DNA of 58,404 bases from a bacterium. Lineage in GTDB: Bacteria; Armatimonadota; Zipacnadia; Zipacnadales; UBA11051. A model generated the notes under the pieces. That model was not told the DNA's origin. It worked only from the letters and a program-made list of their open reading frames with translations, and searched no databases. Made by a program: the position numbers and the translations under genes. This document shows, one piece after another, positions 1 to 58,404 of the stretch. Numbering within the stretch: position 1 is the first letter of the stretch; every line of letters begins with the position of its first letter. The stretch covers positions 1 to 58,404 of the forward strand of contig JAJFUB010000160.1 in NCBI GenBank assembly GCA_021372615.1, in the 5' to 3' direction.

Positions 1-67
1 GTGACCGCTCCCACAACGGTTCCTGTCTCATGTGCGTTCGGCGTGGGAGCGGTCACCGACCGCGACC
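1..67. repeat. Palindromic repeat, GTCGGTGACCGCTC family
   Basis: A perfect 14-bp inverted repeat is formed by 1-14 (GTGACCGCTCCCAC) and 43-56. The right arm continues into ACCGACCGCGACC, which is the reverse complement of the units at 30721-30742 and 30761-30783. Related units also lie at 1249-1267 and 1329-1351. The left arm is cut by the window edge. It lies just 3' of the GHMP kinase gene and could act as a transcript-end hairpin, but there is no T-run. Confidence 0.75.
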
Positions 68-76
68 TGCCCGTTC

Positions 77-1105
77 CTAACCCACTTCCCACACCACCAG
101 CCCGCGAAAGTCGAAGCTGAAGTCAATGACCTGGCCGCCGGACTGTTGCAGCGCCCTGCGGACGGCGCCCTCGCGATCCGGCTGGGACAGGAACAGCATG
201 CAGCCGCCGCCGCCCGCCCCGCACACTTTGCCGGCCATGGCCCCGGCCCCGAGGGCAACTTCGCGCAGCTCCTGCAGCTTCGGCGTGACGACCCCCTCGG
301 CCAGTTGCCGCCGGGCGTGCCACTCCTCGTCCATCAGCTCGCCGAACCACTGCAGATCGGCCGCCAGCAGCGCCCGCTGCATGTCCTGCGCTACGCGCTT
401 GACGGTGCGCATGGCGCCGCCCACCACCGGGTCGCCGCTCTCGTAGGCCGCGATCATCTTCTGGTTGGTGCTGCCTGACAGGCGCGACTGGCCCGAGTAG
501 CACAGCACCAGGTGCTTCTCCAGGTCGCAGACGACGGCGGGCGACAGTTCCAGCGGCTCAATGGCCACCTGGTCCTCGCCGGTGAACTCCATGTAGTTGA
601 AGCCGCCGACCGCGGCCGCGTACTGGTCCTGCTTGCCGCCGACGATGCCGAGGTCTTTCTCCAGGTTGCAGGCCAGTTCCGCCAGCTCGAAGCGGCTCAG
701 GCGCGACCGGCGGCGGGCGGGGTCGCTGGCCCGCATGTGGTCCAGCAGCCCCAGCAGGGCCACGCCGATCGAGGCCGAGGAGCCCGTGCCGGAGCCCGGC
801 GGGGCGTCCGAGCGGACGCTGATGTCCAGGCCCGAGGGCAAGTCCAGCGCGCGGACGGCGGCCTTCAGCAGGTCGAGGTTGCCGTCGAACTCCAGTTCCT
901 TGATGGTGGCAGCCTCGACGTACTGCTCCAAGTCCTGCGAGTGGATCTTCACGCCGTTGACGCCGCCCTGATGCAGGGTACAATACGCATGGCGGTCAAT
1001 GGCGGCGCTCAGGACAGCGCCCCCTTCGCGGCTGCTGAAGGCATATAGGTCAGTCGTCCCCCCCGCGAAGTCCACGCGGGTAGGCGTGCGGCTGCGGATC
1101 GGCAT
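77..1105 (-). CDS. GHMP-family sugar kinase (heptose-7-phosphate kinase-like)
   Basis: Predicted 342-residue cytoplasmic kinase. The amino-terminus RTPTRVDFAGGTTDL matches the substrate-binding start of HddA/fucokinase-type GHMP kinases. PPGSGTGSSASIGVALLGL is the GHMP ATP-binding loop, and VCGAGGGGCMLFL near the end is the third conserved GHMP motif. HddA-type enzymes phosphorylate heptose-7-phosphate for surface glycans, but related ones act on fucose or other sugars, so the substrate is open. I chose the ATG at 1105 because GAGGG lies about 6 nt upstream and the alignable kinase sequence starts here; an in-frame ATG at 1138 would add 11 non-conserved residues. It is divergent from mutL across a 265-bp repeat-bearing gap. 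Confidence 0.85.
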   Translation of the reverse strand: MPIRSRTPTRVDFAGGTTDLYAFSSREGGAVLSAAIDRHAYCTLHQGGVNGVKIHSQDLEQYVEAATIKELEFDGNLDLLKAAVRALDLPSGLDISVRSDAPPGSGTGSSASIGVALLGLLDHMRASDPARRRSRLSRFELAELACNLEKDLGIVGGKQDQYAAAVGGFNYMEFTGEDQVAIEPLELSPAVVCDLEKHLVLCYSGQSRLSGSTNQKMIAAYESGDPVVGGAMRTVKRVAQDMQRALLAADLQWFGELMDEEWHARRQLAEGVVTPKLQELREVALGAGAMAGKVCGAGGGGCMLFLSQPDREGAVRRALQQSGGQVIDFSFDFRGLVVWEVG

Positions 1106-1248
1106 AGACAGCCCTCGTTTCTGCCGGGCTTGTTCCACGGCACAGAGGCTGTGACCTGCCCGAGATGAAGGGTTCCCGGCGGCGCAGGGGGAAGATGAGA
1201 CGCTGTCTCGCCGTCTCTGGGCGTCGTGGCCAAGGCGCAGTCAGTCGG

Positions 1249-1351
1249 GGTCGGTGACCCCTCGTACACCATCGCCGCGATCGGGCGAGGCCGCCCGAAC
1301 ACCCAGGCCTGCAGAAAGAACCGGGCCTGCACGAGCGGTCACCGACCGCGA
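1249..1351. repeat. Inverted pair of GTCGGTGACC repeats upstream of mutL
   Basis: GGTCGGTGACCCCTCGTAC at 1249-1267 and its imperfect reverse complement at 1329-1351 (GCACGAGCGGTCACCGACC plus CGCGA) enclose about 60 bp. The same unit occurs at 1-67 and twice at 30720-30783. The right copy ends about 20 bp before the mutL start, so any mutL promoter probably lies in or beyond this element. I see no convincing -35/-10 pair here. Confidence 0.6.
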
Positions 1352-1370
1352 ACTCTCAACTCTCAACTCC

Positions 1371-3176
1371 ATGCCTACCATACATGTCCTCCCCGAGAAC
1401 CTGGCCAACCGCATCGCCGCCGGCGAGGTGGTCGAACGCCCGGCGAGTGTCGTCAAGGAACTCGTCGAGAACGCCATTGACGCCGGGGCCAGCCGCATTG
1501 AGGTAGAGCTGCGCGAGGGCGGGAGGCGGCTCATCCGGGTCGTGGATGACGGCTGCGGCATGGCCGCTGAAGACCTCCTGATGGCCGTGCAGCGCTTCGC
1601 GACCAGCAAGATCGCTGAAGCCGACGACCTCGACCGCATCCTGACGATGGGCTTCCGCGGGGAAGCGCTCCCCAGCATTGGCGCCGTGGCGCAGTTGCGC
1701 CTGACCAGTCGCCCGCATGATGCCTCCGAGGGGGCGACGCTGACCGTCGAGGGGGGAAGGGTGGATGGGCCGAGCGCGGCCGGCTGCCCGCCCGGGACGA
1801 CCATCGAGGTCAGCAACATCTTCTACAATACGCCCGCGCGCCTGAAGTTCCTCGCCACCACCGCCACCGAGCGCGGGCACTGCCTGGAGTGGGTGCAGCA
1901 TCTGGCGCTGGCGCGGCCGGACATCGCCTTCAAGGTCGTGCACGACGGCCAGACGCTGTTCACCAGCGCCGGCCACGGCGACTTGTTGTCGGTCCTGGCG
2001 GGCATCTACGGCAGCGGGGCGGCCCGGGAGTTCCTGCCGGTCGAGGCGAAGACTGAGAGCCTGCGCCTGCGGGGGTACATCTCCGGCCCGAAGCTCACCC
2101 GCGCCACCCGCACCCACCAGTTCTTCTTCGTCAACCACCGCTTCGTGCGCAGCCGCCAGCTCAGCCACGCCCTCGGCGAGGCCTACGGCTTGCTCCTGCC
2201 GGGCGGCAAGAACCCCCTGTGCGCCGTCCACTTCCAGCTTGCGCCCGAGGAAGTGGACCCCAATGTGCACCCCACGAAGATCGAGATACGGTTCCGCAAC
2301 CAGGCACGGGTGCACCAGGCCTTTGGCGCGGCGTGCGCTGAGGCCCTGGCCGCGGCGGGATTCCGGTCCCTCACCCCCGGGGTCGGTGTCGTTTCCCCTC
2401 CCTTCAGGGAGGGGGCAGGGGGTGGGACGCCGTTCGCGGCCGATCTCGAACAGCGGCAGCGTCTCCGCGCCCAGCGCCTGCGCGTGAACCCCTTCGCCGA
2501 TGCCATAGACCAGCGAGACGACGGCCTGGAGGTCTTCACTCCGCCCGAGCCCGAGGAGAGCAAGCCGCCGGGCACACAGCAGCGCCTGATGGACGAGCCG
2601 CCGCCGCTGCTGCAGCCCGAGGTGCTCGGGCAGATGGGTAACAAGTACCTCGTGGCGCGGCTGGGGCGGGACTTGCTGCTGGTGGATCAGCACCGCGCGG
2701 CGGAGCGCGTATTGCTGCATGCCCTGGAGCAGGCGGAGGGGCCCGTGGCGCGGCAACTGTTGGCGGTGCCGCTGACGCTGGAGTTGTCGGCCCAGGAAGC
2801 GGCGGCGGTGGAGACGCACGCGGAGGAGTTGCTGGCCCTCGGGTTCGAGCTGGAGCCCTTCGGCCCCAGTGCGGTGCTGCTACGGTCGGTGCCGGCGGCG
2901 CTGACGGGCCAGCCGTACGAGGTGGCCGTGCGAGACCTGATCGAGGACCTGGCCAACTGGCAGACCCCGGCCTCCGTCGAGAAGCGCCGCCAGCAACTGC
3001 TGGCCATGGTCGCCTGCCACACGGCGATCAAGAAGGGCACGAGCCTGTCGCCCGACGAGATGCGCAACCTCGTGCGCGACCTGCTGCAGACCAACGCCCC
3101 GGCCGTCTGCCCCCATGGCGACCCGATCATCATCTCGATGACGGGCGAGCAACTCGACCGGCGGTTCCGTCGGTAG
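1371..3176 (+). CDS. mutL: DNA mismatch repair protein MutL
   Basis: 601-residue MutL. The GHKL ATPase head shows IAAGEVVERPASVVKELVEN, DDGCGM and GFRGEALPSIGAV in the expected order, followed by the transducer domain (THQFFFVNHR, DPNVHPTKIEIRF). The dimerisation/endonuclease tail has DQHRAAERVLLHALE, ACHTAIKKG, CPHGDP and a terminal FRR. The DQHA(X)2E(X)4E nuclease motif is imperfect: the fourth position is Arg and the last Glu is His, so nicking activity is uncertain. The ATG at 1371 is chosen because the family starts MPTIHVLPENLANRIAAGEV; no good ribosome-binding site is visible. The variable linker (about residues 333-352) is encoded by a palindromic repeat. No mutS is in the window. Confidence 0.95.
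   Translation: MPTIHVLPENLANRIAAGEVVERPASVVKELVENAIDAGASRIEVELREGGRRLIRVVDDGCGMAAEDLLMAVQRFATSKIAEADDLDRILTMGFRGEALPSIGAVAQLRLTSRPHDASEGATLTVEGGRVDGPSAAGCPPGTTIEVSNIFYNTPARLKFLATTATERGHCLEWVQHLALARPDIAFKVVHDGQTLFTSAGHGDLLSVLAGIYGSGAAREFLPVEAKTESLRLRGYISGPKLTRATRTHQFFFVNHRFVRSRQLSHALGEAYGLLLPGGKNPLCAVHFQLAPEEVDPNVHPTKIEIRFRNQARVHQAFGAACAEALAAAGFRSLTPGVGVVSPPFREGAGGGTPFAADLEQRQRLRAQRLRVNPFADAIDQRDDGLEVFTPPEPEESKPPGTQQRLMDEPPPLLQPEVLGQMGNKYLVARLGRDLLLVDQHRAAERVLLHALEQAEGPVARQLLAVPLTLELSAQEAAAVETHAEELLALGFELEPFGPSAVLLRSVPAALTGQPYEVAVRDLIEDLANWQTPASVEKRRQQLLAMVACHTAIKKGTSLSPDEMRNLVRDLLQTNAPAVCPHGDPIIISMTGEQLDRRFRR
2368..2426. repeat. Palindromic repeat embedded in frame in mutL
   Basis: CCCCTCCC (2395-2402) and GGGAGGGG (2407-2414) form a hairpin with loop TTCA. 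An outer pair is formed by CACCCCC near 2372-2378 and GGGGGTG near 2418-2424. The element resembles those at 56970-57116 and inside prmA at 58352-58390. It contributes about 20 linker residues, including SPPFREGAGGG, without breaking the reading frame. Confidence 0.7.
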
Positions 3177-3222
3177 AGGCTACTCGCATTCCCACGGGAA
3201 GCGACCCCTGACCTGCCCCCGA

Positions 3223-3888
<666 letters not shown>

Positions 3889-3962
3889 GATGACAGTCCC
3901 CTGCCCGCTGTCCATCCTTCCCCTCCTGGATACCCCTACGTCCTGTCCCCGCCGTTCGTAGT

Positions 3963-5198
3963 CTACCCACACCAGTCGCACACGAACCGGTACAGCACCT
4001 CCACCGCCTTCGCCACGTCCGCCACCTTGATCTGCTCCGTATTGCTGTGCGCGACCGCGAGGTTGCCCGGGCCGATCCAGCACGTCGGGATGCGGAGTTG
4101 GTTGTTGTACATCCACGCATCCGCCGACGCCGTCATGGCCGACACCTTCGTCTCCACCCCGGACGCCTCCAGCGCCGCGCTCAGGGCTCCCACCAGCGCA
4201 TGGTCCGGCGCGATGACGCTGGCATCGTGGCGGTAGGTGAAGTCAACCTCGAAGTGCTCGGCCAGCCATGCATCGCCGCAGTCGCGGATGGCGTCCCGCA
4301 GCTCCTGCATGACCTGCTCCTTGGTCCGGTCGGGCAGGATGCCCAGCACACCGCGGAAGACGCACTTCTGTGGGGCCTGGGCGGGCCAGTCGCCGGCCTC
4401 GAGCTGGCCGATGGTCAGCGGCGCCGGGTTCTCGAACTGGTCGAACAGCGGGTATTTCCCGCGGCTCTCGGCGATGCAGCGGTCGTGGTACGCGGTGAAG
4501 ACCTCGATGGCCCGGATGGCCTTCAGCAGCGCGCTCACGGTCCCGCCGGGCTTGCCTGAGTGGCCGGACTGCCCGTACACGGTCGCCTCGAACCACACCG
4601 CGCCACGGATCTGCGGGTAGAGCGTGAAGTCCGAGGGCTCGAAGACGAGCGCCGCGTCGGCCGTGTCGCCGGTCTTGCGCACCATCGTCACGGTCCCGTT
4701 GCCCCCGACCTCCTCCTCGATCACGAGGTGGCCGATGACGTTCCCCTTCAGACCGGGTTTGAGGTCGTGCAGGGCCTTCATCAGGAAGTACATCGTCGCG
4801 ATCTGCCCCTTGGCGTCGCACGCCCCGCGCCCGAACAGCACGCCATCGCGCAGTTGCGGCTCGAAGGGCTGTTCCTGCATCGAGGAGGGCGGGACGACGT
4901 CCATGTGGGTGTTCATCAAGAGCGACTTTCCACCGCCGGCCCCCCGCATCGCCACGCGGACATTGGGCCGGTCGGTGTAGTCGAGGCCCTTGACGGGGCA
5001 GGAGTAGTCCGGGTCGTCCCGCAGGCTGTTGTCATTGGGTACGAAATCGCACTCATCACAGAACCCCTGTATATGCGCGTGCAGGTACTCCGCCACGGGC
5101 TTCTCATGGCCGACCGTGGAGGGGAAGGCGATGAGGTCGGAGAGGACCTGCGTGATCTCGGGGATGAGGGACTGGGTGTAGGTCGTGATGTCGGACAT
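3963..5198 (-). CDS. M20-family metallopeptidase (ArgE/DapE/ACY1-like)
   Basis: 411-residue di-zinc amidohydrolase or peptidase. Metal ligands and catalytic residues are visible in family order: NTHMDVVPP (His98, Asp100), [12 protein letters not shown] (bridging Asp128) and [10 protein letters not shown] (general-base and ligand Glu about 161-163). The central SGHSGKPGG segment belongs to the dimerisation/lid domain. No signal peptide is seen, so it is probably cytoplasmic. ArgE, DapE, carboxypeptidase and acetyl-amino-acid deacylase functions cannot be separated here; the lack of neighbouring arginine or lysine genes argues for a general peptidase or N-deacylase. The start at 5198 has AAAGG about 9 nt upstream and matches the family amino-end; upstream in-frame codons lie in repeat DNA. 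Confidence 0.88.
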
Positions 5199-5226
5199 GC
5201 AATCGTGCCTTTCTGGATGAACGTCC

Positions 5227-5342
5227 CGGCGGCCCCTGCGGGGTGCGCCTACCAACGACGGGCGAGAGGGGAGAGGGGCGCCGCGCCCCGTGGGCTGCCG
5301 CCCACGGCTACGTACGGTGGCCCGCTTCGCGGGCAAACGGCC
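5227..5342. repeat. Composite repeat, CGTGGGCTGCCGCCCACGG family, copy A
   Basis: This copy has three blocks: CGGCGGCCCCTGCGGGG (5227-5243), a central palindrome CGTGGGCTGCCGCCCACGG followed by CTACGTACG, and a third hairpin GCCCGCTTCGCGGGC. The same block order recurs at 9997-10098 and, inverted, at 10147-10254. It begins 29 bp upstream of the M20 gene start, so it probably lies in that gene's leader. Confidence 0.75.
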
Positions 5343-5522
5343 AGAGGCCACACTATGTTACTGCCAACCCCGGACGTGCCTTGCCGGCAGTCGTTGTCGT
5401 CCGGCGCCGAAGGCGCCCGCGTTTGTAGCCGGCGGCGGAAGCCGCCGGAACGAGGCCACGCCATATCCCCCGGCGCCCTGAAGGGGCCGCCGGACTCGGG
5501 AGCCGCTCCTCCTGCCGCCACG

Positions 5523-5544
5523 GCGCGGGCTGGAAAGCCCGCGC
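5523..5544. terminator. Hairpin directly after the heparinase-like gene
   Basis: GCGCGGGCT (5523-5531) pairs perfectly with AGCCCGCGC (5536-5544) around a 4-nt loop, starting a few bases past the TAG stop at 5547-5549 on the minus strand. There is no T-run, so it may protect the 3' end or be a repeat rather than an intrinsic terminator. A close relative follows the stop codon at 12184. Confidence 0.55.
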
Positions 5545-5546
5545 TC

Positions 5547-8500
5547 CTACGGCGCCAGTACCAGCCAATCCATGTTCAGCAACCCGCCCAGGCACATCAT
5601 CTGCAGCGTGTGCGTGCCGGCCTTCAGGTCCAGCGTCTCGGGCGTCTGGAAGACCCGCCATTCCTCCGGCGTCGCGCCGAAGCCCTTCGTCGTGTCGAAG
5701 CGGAAGGTGCGGAACTCGCTGCCGAGGGGCTTGTCGTCCAGCGTGATGAGCCGGGTGGCCTGCGGCTCGTGGGTCGCGGCCTTGTAGTATAGCCGATAGC
5801 GCCCGTCTTGGGGGACCTTGATCTGCCACTGTACCCACTGGCCCGGCGCGGTCCAGTTGCCCAGACCCATGCCGCCGGACAGGAAGGGGCGGTTGGTGTA
5901 GCGACTGAGGCTGCCGTTCCCGGCCTGCGCGTAGTCCTCCGCCTCCAGCTTGATCGCCCCCGGCAGCTTCTCCACGTCGCCCTCAGCCGCGACCGTCACG
6001 ACCGGCTGGTCGCTCCGCAACAGCTTCTCATATGACAGGCTGATCGGCCCCGCCTTGTCACTGCGGATGTCGAGGGCATTGGTGTCACCCAGCCAGGCCA
6101 TCCGCCCCGGCTGCGGCGACTGGTTGTTCACGAGCACCTGCGCTCCCTCGGGCGCCTGAACCTGCGCCAGGCGCACCGGCTGGCCGGGACCTGAGAAGCT
6201 GCCCCAGGTGAGCGCCCCGCCCGTCCACTTGTGCATGGCCTGCAGGCTCTGGGGCAGGGCCTGGCCGTCGAGCGTCACCTTCACCGGCGGCGCGGCCGCC
6301 TGCTCGGCCTCCGGGTTGACGCGCAGCACGTGCTCGCCGGCAGGCAGCGTCAGGGCGAGCTTCTCCTGGGCCCAGCGGTACTTGCCGCCCGCGAGGGGCT
6401 TGCCATCCAGCGTGACCTGCTTGACGGCCTCCCGCACGCGTAGCTCCACCGGCGTATCCGTCGGCGCTTGGAAGAAGACATTGGCGACCTGCGCGGTGGC
6501 GTTGTCCTTGCCGCGCAGCTCCAGTGTCGCCGTGATCGGCTTGTCGGCTCCGAGCAACTGGAACTCGCCCTGGGCGTCCTTGAGATTGAAGTAGCGGCCG
6601 TCAATGACGCTGGCGACGGCGCCCGTCGTCCATGGGCCGACGACCGAGGCGTTGAATCCGCCCTTCCCCAGCCAGGCGGTCATGACGCCCCCCGGCGTCG
6701 GGGTCGTGCCCCACGCCACGAGCAGCAGGTCGTTCTCGAACTGCGCCTTGACCTCCAGGTCCGCCTCCGGCTCGCTGAGCGGCGCCGGGCGGATGAAGGT
6801 GATGAAGCGTATCTGCTTCGCCTTCTCCGTCGTGGTCGCCGTCGTGTGCCACTCGTTGGCCAGCTTGCGCACCGAGGGCGGGGTGAACTGGTCGGTCTGC
6901 TCGAGCTTCAGGCCCTGCGGGACGAGGAACTTCACCAGGCAGCGGGCGTTGCCGCGGGTGACGACGACCTCCTGCTTGTCGGGCCGCAGTTGCATCTGCT
7001 GCTCGGCGTGCAGGCACCAGGTGAAGGTGCTCTCCGTGGGGGCCTCCAGGTCGTCAATGATGAGGAAGCCGCTCGGGCGCAGGTACAGAATGTGGCGCTG
7101 GAACTTCGTCAGCTTCCCCTTGTAGGCCACGGTAGCGTCGCCGAGGGCGTAGTCCACCGCCGGGCTAGTGAAGTGACGCAGAACCTGCCCCTTGGCGGTC
7201 ATGTCGAAGATCGGCTGGCCCTCGCCATTGACCAGAATGTCGTTGTGGGCCTTCGTCTGCCGCGTGTAGCCCACGTCGTGGTCGCTGCCATACCAGTCGT
7301 AGTAGCCGCTGTCTATCAGCAGCGGCTCGCCATAGGCGTAGAGCACGAAGCTGTTCTGATCGGCATGGGAGTGGTTGTACGAGCCATAGGGCGAGCTCTT
7401 GAACATCAGCATGACATCGTTGGGGTCCGACAGGTCCGAGTGCATCGCCACCCAGCCGATGTCAGGGAAGAACCAGCCCTGCGGCACATCGGCTGGCGGC
7501 TTGACTGGCACCGTGTCGTCATGCCAGAAGTAGCTGTAGAGCCCGAAGTCGAGCGTATAGGGCAAGCTCCTGGCATACCACTGGAAGTACGGGCTGCGGT
7601 ACTCGGTGGCGTAGCGCGCCAGGTTGCTCTGGTCGGTGCTGTCGGGAGGGCCATGGTTGCCGTCGCCGAAGTGGTGGCGGTCACACCACGGCGGGTGCAT
7701 GGTCAGCTTGTACCAGCCGTTGTTGCGGCAATAGGCCTTGTCATACATGTTCAGGCCCGTGGCGCTCTTGAGCGCATCGAAGAACACCCAGGCGAAGTGC
7801 TGGCTCCACTTCCAGTAGCCCACCCCCTGGCTCCAGCCGCCCTCCTCGCCGCCCCACGGGGGGAAAACCGCCGGGTAGGTGGCGGCCACGAACTTGAACC
7901 AGCCGTCGGCCTCCGCGGTCTCGTGGGCCAGGGCGATGGCGATGATCCCCAGATAGCCATACGCTGTGATGCCGTGGGAGTCATAGGGGTATTGAACGAT
8001 GGAGCGGGCGTCGGTGAAGTCCTTGTACAGCGTCCGCGCCCGCACGAGGATCGCCTCGCGGATGGTCTGGCGCTGCTCCGGTGTCATCACGCCATAACAC
8101 CAGTCATAGGCCGTGGCGGTCATCCAGGCGATGTCGCGGAAGACCTGGTCCTGGTTCTTGTATGACGTGACCCCCAGCTGGTCCCAGGTCGCCATCTCCA
8201 TCATCTGGGCGATGGCCTTGTCGGCGTACTTGCGGTCGCCGCTGAGCAGATAGCCGAAGGCGAGGTCCTGCAGGCGGGCGTTGATGCTCCCGACGTAGCT
8301 CCGCAGTTTGTTGCCGGCCTGGATGTCATCGTCGGTCAGGGGCTTGCCACTCGTCCGGGCGCCCATGAGCCAGTCGCTCGGCGGCTCCTTCTCGACGGGC
8401 TTGTCCAGCCAGTTCTGCAGCCGCCCCTGGAAGCGGGCCCACCAGTCCTTCTTGGGGCCCTGCAGGGCCGCCCGGAAGGCCGCGAGCGTCGCCGCCGTGG

Positions 8501-9980
8501 CGAAGACCCGCGGGTGGCCCTGGGGGATGCGGGCCAGCAGTTCCTCAGGCGGCGGCACCGGGAACGGGGTGGCCGCCGCCGTCACCGCAAAAGGGCGCGC
8601 GGCGCTCCATTCCGAAGCCGCCCCGGCCCCGTCCACGTAGCGCATCCGCCAGTACCACGTCCCGTTCGCCAGCGTGGCGCGATGGCTGTAGACATTGTAC
8701 GGCGTCTGGGCTATGGCCGTCTGCCCGGCGGGGAACTGCGGGGCGCGACTGAGCGCGAACTCATACCTCTTGGCGCCCGGCTGCGGGGGCCAACTGAAGT
8801 CCGGCGGGTTCTGCAGCACCACGCGCCCCTCGGCAGGCCGCCACGGCATCATCAGCGCATCATCCGCCTGCGTCTGCTTCGGTGTGTACTCCTTGAGCAT
8901 CTCCAGGCTCACGTCGTCATACCACAGGGGCCCCTCGCCCTTCTGGTACAGGATGACCTCCAGCCGCACCTGAGGGGCCTGCAGAGCCGCTTCGGTGGCC
9001 GGGGCGTCGAAGGTGAGTTCGGTCCAGTCGGCCTTCGGCGTCTCGATTGCGAAATCGCGCTGGCCGTAGGTGTCCATCTCGACCACGACGCCGGGCACCG
9101 GCCGGTAGCGCAGGATCCCGGCGGCCTTGCCGGAGCCCTTGTACCACACATGGACGCGCACGGCCTTCGGCGTGGCGATGGGCGTGCTGACCTGCAGGAT
9201 GGCCGCCCGGTCCGCCGCGCCCGGCTGGCCGAGCATCTTCATCGAGGCCTGGCCGGTGTGGGCCACGGTCGCGTCGCGGGATAGCTCGAAGCCTTGCCCG
9301 TGGATGGCCTTGCTCCAGCCGTCAGGTTGCCCATCGCTGTCGGCATCCGTCTCGAAGGAGGCGTTGACAAGCTGCCCGGGAGGTGCGGTTGGCGCGGCGG
9401 CCGGAGCCGCCGGGGGCGGTGGCGGCACCGGGCCCTTCGGGAAGGAGCCGGCCTTGAACCAGGCGTCATCGGCCCAGGCCGTGCCGGGCTTGCCCTGGGC
9501 CGTCTGGACGACGATGACGAGCAGCGCTCCGGTGGCCTCCGCAGGCTTCGTCCCCACGCACGAGATCTCCGTCCAGTCCTGCTTGCCCGTCAGGAGGGGC
9601 GACGGGTTCTCGTTGCGGACGGTGTCGTTGCCCGTGCGCCACTGGATGTAGACATGGGCGCTGCTGCCGGCAGGCAGGTCGGTCTTGAGCCAGCAGCCGA
9701 AGGTGAACTGGCCGGCGCCCGCCACCGGCACAAGCTGGCTGACGGTGCAGCGACTGGCAGGCGCGCAGTCCACCCACAGCGCGCCCTCGCCGGCATGCTT
9801 GACGCCCGTATCCACGGACGTCTGGGCCGTGCCGTTGGATACATAGCGGGACCAGCCGTCGGGCAGGCCGTCCTTGTTGGCGTCCACTTCGAGCCCGGCG
9901 TTGGTGAGCGCCAGGGGCTGCTGGGCGAACGCGAGGCTCAGCGCGAAGAGAGGAACGAGGATCGGGGTGATGCGTTGCAT
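5547..9980 (-). CDS. Large secreted heparinase II/III-like multidomain protein
   Basis: 1477-residue exported protein. Residues 1-20 form a signal peptide (FALSLAFA, then QQP). Two jelly-roll carbohydrate-binding-like domains follow (about 22-178 and 204-362, each opening NAGLEVDANKDGLPDGW-like), split by a Pro/Ala linker. A fibronectin-like domain (about 380-468) has the signature DFSWPPQPGAKRYEFALS. The DUF4962-type alpha-toroid spans about 480-820. The heparinase II/III beta-sandwich (about 830-1130) carries YNHSHADQNSFVLYA, likely metal and substrate binding. The end (about 1350-1477) resembles a CBM35/CBM6 module with KLEAEDYAQAGNGS. Such lyases cleave uronic-acid polysaccharides; the actual substrate is unknown. 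The ATG at 9980 has AAAGGA 8 nt upstream. Downstream M20 and upstream deacetylase genes are on the same strand. Confidence 0.88.
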   Translation of the reverse strand: MQRITPILVPLFALSLAFAQQPLALTNAGLEVDANKDGLPDGWSRYVSNGTAQTSVDTGVKHAGEGALWVDCAPASRCTVSQLVPVAGAGQFTFGCWLKTDLPAGSSAHVYIQWRTGNDTVRNENPSPLLTGKQDWTEISCVGTKPAEATGALLVIVVQTAQGKPGTAWADDAWFKAGSFPKGPVPPPPPAAPAAAPTAPPGQLVNASFETDADSDGQPDGWSKAIHGQGFELSRDATVAHTGQASMKMLGQPGAADRAAILQVSTPIATPKAVRVHVWYKGSGKAAGILRYRPVPGVVVEMDTYGQRDFAIETPKADWTELTFDAPATEAALQAPQVRLEVILYQKGEGPLWYDDVSLEMLKEYTPKQTQADDALMMPWRPAEGRVVLQNPPDFSWPPQPGAKRYEFALSRAPQFPAGQTAIAQTPYNVYSHRATLANGTWYWRMRYVDGAGAASEWSAARPFAVTAAATPFPVPPPEELLARIPQGHPRVFATAATLAAFRAALQGPKKDWWARFQGRLQNWLDKPVEKEPPSDWLMGARTSGKPLTDDDIQAGNKLRSYVGSINARLQDLAFGYLLSGDRKYADKAIAQMMEMATWDQLGVTSYKNQDQVFRDIAWMTATAYDWCYGVMTPEQRQTIREAILVRARTLYKDFTDARSIVQYPYDSHGITAYGYLGIIAIALAHETAEADGWFKFVAATYPAVFPPWGGEEGGWSQGVGYWKWSQHFAWVFFDALKSATGLNMYDKAYCRNNGWYKLTMHPPWCDRHHFGDGNHGPPDSTDQSNLARYATEYRSPYFQWYARSLPYTLDFGLYSYFWHDDTVPVKPPADVPQGWFFPDIGWVAMHSDLSDPNDVMLMFKSSPYGSYNHSHADQNSFVLYAYGEPLLIDSGYYDWYGSDHDVGYTRQTKAHNDILVNGEGQPIFDMTAKGQVLRHFTSPAVDYALGDATVAYKGKLTKFQRHILYLRPSGFLIIDDLEAPTESTFTWCLHAEQQMQLRPDKQEVVVTRGNARCLVKFLVPQGLKLEQTDQFTPPSVRKLANEWHTTATTTEKAKQIRFITFIRPAPLSEPEADLEVKAQFENDLLLVAWGTTPTPGGVMTAWLGKGGFNASVVGPWTTGAVASVIDGRYFNLKDAQGEFQLLGADKPITATLELRGKDNATAQVANVFFQAPTDTPVELRVREAVKQVTLDGKPLAGGKYRWAQEKLALTLPAGEHVLRVNPEAEQAAAPPVKVTLDGQALPQSLQAMHKWTGGALTWGSFSGPGQPVRLAQVQAPEGAQVLVNNQSPQPGRMAWLGDTNALDIRSDKAGPISLSYEKLLRSDQPVVTVAAEGDVEKLPGAIKLEAEDYAQAGNGSLSRYTNRPFLSGGMGLGNWTAPGQWVQWQIKVPQDGRYRLYYKAATHEPQATRLITLDDKPLGSEFRTFRFDTTKGFGATPEEWRVFQTPETLDLKAGTHTLQMMCLGGLLNMDWLVLAP

Positions 9981-9996
9981 GGTCTGGGTCCTTTCA

Positions 9997-10098
9997 CGGC
10001 GGCCCCTGCGGGGCGCAGAGGCGATATGGCGCCCTGTTCCCGTGGGCTGCCGCCCACGGCTACATACGTTGGCCCCCTGCGGGGGCAGACGGCACGGC
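9997..10098. repeat. Composite repeat, CGTGGGCTGCCGCCCACGG family, copy B
   Basis: Same block order and orientation as 5227-5342: CGGCGGCCCCTGCGGGG, then the palindrome CGTGGGCTGCCGCCCACGG with CTACATACG, then GGCCCCCTGCGGGGGC. It starts only 17 bp upstream of the heparinase-like start codon, just beyond its ribosome-binding site. Confidence 0.75.
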
Positions 10099-10146
10099 CC
10101 CCCTGTGTCTGCGGGAGGAGACGACCAAGCGTCAACTGCCCCTCGC

Positions 10147-10254
10147 CTGTCGTTGGCCGTTCGGCCCGAAGGGCCCGACGTGCGTAGCCGTGGGCGGCAG
10201 CCCACGGTCGTCGGCGCCCACCCACTGGCGGCGCCCTGCAGGGGCCGCCGTGCT
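10147..10254. repeat. Composite repeat, CGTGGGCTGCCGCCCACGG family, inverted copy C
   Basis: Reverse-complement version of copy B, with GGCCCGAAGGGCC, then GTAGCCGTGGGCGGCAGCC, then GCCCTGCAGGGGCCGCC. Copies B and C face each other across about 50 bp, so the 285-bp gap between the deacetylase and heparinase-like genes is mostly repeat. Confidence 0.7.
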
Positions 10255-10265
10255 CCCATCCCGCC

Positions 10266-11000
10266 TCATCGTCCCCTCGTCAGCCACTCCACCACCTCGT
10301 TCGGCTCCGCCAGCCACACCTCGTCTCCGCCCACCCGTCGTACGGTCTCAAAGCGCTGCTCCAGCTCCTCCAGCGTGCAGTCCTTGGCCTCGTGCGCGGG
10401 CTTGCCCGGGAGGGGGCAGTGGCAGTAGTCAATGACCCAGCCACCCAGGTCACGCGCCTGGTGGAGCCGCTTGTACGGGTCGAAGGCCGAGAAGAACGGG
10501 CCGGGATAGCGCGTATGGATCGGCACACGGCCCAGGGCCATCAGGTCCGTCTCCGACGTGTTCACCATGTCGGTGATCGTCATGATGGCACGGTAGCCTG
10601 CCGCCGCTGCCACCTGCAGCGCCGCCGGATAGCTGTCGTTGTTCCCCGGCACGCAGAACATCGTCACCGGCCGCCCGAGCGCCTGCTCCAGCGTGGCTCG
10701 CGCCTGCGCGACCTCGACGTCGGCGTTGTCCGGGCCGATGGCGGCGTGGGTCATGCCGTGGCAGGAGACCCCCCACCCCTCGGCGCACAGGCCGTCAAGC
10801 TCAGCCCGCGAGAGGATCATCCAGCCGTCGAAGCTGCTGCCCGGCACGTCGCGGGGCACGCCGACCTGGCCGGCCACCAGCGCCACATGGCCGGGGACGC
10901 CATACTGCCGGTGCAGCGGCACGGCGTGCTCCAGCAGCCTCTGGACGCCCTCGTCGTAGGTGATGGAGTAGACCCAGCGCCTGCCGTTTGGCCATGCCAT
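10266..11000 (-). CDS. Polysaccharide deacetylase (NodB/CE4-like)
   Basis: 244-residue NodB-homology protein. YSITYDEGVQ near the amino-end corresponds to the CE4 TFDDG motif, with Tyr and Glu replacing Phe and the second Asp. CHGMTHAAI is the HxxxH-type zinc site, and RATLEQALGRPVTMFCVPGNN is the helix plus RPP-like strand. CE4 enzymes remove N- or O-acetyl groups from chitin-like, peptidoglycan or exopolysaccharide chains. No signal peptide is seen, so it may act in the cytoplasm or be a divergent family member. The ATG at 11000 has only a weak upstream GGCGGTGA. It precedes the heparinase-like gene on the same strand but is separated from it by inverted repeats, so co-transcription is uncertain. 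Confidence 0.82.
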   Translation of the reverse strand: MAWPNGRRWVYSITYDEGVQRLLEHAVPLHRQYGVPGHVALVAGQVGVPRDVPGSSFDGWMILSRAELDGLCAEGWGVSCHGMTHAAIGPDNADVEVAQARATLEQALGRPVTMFCVPGNNDSYPAALQVAAAAGYRAIMTITDMVNTSETDLMALGRVPIHTRYPGPFFSAFDPYKRLHQARDLGGWVIDYCHCPLPGKPAHEAKDCTLEELEQRFETVRRVGGDEVWLAEPNEVVEWLTRGR

Positions 11001-11164
11001 CGGGGGTCACCGCCGGTCGGAGTTCGGGGCGATTTCTTTCCAGCGCCCGGCATTCCCTCTTCAGAAGGAATCGGCGCCGGCCGGGACCAATTATCCACCT
11101 TCTGCGTCAACTACAGAACAGCGCCCCGGCCTAACGGGCGCCGTGATCCATAGGAGGGATCATC

Positions 11165-12184
11165 ATGATCCGCACTGGTCTTGTTGGTTTGGGTTTCATG
11201 GGACAGCAGCACTTCGCCATTCATCAGGCCATGGAGGAGCTGCAGCTCGTGGCCATCTGTGACAAGGAGCCCCAGCGCCGGGCGACACAAGTGGAGGCCG
11301 TAGGTGGCAACATCGGCGAGGCCCAGACGCTCGATCTGACCGCCCAGGCGCGCTATGCCACCCTCGACGAGCTGCTGGCCCCCGACGGCCTGGACTGCGT
11401 GGACATCTGCACCCCGACGTACTTGCACGCGGACATGACCGTCAAGGCCCTCGAGGCCGGCAAGCACGTCATCTGCGAGAAGCCGATGGCCCTGAGCGCC
11501 GCCGACTGCCAGCGGATGATTGACGCCGCCCACGCCAACGGCAAGCTCCTGTTCATCGCCCAGTGCATCCGCTTCTGGCCGGCGTACGAGAAGCTGACGG
11601 AGATGGTGCAGGGCGGGGCCTTGGGGCGCCTGACCTCGGCCAAGTTCACGCGGCTGTCGCCGACGCCGACTTGGTCGCAGGACAACTGGCTGATGGACAA
11701 CTCGCTCTCCGGCGGCGCCATCACCGACCTGCACATCCACGATGTGGACTTCATCATCTCGCTGCTCGGCCGGCCGGACAGCCTCTCGGCCCAGGCGGCC
11801 AACCGGGGCAGCAGCGGCGAGCCGGTGGACCACGCCCTCACTCAGTACTTCTACGACGGCTGCATCTGTGTGGCCGAGGGCGGCTGGGGCTTCCCGTCCA
11901 CCTTCCCGTTCGAGATGGCCTTCCAGGTTCTGGGCGAGAGAGGCTGCCTGGACTTCTCAACCGCTAAGAGCCCCATGCTGACCTTCTACCCGGCCGCAGG
12001 CGAGCCGGTCCACCCGGAAGTCTCCGACGAGACCGGCTACCAGCGGGAATTCGCCTACTTCGTCCAGTGCCTGCAGGCGAACCAGCAGCCCGAGCGCGTG
12101 CGGCCCGAGTCCGCGATGGAGTCGGTACGCGTGATCGAGGCGGAGCGGCAGTCGGCGCAGACGGGCCAGCGCGTGGCGCTGTAG
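11165..12184 (+). CDS. Gfo/Idh/MocA-family oxidoreductase
   Basis: 339-residue NAD(P)-dependent sugar or inositol dehydrogenase-type enzyme. The Rossmann loop is GLVGLGFMGQQHF at residues 5-17. CEKPMALSAADCQRMIDAA holds the EKP motif whose Lys contacts the substrate, and GGAITDLHIHDVDFI carries the catalytic-region Asp/His of the family (G-x-D-x-x-x-H). The carboxy-half is the usual mixed beta-sheet domain. The start is well supported by AGGAGG upstream of the ATG. Substrates in this superfamily vary widely; nearby polysaccharide genes suggest a sugar, but this is inference. The upstream 164-bp gap separates it divergently from the deacetylase gene. Confidence 0.92.
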   Translation: MIRTGLVGLGFMGQQHFAIHQAMEELQLVAICDKEPQRRATQVEAVGGNIGEAQTLDLTAQARYATLDELLAPDGLDCVDICTPTYLHADMTVKALEAGKHVICEKPMALSAADCQRMIDAAHANGKLLFIAQCIRFWPAYEKLTEMVQGGALGRLTSAKFTRLSPTPTWSQDNWLMDNSLSGGAITDLHIHDVDFIISLLGRPDSLSAQAANRGSSGEPVDHALTQYFYDGCICVAEGGWGFPSTFPFEMAFQVLGERGCLDFSTAKSPMLTFYPAAGEPVHPEVSDETGYQREFAYFVQCLQANQQPERVRPESAMESVRVIEAERQSAQTGQRVAL

Positions 12185-12188
12185 AGTG

Positions 12189-12208
12189 CGCGGGCTTCCC
12201 AGCCCGCG
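12189..12208. terminator. Post-stop hairpin after the Gfo/Idh gene
   Basis: CGCGGGCT (12189-12196) pairs with AGCCCGCG (12201-12208) around TCCC, five bases past the stop. It lacks a T-run and is nearly the same element as 5523-5544, so it may be a repeat co-opted as a 3'-end structure. Confidence 0.5.
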
Positions 12209-12262
12209 TCTTGCCGGTCGTACGAGCACGGAACGGACCACAACCACACAGGGAGGCCTCAC

Positions 12263-12943
12263 ATGCAGAACGAAGTCCTGTACCGGCCGTCGTACTCGCT
12301 GCTGCGTCTGGTGATGGAGCCCGGGGAAGCTGTACTCGCCGAGTCGGGCGCCATGGTCTCCATGACCCCCAACATCCAGGTTCAGACCCAGGCCCGCGGC
12401 GGGATCCTGGGCGGGCTCAAGCGGGCGGTCCTCGGTGGCGAGAGCTTCTTCATCAACACCTTCACCTGCGCCGGCAGCCAGGGGGAGCTGACGCTGGCCC
12501 CGAGCCTGCCGGGCGATCTGATCCACGTGCCCATGGCCGGGGGAACCATGATGGTGCAGTCGGGGTCCTTCATAGCGAGTTCCCCGACGGTCAACACCGA
12601 CACCTCGTGGGCCGGCGCCAAGGGCTTCTTCTCCAAGGAAGGCCTGTTCCTGCTCAAGTGCGAGGGCCAGGGCGACCTGTTCATCTCCAGCTACGGCGCC
12701 ATCCACATGGTGGAGCTGCCGGCGGGCGCGGGGTACGTGGTAGACACCGGCCACGTCGTGGCCTTCGAGAGCACGATGACCTACAACGTGCGCGGCGTGG
12801 GCGGCCTGAAGCAGACGCTGTTCTCGGGTGAAGGGCTCGTCTCCGAGTTCGTCGGCCCGGGGCGGCTCTACATGCAGAGCCGCAGCTTCGAGGCCTTCCT
12901 GGGCGTACTCATCCCGAAGCTGCCGAAGCAGTCGAGCGGGTAA
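12263..12943 (+). CDS. AIM24/TIGR00266-family protein
   Basis: 226-residue protein matching the bacterial AIM24 family throughout. Diagnostic stretches are VMEPGEAVLAESGAMVSMT, GGLKRAVLGGESFFINTF, LPGDLIHVPM, FFSKEGLFLLKCEGQGDLF and AGYVVDTGHVVAFE. The family forms a trimeric beta-barrel-like fold; the bacterial role is unknown, and mitochondrial AIM24 affects inner-membrane organisation in yeast. Length is normal. AGGGAGG lies about 8 nt before the ATG. It sits 78 bp after the Gfo/Idh gene and upstream of a repeat cassette, so there is no informative operon partner. Confidence 0.92.
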   Translation: MQNEVLYRPSYSLLRLVMEPGEAVLAESGAMVSMTPNIQVQTQARGGILGGLKRAVLGGESFFINTFTCAGSQGELTLAPSLPGDLIHVPMAGGTMMVQSGSFIASSPTVNTDTSWAGAKGFFSKEGLFLLKCEGQGDLFISSYGAIHMVELPAGAGYVVDTGHVVAFESTMTYNVRGVGGLKQTLFSGEGLVSEFVGPGRLYMQSRSFEAFLGVLIPKLPKQSSG

Positions 12944-12953
12944 CGGCAGAGGC

Positions 12954-13436
12954 GAACGGCGGGAATCGGGAATCGGGAATCGGGAATCGGGTCTTGTGCC
13001 GACAAGGGGGTTAGCATGGAGCCGCGATCCATTGCAGATCACAAGGATCTGGATGCCTGGAAGGTCGCGCGGAGCCTGGTCAGCGACGTGTACGTCGCCA
13101 CTCGCGCCCTGCCTGAAGATGAGCGCTTCGGCCTGACCAGTCAGATGCGCCGGGCTGCGGTCTCCATTCCCTGCAACATCGCCGAGGGGTACGGGCGGGG
13201 TGCCAAGCAGGAATACATCCGCTTCCTGCGCATCGCCCGGGGGTCCGCTGCGGAACTGGAAACGCAGATCATGCTCTGCGAGGACCTGGGCTATCGTTTG
13301 GACTGCCTGGCCCTCCATGACAGCCTGGCCAGGTGTCGCCAACTCCTGAATGGCCTGCTGCGCTCCCTGCAGTAGACGGCACCAGGCGCACAAGGCCCGG
13401 CGGGGCCGAATCCCGAATCCCGAATCCCGCCGTTCG
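12954..13436. mobile_element. Putative repeat-bracketed cassette carrying a four-helix-bundle gene
   Basis: The left end has CGAACGGCGGGA followed by a 7-bp unit GGGAATC repeated four times (12961-12988). The right end has GAATCCC three times (13408-13428) followed by GCCGTTCG, so its reverse complement starts CGAACGGCGGGA as well. The ends are therefore inverted repeats with a shared 12-bp tip, enclosing one 360-bp gene. Other copies of the repeat without a gene lie at 45583-45613, 47688-47717 and 53952-53998. Mobility is inferred; no transposase lies inside. Confidence 0.5.
13016..13375 (+). CDS. Four-helix-bundle protein (23S rRNA intervening-sequence type, TIGR02436)
   Basis: 119-residue helical protein with the typical start DHKDLDAWKVARSLVSDVY, followed by LTSQMRRAAVSIPCNIAEGYGRG and FLRIARGSAAELETQIML. 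These stretches define the family first seen in rRNA intervening sequences and related to the Avd accessory protein of diversity-generating retroelements. It is basic enough to bind nucleic acid, but molecular function is not established. No reverse transcriptase or template/variable repeat pair is visible nearby. The gene lies between inverted GAATCGG-type repeats, with 20-70 bp on each side, suggesting it travels as a small cassette. Confidence 0.9.
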   Translation: MEPRSIADHKDLDAWKVARSLVSDVYVATRALPEDERFGLTSQMRRAAVSIPCNIAEGYGRGAKQEYIRFLRIARGSAAELETQIMLCEDLGYRLDCLALHDSLARCRQLLNGLLRSLQ

Positions 13437-13469
13437 TCGGCATCACTACCTGACAGGGGAGTCCACCCC

Positions 13470-15374
13470 ATGGGCTTTGGGCGAGGACCGGGCGGCCACG
13501 GACACGGCCGCGGGCATGGCGGCGGCCCCCACGGCAAGCGCCACCCCGGTGACAAGAGCGAGAACGACCCGCCGCCGCTGAAGATCACCGACCGGCGGAT
13601 GCTGGCGTGGTTCGGCAAGATCATCGGCCCACGCTGGCCCATCGTGGCTGTTGCCGTGCTGGCCATGGTGATCGGGGCGGTCCTGGACACCCCGGTCCAG
13701 GCCTACCTGCTGCGCTACCTCATAGACAAGGGCTTCCTGCTGCGTTGGCCCGCGGCGATCGTCTGGTCCATGGGGATGATCGGCCTGATGTTCCTGGGCA
13801 CGAACGCCATGAACGCCATCCGCATGAACCTGATGCACGTGCTGGGCCAGCGTCTGCTGTATGAGACGCGCGTGGACACGTACCGGCACCTGACCGAGCT
13901 GTCCCTCAGCTACTTCCACCGCAACAAGACCGGCGACATCATGTCGCGGCTGTCCAACGACGTGAACTCCGTCGAGGACATGGTCGTGCACGGTACGGAC
14001 GAGGTCATCAGCGATGGCCTCCGGGTGCTGCTGAGCGTCGGGACCATGTTCGCGATGAACTGGCACCTGGCGCTGCTGTCCCTGATCCCGCTGCCGGTGT
14101 TCCTGGGGGCCATGTACGTCTTCTCGAGGTTCGTGCGCCCGATCTATGGCAAGATCCGGGAAGAGCTGGGAGAGATCAACGCCCAGCTCGAGGAGCGCAT
14201 CGCGGGGATCCTGGTCATCAAGGCCTTCGCGCGCGAGAGGTACGAGTTCGACAACTTCGAGGGCGCCAGCCGCCAGTACTATGAGGCGAATGTCCGCGCC
14301 ATCCGCATGTGGGCCAACTTCTTCCCGGCGCTGAGCTTCATCACGTCTGTCGGGATGCTGCTGGTCATGTGGCGCGGGGGCCTGATGCTGAGCGCCGGCG
14401 AAAAGGCCGCCACCACCGGCACCATCATGTCCTTCGTGAATCTGCTGCAGGGCTTCTACTGGCGCTTTGGCGGCCTGGTGCGCGTCTACGACCTGTACAA
14501 CCGCGCCCTGGCGGCCCTGGCGCGCATCTTCCAGGTGCTGGAGGAGAAGCCGGAAGTCGAGGACAAGCCCGACGCCGCCGAACTGCAGGAAGTCCGGGGG
14601 CAGGTGGACCTGGAAGGTGTGACCTTCCGCTACCAGACCGGCGACATCGTGCTCAAGGATGTCAACGTCAGCGCCAAGCCGGGAGAGACGATCGCCCTGG
14701 TAGGGCGCAGCGGCGCCGGCAAAACCAGCCTCGTCAACCTCATCCCGCGCTTCTACGACCCCCTCGAAGGCATTGTCCGCGTGGACGGGGTAGACGTGCG
14801 CGAGGTCACCCAGGGGTCACTGCGCTCGCACATGGCCATGGTGCTGCAGGAGACCTTCCTGTTCAACGGCAGCGTCAGCGAGAACGTGCGCTACGGGCGG
14901 CTTGACGCGACCGACGAGGAGGTCCAGGCGGCCTGCGTGGCGGCCCATGCCGATGAGTTCATCCAGGACCTGCCCGAGAAGTACGACACCGAGATCGGCG
15001 AGCGCGGCGTGAAGCTGTCGGGCGGGCAGAAGCAGCGCCTGGCCATCGCCCGCGCCCTGCTGGCCGACCCCCGCATTCTCATTCTCGACGAGGCCACCTC
15101 GCTGGTGGACACCGAGGCCGAGCAGATCATCCAGAAGGCGCTGGAGAACCTGATGCGGCAGCGAACCACCTTCGTCATCGCCCACCGCCTGTCCACGGTG
15201 CGCCAGGCCGACAAGATCATCGTCATTGACGACGGCGCGGTGGTGGAGGAGGCCGACCACGAGACCCTCATGCAGCGGCAGGGCCTGTACGCCGAGATGG
15301 TCGAGCGGCAGTTCCGCATCGCTGAGGACTGGGGTCTGCAGGCCGGCGAGGGGATGATCGGGCCCGGGGGGTAG
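13470..15374 (+). CDS. ABC transporter, fused membrane and ATPase domains (exporter type)
   Basis: 634-residue half-transporter. Residues 1-30 are a cytoplasmic Gly/His-rich extension ([19 protein letters not shown]), unusual and possibly metal-binding. Six membrane helices lie at about 50-340, with the coupling segment [18 protein letters not shown]. The nucleotide-binding domain has Walker [10 protein letters not shown] (about 411-419), signature [16 protein letters not shown] (about 517) and Walker [10 protein letters not shown] (about 536), then the H-loop IAHRLST. Such proteins homodimerise in the inner membrane to export lipids, peptides or drugs; the cargo is unknown. The ATG at 13470 is favoured by AGGGGAG about 9 nt upstream. 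An in-frame ATG at 13350 would overlap the preceding gene and encode the repeat. Confidence 0.93.
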
Positions 15375-15474
15375 TGGGCCACTGCGGCAGGTGCGGCCAT
15401 GGCGGCGTCGAAGACGTGCAATGGTTGTTGCCATGCCGCCGCCCTCCGGCGCGGCGCTCAAGGAGGTCATCCTT

Positions 15475-16137
15475 ATGCGACGTGGCTTCACACTCATTGA
15501 ACTGCTGGTTGTCATCGCGATCATCGCCATACTGGCCGCCATTCTCTTCCCGGTGTTCGCCAAAGCCCGGGAGAAGGCGCGCCAGAGCAGTTGCCTCAAC
15601 AACACCAAGCAGATGGCCATCGCGTGTCTGCAGTATGCACAGGACTACGACGAAGGCCTGGCGCCGTGGTTCTATGCCGCGCTGGGGACCACGCTCTACT
15701 ACCCCCGCTTCTATGACCCCTACATCAAGAACGCTCAGGTGTGGACCTGTCCCAGCCGTGCCGGTGGCACGTATTCCGGCTCGGCCTACGTGATGGGCGC
15801 GTACCCGCATTACGGCTACTCGTGCCTGATCTGCCAGGCCACGCGCGGCACGGCCTCCGGCAGTTGCCCCAACTGGAATGGGCACAAGATCTCGACGTGG
15901 GACAGGCCCGCCGAGACGGTGCTGATGGCCGAGACGTGTGCCGACGACTGGCCTCCGACGCCTGGCCTGGGCCGCACCGACCTGGGGAGCGCCCGCTGCT
16001 CCATGAGTACCTGGCTGTCGGGCGGGAACCCCTACTACAACGCCTTCCCCCACAACGAGGGGCGCAACATCGTCCTCGGCGATGGCCATGCGAAGTGGTA
16101 CAGGCGCTACGGCGACACGAGCCTGAAGTTCAACTGA
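15475..16137 (+). CDS. Prepilin-type protein with H-X9-DG motif (DUF1559-like)
   Basis: 220-residue pseudopilin paralogue of the protein at 3223-3888. The leader [20 protein letters not shown] contains the prepilin peptidase site (Gly before Phe) and the membrane helix; [19 protein letters not shown] follows. The globular part has several Cys residues (CPSRAGG, CLICQA, CPNWNG), possibly disulfides outside the cytoplasm. [16 protein letters not shown] is the H-X9-DG motif. GGAGG sits 8-10 nt before the ATG. No pilus assembly genes are nearby. It lies 100 bp after the ABC transporter gene. Confidence 0.9.
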
Positions 16138-16239
16138 AGCACCCGCCGCGCCTGTCTCTCCGTCCCCGCCCGCCTCTGGCGAGGCCCCTGCTCCGTCCGC
16201 AGGAGCCGGCCAGACGCCTAACGAAGTAGCGCATACGTC

Positions 16240-19200
16240 ATGACGGACCTGAAGCATCAACTCCGCTGTCTGCGGCGCCTGTTGCGCCTGCGCCTGCTGG
16301 CGCTCCTGTTGCTGTGCTGGCTGCTCCTGGCCGCCCTGCTGCTCCTCTCCATCGTCGCGATGGCCCACCTCGGTCTGTCCTGCGACCCGTGGCCTGTCCT
16401 CGCAGCCACGGTGGCCCTGGCTTTGGCCGGCGTGGTGGTCGCGGTGCTGGCGCGGCGGCTGCGCGACCGCCGGGTCGCGCGGGTCGTGGAGCGCCACTAC
16501 CCGGCCCTGCGCGAGGCGCTGCTGACCGCCGTGGAGTTGCTGGAGGGGCTGCCGTCGGAAGGGGCGGCCACCAGCCGGCCCGGAGCTGGCTCGCCGCAGT
16601 TGGTCCGGGCTGCCATCCGGCAGGCCGAGGAAGCCCTCGCACTCATCCCCCGTCGCTCTGTGCTCGATCTGCACCGTCTGCGACCCCTGCTGATCGCCAC
16701 ACTCGTCGCCACTCTCGTGGCCGGTGGCCTGACCGTCGCTTCGCGCGACGCCCTGGCGGCAATGTCTGTAGGGCGGGGGCCTGTACCCCGCCCCATTGTC
16801 GGCGAGATACAAGCCCCCGCCGTACAACGTCCCGCCGAACCCCCGCTGGCCATCCTCGGCCTGCAGATCACGCTGCAACCCCCGGAATACTCTCAGTTGC
16901 CACCGAAGACCGTCACCGCCCATCTGGGCAAGCTCGCGGCCCTGCCGGGCACCCGGGTCACGCTGAGCGCGCTGGACCCGCCCCAGGCTGACCTGAAGCT
17001 GCAGATCAACGACCGTGGCCGCGTCCTGCGGCCGCAAGACGGGGGGCGGCTGGCGCACGAGTTCACGCTCAGCGGGCCTGCGCGATGGGAACTGACCGCC
17101 ACCGACGGCCGCCGCGTCCGCCTGTGCCAGGGCACGCTGCGGCTGATCGCCGACAATCCCCCGACGGTCCGCATCCGCGCCCCCGGTCGCGACCTGGTGC
17201 TCAAGGAAGCCCGGCCGCTGAAGCTGGACGCCGTGGCGGTGGATGACTACGGGCTGCGAGAGATCGCGTTTGAGTACCGCCTGCCGGGGGAGAAGCGGTG
17301 GCGGCGGGTGTGGCTGCCCGCAAGCGGCGTCGTGCAGCACATTCAGTACGAATGGGACCTGCTGCCCCTGAAGCTGCAACCGGGCCAGTCGGTCAGCTAC
17401 CGCCTTGTCGCCCACGACGACAGCCCCCTGTCGGCTCCTGGCAGCTCCCGCACGTATAAGGTGACGCTGGCGGAGCGCCTTCCGCAGGAGGCCGTGGCAC
17501 GGCTCCAGCAGGCAGCCGAGGACCAACGCCAGGCCGTCGAGCGCCTGCGCGACGAGGCGGAGGCGATCCGCAAGCAGATTGAGGAGCTGCAGCAGCGCAG
17601 CGGGCCGGAGAGCGCCCAGGCCATGGGCGAGCTACAACAGGCCGCCCAGCGGCTGCAGAAGCAGGCCGAGGAGCTGCGGCAGGCCCTGGCGCAGTCCGAG
17701 CAGGAGGTGCAGCGGCACGGGGACGCCCTGCCCGAGCTGAGCCGCCGGCTGGCTGAGGCCAACCGCCTGCTGCGCGAGGTGCTCGACACGAAGCTGCAAG
17801 AGGCCCTGCGCCAGCTCCAGCAGGCCGCCGCCGCCCGGCAGCAGGCCGCGCCGGCGCTCGAACAGGCCCGCCAGGCTCAGGAGGAGCTGCTGCAGCGGCT
17901 CGATCAGCTCCTGGCGCTGCTCAAGCAGGCACAGATGGAGGGGTTGCTGGGCGAGCTGCGCCAGCGGATTGACCTTCTCGCACGGCAGCAGCAGGCACTC
18001 ATCGAGCGCCGCGAGCAGGCCGAACGCACGGGGCGCGACGCCACGACTGCCCTGAGAGAGCAGGGGCGTGATCAGCAGGATCTGGCCCGCCAGGCCGACG
18101 AGACAGAGGCGAAGATGCAGGAGGCCGCCCGGCAGGCGGCAGACCAGGACGAACAGATCGGGCAGAAGCTGCAGGCCCTGGCCGAGCAGATGAAGACCCG
18201 CGAGGTGGCGGGGTTGATGCGCCAGGCCGCCGGGGCGCTCAAGCAGGCCCAGCCTGCCCAGGCCGCGCCGCCCCAGCAGCAGGCCCTCCAGGCCCTGCAG
18301 GAGCTGAGCGGCGGCCTATCCGGGCTGCAGGCGAGCGTCTACCAGCAGATGCGCCAGGAGTTGACGGGGGCCGCTCTGGAGCTGGCCGAGCGCGCCCTGG
18401 CTCTGTCCGAGCGCCAGGAGCGGCTGCGGCGGGACATCGCGCCCCTGGTCGAGCGCTACCCCGAGCAGCTCATCAACTCCAAGCCCGCGCTGGAGCGCCT
18501 GGCCCGGCGGCAGGAACTCATCAGCCAGGGCACCCAGCGCCTGACGCAGCGGCTGCAGGAGCTGGCTGGCAAGTCGCCGCTGGTGGACCCGGGGCTGGTG
18601 CAGCAGGCCGGAGAGGCTGCCGCCACATCCGTCCAGGCCCAGCGCGACCTGTCCGGGGGCGCGATGGCCGAGGCCCAGGCGGGCCAGGAGCAGACCATGA
18701 CCACGCTCAACCGCCTGGCAGCCCAGCTTGTGCAGTCCCAGCAGGGCTTCCAGCAGGCCTCGGCCCAGATGGCGCTGCAGGAACTCATGCGGCGGCTGCA
18801 GCAACTGGCCCAGCAGCAGCAGGGCCTCAACCAGGCGACCCGTGAGGGCGCCACCGGCGAGCCGCAGGCCGGCGGCCAGTTGGCCGGGCAGCAGGCCGGC
18901 ATCCGCGAGGGGCTCCAGCAGATGCTGGGGCAACTGCCCGGCGCCGGGCAGCCCATGTCGGGGCTCGGGGAGCAACTGGGGGGCCTGCCGGCGCAGATGG
19001 ACGAGGTCGAGGAGGACCTGCGGGGCGGGCAGGTCACCCAGCGCACGTACCGCCAGCAGGAGCAGATTCTGCACAAGATGCTGGATGCCCAGCGCTCGCT
19101 GTACAACAAGGAGCGGGAGAGCCGCGAGCGGATCGCCGAGGCCCCCCGGCCGTACCGTCCCCCCGCCAGCCCCCCGGCCCTGCGCCCCACGACGCTGCAG

Positions 19201-19305
19201 CCCCTCCCCCTACGCGCCTCCGGCGGCCCCCGCGAGCTACCCCTGGGCTATGAGGACCTGACGCGCAAGTACTTCGAGGCGTTGGGGAAGACGGGGCAGC
19301 GGTAG
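16240..19305 (+). CDS. Giant membrane-anchored coiled-coil protein (DUF4175-like)
   Basis: 1021 residues. Three hydrophobic segments at about 18-40, 52-72 and 146-165 anchor it in the inner membrane. A beta-rich region (about 200-412) holds two Ig-like stretches and AVDDYGLREIAFEYRLPG, a motif typical of DUF4175-type and similar planctomycetal proteins. Residues about 415-960 are almost entirely Ala/Gln/Glu/Leu/Arg-rich coiled coil, becoming Gly/Gln-rich near 880-930. The tail (985-1021) is Pro-rich and ends GYEDLTRKYFEALGKTGQR. Function is unknown; an envelope-spanning structural role is plausible. Residues about 177-186 (VGRGPVPRP) are encoded by an in-frame palindromic repeat. The ATG has no strong ribosome-binding site. 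A high frequency of CAG codons accompanies the coiled coil. Confidence 0.75.
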   Translation: MTDLKHQLRCLRRLLRLRLLALLLLCWLLLAALLLLSIVAMAHLGLSCDPWPVLAATVALALAGVVVAVLARRLRDRRVARVVERHYPALREALLTAVELLEGLPSEGAATSRPGAGSPQLVRAAIRQAEEALALIPRRSVLDLHRLRPLLIATLVATLVAGGLTVASRDALAAMSVGRGPVPRPIVGEIQAPAVQRPAEPPLAILGLQITLQPPEYSQLPPKTVTAHLGKLAALPGTRVTLSALDPPQADLKLQINDRGRVLRPQDGGRLAHEFTLSGPARWELTATDGRRVRLCQGTLRLIADNPPTVRIRAPGRDLVLKEARPLKLDAVAVDDYGLREIAFEYRLPGEKRWRRVWLPASGVVQHIQYEWDLLPLKLQPGQSVSYRLVAHDDSPLSAPGSSRTYKVTLAERLPQEAVARLQQAAEDQRQAVERLRDEAEAIRKQIEELQQRSGPESAQAMGELQQAAQRLQKQAEELRQALAQSEQEVQRHGDALPELSRRLAEANRLLREVLDTKLQEALRQLQQAAAARQQAAPALEQARQAQEELLQRLDQLLALLKQAQMEGLLGELRQRIDLLARQQQALIERREQAERTGRDATTALREQGRDQQDLARQADETEAKMQEAARQAADQDEQIGQKLQALAEQMKTREVAGLMRQAAGALKQAQPAQAAPPQQQALQALQELSGGLSGLQASVYQQMRQELTGAALELAERALALSERQERLRRDIAPLVERYPEQLINSKPALERLARRQELISQGTQRLTQRLQELAGKSPLVDPGLVQQAGEAAATSVQAQRDLSGGAMAEAQAGQEQTMTTLNRLAAQLVQSQQGFQQASAQMALQELMRRLQQLAQQQQGLNQATREGATGEPQAGGQLAGQQAGIREGLQQMLGQLPGAGQPMSGLGEQLGGLPAQMDEVEEDLRGGQVTQRTYRQQEQILHKMLDAQRSLYNKERESRERIAEAPRPYRPPASPPALRPTTLQPLPLRASGGPRELPLGYEDLTRKYFEALGKTGQR
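16771..16793. repeat. Palindrome embedded in frame in the DUF4175-like gene
   Basis: GGGCGGGG (16771-16778) pairs with CCCCGCCC (16786-16793) around GCCTGTA; TGTA also precedes the left arm. It encodes VGRGPVPRP just after the third membrane helix, with no frame disruption. A related arm pair, GGGCGGGGT/ACCCCGCCC, flanks the palindrome at the capA-like 3' end (46712-46748). Confidence 0.65.
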
Positions 19306-19323
19306 CGGGCCTACAGACAGGCG

Positions 19324-19440
19324 AACAGGCCGTGGGTGCCGCCGAGACCGCAAGCGGTCTCACGTGTGCGGCGGGTCCCATGGCTGGTGGCTCTCCCGGC
19401 GGCGGGGCCCGTCGCACACGGCGCGACACCCGCCGCCTAC
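19324..19440. repeat. REP unit, left flank of the RAYT gene
   Basis: About 117 bp, nearly identical to 20065-20179 and in the same orientation. It contains the perfect hairpin GAGACCGCAAGCGGTCTC (19344-19361), then GTGTGCGGCGGG...CCCATGGC and CGTCGCACACGGCGCGAC secondary palindromes. It occupies the gap between the DUF4175-like and RAYT stop codons. Confidence 0.85.
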
Positions 19441-19461
19441 CATGATGGGTCGCCGCCCGCC

Positions 19462-19950
19462 CTAGACGTGGTAGCGCCACGACTGCCAGGGCACGCTGCC
19501 GGAGTACGCGTAGTCTCGGCAGTCCCGCACCAGCCCCCTTCGTACCGGGTTGCCCCGGATGTAGGCAATCACCGCGTCAAGTGACTGGTGTGGCTTCATG
19601 ATCCGTGCATCGAAGCCGCGTTGCCACCGGATCCCCAGCTTCCGCTCCCAGAACCAACGACCAGTGATCTGCTTCAGCTCGACGATGGCCTGCCACACAT
19701 CGGCGGACTCGAGCATGCCTGAAGCCAGGACATGGGCGTGGTCCGGCATGAAGCAGAAGACGTCGCCTCGACTCGCATGCCTCGGGAGTACACTGCGCAG
19801 GACCGCTACGCACTCGTGGGCGACCTCGCCCCCAAGCACGGGACGGCGGTTCTCAACACAGAAGGTGAAGAAGACCGTGCCCACGCCAGCGTAGGCCTCC
19901 CGGGGTGGGCGGTGCGGATGGAACGACGACAAGAAGGCCTCGCGGTTCAT
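19462..19950 (-). CDS. REP-associated tyrosine transposase (RAYT, Y1/HUH family)
   Basis: 162-residue single-strand transposase. CFMPDHAHVLASG (about residues 66-79) is the HUH metal site with His71 and His73. Tyr130 in AVIAYIRGNPVRRGLV is the likely nucleophile, and the Trp-rich WFWERKLGIRWQRGFDARI segment is typical of RAYTs. These proteins bind and cut palindromic REP elements and are thought to spread them within a genome. The ATG at 19950 begins MNREAFLSSFHPHRPP; upstream in-frame codons are in repeat DNA. It is flanked by directly repeated REP units, which supports it as the cognate enzyme of that family. It appears intact. Confidence 0.92.
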   Translation of the reverse strand: MNREAFLSSFHPHRPPREAYAGVGTVFFTFCVENRRPVLGGEVAHECVAVLRSVLPRHASRGDVFCFMPDHAHVLASGMLESADVWQAIVELKQITGRWFWERKLGIRWQRGFDARIMKPHQSLDAVIAYIRGNPVRRGLVRDCRDYAYSGSVPWQSWRYHV

Positions 19951-19981
19951 GTCAGCAGTCCAGACGCTGAGTGTCACGGGT

Positions 19982-20050
19982 GAAGCCGTGGGTGCCGCGT
20001 CGTGTGCGGCGGGCCCCACGGCTGGTGGCTCTCCCGGCGGCGGGTCGGCG
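19982..20050. repeat. Partial REP unit upstream of the RAYT gene
   Basis: A shortened member of the 117-bp REP family. It carries GCCGTGGGTGCCGC, then GTGTGCGGCGGGCCCCACGGC and GGCTCTCCCGGCGGCGGG, but lacks the GAGACCGC hairpin and the CACACGGCGCGAC end. It sits between the RAYT start and the full right-hand unit. Confidence 0.7.
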
Positions 20051-20064
20051 ATAGGCAGCCGACA

Positions 20065-20177
20065 AACAGGCCGTGGGCGCCGCCGAGACCGCTTGCGGTC
20101 TCACGTGTGCGGCGGGCCCCATGGCTGGCGACACCCCGGCGGCGGGGCCCGTCGCACACGGCGCGACACCCGCCGCC

Positions 20178-20179
<2 letters not shown>
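20065..20179. repeat. REP unit, right flank of the RAYT gene
   Basis: About 115 bp, matching 19324-19440 in direct orientation with a few substitutions. Its core hairpin, 20085-20102, is GAGACCGC-TT-GCGGTCTC, whereas the left copy has AA in the loop, as if the core had been inverted. Its last bases reach the stop codon of the methyltransferase gene. Confidence 0.85.
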
Positions 20180-24412
<4,233 letters not shown>

Positions 24413-24504
24413 GATCTAATTCTGCGAGTCGTATCGGATGCGCCCAAAAACCCGACACGGATGAGGCGAAAGTGCCGCGACCACAGCCATGGCGAATAGT
24501 GTGA

Positions 24505-24534
24505 ATTATAGAGTGGTTTGGAGGCAAGTGTCAA
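24505..24534 (-). promoter_or_regulatory. Sigma-70-type promoter for the Wzc-like gene
   Basis: On the minus strand, TTGACA (24529-24534) and TATAAT (24505-24510) are both perfect consensus, separated by 18 bp. The start point would be near 24498, leaving an 85-nt leader before the ATG. Confidence 0.85.
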
Positions 24535-24601
24535 CGTCCGCACCAGTGTTTTCCGCTTCGTGTCACCTGGAGCCCAGGGACGGGCAATGGTGGCACTGAG
24601 C

Positions 24602-24630
24602 TTGCCAGGGGCGGGGCGCCGCAGTACAAT
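24602..24630 (+). promoter_or_regulatory. Sigma-70-like promoter for the small lipoprotein gene
   Basis: TTGCCA (24602-24607) and TACAAT (24625-24630) are 17 bp apart, about 32 bp before the lipoprotein ATG. It diverges from the Wzc promoter, with about 70 bp between the two -35 boxes. Confidence 0.65.
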
Positions 24631-24661
24631 TGCGCTATCAGCCTCGTCTCGGAGGTGCGGT

Positions 24662-24865
24662 ATGTGCTGGCGGATCCTGGCGCTTGCCATGGTGCTCGTG
24701 TTGGTCATGTTGCTCCTCGGCTCGTGCGCCGGCAGCAACTCAGACGACGGCAGCGACGATGGCGGTGACGACGGTGGTGGTAGTGGCGGCGGAGACGACG
24801 GCGGCGGAGACGATGGCGGCGGCGGCAGCGACGATGGCGGCCCGCCTCCTCCCCCGGTTGTCTGA
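24662..24865 (+). CDS. Small Asp/Gly-rich lipoprotein
   Basis: 67-residue secreted lipoprotein. MCWRILALAMVLVLVMLLLGSC is a signal peptide ending in lipobox LGSC, so Cys22 should be acylated and the protein membrane-anchored. The mature 46 residues are low complexity: SNSDDGSDDGGDDGGG followed by more Asp-Asp-Gly-Gly units and a PPPPPVV tail. GGAGGTG 6 nt before the ATG, a promoter at 24602-24630 and a downstream hairpin support a real, singly transcribed gene. An upstream in-frame ATG at 24518 is less likely, because it lies before the promoter. Function is unknown; the acidic repeats could bind divalent cations. It is divergent from the Wzc-like gene. Confidence 0.75.
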   Translation: MCWRILALAMVLVLVMLLLGSCAGSNSDDGSDDGGDDGGGSGGGDDGGGDDGGGGSDDGGPPPPPVV

Positions 24866-24885
24866 CCCCGGAGCACGTCCTGCGC

Positions 24886-24910
24886 GCCCGGCGCCTCAAA
24901 GGTGCCGGGC
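24886..24910 (+). terminator. Hairpin terminator candidate after the lipoprotein gene
   Basis: GCCCGGCGCC (24886-24895) pairs with GGTGCCGGGC (24901-24910) around TCAAA. The T-rich tail GTTTGCGTT is weak, so termination may be partial. Confidence 0.6.
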
Positions 24911-24989
24911 GTTTGCGTTGGCACGGGAAGGAAACGCCCGGTGCGGGTCGAACCGCTAGCCCGGCAAGCTTCGCCACGGAGGACCGCAG

Positions 24990-26291
24990 ATGCCGAAGGC
25001 ACTGAACTTGAGCCGTTCCCTGGAGACCTGGTCGCGCGCCGAGGCGCTGATCGCGGGGGGCACGCAGACGAACTCCAAGCGCCCCAGCGCCTACGCGCCA
25101 GGGGCATACCCCGTCTACGCCGACCGGTCGCAGGGCTGCCGCGTCTGGGATGTGGATGGCAATGAGTACATAGACTACGTGCTGGGCCTGGGGCCGATCA
25201 CCCTGGGGTACTGCTATCCGGCCGTGGATGAAGCCATCCGCGAGCAACTGAGCAAGGGCATCGTGTGGGGCCTCCTGACGCCGCTGGAGGTCGAGTGTGC
25301 CGAACTGCTGTGCGAGATGGTGCCCTGCTGCGAGATGGTGCGGTACCTGAAGGGCGGCTCTGAGGTCACCAGCGCCGCCGCGCGCATCGTCCGCGCCTAC
25401 ACCGGCCGAGAGATGATCCTCAACAGCGGCTACCGCGGCTGGGCCGACACGTGGTCGGCGGCGCATGAGCCGCCCATCGGCCGCGGCATCCCCGAATGCC
25501 TCCGCAGCATGGTCAAGAGCTTCCCGCGCGATGACCTCAACGTCCTGGAAGACTTGCTGAAGCGCTACGGCAACAAGGTGGCGGCGGTGTTTGTGGATGA
25601 GGCCGGCGGCAGCGAAGCGCCGCGTGAAGTCGTGCAGGGGCGCCGCGCGCTGTGCGACAAGTACGGCGTGCTGCTCGTGTACGATGAGATCGTCTCCGGC
25701 TTCCGCATGGCCCCCGGCGGGGCGCAGGAGTACTACGGCGTGACGCCCGACCTGGCGTGCTTCGCCAAGGGCATCGCCAACGGCATGCCCCTGGCGGCGG
25801 TGTGTGGGAAGAAGGAGGTCATGCAGCTCGCCAAGGACCTGCTCATCAGCATCACCTACGGCGGCGAGGCGCTGTCGCTGGCGGCCGCCGTAGCCTGCAT
25901 GAAGGAATACCGGGCCAAGCCCGTGCACGAGACCATCCGGGCCACGGGGCAGGCGCTCGTGGATGGCTTCAACGCCCTGGGCGCCAAGCACGGCGTGCCC
26001 TTCAGCGCCTCCGGGCCGGTCATGATGAGCGCCCAGCGGTTCGCCTATGACGACGCCGCGCTCAACAACGACTGCTGGACGCTGCTGCTGCAGGAGATGG
26101 CCAAGCGCGGCGTCCTGATTCGGCGCGGTGGGCTGCTGTTCGTCACCTTCAGCCATGATGAGGCGGCCGTGGCGGCGACGCTGGCGGCGCTGGACGAGTC
26201 TCTGGCCGTCATCCGCGAAGCCGTGGACGGGGGCGACGTCGCGAAGTACTTGCAGACAGGTGAGGTGCAGCAGAGCTTCCGGAGGTTCTGA
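24990..26291 (+). CDS. Class III aminotransferase (glutamate-1-semialdehyde aminomutase-like)
   Basis: 433-residue PLP enzyme. It matches fold-type I class III aminotransferases from the start: AEALIAGGTQTNSKRPSAYAPG, then DGNEYIDYVLGLGPITLGY. YGVLLVYDEIVSGFRMAPGG supplies the PLP-ring Asp, and LACFAKGIANGMPLAAVCG carries the Schiff-base Lys260. It most resembles the HemL group, but many HemL-like paralogues act on sugars or other amines, and no haem genes are nearby, so the substrate is undecided. GGAGG lies about 8 nt before the ATG. It is downstream of a terminator-like hairpin and upstream of a repeat array, so it is probably transcribed alone. Confidence 0.88.
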   Translation: MPKALNLSRSLETWSRAEALIAGGTQTNSKRPSAYAPGAYPVYADRSQGCRVWDVDGNEYIDYVLGLGPITLGYCYPAVDEAIREQLSKGIVWGLLTPLEVECAELLCEMVPCCEMVRYLKGGSEVTSAAARIVRAYTGREMILNSGYRGWADTWSAAHEPPIGRGIPECLRSMVKSFPRDDLNVLEDLLKRYGNKVAAVFVDEAGGSEAPREVVQGRRALCDKYGVLLVYDEIVSGFRMAPGGAQEYYGVTPDLACFAKGIANGMPLAAVCGKKEVMQLAKDLLISITYGGEALSLAAAVACMKEYRAKPVHETIRATGQALVDGFNALGAKHGVPFSASGPVMMSAQRFAYDDAALNNDCWTLLLQEMAKRGVLIRRGGLLFVTFSHDEAAVAATLAALDESLAVIREAVDGGDVAKYLQTGEVQQSFRRF

Positions 26292-26381
26292 GCGGCGGGC
26301 AGGTGGGCCTGCGGCCGACCGTCCTGCGGACGGTGACGGCAACGGCGCCGCCGGAGGGAGGATGGGGGGGCGGGCCGGCGA

Positions 26382-26710
26382 CCGGGGACTGAAGTCCCCG
26401 GCTGGGGTGCGCTCCTGCGGAGCGCCAATCGTCCTTCGGACGAACGGCCCCGGCCCTGTGAAGTGCCAATCGTCCTTCGGACGAACGGCCCCGGCCCTGT
26501 GAAGTGCCAGTCGTCCTTCGGACGGACGGCCCTGGCTGTGCGAAGTGTCCGGTCATCCTTCGGGCGAACAAGTGCCGTTCGGGCTTGCCGTGAGCGTCCG
26601 CAGGACGCTTGGCGGCGCGAAGCGCCGCACCTCAGCCGGGCGCTTCAGCGCCCGTGACCGTGCGGCCCCCCTTCTTCTCACGGTCGTGCCGTTCCGCGTC
26701 CGCAGGACGC
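26382..26710. repeat. Array of short perfect hairpins
   Basis: At least eight independent perfect stem-loops with 2-3-nt loops: 26382-26401 (CCGGGGACT stem), 26409-26425 (GCGCTCC), 26430-26442, 26471-26483 and 26512-26524 (CGTCC-TTC-GGACG), 26594-26608 and 26696-26710 (GCGTCC-GCA-GGACGC), 26612-26628 (GCGGCGC), 26638-26653 (GGGCGCT). This fills the 454-bp gap 26292-26745, in which I see no gene. Confidence 0.85.
26422..26584. repeat. 41-bp tandem repeat, about 3.5 units
   Basis: Units begin at 26422, 26463, 26504 and 26545 with a constant 41-bp period. Units 1 and 2 are almost identical, unit 3 has several substitutions, and unit 4 is degenerate. Each unit carries one CGTCC-TTC-GGACG hairpin. 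There are no spacers between units. Confidence 0.85.
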
Positions 26711-26745
26711 TCGGCCCTAGGCCCTGACCATCGTGGAGGTCCATC

Positions 26746-29724
26746 ATGCAGCGAATGCTTGTCTTGCTCCTCCTGCCGGTCACTACCACCATCGCCTTCG
26801 CCGCCGAGAGCGGCCTCGTCGGGCACTGGCGCTTTGACGGCGCCGGGCCGCAGGTCGCCGATCTGTCCGGCAGGGGCCATGCCGCTACCCTCACCGGCGG
26901 GCAGATCGCCACTGAGGGGCAGAAGCGCTTTCTGCACATGGATGGCAACACGCGCCTGGAAGTGCCCTCCGCGCCCGATCTGTGCCTGCGGCGGGGCTTC
27001 ACCATCGAGATGCGCGTGCGGATCGCCGACCTCGCCGACGGGCGGTTGCTAGCCTTCAAGGACAACGAGTACCTGCTGCGCGTGGACTGGCCGGTGGAGA
27101 GCCAGCAGCTCTCGTGGTTCGTGAACCTGGGGACGGGGTGGGAGCCCCGGGCCAGCGCCTTCAAGCCTGCCCTGAGCGAGTGGTACCACCTCGCGGCGGT
27201 GTGGGACGGGATGCAACTCACGCTGTGGGTCAATGGCCTGCCCTACACGCGATCGCGCCAGGGCGATCCGCCCCCCGCCACCAGCAACCCGCTCCTGATC
27301 TGCTCGAACTCCGGCTTCGGCCGGGGGCTGGTGGGCGACCTGGAGTACGCGAAGGTCTACAGCCGGGCCCTGAGCACCGCGGAGATCATCAAGGCTGCCT
27401 ACGGCGCCGACGGCAAGCCCCTGTCCCCGCAGACGACCCAGGGCCGCTTCGACTTCACCCAGGGCCCGGCAGGCTGGCAGGCCCGTGAGGGCGCGACGGT
27501 CAAGCCCGGCGCGGACGGCCTGGCGGTCACCTGCGCCAGCCCCTTTGCCGGGATCATGCACGACAACCTCGACGTGGATGTCAGCAAGCTGGACTACCTG
27601 ACCGTGCGGATGGCGGTGGACAAGGGCAGCACGGCTACGCTCATCTTCGTGACGAGCCAGGGCGCGGGGCGCGCCCCGTTCGCCATCCAGGGCGACGGGC
27701 AGCCCCACACGTACCTGCTGGAGCCCTGGGAGCGGGCCGGCTGGGGCGGGAAGCTCATGCTGCTGGGGCTAGTTCCATCCGAGCAGGTGGGGGCCACGGC
27801 GACGGTGCGGTACATCCGCGCCACCGCCGAGCCCGAGGGGGAGGGCGAGCTGGGCCTGCAGGGCCTGACGGCCGACGCCACGCTGCCCCGCACGGGCCGC
27901 ACCGAGAAGGTGGCCGTCAAGCTCAGCAACAACGGCGGACCGGCCGAGGGGATTAAGGTGACGCTGCAGGCGCCCAAGGGCGTGGAACTGCTCGCCCCGG
28001 CCACGCAGGTTGTGCCGAAGCTGGCGTACCTGCAAGAACGGGAGTTGGTCTGGCCCGTGCGAGCCAAGCAGGCCGGCAGCATGGGCTTCACCGTCGCCGC
28101 CGCCGGGGCGCAGACGAACCGGGCGGCGCTGACGAACGCCATCGCCTTCCTGCCGGCGCTGAAGCTGCCCAAGGCGAGCTACGCGCCCGTGCCCAAGCCC
28201 GTGGACACCGGGCCGTACCAGCTCTGGACCCACTACTGCCCGCTGTGGAAGCAGGGAACGCACTACGGGTGGAAGATGATCGAGCCGTGGCCCAACCGCA
28301 AGCCCGTGCTGGGTTGGTACAACGAGGGCACACCCGAAGTGGCGGACTGGCACATCAAGTATTGGCTGGAGCACGGCATATCCGCCGTCATCTACTGCTG
28401 GTATCGCGCCAACCTCGAACCCCAGATCCAGGAGCACATCGGCCACGCGCTCAACGACGGGCTGCTCCACGCCCGCTATCTGAGCATGATCCACTATGGG
28501 ATCATGTGGGAAAACGGCTGTGGTGCGGGGGTCAAGAACGCCGATGACCTGCTGAACAACCTCTTCCCGTACTGGCTCGACCACTACTTCACCCATCCCC
28601 AGTACGTCAAGATTGACGGCAAGCCGGTGCTGTACATCTGGGTGCCGGGGAATGTCACCAAGCACCTGGGGGGCAGCGACAAGGTGCGCGAGACGTTCGA
28701 CGTGATGCGGCAGAAGTGTCGCGAGCGGGGGCTGAAGGGCCTCTATCTCGTGGGCTGCTGCGGCGGGGCGGACAAGGCGTCTCTGGCGCGCATGAAGGCC
28801 GAGGGCTGGGACGCCACCTCGGCCTACGGCAACGGCTGGACGTACCCCAAGGACACGGTGCGCGCGGGTGACCTGTCGTACGCCCCGGCCGAGGGCTTCG
28901 CCGTGCAGCAGGAGGCCATCTGGAAGGCCAAGCAGGAGATCGGGGCCCTGCCCGACATCACCGCCGCCATGATGGGCTGGGACTCCCGGCCATGGCATTC
29001 GTCGAGCTTCTACTGGGCCGACAACACCGCCGAGAAGTTCCGCGACCTGTGCCGGCGGGCCAAGGCCGTCATGGACAGCCGCCCGGGCAACGGCCCCGAC
29101 CGCAACGCCATCATCTTCTGCTGCTGGAATGAGTTCGGCGAGGGGCACTACATCGAGCCGACGCGCGGCTATGGCTTTGGCTACGTGGATGTGATCCGCG
29201 AGGTATTCACGCAGGCCCCGACGAAGCACACCGACCTGGCGCCCGAAGATGTCGGGCTGGGGCCGTACGACTCCTGGTACCGCGAGGCGCGGCAGGCCGT
29301 GACGCAGCAGGTCTCGCAGCAGTCCTCCTGGACTGGCGCGGACCTGCGGCAATGGCCCGGGATGATGGGCACCAAGGACTTCAGCGTCACCGACGGGGTG
29401 CTGAAGTTCACGGCCGCCACGAGCGATCCAGCCCTGTCATCGCCGGCACTGCGGCTGCGGGGGAGCAGGTTCTCCCGCCTGGTCGTAGAGATGCGGGTGA
29501 GCCAGGCGAGCGGCGCGCAGGTCTTCTGGACCAATGCGACGGTCCCTCACGCGGTTGAGCACGCCAGCGCCCATGCCCAGGCCCCCGCCGACGGCCAGTT
29601 CCACCGTCTCGTCTTCGAGGTCGGCCAGAACGAGGCCTGGGGCGGGTGCATCACCAGCCTGCGGTTCGACCCGACGAGCGTGGCGGGGGCAGTGGTGGAG
29701 ATCAAGAGCATCGTGTTGGAGTAG
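26746..29724 (+). CDS. Secreted GH99-like (WbsX-type) multidomain glycosidase
   Basis: 992 residues. A signal peptide (1-20) is followed by a LamG/concanavalin-like domain (about 22-218; GLVGHWRFDGAG...LVGDLEYAKVYSRALS), a second beta-sandwich (about 230-362), and an Ig-like domain (about 375-470). The catalytic region (about 490-845) matches GH99/WbsX-like proteins: HYCPLWKQGTHYGW, ADWHIKYWLEHGISAVIYCW, YVKIDGKPVLYIW and the closing CCWNEFGEGHYIEP. Another sandwich ends the protein. GH99 relatives cleave alpha-mannosides by an endo mechanism, but WbsX-like members include uncharacterised and cell-surface glycan enzymes. GGAGG precedes the ATG. The kinase gene follows 33 bp downstream, suggesting coupling to sugar uptake and phosphorylation. 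Confidence 0.85.
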   Translation: MQRMLVLLLLPVTTTIAFAAESGLVGHWRFDGAGPQVADLSGRGHAATLTGGQIATEGQKRFLHMDGNTRLEVPSAPDLCLRRGFTIEMRVRIADLADGRLLAFKDNEYLLRVDWPVESQQLSWFVNLGTGWEPRASAFKPALSEWYHLAAVWDGMQLTLWVNGLPYTRSRQGDPPPATSNPLLICSNSGFGRGLVGDLEYAKVYSRALSTAEIIKAAYGADGKPLSPQTTQGRFDFTQGPAGWQAREGATVKPGADGLAVTCASPFAGIMHDNLDVDVSKLDYLTVRMAVDKGSTATLIFVTSQGAGRAPFAIQGDGQPHTYLLEPWERAGWGGKLMLLGLVPSEQVGATATVRYIRATAEPEGEGELGLQGLTADATLPRTGRTEKVAVKLSNNGGPAEGIKVTLQAPKGVELLAPATQVVPKLAYLQERELVWPVRAKQAGSMGFTVAAAGAQTNRAALTNAIAFLPALKLPKASYAPVPKPVDTGPYQLWTHYCPLWKQGTHYGWKMIEPWPNRKPVLGWYNEGTPEVADWHIKYWLEHGISAVIYCWYRANLEPQIQEHIGHALNDGLLHARYLSMIHYGIMWENGCGAGVKNADDLLNNLFPYWLDHYFTHPQYVKIDGKPVLYIWVPGNVTKHLGGSDKVRETFDVMRQKCRERGLKGLYLVGCCGGADKASLARMKAEGWDATSAYGNGWTYPKDTVRAGDLSYAPAEGFAVQQEAIWKAKQEIGALPDITAAMMGWDSRPWHSSSFYWADNTAEKFRDLCRRAKAVMDSRPGNGPDRNAIIFCCWNEFGEGHYIEPTRGYGFGYVDVIREVFTQAPTKHTDLAPEDVGLGPYDSWYREARQAVTQQVSQQSSWTGADLRQWPGMMGTKDFSVTDGVLKFTAATSDPALSSPALRLRGSRFSRLVVEMRVSQASGAQVFWTNATVPHAVEHASAHAQAPADGQFHRLVFEVGQNEAWGGCITSLRFDPTSVAGAVVEIKSIVLE

Positions 29725-29757
29725 GGCACGCAATGACCAGATTCGTGGGTTCACAGG

Positions 29758-30714
29758 ATGAGACACATTCTCGCCGTTGACGGCGGCGGCTCGAAGACAG
29801 ATGCCGTACTGCTCGATGAGACCGGAACCGTGCTGGGGTGGGGGCGAGGCGGACCCGTGCATGGGTTCTACAGCACACCCCAGGAGGTCGCCACCTCCTA
29901 CCTGCAGGCCATGACGCAGGCCCTGGGCGACCGCCGGGTGGGCGAGGTCATGGTGGCCGGCGGCCCGCCGCACGGCCCGGCCATGGACGCCGTCGCCCGC
30001 CAGGCCAGACGTGTCGAGCACCTGGTGTGCAACGAAGTGGACACCGCTTTTGCCTCCGTGCAGCGCGAGTGGGGCATGGTGACCCTGTCGGGCACCGGTT
30101 CGTTCGTCTACGGCCGTACGCCGGGCGGCGAAGTGCGGCACTTCGGGGGCGTCGGTCCGGTCCTGGGCGACTACGGCAGCGCCTACCAGATCGGTCTCTA
30201 CGGCCTGCGAGCGGCGTTCTCCTCGCGGTGGACCGAGGCCCGTCGCACCTCGCTGGAGACGGAAGTGCCGAAGGTGTACGGGCTGTCCGACCTGCGGGCA
30301 GTCTTCCACCGGGTGTACGGCGACGGCCTGTCGCGGCGGGAGATTGCCGCGGCTGCCCGTACGGTGGATGAGCAGGCGGAGGCGGGAGACCGGGTGGCCG
30401 TCGGCTGTCTGCGCACCGCGGCGGACGAACTGGCCGCCCTGGCCCTCGATGTCATCGGCGAGTTGCACATGCAGGAGTTGACCTTCCCGATGATCGCCAT
30501 CGGGAGCGTGGCGCAGAAGTCGCGCCTGTGGTGGGAGCGCCTGTGCGAGCGAGTGCTGGCCGTTGCGCCGCACGCTGAGCCGATCATCCCCCCGGTCCGC
30601 CCCGTCATCGGCGCGGCGCTGCTGGGGATGAAGCGCCTGGGGATTGGCTGGACGCCCGAGCTGGTGGCGCGGATCGTGGAGACGCAGAGACCGTTCCTGG
30701 CGAAGCTGGGGTAG
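29758..30714 (+). CDS. N-acetylglucosamine kinase-type ATPase (BadF/BadG family)
   Basis: 318-residue ASKHA-fold kinase. LAVDGGGSKTDAVLLDETG is the phosphate-1 loop, LVCNEVDTAFAS the central substrate/ATP region, and LSGTGSFVYGRTPGG the phosphate-2 loop; GGVGPVLGDYGSAYQIG matches the GlcNAc kinase GDEGS-like site, with Tyr in place of Glu. The fold family phosphorylates GlcNAc or related amino sugars in the cytoplasm, while other members activate dehydratases; no such partner is here. It follows the GH99-like gene closely and precedes two SIS-domain genes, consistent with an amino-sugar salvage role. The upstream ribosome-binding site is weak. Confidence 0.82.
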   Translation: MRHILAVDGGGSKTDAVLLDETGTVLGWGRGGPVHGFYSTPQEVATSYLQAMTQALGDRRVGEVMVAGGPPHGPAMDAVARQARRVEHLVCNEVDTAFASVQREWGMVTLSGTGSFVYGRTPGGEVRHFGGVGPVLGDYGSAYQIGLYGLRAAFSSRWTEARRTSLETEVPKVYGLSDLRAVFHRVYGDGLSRREIAAAARTVDEQAEAGDRVAVGCLRTAADELAALALDVIGELHMQELTFPMIAIGSVAQKSRLWWERLCERVLAVAPHAEPIIPPVRPVIGAALLGMKRLGIGWTPELVARIVETQRPFLAKLG

Positions 30715-30719
30715 GGCCG

Positions 30720-30783
30720 TCGCGGTCGGTGACCGCTCGTACAGGCGGCCCTACGGAGGGTCGCGGTCGGTGACCGCTCCCAC
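30720..30783. repeat. Direct pair of GTCGGTGACCGCTC repeats
   Basis: Units at 30721-30742 and 30761-30783 share CGCGGTCGGTGACCGCTC and are 40 bp apart. They belong to the family at 1-67 and 1249-1351. They occupy most of the gap between the kinase and the first SIS gene. Confidence 0.75.
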
Positions 30784-30833
30784 GAGCGCCCGCACGCGAT
30801 CCCAACTGTCTACAATAGCGAAGGATGATGAGC

Positions 30834-31574
30834 ATGCTTTCCCAACGCTACCTCAACCGCATCCGCCAGATGCTCGACGAGATCGAGCAGACACAACTCG
30901 ACAAGATCGAGCAGGCCGGGCAGATGATCGCCGACAGCCTGGCCAATGGTGGGGCCTTCTTCATCACCCCTATCGGCCACGGCACCATGCCCGAGCTGCT
31001 GCACCGCGGCGGGGGCCTCATGTGCCTGCGGGGCTTCAACCCGAGCTGGAGCGTGCCCCAGGACGTGGCCGCCTGCCACCGGGGCCGCCCGCGCGAGGAG
31101 GAGGTCGTGCTGCAGGACGAGATGATGCTGGCGGCGGTGAAGTCGTCGGAGTTGCGGCCCGGCGACTGCGTGCTGGTGGGCTCGGTATCGGGGCGCACCT
31201 CGTCGGCCGTGGCGCTGTCCCTGGCGCTCAAGCAGTGCGGCGCCACTGTCATCGCCCTAGTGGCGCTGGACTACGCGGCCCAGGTCACGTCCGCCCATCC
31301 CTCCGGCAAGCTGCTCAACGAGGTCGCCGACCTGGTCGTTGACATGCGCGTGCCGTTCGGCGACGGTTCCCTGGACGTGGAGGGCCTGGAGGCTCCGGCG
31401 CTGCCCCTGTCGGGGATATCGCAGGCCACGATCTGCTGGATGGTCTGCGGCGCGGTGATTGACCAGATGCTGGCCAAAGGCCTCACCCCGGCGGTCTACA
31501 TGAGCGCCAACCGCGAGGGCGGGCCGGAGTACAACAAGAAGCTTGAGGAGCAGTACAACAAGGTGGGGTACTGA
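30834..31574 (+). CDS. SIS-domain protein (UPF0309-like), paralogue 1
   Basis: 246-residue cytoplasmic sugar-isomerase-fold protein. A helical amino-part (IRQMLDEIEQTQLDKIEQAG) is followed by GGAFFITPIGHGTMPELLHRGGG and the phosphosugar-binding strand-loop GDCVLVGSVSGRTSSAVALSLALK, where VSGRTSS is the SIS Ser/Thr-rich loop. AHPSGKLLNEVADLVVD is also typical. The family is thought to bind phosphorylated amino sugars. It is clearly homologous to the next gene. The start at 30834 is preferred because AAGGA ends 8 nt upstream; in-frame ATGs at 30825 and 30828 overlap that site. Together with the preceding kinase it suggests conversion of an amino-sugar phosphate. Confidence 0.82.
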   Translation: MLSQRYLNRIRQMLDEIEQTQLDKIEQAGQMIADSLANGGAFFITPIGHGTMPELLHRGGGLMCLRGFNPSWSVPQDVAACHRGRPREEEVVLQDEMMLAAVKSSELRPGDCVLVGSVSGRTSSAVALSLALKQCGATVIALVALDYAAQVTSAHPSGKLLNEVADLVVDMRVPFGDGSLDVEGLEAPALPLSGISQATICWMVCGAVIDQMLAKGLTPAVYMSANREGGPEYNKKLEEQYNKVGY

Positions 31575-31583
31575 GCGGCCGTT

Positions 31584-31678
31584 GGAGGGGCCGGATATTA
31601 CCCGGCCCGTTGTAGGCTGCTCCAGCCCCAACGCGGCATCCGTCAGGAACGGCGGGCCGGATGATATCCGGCCCCTCC
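31584..31678. repeat. Nested palindromes between the two SIS genes
   Basis: GGAGGGGCCGGATAT (31584-31598) and its exact reverse complement (31664-31678) enclose 65 bp. Each arm also sits in its own hairpin: 31588-31608 (GGGCCGG/CCGGCCC) and 31654-31674 (GGGCCGGAT/ATCCGGCCC). The right arm with CCTCC ends just before the second gene's ribosome-binding site. The same GGGCCGG...CCGGCCCCTCC unit is found inside queA. Confidence 0.85.
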
Positions 31679-31691
31679 ATGGGAGCGAGTC

Positions 31692-32429
31692 ATGTCAGCG
31701 CAAGCATACTTCGATGCTGTGGAGGTCGGCCTGAAGCGGCTGCGAGAGACGCAGCTTCAGGTCATCGAGCAAGCGGCCGATGTGCTGGTGGAGGCCATTG
31801 TCTCGGACCGCAAGCTCTTCGCCTTCGGGGCGACGCACAGCTTCATCCTGCCGATGGAGATGATCTACCGCACGGGCGGCCTGATGCTGGTGAACCCCAT
31901 CTACCCACACGGGATGGACCTATCGGTGCGACCGCTGACGCTCACCTCGCAGATCGAGCGGGTGGAGGGCGTCGGGCGACAGCTCCTGGAGGCCACCCCG
32001 GCGGGCGCTGGCGATGTGCTGATCATCGCCTCGGCGTCGGGGCGCAACCCGATTGTGGTGGACATGGCGCTGGCGGCGCGGGAGCGGGGGATGACCGTCA
32101 TTGGCCTGGTGGCGGTGGAGTATGCCAGCCGGTCCACCAGCCGCCATTCGTCGGGCAAGCTGCTGCCCGAGCTATGCGACCTGGTGATTGACCAGTGCGC
32201 CCCGTACGGCGATGCCGCGGTCGAGGTGCCGGGGCTGGTCCAGAAGACCGGCCCGCTGTCGAGCGTACTGGGTTGCACGATCGTCAATGCGCTGACTTGT
32301 GAGGTGGTGGCGCGTCTGGTGGCCCGGGGCGAGACGCCGCCGGTGTTCGTCAGCGCCAACCTGCCGGGTGGGGATGAGCAGAACGCCGCACTGCTGGCGC
32401 GCAACCGGGATCGCGTGTTCTACCTGTGA
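31692..32429 (+). CDS. SIS-domain protein (UPF0309-like), paralogue 2
   Basis: 245-residue SIS protein homologous to the previous one. RETQLQVIEQAADVLVEAI corresponds to its helical start; KLFAFGATHSFILPMEMIYRTGGLMLVNP follows, and VLIIASASGRNPIVVDMAL holds the SIS loop ASGRNP. TSRHSSGKLLPELCDLVID mirrors the AHPSGKLLNEVADLVVD segment in paralogue 1. The ATG at 31692 has GGAG about 7 nt upstream. Two adjacent divergent SIS copies could form a heteromer or bind two related sugar phosphates; neither is proved. The palindromic repeat between them may affect mRNA stability. Confidence 0.85.
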   Translation: MSAQAYFDAVEVGLKRLRETQLQVIEQAADVLVEAIVSDRKLFAFGATHSFILPMEMIYRTGGLMLVNPIYPHGMDLSVRPLTLTSQIERVEGVGRQLLEATPAGAGDVLIIASASGRNPIVVDMALAARERGMTVIGLVAVEYASRSTSRHSSGKLLPELCDLVIDQCAPYGDAAVEVPGLVQKTGPLSSVLGCTIVNALTCEVVARLVARGETPPVFVSANLPGGDEQNAALLARNRDRVFYL

Positions 32430-32504
32430 GTGGGGCGGACGTAGCCGGTGGCGCAGACGGCTCCTGGGGCAGTCTGGGGGCCTGCAGCGGGACTGGTGGT
32501 CAGC

Positions 32505-32534
32505 TTGACTCCGTTCTGCGCGATAGGCTATAAT
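32505..32534 (+). promoter_or_regulatory. Sigma-70-type promoter for the S1-domain gene
   Basis: TTGACT (32505-32510) and TATAAT (32529-32534) with an 18-bp spacer. The start point would be near 32541, at the base of a leader hairpin, GGGGCA (32542-32547) with TGCCCC near 32558-32563. The leader is about 75 nt before the ATG at 32618. Confidence 0.8.
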
Positions 32535-32617
32535 CTCCGCAGGGGCAGCCTCCGGGTTGCCCCCCTTGTACCTGCAAGCATTCCTCGACGAATTCTCATC
32601 GCAAGGCGGTTTGCCAA

Positions 32618-33043
32618 ATGGCTGTAGAGACCGGGGCTGTCCTTGATGGCACCGTAGTGAAGCTGCTGAAATACGGCGTGATTGTCTCGCTACCGGACAA
32701 TCAGTCGGGGCTGATCCACATCTCCGAGATCGCTGACCAGTACGTGCACGACGTCAGCGACTTCTTCCGTGAGAATGACGTGGTCAAGGTCAAGGTGCTG
32801 GGGAAGCGCGACGAGGGGCGGTACGAGCTTTCGGCCAAGCAGGCCGAGGCCCGCAAGCCCCTGGAGGGCGCACCTCAGCGGCCGTCCGGCCCCAGCCGCG
32901 GCTTTGGGGACGACCGGGGTGAGCGCTCCGGGGGTGGCCACCAGTCCTTTGAGGAGCGCCTGACCGATTTCCTGAAGGAAAGCAATCGCAAGCAGAACGA
33001 ACTGAAGCGAGATCGTGACGGTCGGCGCCGTGGGCGCCGCTAG
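32618..33043 (+). CDS. S1 RNA-binding domain protein
   Basis: 141-residue RNA-binding protein. Residues 1-75 are one S1 OB-fold: GAVLDGTVVKLLKYGVIVSL, SGLIHISEIADQYV, and DVVKVKVLGKRDEGRYELSAKQ, resembling the polynucleotide phosphorylase S1 domain and general stress protein 13-like small proteins. The tail is charged and disordered, with Gly/Ser/Arg-rich sequence and a final basic cluster RDGRRRGRR, likely to add nonspecific RNA contacts. A strong promoter and hairpin leader suggest high and possibly autoregulated expression, which is inference. Target is unknown; 30S or mRNA binding is plausible. Confidence 0.88.
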   Translation: MAVETGAVLDGTVVKLLKYGVIVSLPDNQSGLIHISEIADQYVHDVSDFFRENDVVKVKVLGKRDEGRYELSAKQAEARKPLEGAPQRPSGPSRGFGDDRGERSGGGHQSFEERLTDFLKESNRKQNELKRDRDGRRRGRR

Positions 33044-33248
33044 TGGCCAGTTGGCCCGGCCCCGGCCGGCGACAGGCCCTCCTGCCGCCGGTCACGGACA
33101 ACCGATCGCGATGACCTGGTCGAGAGGCGTGCTGTGTGGCGCGCCGGCCCGACGGCAGCCCACTGCGGGCTTCCCGAGCCGCCACCGGCCCCGGCAAGAG
33201 CACCTGCCGCCCGCGGTCCGTCTACCGCAAGTCTGAGGGAGCATCTTC

Positions 33249-34970
33249 ATGCCCGACGTCGCGCCACCCGAGGATGCCGACCAGCTCCGCAAGGAGCTGG
33301 AGCGGTACCGCCTCGTTGTCACGGACCTGCAGTCCAAGATCGGCAAGCTGGAGGAAGAGCTGAGCGCCGCCGCCACCATGGCGGAGGTTCCTGCCGTCGT
33401 CGTCACGCAGCCCGAGCTGCGCCAGACGCTCTCGCGCCTGATCAAGAAAGTCGCGATGATCGTGCAGGCCGAGAAAGTCGTGCTCATGCTCTACAATGCC
33501 GAGATTGGCGAGTTGGGAGTGCTCCAGCCCGCTCTCGGGATCACCGAGGACCAGGCAACCCGTCTCTCTCTGCGCCCTGACCAAGGCGTGACCGGCATCG
33601 TCTTCGGCAGCAACAAGCCCCTCGTCTACAACGACGCCCTGTCCGACCCCCGCACCGACAAGGATGGAGTCTCGCTGCTGCGCGTGCGCAACGGCATTGC
33701 CGTCCCGCTGGCGATCCAGCAGCGCGACGAGGAAGAGCGCGTCATTGACGAGCGCGTCATTGGCGTCATGCATGTGTTCAACAAGCGCTATGAGCAGGAT
33801 TTCAACGACGACGATGTGCGCCTGCTGGAGATGCTGGCCGACCAGGCCGCAGCCGTCATCTCCAACGCTCAACTCTACATCGAGCTGACGGAGAAGAAGC
33901 AGGAACTCGAGGACACCTTCGAGAGCATCCACTCCGGTGTCATCGTGGTGAGTCCCCGTGGGGTGGTGCGCCTCATCAACCCGGCCGCGTGCAGCATGCT
34001 GAGCCTGCACAACGGCACCTACGCCGGCCAGAACATCAAGGACGTCGTCACCGAGAAGGCGGTCCTGGAGCTGTTCCAGGAGACGTTCCGGGGTAACAAG
34101 GAACTGACCCGCGAGATCGGGCTGGATGGCGGGCGCCACATCTACCAGGCCGAGACGTCGATGATGGGCGATGAGAACGGCGACACCCACAGCGTGGTGG
34201 CCATCTTCAACGACATCACCGAGATCCGGCAAGTCGAGCGCATGAAGACCGCGTTCGTCTCCACCGTTTCCCACGAGCTGCGCACCCCGTTGACCTCCAT
34301 CAAGGGCTTCATCGCGACCCTCATTGACGACACCGACGGCATCTACGACGATGAGACGCGGATGGAGTTCTACAACATCATTGACACGGAGTGCGACCGC
34401 CTGACCCGTCTGATCACCGATCTGCTCAACATCTCGCGGATCGAGTCCGGGCGGGGCATTGACATCATCCTGTCCGAAGTGAGCCTGAACGAGTTGGCGA
34501 CCCAGGTCACCAGGTCCCAGCAGACCTACACAGACCGGCACAAGGTCTTCACGACCATTCCGGAAGACTTCCCCCACATCACCGCTGACTCGGACAAGGT
34601 CACCCAGATCCTGGACAATCTCGTGGGCAACGCGGTCAAGTATTCGCCCGACGGCGGCAACGTGGTTGTGGCCGCTGAGGACGAGGGGACCACGGTGCGC
34701 ATAGACATCAGCGACGAAGGTCTGGGGGTGCCCGAGCACCACCGCGACAAGATCTTCCAACGCTTCCACATGGTGGACGACGACGTGGACCACAAGGCCG
34801 TCAAGGGCACGGGCATCGGCCTGTACCTGGTCAAGCACCTGGCTCAGGCCCACGGCGGCGACGTGTGGCTAGCACGGTCCGACGTCGGCAAGGGCTCGAC
34901 CTTCAGCGTACGACTGCCCAAACAACCGAAAGTGGATGAGAAGGCAGCCAACGCCATCGGCGGCGGCTAG
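33249..34970 (+). CDS. Soluble sensor histidine kinase (GAF-PAS-HisKA-HATPase)
   Basis: 573 residues with no membrane segment. Residues 10-45 form a coiled coil; a GAF domain spans about 57-210 and a PAS domain about 215-325. The HisKA phosphoacceptor is STVSHELRTPLTSIKGF with His342. The ATPase has the N box ILDNLVGNAVKYSPDGG, G1 ISDEGLGVP and G2 GTGIGLYLVKHLAQAHGG. It should sense a cytoplasmic small molecule or redox signal and phosphorylate a response regulator, but none is adjacent, so it is an orphan. GGGAG lies about 8 nt before the ATG. The 205-bp upstream gap has no clear promoter. Regulation of the downstream envelope cluster is possible but unproved. Confidence 0.93.
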   Translation: MPDVAPPEDADQLRKELERYRLVVTDLQSKIGKLEEELSAAATMAEVPAVVVTQPELRQTLSRLIKKVAMIVQAEKVVLMLYNAEIGELGVLQPALGITEDQATRLSLRPDQGVTGIVFGSNKPLVYNDALSDPRTDKDGVSLLRVRNGIAVPLAIQQRDEEERVIDERVIGVMHVFNKRYEQDFNDDDVRLLEMLADQAAAVISNAQLYIELTEKKQELEDTFESIHSGVIVVSPRGVVRLINPAACSMLSLHNGTYAGQNIKDVVTEKAVLELFQETFRGNKELTREIGLDGGRHIYQAETSMMGDENGDTHSVVAIFNDITEIRQVERMKTAFVSTVSHELRTPLTSIKGFIATLIDDTDGIYDDETRMEFYNIIDTECDRLTRLITDLLNISRIESGRGIDIILSEVSLNELATQVTRSQQTYTDRHKVFTTIPEDFPHITADSDKVTQILDNLVGNAVKYSPDGGNVVVAAEDEGTTVRIDISDEGLGVPEHHRDKIFQRFHMVDDDVDHKAVKGTGIGLYLVKHLAQAHGGDVWLARSDVGKGSTFSVRLPKQPKVDEKAANAIGGG

Positions 34971-35096
34971 ACGAGACCGAAGCGCACAAGCACAGGGAGA
35001 CAGAAGAACGGCAGGGACGAGGCGGGCACCTTCGCCGGCACTCCCGGACTGGTTCTTCTGTTGTTCCGTTTTGCGCTCCCAGGGACGGTCACACAG

Positions 35097-35540
35097 ATGA
35101 GAATCGCCATCGGTTGCGATCACGGTGGCTTCGTGCTCAAGCCCGGGATCCGGGGCGTCATCGAGGCACTGGGCCACGAAACGCTTGACGTGGGCACCTG
35201 CAGCGAAGACCCGGTAGACTACGTGGACTTCGCGGCGGGCGTGGCGCGGGCAGTGGCCGGCGGCGAGGCCGATCTGGGCGTGCTCATCTGCGGCACCGGC
35301 ATCGGCATGAGCATCGCGGCGAACAAGGTGCCGGGCGCGTACGCCGCGCGCGCGGAGGAATGCTACAGCGCGCGCATGGCACGGCTGCACAATGGCGCGA
35401 ACATTCTGTGTGTCGGGGCCCGCACGACCGGCCCGGAGTTGGCCAAGGAGGCCGTGCGGACGTTCCTGACGACCGAGCCCTCCCCCGAAGAGCGCCACGC
35501 GCGGCGGCGTGCACAGATCCGGGCGCTCGAGGGCCGCTAG
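35097..35540 (+). CDS. rpiB: Ribose-5-phosphate isomerase B
   Basis: 147-residue RpiB/LacAB-family isomerase, interconverting ribose-5-phosphate and ribulose-5-phosphate in the cytoplasm. [11 protein letters not shown] is the substrate-binding start with the conserved Asp-His; [24 protein letters not shown] contains the catalytic Cys and phosphate loop; [16 protein letters not shown] is the closing signature. The ATG at 35097 starts at the family boundary; an in-frame upstream ATG at 35061 would add 12 residues not typical of RpiB. It heads a tight cluster with comEB, wecA and wecB, an arrangement also known from Firmicutes, where ATP synthase often follows. Confidence 0.93.
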
Positions 35541-35586
35541 ACACCCGTTCCCAACAGCGCCGCAGAAGACCGACGGATTCCCCACC

Positions 35587-36111
35587 ATGAGCGAACACCC
35601 ACCAGCGAACCGGCCGCGCCACGACGTGCTGCAGCAGACGGAGCGCCCCTCCTGGGATGACTACTTCATGGAGATCGCGCACGTGGTGGCCAAACGCTCG
35701 ACCTGTCTCTCGCGGCAGGTGGGTTGTGTGCTGGTGCGCGACCGGCGCATCCTGACCACCGGGTACAACGGGCCGCCCCAGGGCCTGGCGCACTGCGAGG
35801 ACCTCGGTGGTTGCCTGCGGGCGCGCATGGGCATTCCGCGGGGGCAGCGCCATGAGATCTGCCGCGCCTGCCACGCCGAGCAGAACGCCATCTTGCAGGC
35901 CGCCGTCCATGGCGTGGCGCTGCAGGGCGACGTCACCTGCTATACCATTGGCCTGCCGTGCGTCACGTGTGCCAAGATGCTCATCAACGCCAATGTGCGG
36001 CGAATCGTCTACCGGGACCCTTACCCCGATGAGTTGGCGCACGAGATGCTGACCGAAGCGGGCGTGGCGCTGGTGCACTGGCAGGCCCCGGGGGAGCGGA
36101 CCGGCTCGTGA
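35587..36111 (+). CDS. comEB: Deoxycytidylate (dCMP) deaminase
   Basis: 174-residue zinc-dependent deaminase that converts dCMP to dUMP for thymidylate synthesis. CHAEQNAIL carries the His ligand and catalytic Glu; [19 protein letters not shown] carries the two Cys ligands. An additional His/Cys-rich insertion ([27 protein letters not shown]) is typical of dCMP rather than cytidine deaminases. The ATG at 35587 follows rpiB by 46 bp; the family-like sequence begins near [14 protein letters not shown]. Its stop overlaps the GTG start of the next gene by three bases, so translation is coupled. Confidence 0.93.
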
Positions 36112-37061
36112 GTCACGCGTTGCTGGCGTTGCTGATCGCGGCGGTGGTGGCACTGGCGCTGACCTTGCCGGTGCGTAGCCTGGCCTTCAGGATCGGGGCC
36201 GTGGCGCAACCGGGGGGGCGGCGGATCCACCAGAAGCCGACTGCCCAGGCGGGGGGCCTGGCGATCTACGCCGGCGTATGGGTTGCGTTGCTGGTCTTCA
36301 ACTGGCCGCTGCAGGCGCCTTATCTGGGCATGCTCATCGGTTCGGCACTGCTGCTGGTGATGTGTCTGGCCGACGACATCAAGAACCTGTCGCCCTGGTT
36401 GCGGCTGGTCGGGCAGTTTGTGGTGGCCGCCATCGCCTTCTACGGCGGCGTGGCTGTCCACGGGGTGACCAACCCGCTGAGCGCCCTGGGCACCTATCAT
36501 TACATCTCGCTGGGGTGGTGGTCGGCGCCGCTGACCATCATCTGGGTCATGGCCATCACCAATGCCATGAACTGGCTGGATGGCCTGGACGGCCTGGTAG
36601 CGGGCGTCGCGGCCCTGGCCGGCCTGACGATCATGGTCGGGGCCGGGACCACCGGCATCCCGGTGGTGGCAGTGGCCGCCGGCGCACTGGCCGGCGGCTG
36701 CCTAGGCTTCCTGCCCTACAACTTCAACCCCGCCAAGATCTTCATGGGCGACACGGGCGCGATGTTCCTGGGCTACATGCTGGCCTGCATCGCGGTCATC
36801 GGGCCCTTCAAGATGGCGACGACCGTCGCGGTGCTGGTGCCGCTCCTGGTGCTGGGCGTGCCGATCTTCGACACCGTGACGGGGATCATCCGGCGCCTGG
36901 CAGCGGGCAAGTCACCCATGGCCCCGGACCGCGGGCACATTCATCACCGCCTGATTGACCGCGGGCTGACCGTGCGGCAGGCGGTCCTGTTCATCTATCT
37001 CATGACAGCCATGCTCTGTCTGGCCGCACTGATCTTGTGGCGTTGGAGGGTTGGCGCGTAA
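36108..37061 (+). CDS. wecA: Undecaprenyl-phosphate sugar-1-phosphate transferase (WecA/TagO/MraY family)
   Basis: 317-residue multi-spanning membrane enzyme. It starts at GTG 36108, overlapping the previous stop. About ten hydrophobic helices alternate with cytoplasmic loops that hold the family signatures: [13 protein letters not shown] (Mg-binding Asp pair), [35 protein letters not shown] and HIHHRLI. It loads GlcNAc-1-phosphate, or a related sugar, from a UDP donor onto undecaprenyl phosphate, starting teichoic-acid, O-antigen or exopolysaccharide units. The final TAA overlaps the next ATG. Together with wecB and uppP it defines a lipid-carrier glycan set. WecA and TagO cannot be separated here. 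Confidence 0.92.
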
Positions 37062-38212
37062 TGTCCGAGCCGACGGTGGCCCTGGTCTTTGGGACCCGGC
37101 CCGAAGCAATCAAACTGGCGCCGATCTACCAGGAGCTCAAACGCCGCAACCGCCCGGTGCAGGTGATCGTCACGGCGCAGCATCGTGGCCTGCTGGACCA
37201 GATGCTTGCCGTCTTCGAGATGACTGCCGACGTGGACCTGAACATCATGCAGGAGGGCCAGACGCTGGCGCAGATCACCTCGCGCGCCCTGACCGGCCTG
37301 CAGGAGACCTTCGCCCGGCTGCGGCCCGACATCGTGATGGTCCAGGGGGACACCACCACGGTCCTCGGCGGAGCCCTGGCGGCTTTCTACGAGCGCATCC
37401 CCGTGGCCCATGTCGAGGCCGGGCTGCGCACCCAGGACAAGCTGTCGCCCTTCCCCGAGGAGATCAACCGCCGCCTGACGGACGTCATCAGCGACGTGTA
37501 CTTCGCGGCCACGCGGCGCGCCCGGCACAACCTGCTGGGGGAGGGCGTCCCGCCGTCAGCGGTCTATGTGACCGGCAACCCGGTGGTGGATGCCCTGCGC
37601 ACGGTCGTGGAGCGCAACCCGGCCCTGCCCGAGCAACTGGGCTGGATCGAGGCGCTCGAGGGGCGCCTGATCCTGGTGACGGCCCACCGTCGTGAGAACC
37701 TTGGCGTGCCCTTCAGCCGCATCTGTCAGGCCCTCCAGGAGATTGTGGAGCGCCACCGGGACGTCACGGTCGTCTGGCCGCTGCATCCCAACCCGCTGGT
37801 CACCAAGTCTGCCCACGAGCTGCTTGACGGCGTCGAGCGCGTCGTGCTGACTGAGCCGCTGGACTACCTGTCTTTCGTGCCGCTGATGGCCCATGCCGAC
37901 CTGGTCATCACCGACTCCGGCGGTGTGCAGGAGGAGGCGCCGGCGCTCGGGGTGCCCGCGCTGGTGACCCGCGACACGACCGAGCGGCCCGAGGGCATTG
38001 ACGCCGGCGTGGCGAAGCTGGTCGGCACCGAGACCGATGTCATCGTGGCCGAGGCCGACCGGGTGCTGAGTAGCCCGGCCGAGTACACGCGCATGACCGA
38101 AGTGGGCTGTCCCTATGGTGACGGCCAGGCGGCCGCGCGCATCTGTGACGCTCTGGACCACTTCCTGGGCCGCCGCGCCGACCGGCCCGCTGACTTTGAT
38201 TGGCCCGCGTAG
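37061..38212 (+). CDS. wecB: UDP-N-acetylglucosamine 2-epimerase
   Basis: 383-residue non-hydrolysing UDP-GlcNAc 2-epimerase, making UDP-ManNAc in the cytoplasm. The GT-B-like fold is shown by FGTRPEAIKLAPIYQEL, VQGDTTTVLGGALAAFYERIPVAHVEAGLRT, TAHRRENLG, WPLHPNP, DSGGVQEEAPALGVPALVTRDTTERPEGI. Catalytic-region Asp, Glu and His residues are within these motifs. The ATG at 37061 shares a base with the previous stop (TAATG). An in-frame ATG at 37037 lies inside wecA. It supplies the donor for a ManNAc-containing glycan started by WecA/TagO. Confidence 0.95.
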   Translation: MSEPTVALVFGTRPEAIKLAPIYQELKRRNRPVQVIVTAQHRGLLDQMLAVFEMTADVDLNIMQEGQTLAQITSRALTGLQETFARLRPDIVMVQGDTTTVLGGALAAFYERIPVAHVEAGLRTQDKLSPFPEEINRRLTDVISDVYFAATRRARHNLLGEGVPPSAVYVTGNPVVDALRTVVERNPALPEQLGWIEALEGRLILVTAHRRENLGVPFSRICQALQEIVERHRDVTVVWPLHPNPLVTKSAHELLDGVERVVLTEPLDYLSFVPLMAHADLVITDSGGVQEEAPALGVPALVTRDTTERPEGIDAGVAKLVGTETDVIVAEADRVLSSPAEYTRMTEVGCPYGDGQAAARICDALDHFLGRRADRPADFDWPA

Positions 38213-38242
38213 GTGCTGTAGGGCAGGCAGGAGACGCTTGTT

Positions 38243-39025
38243 TTGACGCCCTTGGCCGCGCTCATTCTGGGAATCGTGCAGGGCCTGACGGAGTTCCTGC
38301 CGGTCAGTAGCTCGGCGCACTTGGCCCTGATTCACTGGGCCTTCGGGTGGACCAGCACGCCGGCCGAAGACCTGATGTTCGATGTGGCCGTGCACTTTGG
38401 CACGCTGGTCGCCATTCTCGCCTACTTCGGGCGCGACTGGGTGCGCTTCCTGCAGCGGCGCGACCGGATGGTCGCCTATGTCGTCGTGGGCTGCCTGCCC
38501 GGCGCAGTCGCCGGCGCCGTGCTGGAGGACAAGGCGGCTACGATCTTCCGCGACCCGCTCCAGATCGCGGCGTTGCTGGCGGCCATGGGGCTCGTACTGG
38601 CGGCGGGGGAGCGATGGGGCCGGCGAGAGCGTCCGCTCGAGCAGATGGGCTGGGCGGACACGCTGTGGGTTGGTATGTTGCAGGCCCTGGCGATCATGCC
38701 GGGCGTGTCGCGGGCCGGCATCACCATGACGACGGGCCTGTTCCGCGGCCTGACGCGCGAAGCGGCGGCGCGGTTCTCATTCCTGCTGGCGACGCCGATC
38801 CTGCTGGGCGCCACGCTGTGGAGCGCTCGGCATGTCGTGTCGGGCGAGGCGCCGGTGGACGGCCTGGTCTTCGGCATCGGGTGGCTGGCCGCGGCGGTCA
38901 CCGGGTTCGCCTGCATTCACTGGCTGCTGCGCTTCCTGCAGCGCCATAGTTTCATGCCGTTTGTGATCTACCGGCTCGTAGTCGCCGCGGCGGTGCTGGT
39001 CTGGGTGTTCGTCCGCGGCGCCTGA
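38243..39025 (+). CDS. uppP: Undecaprenyl-diphosphatase
   Basis: 260-residue integral membrane phosphatase of the BacA/UppP family, which recycles undecaprenyl pyrophosphate to the monophosphate lipid carrier. LGIVQGLTEFLPVSSSAHL is the first catalytic (E-x3-E-like/Ser) motif, and MPGVSRAGITMTTGLFRGL is the PGxSRxx motif with the essential Arg. Multiple helices span the inner membrane. It starts at TTG 38243, with AGGAGA about 8 nt upstream; no ATG is available at the conserved beginning. It lies 30 bp after wecB and fits the same pathway. Length is normal. Confidence 0.93.
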   Translation: MTPLAALILGIVQGLTEFLPVSSSAHLALIHWAFGWTSTPAEDLMFDVAVHFGTLVAILAYFGRDWVRFLQRRDRMVAYVVVGCLPGAVAGAVLEDKAATIFRDPLQIAALLAAMGLVLAAGERWGRRERPLEQMGWADTLWVGMLQALAIMPGVSRAGITMTTGLFRGLTREAAARFSFLLATPILLGATLWSARHVVSGEAPVDGLVFGIGWLAAAVTGFACIHWLLRFLQRHSFMPFVIYRLVVAAAVLVWVFVRGA

Positions 39026-39225
39026 AGAACGTTTTCCTGGATTGTTGCGTGGCGGGCAGGTTAGCGGAGCCGTAGGCGCGAAGAAGTCCCTTTCGCCTGC
39101 GCTGGACCCATCGGGGGACAGCGCGGGCTGTGCTACAGGATATCTGGGTTGCGACTGTCATCCGGCCCATGATGGACCCGGCGGGTGTCCGCCGGGGTTT
39201 GATCGTTCCGCCAGGGAGGTAGAAC

Positions 39226-41520
39226 ATGCCAACGACGTTGCCGTTCGGATCGTTCGAGAACTTCTCGATCTATGCGGTCCTGGTCTGCGGCCTGATCGGT
39301 CTGATCTACGCGCTGTACTTGCGCAAACAGACCCTCGGCATGGACCAGGGGACGGACAAGATGCGGCAGATCGCCGCACAGATCCAGGAGGGCGCTTACG
39401 CCTACCTGAATCGGCAGTTCAGGACGATTGCCCTCGTGATCGTCCTGCTGTTCTTCGCGCTGCTGCTGAGCGCGTGGGGCAACTGGAGCATCGCCATCGG
39501 GCGTGCCATTGCCTTCGTGCTGGGCTGCTTCGCCTCCGGTTTCACCGGCTACATGGGGATGACGCTGGCGGTGCAGGGCAATGTGCGCTGCGCCGCGGCG
39601 GCGCGCACGAGCCTCGCCGACTCGATGCGGGTGGCTTTCCGCTCGGGCGCGGTCGCGGGGATGTTCACCGTGACGATGGGTCTCGTGGGTGCAGTCCTCA
39701 TCTTCTGGTATTACAAGGAAGCCGCGACGGAAGTCTTGCTGGGCTTCGGCTTCGGCGGCAGCCTGCTGGCCCTGTTCATGCGGGTCGGTGGCGGCATCTA
39801 CACCAAGGCCGCTGACGTGGGCGCGGACCTGGTGGGCAAGGTCGAGGCGGGCATTCCCGAGGACGACCCGCGCAACGCTGCCGTCATCGCCGACCAGGTC
39901 GGCGACAACGTCGGTGACTGCGCCGGGATGGCTGCCGACATCTTCGAGTCCTATGAGGTCACACTGGTGGCCAGCATGATCCTGGCGCTGGCCCACACCG
40001 ACAAGAAGGTGGCCCTCACCTGGATCATCTTCCCGCTGCTCATCCGTGGCATCGGTGTCATCACCTCGATGATCGGCATCTCGATGGTCAAGTCCCGCAC
40101 CGATGATGAGCACCCGATGAAGCCGATCACTCGCGGCTTCGTCTGGTCGGCCATCCTCTCGGCCATCGGCTTCTTCATCATCGCGAAGTTCTATGTGGGC
40201 GCCAACGACCCCGAGAACTGGACCAAGCTGTTCCTGGCCACGATCTCCGGTCTGGTACTGGCCCTGGCCATGTACAAGCTCACCGAGTACTTCACGTCCA
40301 CGCAGTTCGGTCCCGTCAAGTCCGTCGCCCGGTCCGCACAGACGGGTAGCGCGACCACGATCCTGACCGGCTTCGCCGAGGGTCTGGAGAGCTCCGTGTA
40401 CGCCGTGCTCGTGATCTGTGCGGCGGTCTTCTTCTCGATCCTCGTCTTCGGCCGTGAAGCCAGCGCCATTGAGATCCTCTACGGCGTGTCGCTGTGCGGT
40501 CTGGGGATGCTGACCACCACCGGTGTCATCATCTCGATGGACACCTACGGCCCGGTCGCCGACAACGCCCAGGGCATCACCGAGATGTCCGGCGCCGAGG
40601 GCGGCCCCAACGTGGAGATCCTGGACGCCGTCGGCAACACCACCAAGGCGGCCACCAAGGGCATTGCCATCGCCTCCGCCGTCATCGCGGCCATCTCGCT
40701 GTACGGCTCGTACCTGTCGAAGGTCGCCGCGGGCATCGCGGGCGGCCACGCCGGTGAGGGCATCAGCGAAGCGGCCCTGCGCGAGTACTGGATCCAGGTG
40801 GACAAGCCGGCCGTGTTCATCGGCCTGCTCATCGGCGGCGCCATGCCGTTCCTGTTCTCCGCCATGACGATCCGTGCCGTCAGCCGCGCCGCCTTCTACA
40901 TCATCAACGAAGTGCGCCGGCAGTTCCACGAGATCCCCGGCCTGATGGAAGGCAAAGAGGGCGTCATGCCCGAGTCCGGCAAGGTCGTGGACATCTGCAC
41001 CGGCTCGGCCATCCGCGAGCTGATCGCTCCGGGGATCCTGTCCGTCCTGGCCCCGATCATCGTCGGTTGCTGGCTCGGCTGGGAAGGCCTGGGTGGCTTC
41101 CTGGCCGGCATCATCGTCACCGGGCAGCTCATGGCGGTGCTCATGTGCAACGCGGGCGGCGCCTGGGACAATGCCAAGAAGTCCATCGAGGACGGCCTGT
41201 ATGGCGGTAAGGGCTCTGAGGCCCACAAGGCCGCTGTCGTCGGCGACACCGTCGGCGACCCCTTCAAGGACACCGCCGGTCCGGCCCTCAACCCGCTCAT
41301 CAAGGTCATGAACATGGTGGGTCTGCTGGTTGCGCCGGTCATCGTCAAGTACTCCTCCGGCATCAAGAACGTGAACCCCACGCCTGGTCTGGCCATTGCC
41401 GGTGTCGTGCTGGCCATCATCGTGGCGATCGCGCTGATGATGTCGAAGAAGGAGAGCGCCGAGTCGCTGGCCGTACAGCAGCGCCTCGCCGACGCCGAGG
41501 GCAAGAGCGACGTGGCGTAA
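39226..41520 (+). CDS. hppA: Membrane-bound proton-translocating pyrophosphatase
   Basis: 764-residue pump with about 16 membrane helices. Cytoplasmic pyrophosphate-site motifs are EDDPRNAAVIADQVGDNVGDCAGMAADIFESY, GSATTILTGFAEGLES and GDTVGDPFKDTAGPALNPLIK. The key sequence DAVGNTTKAATKG has Lys474 and Thr477 at the positions that distinguish potassium-independent pumps (Lys/Thr) from potassium-dependent ones (Ala/Ala), so I predict potassium-independent H+ transport. It uses pyrophosphate released by biosynthesis to energise the inner membrane. GGGAGG lies 7 nt before the ATG. A 200-bp gap, with no recognised promoter, separates it from uppP, and a strong terminator follows. Confidence 0.96.
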   Translation: MPTTLPFGSFENFSIYAVLVCGLIGLIYALYLRKQTLGMDQGTDKMRQIAAQIQEGAYAYLNRQFRTIALVIVLLFFALLLSAWGNWSIAIGRAIAFVLGCFASGFTGYMGMTLAVQGNVRCAAAARTSLADSMRVAFRSGAVAGMFTVTMGLVGAVLIFWYYKEAATEVLLGFGFGGSLLALFMRVGGGIYTKAADVGADLVGKVEAGIPEDDPRNAAVIADQVGDNVGDCAGMAADIFESYEVTLVASMILALAHTDKKVALTWIIFPLLIRGIGVITSMIGISMVKSRTDDEHPMKPITRGFVWSAILSAIGFFIIAKFYVGANDPENWTKLFLATISGLVLALAMYKLTEYFTSTQFGPVKSVARSAQTGSATTILTGFAEGLESSVYAVLVICAAVFFSILVFGREASAIEILYGVSLCGLGMLTTTGVIISMDTYGPVADNAQGITEMSGAEGGPNVEILDAVGNTTKAATKGIAIASAVIAAISLYGSYLSKVAAGIAGGHAGEGISEAALREYWIQVDKPAVFIGLLIGGAMPFLFSAMTIRAVSRAAFYIINEVRRQFHEIPGLMEGKEGVMPESGKVVDICTGSAIRELIAPGILSVLAPIIVGCWLGWEGLGGFLAGIIVTGQLMAVLMCNAGGAWDNAKKSIEDGLYGGKGSEAHKAAVVGDTVGDPFKDTAGPALNPLIKVMNMVGLLVAPVIVKYSSGIKNVNPTPGLAIAGVVLAIIVAIALMMSKKESAESLAVQQRLADAEGKSDVA

Positions 41521-41546
41521 TCCCGTCGCGTAGCACAGACGAGACC

Positions 41547-41582
41547 AGGGGCGGCCGAGAGATCGGCCGCCCCTGTTGTTTG
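41547..41582 (+). terminator. Intrinsic terminator after hppA
   Basis: A perfect 12-bp stem, AGGGGCGGCCGA (41547-41558) and TCGGCCGCCCCT (41563-41574), with loop GAGA and the T-rich tail GTTGTTTG. It lies between convergent genes. Confidence 0.9.
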
Positions 41583-41634
41583 TGGCGCCCATCGTGACAG
41601 GCTCCCGCCCGGTGGGCTCCGTCCGTCGCTTCGG

Positions 41635-43305
41635 TCAGTCCGCCGTGTCCGCCGGCCCTGTGAACCCCGGGCCCCCGGCAGCCACGTATCCGTGGCTGGC
41701 GCCCCGCTCGCTCGGGCTGACCCAGAAGGCGTACAACTCGCCCTGGCGCAGGTGGAAGCGGAAGCGGACGGGCCTGCCGGCCAGCTTGCCCAGGTCGCTG
41801 CCGCCCTGCCACTGGACCATCTGCTTCGTGCTGTCGAGCCTGAGCGGCCGGCACTTCTCACGCGTAAAGGGCTTGATCGGCTGGCCCGCCTCGTCGAGCA
41901 CCTCGGCGCGCAGTTCGCCCTGCGGGCAGTTCGCGTTCACGAAGAGGAACTTGCCCTTGAAGGTGACGGGGCGGGTGGTCAGCGTCCCGGCCTCCGCGCC
42001 GGCGTCCATGCTGGTGAAGCCGTCGCGCCGCAGGACGGCCAACCCCACATGGGCCCGCCCCGTGGCCTTAGTGCCGGGCACGCCCTCGGAGCCCTTGCAG
42101 TAGAAGTAGAGCTGGTCGCCGACGATGGCGCAGCAGCCGCCGACCGACTGCACGTTGCACCAGTTCCAGTCGCCCTGGTGCTCGGACACCGGGATGAAGG
42201 GCCGCCGGTCCGGGCGTGACCAATGGAAGCCGTCGCGGCTGTAGCCGACACACAGCGAGTTGGGCTTGCCCCGGTCGCGCGGCTGGCCCCGCCAGATGGC
42301 GAACAGCCCGAGCGTGAGACTCTCGTACGCGACGCAGTCGAGGTTGTAGAGCTGCACCGGGGGGAGGTCCCAGGACTTGACGGGATCCTCAAGGTTCAGG
42401 TCGTGGCGCTGCGGATCGAGGGTGTCGGCGGCGATCCACGGCGTGAACAGGTTCCGCCCCTCCGGCTCCCACCGCAGGCCCTGTACGACATCGCTGTGCT
42501 CGAAATAGTCGCGCGTGCGGCCTGCCGCCTGCGTGCCCGAGCGCAGGCCGTACACCCACTTGGCCCGGAAGGGGTTGTACGAGACGGTGCTGCGGTCGCC
42601 GCACCGGTCGCTCTCGCCGGCGAGGGTCCAGTGGATGCCATCGGGCGAGCAGTGCAGCTGCATCCACTTGTTGCTCCTGCGGACGTCTCCCTCCATCCAC
42701 TCCTTGACCATCACGCGGAAGATCTTGAAGCGGCGCGCCGGGTCCTGCTCGAGCAGGTCGAGCCACACCGTGCACGAGTCGCGGAAGGCGTCCTCCTGGT
42801 CCACGAGCACGACATTGGTGCCCGGGACGACGTCGAACTTGGGCTTTTCCCAATGCACACCATCCTCGCTGATCGCCATGCACGTCTGGAAGTGCGAATG
42901 CGCCCCGTGGTGCGTCCGGTACCAGGCCTTGAAGTGCTGGGCCTGCGGGTCCCACCAGATACCATCGCTGTAGATCTCGCACTCCCCCTTCCCGGTGGCC
43001 TTCTCCCACTCGCGGTCGGGGCTGATGACGGGCGTCGCCGGGTGCCAGGCGGTCAGGTGGTGGGTGCGCGTGAGGGTGGTGCTCTCGACGAGGAAGTCAT
43101 CCACGAGGAGCTGGCGGCCGACCTCAATCGGGATGACGGCCGGGGGCGTGACGAGATAGGGGGGCGGCGGCAGCGGCTCCAGCGTCAGCGGCGGCACCCT
43201 CGGCGGCCACTGGTCTGGCAGCACGATGCCGTTGTAGAGCGTCTCGCCGGCATGGGCGGTGGCGACCATCGGCAGGACTCCCATCAGGACGAGTGCGAGC
43301 TTCAT
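41635..43305 (-). CDS. Secreted GH32/GH43-like beta-propeller protein
   Basis: 556 residues. MKLALVLMGVLPMVATAHAG is a signal peptide. VGRQLLVDDFLVESTTLTRTHH resembles the start of a protein group in Planctomycetes and Armatimonadota that contains a GH32/GH43-like five-bladed propeller. Repeated blades are visible: YSDGIWWDPQAQHFKAWYR, CMAISEDGVHWEKP, LHCSPDGIHWTLAG, VGYSRDGFHWSRPDRRPF. Catalytic residues are not assignable by eye, so enzymatic activity is likely but not proved. The tail (about 440-545) is a beta-sandwich. The ATG at 43305 has AGGGAG about 7 nt upstream. It lies 17 bp downstream of the DUF4091 gene on the same strand and is probably co-transcribed. Confidence 0.75.
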   Translation of the reverse strand: MKLALVLMGVLPMVATAHAGETLYNGIVLPDQWPPRVPPLTLEPLPPPPYLVTPPAVIPIEVGRQLLVDDFLVESTTLTRTHHLTAWHPATPVISPDREWEKATGKGECEIYSDGIWWDPQAQHFKAWYRTHHGAHSHFQTCMAISEDGVHWEKPKFDVVPGTNVVLVDQEDAFRDSCTVWLDLLEQDPARRFKIFRVMVKEWMEGDVRRSNKWMQLHCSPDGIHWTLAGESDRCGDRSTVSYNPFRAKWVYGLRSGTQAAGRTRDYFEHSDVVQGLRWEPEGRNLFTPWIAADTLDPQRHDLNLEDPVKSWDLPPVQLYNLDCVAYESLTLGLFAIWRGQPRDRGKPNSLCVGYSRDGFHWSRPDRRPFIPVSEHQGDWNWCNVQSVGGCCAIVGDQLYFYCKGSEGVPGTKATGRAHVGLAVLRRDGFTSMDAGAEAGTLTTRPVTFKGKFLFVNANCPQGELRAEVLDEAGQPIKPFTREKCRPLRLDSTKQMVQWQGGSDLGKLAGRPVRFRFHLRQGELYAFWVSPSERGASHGYVAAGGPGFTGPADTAD

Positions 43306-43322
43306 GTGGACGCTCCCTGTTC

Positions 43323-45566
43323 CTACCGTCCGAGTTCCTCGAGTACGCGCGAGCGGAGAGCCGCCAGCGCCTCCGGTGACGGTGCGGCCATGAGCTTCTC
43401 GACTTCGTCGGCCAGCAGCGGGCTCTGTGGCCGGCTCTGTTTGAGCAGCCACAGGAGCGTGTAGTCCTCCGTCCCCTCCCGCCAGGCCTCCCAGCGGCGA
43501 CTGGGGATCAGTTCCTCGGGGTCACCATTGTAGACAACCGAGTAGAACGTGCGCCCCTCCGGGTACGGCGTCCAGTTGTCTGTCGTGCCGCCCGTGTCGG
43601 CATAGTCCCAGAAGCCCTGCCCGCTCATGCCCTTGCGCCAGCAGTCCCAGAACGAGAGACGATAGGCCGCGAAGGCGTCAGCATCCTTGCTGAGCACTTG
43701 GTACGTCCACAGGAGGCCGGACTTGCGCGACTGGTCCTGGAACCACTGCAGCAACTCGCCCTTCGGCCACGACAGCATGGGGCACCAGATGTCCACGATC
43801 GGGGCCATCGTGTCCAGCACCGGCTGCGTCGCGGCATGGTAGGGGTTCTCGACGACGAGTGCCCGGGGATCAGCCTGGTGTACGGCGGCCCCCGTCAGGG
43901 CCACAATCTGGGCCGATGCGGCCGTGGTCGGCTCATCACGCAGGTACCACGCCACGCGATCGTGGCCGAACCCGCGCTCCTTCAGGCCGGCGATGACCGC
44001 GCGGAACCACGTGGTGAACCGCTCCTCCCAGAGCGGCGTCCCCGGCTCCAGGCCCTCCTGCCGCAGGGCCACGTTCTTCGGCCACTCGAACCCTGGCCAT
44101 AGCAGCAGCCATTGGATCGGGCCATGGCTGGCGACCGCCTGGTCGAAGTTGGTCCAGTCGAGCGGCTGCAGCGTGCCGTCCGCGTTGAACTGCGGCCACG
44201 GCAGCGTGTCCGAAGGCCAGCAGTACGAGTTGATGCGGTGGGCAACGAGGTCCTCGCGGACCTGCCCCCAGCGGTCCCTCAGGATCGGCCAGTTCTGGTA
44301 GGAGTAGTTCCAGGTAGCGATCGGCGCTGTCGCCGGGAGCTGTGTGCGGAGGACGCGGACGGTGATCGGGCAGGTCAGCGGCGGCTGGCCGGCTATGCTG
44401 ACCTGCACGCGGGACCGGTATGTCCCAGCCTGGCAGTCGGTCGTGGAGAAGTCGCACCAGAGCTGGCGGAAGACGCCTGGGGGCAGGTCCATGCGGCCCT
44501 CGCGCAGCCGGGGCAACGGATCGGCAATCAGCCGCCCGCCCTGGGTCTCGACGTGCACGGCCTCGCGCAGCGTCACCTTCGGGCCGGTCGCGCCGGGGCC
44601 GTCACAGGAGACACGCACCCGCACCGGCTGGCTGCCCAGGTTGCACAGGTTCAGTGCTGCCTGTTCGCGGTCGCCCACCGCGGCTGTGAGCGAGATTGCG
44701 AGCTGCCGACGCTCGGGCACAAGGCCTAGCGCTGGCACCGGGGCGAAGGGATCGGCCGCCCACGCCACGACGCCCCCTCGCTGCTCCAGCCGCCGGGCGT
44801 TGAGGCGCGCCATGATCGCATAGACCTCGGCGTCGTACTCATTGTATGGCGGGCCGTGGCGGACGTCCGTGGGAACCGCGAGCTTCACGCCGCCGGCCTT
44901 CGCGCGGAGTGCGGCCAGTTCCGCCAGTGCCGTCTGGTCGGCTGCCCGGCGCGCGGTATCCTCGGCCAGCCGCACTTGCGCCTCCAGTCCAGCCTGCAGG
45001 CGCCTCTGCTCCATCTGCTGCTCCCACTCCGGCGTCACCTTGAAGGCCTGGAGGTCGTCAAACCACACCGTGCCGGAGGCCAGGTGCAGGTAGCACATGA
45101 CCGTGATGCGGCCGCCGTTGCCGGAGTCGTAGGGGCCGACCAGGAGCTGTTGCCAGTCCGCAGTGCCGAACACGGCCTCGGTAGCCCGGTCGCGCCCGCC
45201 GAGGCCCTCGACGTACAGCCGCGCGCCCATGCTCCCCCCACCGCCCACGACGTTCTCCGCCTTCACCCACACGGTCAAGGCGTAGCGCTGGTGAGGCTCG
45301 AGGGTGAGAACCTGCTGGGCGCGGGTGTAGCTGCCGAGGCTGGCGTGGCGCAACCGCAGGGAGCGCTGGCCGCCGTGCGCCACGGCGCCGTCCACGCTCA
45401 CGGCTTCGGCTTCAGGCAGCTTGGTGGGCCAGACCGTCCAGCCCTGGGCCCAGCCTGCCTCACCCACGGCCTCGAAGCCGGGGTTGGTCAGCAGATTGGG
45501 CAACTCCTGGGGCCAGACCGGCATCGGCAGGATCGTGAGCAGGGCCAGCAACACCGAACATCGCAT
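43323..45566 (-). CDS. Secreted DUF4091/GH123-like glycosidase
   Basis: 747 residues. MRCSVLLALLTILPMPVWPQ is a signal peptide. A jelly-roll module (about 22-180; LTNPGFEAVGEAGWAQGW...TVWFDDLQAF) is followed by a short coiled coil (about 185-225). A beta-domain (about 270-420) and a TIM-barrel-like part (about 425-650) follow, with WYLRDEPTTAASAQIVAL containing a DEP motif as in GH123 and DUF4091 proteins. The end has RRWEAWREGTEDYTLLWLL, the DUF4091 signature. GH123 enzymes remove beta-GalNAc, but the substrate here is unknown. The ATG at 45566 is favoured because GGAGAGG lies 6 nt upstream; the ATG at 45581 overlaps that site. Confidence 0.82.
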   Translation of the reverse strand: MRCSVLLALLTILPMPVWPQELPNLLTNPGFEAVGEAGWAQGWTVWPTKLPEAEAVSVDGAVAHGGQRSLRLRHASLGSYTRAQQVLTLEPHQRYALTVWVKAENVVGGGGSMGARLYVEGLGGRDRATEAVFGTADWQQLLVGPYDSGNGGRITVMCYLHLASGTVWFDDLQAFKVTPEWEQQMEQRRLQAGLEAQVRLAEDTARRAADQTALAELAALRAKAGGVKLAVPTDVRHGPPYNEYDAEVYAIMARLNARRLEQRGGVVAWAADPFAPVPALGLVPERRQLAISLTAAVGDREQAALNLCNLGSQPVRVRVSCDGPGATGPKVTLREAVHVETQGGRLIADPLPRLREGRMDLPPGVFRQLWCDFSTTDCQAGTYRSRVQVSIAGQPPLTCPITVRVLRTQLPATAPIATWNYSYQNWPILRDRWGQVREDLVAHRINSYCWPSDTLPWPQFNADGTLQPLDWTNFDQAVASHGPIQWLLLWPGFEWPKNVALRQEGLEPGTPLWEERFTTWFRAVIAGLKERGFGHDRVAWYLRDEPTTAASAQIVALTGAAVHQADPRALVVENPYHAATQPVLDTMAPIVDIWCPMLSWPKGELLQWFQDQSRKSGLLWTYQVLSKDADAFAAYRLSFWDCWRKGMSGQGFWDYADTGGTTDNWTPYPEGRTFYSVVYNGDPEELIPSRRWEAWREGTEDYTLLWLLKQSRPQSPLLADEVEKLMAAPSPEALAALRSRVLEELGR

Positions 45567-45582
45567 CCCGCACCTCTCCATC

Positions 45583-45613
45583 GGCCGGTTCCCGGATCCC
45601 GAACCCCGCCGTT
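45583..45613. repeat. GAATCGG-family repeat between UroD-like and DUF4091 genes
   Basis: Reverse complement begins GAACGGCGGGG and continues with TTCGGGATCCGGGAACC, the degenerate 7-bp-period family found at both ends of the 12954-13436 cassette. It fills the short gap and touches the stop codon of the UroD-like gene. Confidence 0.65.
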
Positions 45614-46692
45614 CAGTTCCTGCAGATCTCGTTCACCAGGTCCACGTAGTACTTGAAGTTCTCGAAGCTCACGTCCGGCGGGACCGCATGGTCCACGAAG
45701 GGTGCATACCCGCCCTGTCGCCATAGCTCGGGGACCTTGGACATGACCTCGCGTTCCACGTCCGCCTTCGTGCAGCAGTCGCGCAGGGCGCGCTTGTCTA
45801 TCGCCCCGATGAGCAGGAGGTCCCGGCCGTAGAGCTGGCGGTACTTGAGCGGGTCGCAGTCCGACGCCACCTCCAGCGGGTAGTGCAGGTTCACCCCCGC
45901 TTCCAGCCACAGGGGCAGGAGGTCGTCAATCTTGCCGTCGCAGTCCACCATGATGATATCAATGCCGGCCTCGTGCAGGCGCGTGGTGACGCGCTTCATG
46001 GGGTCGAGCATGAAGTCGCGGAAGGCCCGCGGGCTGATGAGCGGGCCGGCCTTATAGCACATGTCCTCCCACATCAAGGCGTAGTCGAAGTCGGGGATCT
46101 CATCCAGCGCGCGGTCCAGGAGCTTGAGCATGAAGTCGGCGATGTACTCGGTCATCTCGTGGATGAGATCGGGGCAGTCGGCATACCACAGGGCCAAATG
46201 CTCCATGCCCACCCAGTTGCGGATCCAGCCATAGTACGACCCGGCATGGATGCCCAGGGGGTAGTCGCGGTCGCGGTACACGCGCTTGAGGTCGCTCCAG
46301 TACTCGGGGTAGCGCACCGCGGCGTTGGGGTCGAGGCGCTCCTTGAAGGCCTCCCACTGCTCGCGCCCGCGAATGGGGTAGGTGAGCCACTGGGACATGC
46401 CAATCTCGCGGTCGCTCCAGCGCTTCAGGCGGCCCCCGAGTTCGTCCTCGACGATGCTCCAGTGCTCGGCCTGCTCAACGACCTTGCTCTCGAAGGGCGG
46501 CCACGGCGCGGCGTTGAGGGGGACGGTCTCGAGCCGGTCAAAGCCGAAGTAGGTGTTGAAGTGCTGGTCGTGCGGCATCCCCTCGCGCAGCCAGCGCTGG
46601 CGCGTCTCGCCGAAGGTCCACTGCGGGTGCATGAACACCCGGTCGGGCTTGCCGAAGCGGAAGGTCTCGTGGAAGCGTTCGCGGGAGGTCAT
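45613..46692 (-). CDS. Uroporphyrinogen decarboxylase-like (URO-D superfamily) protein
   Basis: 359-residue TIM-barrel protein. MTSRERFHETFRFGKPDRV is the typical start of URO-D superfamily paralogues. Central barrel strands include HAGSYYGWIRNWVGMEHLAL, MWEDMCYKAGPLISP and IIMVDCDGKIDDLLPLWLEAGVNLHYPLEV, with LIGAIDKRAL following. The true haem enzyme has a conserved FxGxPxTLA-like loop that I do not see, so this is probably a methyltransferase-like or uncharacterised paralogue, common beside glycosidase genes in Armatimonadota. It is cytoplasmic. The ATG at 46692 has AGGAG about 7 nt upstream. CapA-like and DUF4091 genes adjoin it on the same strand. Confidence 0.82.
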   Translation of the reverse strand: MTSRERFHETFRFGKPDRVFMHPQWTFGETRQRWLREGMPHDQHFNTYFGFDRLETVPLNAAPWPPFESKVVEQAEHWSIVEDELGGRLKRWSDREIGMSQWLTYPIRGREQWEAFKERLDPNAAVRYPEYWSDLKRVYRDRDYPLGIHAGSYYGWIRNWVGMEHLALWYADCPDLIHEMTEYIADFMLKLLDRALDEIPDFDYALMWEDMCYKAGPLISPRAFRDFMLDPMKRVTTRLHEAGIDIIMVDCDGKIDDLLPLWLEAGVNLHYPLEVASDCDPLKYRQLYGRDLLLIGAIDKRALRDCCTKADVEREVMSKVPELWRQGGYAPFVDHAVPPDVSFENFKYYVDLVNEICRN

Positions 46693-46705
46693 GGGCGGGC
46701 TCCTA

Positions 46706-47728
46706 TCATGGGGGCGGGGTCCCTGTCGGCTGCGCCGACACCCCGCCCTGGATCGCCTGGCATCGACGCACGACGGTCGGCGTCAGGGCGTAGTCTTCGA
46801 CGCCGCCACGGCTCGCCCTGCACGTCAGTATGTATCCCTCGTTGCCGCCGTAGCTCTTGTCATCAAAGATCAGGTTGCCCAGGCAGTAGGCGATCAGGCC
46901 CTTGCCGTAGCGGTCGATAGGCCCGCGTACGTGGGCATGGTGGCCGACGACGATCGTGGCGCCGAGGTCCACGGCCAGGTGCGCCATGTGCCGCTCCCAG
47001 TCGCTGGGCTCCCGCACGCCCTCCTGGCCCCAGTGGAACGACACGACCACGACATCACACCGCCGCGCCAGCGGGGGGACCGTGCGCCGCAGGTTCTCCT
47101 CGCTGAGCATCAGGATGCTCCAGCTCTGTGGGTCGGGCACGAAGTTGAGGTAGGGGAAGTTGCTGTAGCCGATGAAGCCGACGCGCACGCCGGGGCGGGT
47201 CACGACCGTCCCCGCCTCGGCCTGCTGCAGCGTCTGGCCCGCCCCGCAGACGGCGAACCCGCGCCCCTCCAGCCGCCGGCAGGTGTCCGCCAGCCCCACC
47301 CGCTCGGCGTCCACGGCGTGGTTGTTGGCGAGGTTGACGACGCTGATGCAGGCCTGTCCCAGAGCGTCTACCATGCCTCCCGTGCCCACGAGCGCGTTGA
47401 CGCGAGGGAAGCGGATCGGGCGGTCGGTCAGGGGGGACTCGAGATTGCAGAAGCCCAGATCGGCCTGGCGGAAGACCGGGGCCACGTTCGCGAAGGGGTA
47501 GTCATTGCCCTGCGTCGCGCACACGCGGCGCACATCGCGCCCGAGCATCACATCGCCGGCGAGGGCGAGGGTCACCGTCGGCGCGGGGCGGGGGGCGCAG
47601 CCGGACAGTAGGAGCAAGACGAAGACAATGGCTGCCAGCTGGAAGCTGGCGCTCCTACGGCACGGCACGGCGCGACACGGCACGGTGGCCGGTTCCCGCT
47701 TCCCGATCTCCGCCGTCCGCCTCAGCAT
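46706..47728 (-). CDS. CapA/PgsA-like metallophosphatase lipoprotein
   Basis: 340 residues. The lipobox LLSGC (Cys44) ends the leader, after an unusually long amino-part. The metallophosphatase fold of the capsule-synthesis CapA family is shown by LALAGDVMLGRDV, NLESPLTD, VNLANNHAVDAE, VVVSFHWGQEG, IVVGHHAHVRG and YCLGNLIFD. The family is linked to poly-gamma-glutamate or capsule synthesis; function here is inferred. Its ATG overlaps the last seven bases of the DUF3160 gene, so translation is probably coupled. Residues 3-14 and about 24-33 are encoded by repeat DNA, and residues about 327-339 by another palindrome. The short lipobox-proximal start is less certain than the body. Confidence 0.85.
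   Translation of the reverse strand: MLRRTAEIGKREPATVPCRAVPCRRSASFQLAAIVFVLLLLSGCAPRPAPTVTLALAGDVMLGRDVRRVCATQGNDYPFANVAPVFRQADLGFCNLESPLTDRPIRFPRVNALVGTGGMVDALGQACISVVNLANNHAVDAERVGLADTCRRLEGRGFAVCGAGQTLQQAEAGTVVTRPGVRVGFIGYSNFPYLNFVPDPQSWSILMLSEENLRRTVPPLARRCDVVVVSFHWGQEGVREPSDWERHMAHLAVDLGATIVVGHHAHVRGPIDRYGKGLIAYCLGNLIFDDKSYGGNEGYILTCRASRGGVEDYALTPTVVRRCQAIQGGVSAQPTGTPPP
46712..46748. repeat. Palindrome embedded in the 3' end of the capA-like gene
   Basis: GGGCGGGGT (46712-46720) pairs with ACCCCGCCC (46740-46748), and inside it GTCGGC (46725-46730) pairs with GCCGAC (46734-46739) around TGC. It encodes the end GGVSAQPTGTPPP of the CapA-like protein and stays in frame to the stop. Confidence 0.75.
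47634..47717. repeat. Repeat cluster encoding the amino-end of the CapA-like protein
   Basis: GCCAGCT (47634-47640) pairs with AGCTGGC (47644-47650), followed by GCTCCTAC. Short CACGG units lie at about 47659-47686. A GAATCGG-family copy (47688-47717) encodes most of residues 3-14. All are in frame with capA-like translation. Confidence 0.6.
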
Positions 47729-50043
47729 CCGCCCGTGCTGAAGGTCGGCACGCCCTTCTCTTCCACGTCGCGCTTGCCCTTGGCTCCCAGGCTGCTGCGG
47801 AAGCTCTTGACCCAGGCGGGGACCTTCGGCCTGTCCGAGGAGTCCAGCTTCTTCTGCCAGTCCTCGTCGGTCATGCGGTTCGCGACGGGCACTGTGAACT
47901 CATAGTAAGAGAAGACAGCGCCACGACCGATCATGAGCTTGCCCTGCATCGGGTAGACGACGTAGATCTCCGCCGCGCGCCCCACGCCTTCCTCCAGCGC
48001 ATAGCTCTCAGCGCCGATGGGGCCGGTGTGGACGTCGGCGACGACGGCCATGTCCTGGTCAGCCGAGGAGGTGATCTCGCTGCTCTCCTCGCTGAAGGTG
48101 GTGAACAGGTTCAGGTGGGCGATGTTGTCGCCGTAGAACTCGATGAGGTTGAACTCCTCCTGGGTCAGCGGCTGGTTCTGCAGCTCCTTGACCGAGATGC
48201 CCTGGAGGCTATTGAGCAAGGCGATGAAGTCATCGAACTTGTTGCTCAGCGTATCATCCTCGTCTGTGCCCAGCAGCTTGCGGGCCTTGAGGCCGTCGCG
48301 CAGTTGCGTGAGCAGCAGCCCCGCGCGCCAGTAGGTGAGCACCTCGGGCTCGACGTAGCCCTTGGGCTTCGGCGGCGGCTTGCGTTCCCCGCCCTCGCCG
48401 CCGCATTCGGCGACGACCGACTGCTTGGCGTACAGGATCGTGTCATGCCGCAGCTCGGACCAACTGGCCAGCGCGCAGTTGAGCTGCTTGTCCAGCCACG
48501 CCTCCTTGCCCATGAAGGCGGGGTAGCCCTCGGTCTTGGGCTCAAGCAGCAGCTTGAGCGTGTGCAGCCACCCGTTGTAGACCGTCTTGCTCCAGTCCGC
48601 GTCCTGGTAGGCGGCGACCTTCCCGCGCAGCACCTTGGTCTGCTTGTCGTAGTTCACGAACTTGGTCTGGCCGTAGACGGTGTCGGCGATGGCGTAGGCC
48701 CGCTCCGACCCGAGAATGGACATCACGTCCAGGCCCATGGGGAAGGTGCGCATGTTGTGGGTCCCCGGGTGGTTGGGGTCGTCTGACTTGCCAACGTAGG
48801 GGTACACCATCTGCTGGAAGAGGTAGGAGTCGAGGATGTAGCGCTGGCCCATCAGGCGCAGTTGTGGATTACCCGGGAGCTTCGTAAGGCCCGTGATACT
48901 GACGGCAATGATCTCCGCCGGGCGCAGGGCCAGCAGCTTCTGGGCGAGGGCGACGATGTTCTGCTCCGGGATGAGCTTGGCCGCATCCTTGGCGTCGCTC
49001 CAGAGGCCCTGGCCGGCCTTGATGAAGTCCTCAGGGGTGTTGTCATCCGCGAAGCCGACCATGAAGGCCGTGGGCTCGTAGATGTCCTCCCAGATCTTCC
49101 CCAGCGGCTCGCCGTCGTAGCTGCCGTACACGATGTGCTGGGCCAGCAGGTACGCCTGGCGCGCCTGACGGGGCTGCAGGTTCGGCGTCTTCTGCAGGTC
49201 GTATAGCGGGAGAGCGACGAGGCCGTACCACATGAGGGCCTTGAAGTAGCGTTTGAGCTTGTCGCTGCGGGTGTAGTGACCCCGCGGCACGAACTGGGAG
49301 TAGTCCACATCAAAGTCCGTGACGGGCGAGCGCTTGAAGCCCTCGTGCTGGGCCATCAACACCATCTCGCCCTCGGCGATCCGCGCGATGTCCTCCGGCA
49401 CGGTCACGCCCCACTGGTTCTGCGGGACGCCCAGGAGCTTCACCGGCACGAGCGCGAAGGCGACATTGAGCCGGGCGGCCTCTTTCAGCTCGGGGGGCAG
49501 GTTCTCAGACAGTTTCTTGGTGGTCGCCTGCAGCAGCCCCACGGACAGCTTCTCGGCCCGCTCATACAGCTTCGTGACCTCCATCGTGCGCAGCATGTAG
49601 TCATAGAAGACGTGCATGGTGTGCAGCACGGAGTCGGTGGTGACGAAGCTGGGGCGGTGTTCCTTGGGGTAGTTGTTGAGCTCGTAGACGAACTCCATCT
49701 GCTTCCAGTTGGCGGGCAGCACCACGAAGCCGTTCTTGGCGATCATCTGCATGTGCTCCGGCGCCAGGTCGCTCTTGAAGTGCGCGAGGTTGGCGACGTT
49801 CTTGAGGCCGGGCTCGACGGTGTAGGGCTGCACCCGCGGGGCGAAGGCAGGCTGGTCGCCCAGGGGCACGCTGAAGCTGTTGGCGCTCGTGAACTGGTAG
49901 CCGCCGGTCCCTTCAGCGGCCGCCGCCGGCGTAGCGCCTGCCGCCGCCTGTGTCTGGACGGCGGAGGTCGTGGCCTGCTGACGGCAACCGACCAGCAGAG
50001 TCAACAGCGCGGCAACCAACAGCAGCAGGAGGTAGTTCCTCAT
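47722..50043 (-). CDS. DUF3160-family lipoprotein
   Basis: 773-residue exported protein. MRNYLLLLLVAALLTLLVGC is a lipoprotein signal with Cys20. A disordered Ala/Thr/Gln linker (about 21-50) is followed by the DUF3160 body: NGFVVLPANWKQMEFVYELN, HRPSFVTTDSVLHTMHVFYDYMLR, QARQAYLLAQHIVYGSYDGEPLG and MRTFPMGLDVMSILGSERAYAIADTVYG. Most of the protein is helical; the molecular function of DUF3160 is unknown. AAGGGGA about 7 nt before the ATG supports the start. It overlaps the CapA-like start by seven bases. The shared export and coupling suggest a common envelope task, but this is inference. Confidence 0.9.
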   Translation of the reverse strand: MRNYLLLLLVAALLTLLVGCRQQATTSAVQTQAAAGATPAAAAEGTGGYQFTSANSFSVPLGDQPAFAPRVQPYTVEPGLKNVANLAHFKSDLAPEHMQMIAKNGFVVLPANWKQMEFVYELNNYPKEHRPSFVTTDSVLHTMHVFYDYMLRTMEVTKLYERAEKLSVGLLQATTKKLSENLPPELKEAARLNVAFALVPVKLLGVPQNQWGVTVPEDIARIAEGEMVLMAQHEGFKRSPVTDFDVDYSQFVPRGHYTRSDKLKRYFKALMWYGLVALPLYDLQKTPNLQPRQARQAYLLAQHIVYGSYDGEPLGKIWEDIYEPTAFMVGFADDNTPEDFIKAGQGLWSDAKDAAKLIPEQNIVALAQKLLALRPAEIIAVSITGLTKLPGNPQLRLMGQRYILDSYLFQQMVYPYVGKSDDPNHPGTHNMRTFPMGLDVMSILGSERAYAIADTVYGQTKFVNYDKQTKVLRGKVAAYQDADWSKTVYNGWLHTLKLLLEPKTEGYPAFMGKEAWLDKQLNCALASWSELRHDTILYAKQSVVAECGGEGGERKPPPKPKGYVEPEVLTYWRAGLLLTQLRDGLKARKLLGTDEDDTLSNKFDDFIALLNSLQGISVKELQNQPLTQEEFNLIEFYGDNIAHLNLFTTFSEESSEITSSADQDMAVVADVHTGPIGAESYALEEGVGRAAEIYVVYPMQGKLMIGRGAVFSYYEFTVPVANRMTDEDWQKKLDSSDRPKVPAWVKSFRSSLGAKGKRDVEEKGVPTFSTGGC

Positions 50044-50108
50044 GGCGCAGTCCCCTTTGGTGTCGTGACTGAAGCTGACACAGCCCTACTGTTCGACACG
50101 AACATGCC

Positions 50109-50930
50109 CTATTCCTGTGCTTGTGGCTGCCAGAGCACCTGGAGCTTGCGGACGCTGCGGCGGCACTCGATGCGCAGCCCCTTGCTGCCGCTCTCGGTGC
50201 GTAGCGGCGTGACGGTGCCGATGGCGTCGTACTCCGCCGTCCGCCCCAGGCCCCAGAAGCCGAACTGGTTCCAGCGGTAGACCACCACGATGAGCTTGCC
50301 GGAGAGCGCTCGCTCCACCGACACCAGCTCCGCCGCGTCGTCGCCGGTGACGTCGGCCAGCGCGGCAGTCACGTATGGCCGGCAGAGCTGGCTGCCCCGC
50401 CACATGGGGTACAGGTCGCCCTGCTTGTCCCAGCCGTAGATGAAGAAGCGGCGGGCATAGCTGGGGTCGCGAGCGGTCTGGCTGTAGGTGCACAGTGCCA
50501 CTTCCTCCGTCCCGTCGCCGTCCACATCCCCAACACTCACGTCCCAGAAGTTGTACTCCGGCTCGGGCGACAACGGGCGCACGTCGCTGATGTTCCCCCA
50601 CGGCATCAGGTACAGGTGACTGCGCCGGGGCTGAGGGGGGCGCGGGTCCTCGGCCGTCAGAGCGAGGAGCGAGACACCCCGCCGCGGGTGTCGTGCGTTC
50701 ACCACACGGAGGATCGCGTACTCGCTGTGCCATGTGCCGAAGGCGCCTACCGTCTCAAGGTTGCGGCCGTCAATGATGAGATCCCGCTGCCAGCCGTCGT
50801 GAACCGGCGGCCGCACGATGGTCGGCGTCATCGGCAGGAAGCGCCAGACGAGGAGGCCGCCGATGACGAGCAGGGCCAGCAGCCTGACGAGCACACGGGA
50901 GGAGATGAGACGACCCAGGGGCGTGGTCAT
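50109..50930 (-). CDS. Membrane-anchored FG-GAP/VCBS-like repeat protein
   Basis: 273 residues. A single hydrophobic helix at about 13-31 (VLVRLLALLVIGGLLVWRF) leaves the rest outside. Calcium-loop-like repeats are visible: WDVSVGDVDGDGTEEVALCTYS and AALADVTGDDAAELVSVERA, the core DxDxDGxxE pattern of FG-GAP/VCBS beta-propeller blades. This is short for a full seven-bladed propeller. It may bind ligand or partner proteins on the outer face. The start overlaps the preceding isochorismatase-like gene by four bases (ATGA), so the three genes from 52816 down form a tight operon. Role unknown. Confidence 0.78.
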   Translation of the reverse strand: MTTPLGRLISSRVLVRLLALLVIGGLLVWRFLPMTPTIVRPPVHDGWQRDLIIDGRNLETVGAFGTWHSEYAILRVVNARHPRRGVSLLALTAEDPRPPQPRRSHLYLMPWGNISDVRPLSPEPEYNFWDVSVGDVDGDGTEEVALCTYSQTARDPSYARRFFIYGWDKQGDLYPMWRGSQLCRPYVTAALADVTGDDAAELVSVERALSGKLIVVVYRWNQFGFWGLGRTAEYDAIGTVTPLRTESGSKGLRIECRRSVRKLQVLWQPQAQE

Positions 50931-51886
50931 CGCTGTCCTGACGGCCGGGCGGCTGCCCGCAGCGCGCTGGTCAACTCGTGCAGCTCGAACACGTAGCCGA
51001 ACACGCTACTCGTCTTCCACAGCGCGTACTCCAGGTTCTTCTCGCCCTCGCAGGACTCGCGGGTCTCGATGGCGACGCAACCGCCGCGCACGGCGCTGCA
51101 CATGAACCCCCGGCGCTTCATGTCGCTCATCCCACAGGGCTCGAACCACAGGCACTCGTCCAGGGCGTAGCCGCAGTAGATGATATGGTCAACCTTCCGG
51201 TTGCGCAACAGTCGCGCCAGTTGCCACGAGTGCTGTGCGACGAGGTCGTTGCCCTGCGGCCGCAGGACCTCGGGCATGCCACGTAGCCACGTCTCCTGCC
51301 CTGTCGGGGCGACCGCCGCCGTCGCCCTGTCATCCACCGGCAGCGGCAGGTTGTAGAGGTCCTTGTCGTGCTTGGCCCAACGCTGCATGTCGCGGGGGAT
51401 GGAAGCCTCGTCATCGGCCGGCGGCTTCCCCGCCTCTGCGAGGTACCTACGGCCGAAGTCGCTCTTCATCATACTCTCGCCCACGCCGATGGTCGCTACC
51501 TGCAGCCCCACCGCTCGCGCCGCCGCCACCAGCCGCGGCAGCCGGAAGGCCACCAGGTCCATCGTGCGTGGGACATCCTCGACGGTCCCGAGGACGTTGG
51601 GGTTCGGCAAGTCGGGCCGGAACTCCGTCTGCGCGGTCAGGCCCCGCTCAGGCAGGTGCATCAGCGCCAGGCAGGTCGTGCTCAGGTCCAATGGTCGCAC
51701 CTCGGACGTCCAGCCCTGCACGCTCCGGGCCGCGTTGTGCCACTGCGAGTAGTCCCACGGATAGAAGCGGTACCAGTGCCATGGCACCTGGATGGCGGCG
51801 GACCTGCGGACGGGCATGGCAGCCTCCTGGGCGACAGCGCACAGCGGCAGGATCAGGGCCGGCAGGGCGAGGAGAACCCACCTCAT
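50927..51886 (-). CDS. Exported isochorismatase-like protein, paralogue 1
   Basis: 319 residues with signal peptide MRWVLLALPALILPLCAVAQ. The fold resembles cysteine hydrolases/isochorismatases: TTCLALMHLPERGL is the first strand, ARAVGLQVATIGVG the second, NDLVAQHSWQLARLLRNRKVDHIIYCGYALDECLW the third region. The likely catalytic Cys is in ALDECLW. Positions normally Asp and Lys appear as His (LMHLPE) and Gln (VAQHSWQL), so activity is doubtful or changed. A distinctive PCGMSDMKRRGFMCSAVRGGCVAIE block follows. It starts immediately after the TAG of paralogue 2 and overlaps the downstream FG-GAP gene. Confidence 0.75.
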   Translation of the reverse strand: MRWVLLALPALILPLCAVAQEAAMPVRRSAAIQVPWHWYRFYPWDYSQWHNAARSVQGWTSEVRPLDLSTTCLALMHLPERGLTAQTEFRPDLPNPNVLGTVEDVPRTMDLVAFRLPRLVAAARAVGLQVATIGVGESMMKSDFGRRYLAEAGKPPADDEASIPRDMQRWAKHDKDLYNLPLPVDDRATAAVAPTGQETWLRGMPEVLRPQGNDLVAQHSWQLARLLRNRKVDHIIYCGYALDECLWFEPCGMSDMKRRGFMCSAVRGGCVAIETRESCEGEKNLEYALWKTSSVFGYVFELHELTSALRAAARPSGQR

Positions 51887-52816
51887 CTACTTCGCCTTCT
51901 TCGCGGCCTGCTCACGCAGCGCGTGGGTCAGCTCCTGCAGGTCGAAGATGTAGCCGAACATGGTCGAGGTCTTCCAGTAGGCATACTCCAGGTTCCCCTC
52001 GCCCACGGCCGACTCGGCGTTCTCGATGGCCACGCAGCCGCCGCGCACGGCCGAGCACAGGTAGCCCTTGCGGTCCATGTCGCACATCCCACACGGTGAG
52101 AACCACAGGCACCAGTTCAGGGCCCAGCCCGAGTAGATGATGTGGGTGATGCCCCGGCTCTGGAGCAGTCGGTGCAGTTGCCATGGGTACTGGGCGATGA
52201 TGTCGTTCCCCTGCGGCCACAGTTCCCTGGGGAGAGCGAAGTCGTGCGGTGGGACCTTGTCAGGCTGCGGACGGGGGAGGTCGAAGACATCACGCATGTG
52301 TTGGGCCGCCACCTTGGGGTCCTTGGTGATGCGGTCCTGATCTTCGGGCGGCGGGTCGCCCGCCTCCTTGACGCACTGCTCCCAGATCGGCCCCTGCATG
52401 TAGATGCCCCCGCCGACGCCGACGTGCGCCACCTGCAGCCCCGCCGCCCGTGCCGCCTGGACCAGCGGCGGCATGCGGAAGGTCACGACATCCATGGTGC
52501 GCGGGATCCACTCGATCGTGCCCAGCGCGTTGGGGTTGGGGCAGTCCGGGCCGAACTCGGTGTCCGGCGTCAGGCCCGTGTCGGGGAAGTGCATCAGCGC
52601 CAGGCACGTCTTCGACAGGTCCAGCTTCCGCACCTCACTGTCCCACCCCCGGAAGCCCACGGCGGCCTCACGCCAGCGTGAGAAGTCAGCGGGGAAGTGG
52701 CGGTAGAGGTGCCAGGGCAGGGAGATCACGTTGGGCTTGCGGGGCATGGTGGACTCCTGTGAGAAGGCAAGCTGGGGCAGCAGAAGCAGCACAATGGCGA
52801 AAGTGCGTGGCATCAT
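51887..52816 (-). CDS. Exported isochorismatase-like protein, paralogue 2
   Basis: 309 residues with signal MMPRTFAIVLLLLPQLAFSQ. It aligns along its length with paralogue 1: TCLALMHFPDTGL, ARAAGLQVAHVGVGGG, NDIIAQYPWQLHRLLQSRGITHIIYSGWALNWCLW, then SPCGMCDMDRKGYLCSAVRGGCVAIENAES. The same His and Gln replace the usual catalytic Asp and Lys, while the Cys stays. GGAGG lies 6 nt before the ATG at 52816 and 9 nt before the ATG at 52813, and either is possible. An upstream in-frame extension to 53149 would overlap queA and is rejected. It is first in a three-gene operon and divergent from queA. Confidence 0.75.
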   Translation of the reverse strand: MMPRTFAIVLLLLPQLAFSQESTMPRKPNVISLPWHLYRHFPADFSRWREAAVGFRGWDSEVRKLDLSKTCLALMHFPDTGLTPDTEFGPDCPNPNALGTIEWIPRTMDVVTFRMPPLVQAARAAGLQVAHVGVGGGIYMQGPIWEQCVKEAGDPPPEDQDRITKDPKVAAQHMRDVFDLPRPQPDKVPPHDFALPRELWPQGNDIIAQYPWQLHRLLQSRGITHIIYSGWALNWCLWFSPCGMCDMDRKGYLCSAVRGGCVAIENAESAVGEGNLEYAYWKTSTMFGYIFDLQELTHALREQAAKKAK

Positions 52817-52900
52817 GGTCAGCCTCCGCCACGCATTTCCCTGCACGCAGCGGGCCAACCTGCGGCAGGCAATGCGGAGGTGAGTGGGGAATTGGCGGAC

Positions 52901-53947
52901 ATGCTGTTGTCCGACTTCGATTATGAACTCCCCCCTGAGCTGATCGCGCAGCACCCCCCCGCAGAGCGTGGGCAGTCGCGGCTGCTGGTGATCCGCCGGG
53001 ACGGCGGGCCGGCGGATGGCCGGCCCCTCCTGCAGCACCGCGTGTTCGCCGACCTGCCGGAGTACCTGCGCGCCGGTGACTGCCTGGTGCTCAATGATAC
53101 GCGGGTCATCCCGGGGCGCCTGGTCGGGCGACGGGCAACGGGGGGACAAGTAGAGCTGCTGCTCCTGCGCCAGGTGGGGGAGAGGGACTGGGAGGCGCTG
53201 GGCAAACCCGCGCGGCGACTACGTGTCGGCGAGTGCGTCACCTTCGGCCCGGACCTGGCCGCCGAGATCATCGCTGCCGGAGAGGAGGGGCTCCGCACCG
53301 TCCGCCTGCAGCACGACGGCCCCCTCCTCGAAGTCCTCGACCGTCTCGGCCAGATGCCGCTGCCGCCGTACATCCACCGCGAGGCGCCCGAGAGCGAGGA
53401 CAAGTCACGCTACCAGACGGTCTACGCCGCCGTCCCGGGGGCAGCGGCTGCGCCCACCGCCGGCCTGCACTTCACGAAGGGGCTGCTGCGGCAGATCGAG
53501 GCCATCGGCGTGCGGCTCGCGCGGCTGACGCTGCATGTCGGACTGGGCACCTTCCGCCCCATCCAGGTCCAGCGCCTGGAAGACCACCGGATGCACGCCG
53601 AGTGGTACGAGGTGTCGCCCGGGGCTGCCGCGACGATCAACGCGGCCCGGCAGGGCGGCGGCCGGGTCATCGCCGCGGGCACGACCGTCGTGCGCACGCT
53701 GGAGACGGTTGCGGACGAGACGGGCGTCATCCACGCCGGCTCCGGCATGACGGAGCTGTTCATCTCCCCCGGCTACCAGTTCCGAGCGGTGGACGGCATG
53801 TTGACGAACTTCCACCTGCCGCGCAGCAGCCTGCTGGTGATGGTGTCGGCCTTTGCCGGGCGGGAGCGCGTCCTGGCGGCCTATGTCGAGGCCGTCCGGC
53901 AGGGCTATCGCTTCTATAGCTATGGCGATGCGACGCTGATGGTGTAG
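52901..53947 (+). CDS. queA: S-adenosylmethionine:tRNA ribosyltransferase-isomerase
   Basis: 348-residue queuosine-pathway enzyme that transfers and isomerises the ribosyl part of SAM onto 7-aminomethyl-7-deazaguanine in tRNA. LLSDFDYELPPELIAQHP is the usual start; LVLNDTRVIPGRLVGRR, MPLPPYIHR, RYQTVYA, APTAGLHFTKGLL, LHVGLGTFRPI, ISPGYQFRAVDGMLTNFHLPRSSLLVMVSAFAG and RFYSYGDATLM follow in family order. The ATG at 52901 fits this boundary; GTG 52880 is an in-frame alternative. Residues about 35-45 (DGGPADGRPLL) are encoded by a palindrome and appear as an extra loop. It lies divergent from an unrelated operon, and no other queuosine gene is in the window. Confidence 0.96.
   Translation: MLLSDFDYELPPELIAQHPPAERGQSRLLVIRRDGGPADGRPLLQHRVFADLPEYLRAGDCLVLNDTRVIPGRLVGRRATGGQVELLLLRQVGERDWEALGKPARRLRVGECVTFGPDLAAEIIAAGEEGLRTVRLQHDGPLLEVLDRLGQMPLPPYIHREAPESEDKSRYQTVYAAVPGAAAAPTAGLHFTKGLLRQIEAIGVRLARLTLHVGLGTFRPIQVQRLEDHRMHAEWYEVSPGAAATINAARQGGGRVIAAGTTVVRTLETVADETGVIHAGSGMTELFISPGYQFRAVDGMLTNFHLPRSSLLVMVSAFAGRERVLAAYVEAVRQGYRFYSYGDATLMV
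53006..53030. repeat. Palindrome embedded in frame in queA
   Basis: GGGCCGGC (53006-53013) pairs with GCCGGCCC (53019-53026) around GGATG, followed by CTCC. The same GGGCCGG...CCGGCCCCTCC unit stands between genes at 31654-31678. It adds about six to eight residues near the QueA amino-end. Confidence 0.75.
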
Positions 53948-53951
53948 GACG

Positions 53952-53998
53952 GCGGGAATCGGGAGCCGGGATCCGGGAATCGGGATTCGGGAATCGGA
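53952..53998. repeat. GAATCGG-family repeat after queA
   Basis: CGGCGGGAATCGGGAGCC is followed by GGGATCCGGGAATC and GGGATTCGGGAATCGG, a 7-bp-period array five to six units long. It starts 4 bp after the queA stop. Same family as 12954-12991, 13408-13436, 45583-45613 and 47688-47717. Confidence 0.75.
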
Positions 53999-54014
53999 GC
54001 AGGAGGCTGGGCTG

Positions 54015-56957
54015 ATGAGACAATGGTTGGGCTGTGTCGGAGGGCTGCTGATGGTGCTGGCGGCGTATGCCGCCGAGGCGCCGGTGACGGTGACGCGGGG
54101 CGACTGGAGCGCCACCATGGGCCCGGGTGGCCTGGCGCTATCCTACGCCGGTGAGGTGGTCTCCAAGGGCTCCTATGTGAATGTCTTCACGCCCGGCTAC
54201 AAGGGCACGGTGATCGGCACGGCCGGGGCCTGGAAGCCGGGCACGGCGCGGGCGTCGGCAGATGGGAAGACGGTGACGCTGACCGCCGACCTGCCGGGCG
54301 GACGCCTCGTCTACGAGGCCGCGCTCGAGGACGCCGGTGTGCGCATCACGCTGCGCGTCACGCCCGCGGCGGGGGCGGAGGTTGGGCCGGTGGAGTACTC
54401 CGTCGCCCAGGTCCCCGCCGAGTTCCTCACCGGTGCCGTCATCGAGATGGCCAACGTGGCCGGCAGCGTCACGGCGAGCCTCGCTCTCCCGACGGAGCCC
54501 GCCAATGGCGGGCTGGCGCCCGGCGGGCCAGTGATGGCCTTCAAGACCCCCAAGCATAACCTCATCTTCGAAGCGCCTGACTTCGGCACGGTCTACCCCT
54601 TTGATGGGCGGCACGACAAGTACGGCTCGCGTCAGGGCATCTGGGCTTTCGCCGGGCCGGCCATGCGCGCCGGAGAGGAGACGGTCAGCGTGTACACCGT
54701 GCGCATGGAGCCGCCCACGCCTCCGCGCGTCCCGGGCAAGATCACCATCGGGAAGAGCACGCCGGCCTCAGGGATCCTCCTGGCCCCCGGCGCAACCAAG
54801 CGCGAGACCCTCGCCGCCGATGAGTTGGCGAACTACCTGGAGACCATGGCCGGCAAGCGCCTGGAGCGCACCGAAGCCTCCGGCAAGACGGCGCCGGCAG
54901 GCGCGATTGTCATCGGGCCACAGGCGCTGGCCACGGGGCTCATCAAGCAGTCTGAGCTGGACAAGGTCGCCCCGGACGGCTACGTGGTCAAGGTGAAGGG
55001 CGGACGCGTCGGCATCTGCGGAGCGCGCGACGTGGGGACCATCTACGGGGCCTATGCCCTGCTGCGCAAGCTGGGCTGCAAGTTCTACGCCCCCTCGTGT
55101 GAGGTCGTGCCCCACGTTACGGCCCTGACCATCCCCGACTGCTCCCTGTCGGACAAGCCCTTCTATGAGTTCCGCAACCTCGCGGCGAACGTGAAGCTGG
55201 GCAACACGCCGAAGGACGACATGATGTCTCCCGCCGAGTTGGGCGAGGAGGGGAACATCGTCCACTCCTCCGCCTACCTGCTGCCCTACGACAAGTACCA
55301 CCAGGAGCACCCGGAGTACTTCGCGCTGCAGAAGGACGGGCGGCGGCTCAGCCGCGAGTTCCACGGCCCGGACCTCAATGTCCACCTGTGCCTCTCCAAC
55401 CCGGAGGTCCGCCGCATCAGCGCCGAGCGGATGCTGGCGCTCATGGACAAGCAGTCGGACCGCAGGTTCTTCGGCGTCTCCCAGGGCGACGGCTTCGCCT
55501 GGTGCCAGTGCGACCAGTGCAAGGCGCTGGACGCCATCCCCGGAGTGGAGATGACTGACCGGCTCCTCGACTACGTGAACTACATTGCCCGCGAGGTGGC
55601 CAAGAAGTACCCGGACAAGCGGATCCTGACCCTGGCCTACACCGACGCCACCTCCCCGCCGCCAACGCGGGTCATGCCCGAACCGAACGTCATGGTGCAG
55701 TACTGCCCATACCCTCACCGCACCGACTGCAGCAGCCACGACCTGACCTGCGAGAAGAACAAGCAGGGCCAAGCCGATGTCATGGCCTGGTTCGCCAAGT
55801 GCCCCAGGAACATCTACATCTTCGACTACCCGACCGGCTACCAGAACTGGTATGAGCCGTTCGGCAGCTTCTGGGCGATGAAGCGCAAGCTGGATCTGTA
55901 CGCCAGGAATGGCGTACAGGGGATCTTCTACTGCGGCACGCCGCAGAACTTCCGCAACCTGTTCATCTACGTGCAGAGCGAGCTGCTGTGGCACCCGAAC
56001 ACGCCCGTCGAGCCGCTGATCGCGGACTTCATGCAGGCCTACTACGGAGCGGCGGCGCCGTCCGTGCGCCAGTACTTCGACTTCCTGTCGAAGGAAGTGG
56101 ACGAGCGGCCCATCCATCAACAGTGCGAGGCAGCCAGCCCGCACACGGTGACCGCCGAGTATGCCGACAAGGCTCTGGCGATGCTGACACAGGCCGAGGA
56201 CGTCGTGCGCAATGACCGCGCCTGCCTCTACCGCGTCCAGGCCGAGAAGCTCTGCGTTCTGTTCGGCGACCTCAACGCCCGGAATCCGGTCAACGGCAAG
56301 CTGGCGATCGGCGAGGCGGCGTTCGCACAGCGGCTGGCGGAGTTCGCCGCCATCGGGCGTAGCCAGCGCCTCTCGCAGTTCATCCGGCGCGTAACCGGCG
56401 AGGAGTGGCTGTACAAGATCGCGCGCCTCCGCGTGACGCGCTCCCCCTGGTACGCCGACCCGGTCATGGAGCGCCTCATCAGGGACCCGGCGGGGACGCT
56501 CGCCAGGGAGCAGCAGAAGTACGCCCAGACGGCCATCCAGGGCGGCTGGCGGCTGGAGTTGGAGGGCTTCCGGGGTCCGGTGGGCCCGCAGGACTACGCG
56601 CAGGAGTGCCCTTCGCGCCGTGCCATCTGGATCTATGGCGTCGGTAGCGCCAACCCGGCCATGTGGACGGTGCTGCACCTGGACGCCGCGCCCCAGAAGC
56701 CGGCGCGGCTGGTGCTGACCGCCCAGGATGACGACAAGCCGGGGACCGTGGCGATCCGCGTGACGGTGAACGGGCAGACGGTGTTCGAGGGGCCCAACAC
56801 GTGCGCGGAGCACAACTGGTCGGCGCAGGAGATCGCGGTTCCGGCAGGGGTGCTGAAAGCGGGGGACAACGAGATCCGCATCGTCACGACCCAGCCCTCG
56901 AAGGCCTTCGACCAGGGGTGGTTCATGCTGGCGGAGTGTGCGGTGCTGGTGGAGTGA
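54015..56957 (+). CDS. Secreted DUF4838 (alpha-glucuronidase-like) multidomain protein
   Basis: 980 residues. A signal peptide (1-20) precedes a beta-sandwich (about 22-230). Residues about 240-370 resemble the GH67 amino-domain (ASGILLAPGATKRETLAADELANYLETMAG... GGRVGICGARDVGTIYGAYALLRKLGCKFYAP). The DUF4838 body (about 380-700) has VHLCLSNPEVRRISAERML, GVSQGDGFAWCQCDQCKALD and the barrel strands NVMVQYCPYPHR and IYIFDYPTGYQNWYEPFGSF. A carboxy-terminal carbohydrate-binding-like sandwich closes the protein (about 830-980). GH67 enzymes release glucuronic acid; DUF4838 activity is not defined. GGAGG lies 9 nt before the ATG. It follows queA, with a repeat between. Confidence 0.85.
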   Translation: MRQWLGCVGGLLMVLAAYAAEAPVTVTRGDWSATMGPGGLALSYAGEVVSKGSYVNVFTPGYKGTVIGTAGAWKPGTARASADGKTVTLTADLPGGRLVYEAALEDAGVRITLRVTPAAGAEVGPVEYSVAQVPAEFLTGAVIEMANVAGSVTASLALPTEPANGGLAPGGPVMAFKTPKHNLIFEAPDFGTVYPFDGRHDKYGSRQGIWAFAGPAMRAGEETVSVYTVRMEPPTPPRVPGKITIGKSTPASGILLAPGATKRETLAADELANYLETMAGKRLERTEASGKTAPAGAIVIGPQALATGLIKQSELDKVAPDGYVVKVKGGRVGICGARDVGTIYGAYALLRKLGCKFYAPSCEVVPHVTALTIPDCSLSDKPFYEFRNLAANVKLGNTPKDDMMSPAELGEEGNIVHSSAYLLPYDKYHQEHPEYFALQKDGRRLSREFHGPDLNVHLCLSNPEVRRISAERMLALMDKQSDRRFFGVSQGDGFAWCQCDQCKALDAIPGVEMTDRLLDYVNYIAREVAKKYPDKRILTLAYTDATSPPPTRVMPEPNVMVQYCPYPHRTDCSSHDLTCEKNKQGQADVMAWFAKCPRNIYIFDYPTGYQNWYEPFGSFWAMKRKLDLYARNGVQGIFYCGTPQNFRNLFIYVQSELLWHPNTPVEPLIADFMQAYYGAAAPSVRQYFDFLSKEVDERPIHQQCEAASPHTVTAEYADKALAMLTQAEDVVRNDRACLYRVQAEKLCVLFGDLNARNPVNGKLAIGEAAFAQRLAEFAAIGRSQRLSQFIRRVTGEEWLYKIARLRVTRSPWYADPVMERLIRDPAGTLAREQQKYAQTAIQGGWRLELEGFRGPVGPQDYAQECPSRRAIWIYGVGSANPAMWTVLHLDAAPQKPARLVLTAQDDDKPGTVAIRVTVNGQTVFEGPNTCAEHNWSAQEIAVPAGVLKAGDNEIRIVTTQPSKAFDQGWFMLAECAVLVE

Positions 56958-56969
56958 GGACAACGGCGT

Positions 56970-57116
56970 CCTCACCCCTGCCCCTCTCCCTCGCGCTCGA
57001 TAGGGCCGAGCGCTCCGGAGAGGGGAGGTGCTCGCCCACTTTGTGGCTTCGAAGCCACAGAGCGACATCCTCCCTCCCCTCTCCGGAGCGAAGCGAGGGA
57101 GAGGGGAGGGGTGAGG
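56970..57116. repeat. Long inverted-repeat element with CCCTCTCC arms
   Basis: The outer arms are CCTCACCCCTGCCCC plus TCTCCCTCGC (from 56970) and GCGAGGGAGA plus GGGGAGGGGTGAGG (ending 57116). Inner arms CTCCGGAGAGGGGAGG and CCTCCCCTCTCCGGAG pair again inside, with a hairpin TGTGGCTTCGAAGCCACA in the centre. It fills most of the 227-bp convergent gap. Shorter relatives lie in mutL and prmA. Confidence 0.85.
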
Positions 57117-57184
57117 AGCAAGCGGGTGCCGTCAGGCCGTCGGGCGCAGCCCGACACGCCGTTGCGCTGCGGCGACGCTGTAGC

Positions 57185-57937
57185 CTACCCCAGATCCCCC
57201 GCCTCATACAGCAGGAGCGCGCAGACGACGACTGCGGCGGTTTCGGTGCGGAGGATGCGCGGCCCGAGGGAGATCGGCAGCAGCCCGGCTTCGCGTCCGG
57301 CGGCAGCCTCGGCCGGCGCCAGACCCCCTTCCGGGCCTATGAAGACAGCCAGCTCATCCGGGTGGCCCAGATCCGCCAGGGCGTCGCGCAGCCCGTGCCC
57401 CGACTCTCCGGCCAGCGCCTCATCCGGCATCAGCCCCGGCCGGCCCGATTGTCGCCAGTCGGCCAGCGCTTGTTCCCACGTCATGACCGGGGCGACTTCG
57501 AGCGGCCGCAGGCCGTGGCTCTGCTCAGCGGCCTCGGCGGCGATCTTCTGCCACCGCCAGCGCTTGGCCTCGGCCTCCCGACCCTCCAGGCGCACCGTCG
57601 CCCGGGCCGTCTGCACCGGGACGAGCCGCGCCGCCCCCAGTTCGGTGATCTTCTGGATGATGAGCGGGAGCTTCTTGCCCTTCGGCAGGCCCTGGTACAG
57701 CGTCAGGTGCAGGCGCTGGGGCGGGCGATCGGGGAGGCGCTCGACGATCTCACCGGCGATCCCCTCGCCGCCCGCCCGGAGCGACACGCGGTATTCGGCC
57801 CCGGTGCCATCGAAGACGATGAAACAGTCACCGGCGCGCAGCCGCAGCACATGGCGCAGGTAGTGGGCTACGTCGTCAGGCAGGACGACATGGGGTGGGG
57901 TGATGTGGCCGGGGGGGAGGTAGAGGCGCTGTGGCAT
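57185..57937 (-). CDS. rsmE: 16S rRNA (uracil1498-N3)-methyltransferase
   Basis: 250-residue SPOUT-fold enzyme that methylates 16S rRNA U1498 using SAM. The PUA-like amino-domain has LPDDVAHYLRHVLRLRAGDCFIVFDG. The SPOUT part has LYQGLPKGKKLPLIIQKITELGA, AAEAAEQSHGLRPLEV, VFIGPEGGLAPAEAAAG and SLGPRILRTETAAVVVCALL, the trefoil-knot SAM-binding signature. ATG 57937 starts at the family boundary. It lies 3 bp after the prmA stop on the same strand, a known gene pairing. Confidence 0.95.
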   Translation of the reverse strand: MPQRLYLPPGHITPPHVVLPDDVAHYLRHVLRLRAGDCFIVFDGTGAEYRVSLRAGGEGIAGEIVERLPDRPPQRLHLTLYQGLPKGKKLPLIIQKITELGAARLVPVQTARATVRLEGREAEAKRWRWQKIAAEAAEQSHGLRPLEVAPVMTWEQALADWRQSGRPGLMPDEALAGESGHGLRDALADLGHPDELAVFIGPEGGLAPAEAAAGREAGLLPISLGPRILRTETAAVVVCALLLYEAGDLG

Positions 57938-57940
57938 AGG

Positions 57941-58404
57941 CTACCGCCGGGCTGTCATGCAGCCCCAGCTCTCCCGTTCGTGCATGTCCTCGACGTGCAG
58001 CCCCACCGCGCGCAAGGCCGTGGCCAGCTCCTCCTGGCGCGCCGCGTAGAAGCCCGAGCAGATCAGTAGCCCGCCCGGTCGCAGCAGCTCCGCCGCGGGC
58101 GGCGCCGCCGCGATCACGATGGGCAGCGAGATGTTGGCCACGATGATGTCCCAGCCCGGCGTCACGCCCTCCAGGCTGTCTTGCAGCAGCACCTGGCAGC
58201 CATCGCTGACGCCGTTGCGGCGGCAGTTCTCCTCGGTGGCCTCGGTGGCCAGCGGGTCGGCGTCAATGGCCAGCGCCCGGGCTGCCCCGAGCCTCAGGGC
58301 GGCGATGGAGAGGATGCCCGAGCCGCAGCCGAGGTCGAGGACGCGGCCGCCCTCACCCCCGTCCCCTCTCCCAGGGGGAGAGGGGAGGACGGCGTCCCCC
58401 CCCT
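57941..58404 (-). CDS. prmA: Ribosomal protein L11 methyltransferase, amino-end outside window
   Basis: Only the carboxy-terminal about 154 residues are inside; the rest runs past 58404. SAM motif I is VLDLGCGSGILSIAALRLGA, the adenosine-binding acidic strand is ALAIDADPLATEATEENCRRN, and WDIIVANISLPIVIAAAP contains the NxSLP-like motif IV. PGGLLICSGFYAARQEEL and a final ESWGCMTARR match PrmA, which trimethylates L11. Just before motif I, DAVLPSPPGRGDGGEGG is encoded by a palindromic repeat (58352-58390) and is not typical of the family. A shorter ORF starting with GTG at 58192 is an artefact of the missing upstream start. Confidence 0.9.
   Translation of the reverse strand, partial: GGDAVLPSPPGRGDGGEGGRVLDLGCGSGILSIAALRLGAARALAIDADPLATEATEENCRRNGVSDGCQVLLQDSLEGVTPGWDIIVANISLPIVIAAAPPAAELLRPGGLLICSGFYAARQEELATALRAVGLHVEDMHERESWGCMTARR
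58352..58390. repeat. Palindrome embedded in frame in prmA
   Basis: CCCCTCTCCC (58363-58372) pairs with GGGAGAGGGG (58376-58385). The flanking CTCACCCCC links it to 56970-57116 and to mutL. On the minus strand it reads SPPGRGDGGEGG, compared with SPPFREGAGGG from mutL. Confidence 0.75.

Follow-up and report, generated by a model that had tools for sequence, protein, structure and literature searches.

An S23-family gene between inverted heptamer arrays in an Armatimonadota genome: a probable mRNA-borne insertion cassette

The window considered here, a stretch of 58,404 nucleotides (contig JAJFUB010000160.1 of assembly GCA_021372615.1) from a bacterium of the phylum Armatimonadota, contains a small gene lying between two inverted arrays of a 7-bp unit, and the question raised by this locus is what such an arrangement is and how it came to stand between two host genes. 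A minimal mobile cassette, moved by a factor encoded elsewhere, had been proposed in an earlier note made from the letters alone. The analysis described below makes it quite probable that positions 12953-13436 are an insertion cassette, in which a PF05635 gene is held between element-specific inverted heptamer arrays, and that this single package between co-directional genes is an mRNA-borne intervening sequence.

The cassette is 484 bp long and is located on contig C160 of a 6.41-Mb genome (Table 1). A gap of 24 nt leads from the left array to the gene of 119 codons, which is followed after 30 nt by the right array. The inverted arms (12953-12983 and 13406-13436) comprise 31 nt at 90% complementarity and contain the tandem arrays (CGGGAAT, 4.6 units, at 12960-12991; CCGAATC, 3.4 units, at 13406-13429; 100% in both cases), while an edge, CGAACGGCGGGA / CCCGCCGTTCG, is common to both ends of the cassette. 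Each arm is homogeneous internally, and a single base in every unit distinguishes the two: GGGAATC on the left corresponds to GGGATTC on the right (in reverse complement), which leaves one A.A mismatch in every unit of the stem. The arm score of 23.5 compares with a maximum of 14 in 300 dinucleotide shuffles, and the 17-mer pattern of the arrays occurs eight times against 0.01 expected. Coordinates, arm complementarity, and shuffles thus agree with the earlier description of a four-helix-bundle gene enclosed by inverted arrays of 7-bp period with a common edge. An Rfam search of the window returned no match.

Table 1. Position and strand of the cassette, its flanking genes, and the gene-free arrays of the window.
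Feature	Position	Strand	Remarks
Upstream flanking gene, AIM24/TIGR00266 family	12263..12943	+	PF01987 237 bits, TIGR00266 251 bits; same strand as cassette
Left arm: edge CGAACGGC, then 4.6 CGGGAAT units; inward-reading G-rich strand	12953..12991	+	
Cargo gene, 119-aa four-helix-bundle protein, PF05635 23S_rRNA_IVP / TIGR02436	13016..13375	+	
Right arm: inverted copy, 3.4 CCGAATC units, then edge CCGCCGTTCG; pairs with left arm	13406..13436	-	
Downstream flanking gene, MsbA-type ABC exporter	13470..15374	+	PF00664, PF00005; same strand as cassette
Gene-free short degenerate CGGGAAT-family array, edge AACGGCGGGG	45590..45608	-	
Gene-free short degenerate CGGGAAT-family array	47694..47712	-	
Gene-free unpaired CGGGAAT-family array, between two genes	about 53950..54000 (array 53953-53997)	+	clear, strong copy

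The cargo protein matches the family models well above their cut-offs (PF05635, 115.7 bits, cut-off 33.8; TIGR02436, 115.5 bits, cut-off 24), and its AlphaFold2 model, built from 22 sequences, shows four helices at a pLDDT of 94.9. The residues R46, S50, N54, and E57, invariant in 22 relatives, fall in the motif GxxRxxxSxxxNxxE of S23 proteins (PMC3936711). Among structures in the PDB, the model is best matched by Xcc0516 of Xanthomonas campestris (2GSC; 43% identity, TM 0.91), with further matches to BT_0352 (2RLD) and then to Avd of the Bordetella phage retroelement (4DWL; TM 0.73-0.74, 9-10% identity) and, again with a TM of about 0.7, to the DGR reverse transcriptase complex. At the level of the fold, the earlier suggestion of a relationship to retroelement accessory proteins is therefore correct. 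Values of dN/dS between 0.03 and 0.41 in 11 pairs of PF05635 genes indicate that the protein is under purifying selection.

Matched arms prove to be widespread among such genes. The genome has seven PF05635 genes, six of which lie between matched inverted arrays, each of a different unit; by gene orientation, the units are AGTTGGG, GGGAATC, GGAACG-type, GAGAGGN, TCAGGGA-type, AGGGTCN, and a weak GGGAACN-type. In a 7x7 matrix of upstream against downstream flanks, own pairs score 25, 23.5, 18, 23.5, 19.5, 24.5, and 11, whereas the 42 wrong combinations average 9.9 and reach 13.5 at most, so that arms are a property of the individual element rather than of the genome. The absence of such repeats from other family members had been named beforehand as evidence against a cassette: the remaining six genes do lack the heptamer of the window, but five of them possess matched arms of another unit and one has weak arms. 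Across the phylum, 77% of 73 PF05635 loci reach an arm score of at least 12, against 4.5% of mispaired flanks, and the commonest period of the arm unit is 7, followed by 8. Beyond the phylum, in 78 named loci from Bacteroidota, Pseudomonadota, Planctomycetota, Nitrospirota, Acidobacteriota, Cyanobacteriota, and others, a score of at least 13 is attained by 53 (68%), the corresponding values being 4% for neighbouring ORFs in those loci (11 of 276) and 4.3% for mispaired flanks; PF05635 genes were sought in the collection with an alignment of three proteins, and phages gave no PF05635 match. Plasmid copies in Nostoc and Pseudanabaena, for instance, are bracketed by GGGAGTA, AGGGAAC, and TTAGCTT heptamers. 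The earlier notion of a minimal cassette bracketed by inverted heptamer arrays is thus upheld and applies far more widely than to this locus, in the same genome, the phylum, and other phyla. About 20-30% of the sampled PF05635 genes have no detectable arms, including the orthologous sites of Nitrospira and most of those of Halomonas; at these fixed sites the arms were either lost or never present, which implies that they are not indispensable once a site has become fixed.

Several simpler accounts of the arrays were considered and set aside. A single heptamer serving as a genome-wide transposon end is contradicted by the different unit of each element, and a coincidence of host composition by the background scores of mispaired arms from the same genome. 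A G-quadruplex is not the common denominator either, as many arms (AGCTTCT, AAAGTCG, GTTTAGC) are unable to form one. Recent jumping within the genome was likewise rejected, because no near-identical copies exist among the seven genes; the other copies are 34-49% identical to the window protein and scattered in the protein tree.

The three gene-free copies of the repeat that had been reported in the window all exist (Table 1), although each is single and unpaired, and only one is clear, the other two being short and degenerate. Exact matches to GGGANTCGGGANTCGGG number 37 genome-wide, at about 22 places, with none for the reversed control. A survey of 1.16 of the 6.41 Mb identified 81 arrays of period 7 or 8, mostly unpaired. 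A tandem repeat of another kind, with a 41-bp unit in 3.5 copies that are 89% identical, occupies window positions 26424-26569, and one Y1_Tnp locus (L233) is situated about 0.5 kb from a GGGANTC array.

From these 81 arrays, 11 inverted pairs were obtained, and their contents extend the cargo beyond PF05635: they enclose five PF05635 genes (one paired twice), one HigBA module, one GxxExxY gene, and, in three cases, gene-free hairpins. The GxxExxY gene (PF13366, PD-(D/E)XK family; L290 17839-18350, contig C55) represents a recurrent arrangement, given that 22 of 28 PF13366 genes in the phylum (79%) have an arm score of at least 13 against 8% of mispaired flanks, and their units (CACAGAGA and CGCAGATTA, for example) are 8-10 bp long (loci including L353 on contig C20, and L330-L359). 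HigBA as cargo rests on a single case, a HigB/HigA toxin-antitoxin module (PF05015 and TIGR02607; L168 1560-2435, in the stretch 1535-2440, contig C125) bracketed by inverted AAGGATGC octamer arrays; an identical octamer brackets HigBA and GxxExxY in this genome.

Comparison with related genomes bears on whether the cassette was inserted. In G001, the nearest relative compared, only a spacer of about 180 nt, with neither a PF05635 gene nor an array, separates the AIM24 gene (81% amino-acid identity) from the same ABC exporter; conservation across distant relatives, previously named as counter-evidence to mobility, does not occur, since the locus is already empty in G001. Among 61 Bosea genomes, a cassette is found between nuoC and nuoD in three species, its arrays extending to the junction on both sides of the insert, while other Bosea with flanks up to 97-98% identical have the clean junction nuoC-TGATCGGAGCCGGAC-ATG nuoD, without arrays. 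A stretch of 8-9 nt at the end of nuoC, AGGCGAAG, recurs in partly decayed form beyond the right arm of the insert, which suggests a short duplication; at the window cassette, no target-site duplication is readable. Clean empty sites in Bosea and G001 imply that arrays were not waiting there. Emptiness scored at these two sites, the window and nuoC/nuoD, thus identifies PF05635 cassettes as insertions as far as sequence comparison can do so. Gain is favoured over loss by Bosea, and the window site, with one relative only, would also allow loss. Many Bosea carry an unrelated GFA-family gene at nuoC/nuoD, again without arrays; the junction (L252-L281) is a hot spot for small inserts, being clean or occupied by an S23 cassette or the GFA-family gene.

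The host sites are diverse and mostly lie within operons. Family models confirmed insertions at sdhA/sdhB, rmlD/rmlA, rmlB/rmlD, nuoC/nuoD, and metK/ahcY, at pglZ/brxL of BREX, and within a glycosyltransferase/LAB_N pair in Nitrospira; a site between cas6 and cas4 was assigned from annotation or sequence, and a further cassette (L009) is inserted in the spacer of two tRNA genes, read by eye as tRNA-Ile and tRNA-Ala. Genes of the 23S_rRNA_IVP family have been reported in cas loci, beside cas4 and cas6 and between cmr genes (PMC3936711), and PF05635 genes near DGR and immunity loci (PMC10053308). On plasmid pPg_01 of Pseudanabaena galeata (L361), an S23 gene with long inverted TTAGCTT arrays stands at cas6/cas4 in a type I-D CRISPR operon, which suggests that the reported associations of S23 with cas reflect hitchhiking. 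The orientation of the gene inside its repeat was discarded as evidence because an inverted repeat is identical on both strands, and only co-direction with the neighbours is informative: both neighbours are on one strand for 44 of 49 cassettes, and in 42 of the 49 the cassette gene has that same direction, the baseline for adjacent ORFs being 68%. The sequences themselves firmly indicate bracketing by arrays, a specificity for PF05635 (as well as GxxExxY and one HigBA) not shared by neighbouring genes, arms matched inside an element but not across elements, empty sites devoid of arrays, insertion into operons, a joint change of the two arms at orthologous sites, and purifying selection on the protein.

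A striking case of tolerated insertion is provided by three Phycisphaerae loci (L106, L110, and L122), where dnaE2 contains the cassette in frame and another frame encodes a second gene. In L106 (4590-9836, JAJVHV010000005.1), the dnaE2 frame remains open for 1748 codons, with a match of 1293 bits to error-prone DNA polymerase, and accommodates two S23 genes nested in another frame together with several gene-free array hairpins, all in frame; its octamer hairpins translate as RRDGGTEG.../PSVPPSLRPSVP.... Of 80 S23 genes, 8 leave the frame in question open, which makes in-frame insertion unusual but reachable.

Orthologous sites also permit the history of the arms to be followed. The rmlD/rmlA sites form a single clade in the protein tree (99/98), yet the unit is the octamer GTGATTAR at four loci and the heptamer GGGTGAT at a fifth, in each case on both arms. 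At the dnaE2 site, GCGACGGA in L110 corresponds to GGGACGGA in L106 and L122, again on both arms, as do AGCGAAA and AGCCAAA at the flavobacterial sdhA/sdhB sites. The two arms therefore change in concert, as is expected under either a selected stem or copying of units templated by the opposite arm.

These observations can be accommodated by a model in which the cassette would ride on host transcripts. In RNA, the arms would pair into a stem of about 30 bp and shut the gene off from the flanking messages; the predicted fold of the transcript of 12944-13469 has the arms paired at its base (z = -4.0), and a construct made of the two arms, their near flanks, and a short artificial loop folds with z = -9.2. 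By analogy, the predicted stem may act as in the 23S rRNA intervening sequences that are cut by RNase III, and a gene closed off in this manner could be tolerated in operons, rRNA, tRNA spacers, and even a coding frame. Pressure for a paired stem, together with slippage and arm-templated copying of units, would keep the arms matched while the unit drifts, which would explain why each element has a unit of its own. Movement would be rare and could take place at the DNA or the RNA level through a factor encoded outside the cassette, a resident reverse transcriptase not being needed. Counter-evidence comes from the few elements that are antisense to their operon, such as the S23 cassette between nrdA and nrdB on plasmid pNe_5 of Nostoc edaphicum (L360), where no sense transcript would carry the gene. 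On this analogy, the element is best read as related to the 23S rRNA intervening sequences excised by RNase III but carried on mRNA, and not as cargo for a RAYT or a reverse transcriptase.

The movers named in the earlier note, a RAYT or a reverse transcriptase, find no support as resident drivers: an RVT_1 search of this genome gave no match, and its seven Y1_Tnp (RAYT-like) genes (L209, L229-L234, window 19552-19869), one of them in the window, are mostly flanked by ordinary REP-like palindromes. Among the 54 genomes with at least three PF05635 genes, RVT_1 is absent in 31 and Y1_Tnp in five. Retrotransposition, in which the S23 protein as a relative of Avd would recruit a reverse transcriptase in trans and the cassette would move through an RNA intermediate, is unlikely despite the structural similarity to Avd and to the DGR reverse transcriptase complex, the strong bias to transcribed, co-directional sites, and the rank of PF05635 as the commonest Pfam near DGRs (PMC10053308): besides the missing RVT_1 here and in those 31 genomes, GxxExxY and HigBA cassettes have similar arms and no Avd-like protein, and hitchhiking in operons can account for the link to immunity loci. 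Movement of the cassette in trans by a Y1 (RAYT/HUH) transposase with a recognition of the array hairpins must be judged slightly less probable again. PF05635 and Y1_Tnp copy numbers do correlate over 291 Armatimonadota genomes (Spearman 0.40, uncorrected for phylogeny and genome size), seven Y1_Tnp genes are at hand in this genome, and gene-free array hairpins resemble REPINs; nevertheless, the Y1_Tnp genes here are accompanied by palindromes and not by heptamer arrays, five of the PF05635-rich genomes dispense with Y1_Tnp, 18 genomes with at least four Y1_Tnp genes have no PF05635, and the arm sequences share no fixed motif.

Two further alternatives dispense with a dedicated mover. If the element were a vertically inherited regulatory unit, in which the four-helix-bundle protein binds the stem to control the operon and the repeats are an operator in place of insertion ends, then purifying selection, long retention at the sdhA/sdhB, rmlD/rmlA, and Nitrospira sites, and concerted change of the arms (which fits a conserved stem) would be readily understood; the unrelated host operons, rRNA and tRNA spacers, plasmids, and coding frames in which cassettes occur, the presence of other cargo between arms of the same kind, and the absence of the cassette from close relatives render this just as improbable as a Y1 transposase. 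Very doubtful is the idea of landing pads, in which intergenic DNA would generate heptamer arrays spontaneously and small genes would recombine into them. Single gene-free arrays are common enough (most of the 81 arrays in the surveyed 1.16 Mb are unpaired), and the octamer that HigBA and GxxExxY have in common would suit such a scheme, but pads do not predict inverted pairs, the clean empty sites in Bosea and G001 hold no array, and the arms of an element match each other better than those of other elements.

With the intervening-sequence reading retained, a wider proposal may be entertained at somewhat less than even confidence, namely that a class of cassettes common to many phyla is defined by inverted tandem arrays of 7-10 bp, whose private unit is equalised by concerted evolution, around interchangeable small cargo (S23, GxxExxY PD-(D/E)XK nuclease, or HigBA) or none. 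As intervening sequences at the RNA level, such cassettes would have spread through operons and even reading frames; their ends would be the heptamer repeats that have been known since the 1990s, and the associations of S23 with CRISPR, BREX, and DGR loci would amount to hitchhiking. A search of open-access literature yielded no description linking heptamer arrays to PF05635/S23 genes; the window element may be a variant of the intervening-sequence kind, and the wider class of cassettes may itself be new. Bacterial repeats that have long lacked an explanation would in this way be tied to small selfish-looking cassettes, and three puzzles would be joined: those of the intergenic bacterial heptamers, of the orphan S23/four-helix-bundle family, and of how 23S rRNA intervening sequences originated. 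That S23 genes occur within cas, BREX, and metabolic operons would also have a simple reason, a point that matters for guilt-by-association predictions. A sharp and testable question follows, namely what holds two arms 400 bp apart matched while their unit drifts.

Among known systems, REP palindromes keep to one fixed sequence within a family and lie on both sides of the RAYT. REPINs and their RAYTs (PMC3116915) resemble the present elements in having dispersed, hairpin-forming repeats, some of which bracket a gene, whereas the present arrays are tandem, change from one element to the next, and do not enclose the RAYT genes found in this genome. The DGR accessory protein Avd has the same four-helix-bundle fold as the cargo, but at an identity of 9-10% and with no reverse transcriptase in this genome; Xcc0516 (2GSC) of Xanthomonas campestris is far closer, with 43% identity and a TM of 0.91. 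Elhai et al. are said to have described small dispersed repeats in Nostoc heptamers. In Xanthomonas, GGGAATC arrays form 70-75 inverted convergent pairs per genome, mostly intergenic, and such heptamers were described as G-quadruplex repeats for which no tie to mobile elements was found (Rehm et al., 2015; PMC4692102). The window has the same heptamer, as tandem GGGANTC units in an inverted pair; no S23 link was described for the heptamers of that study (Xanthomonas GGGAATC; Nostoc GGGGA(C/T)T, STRR repeats), whereas here the arrays bracket PF05635 genes and many units are of a non-G4 kind. The nearest likeness is to the 23S rRNA intervening sequences with an S23/IVP ORF in Leptospira and Coxiella. 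Cassettes differ from these in occupying protein operons, tRNA spacers, or coding frames (in the window, between AIM24 and ABC exporter genes) and in having arms made of tandem 7-8-bp arrays whose unit differs per element. The Coxiella sequence, 428 nt in length, contains an S23 ORF within a 28-bp terminal stem and is excised by RNase III (PMC4990558); it and the 484-nt cassette of the window thus have in common the PF05635 family, a similar size, and terminal inverted repeats that can pair into a stem of about 30 bp.
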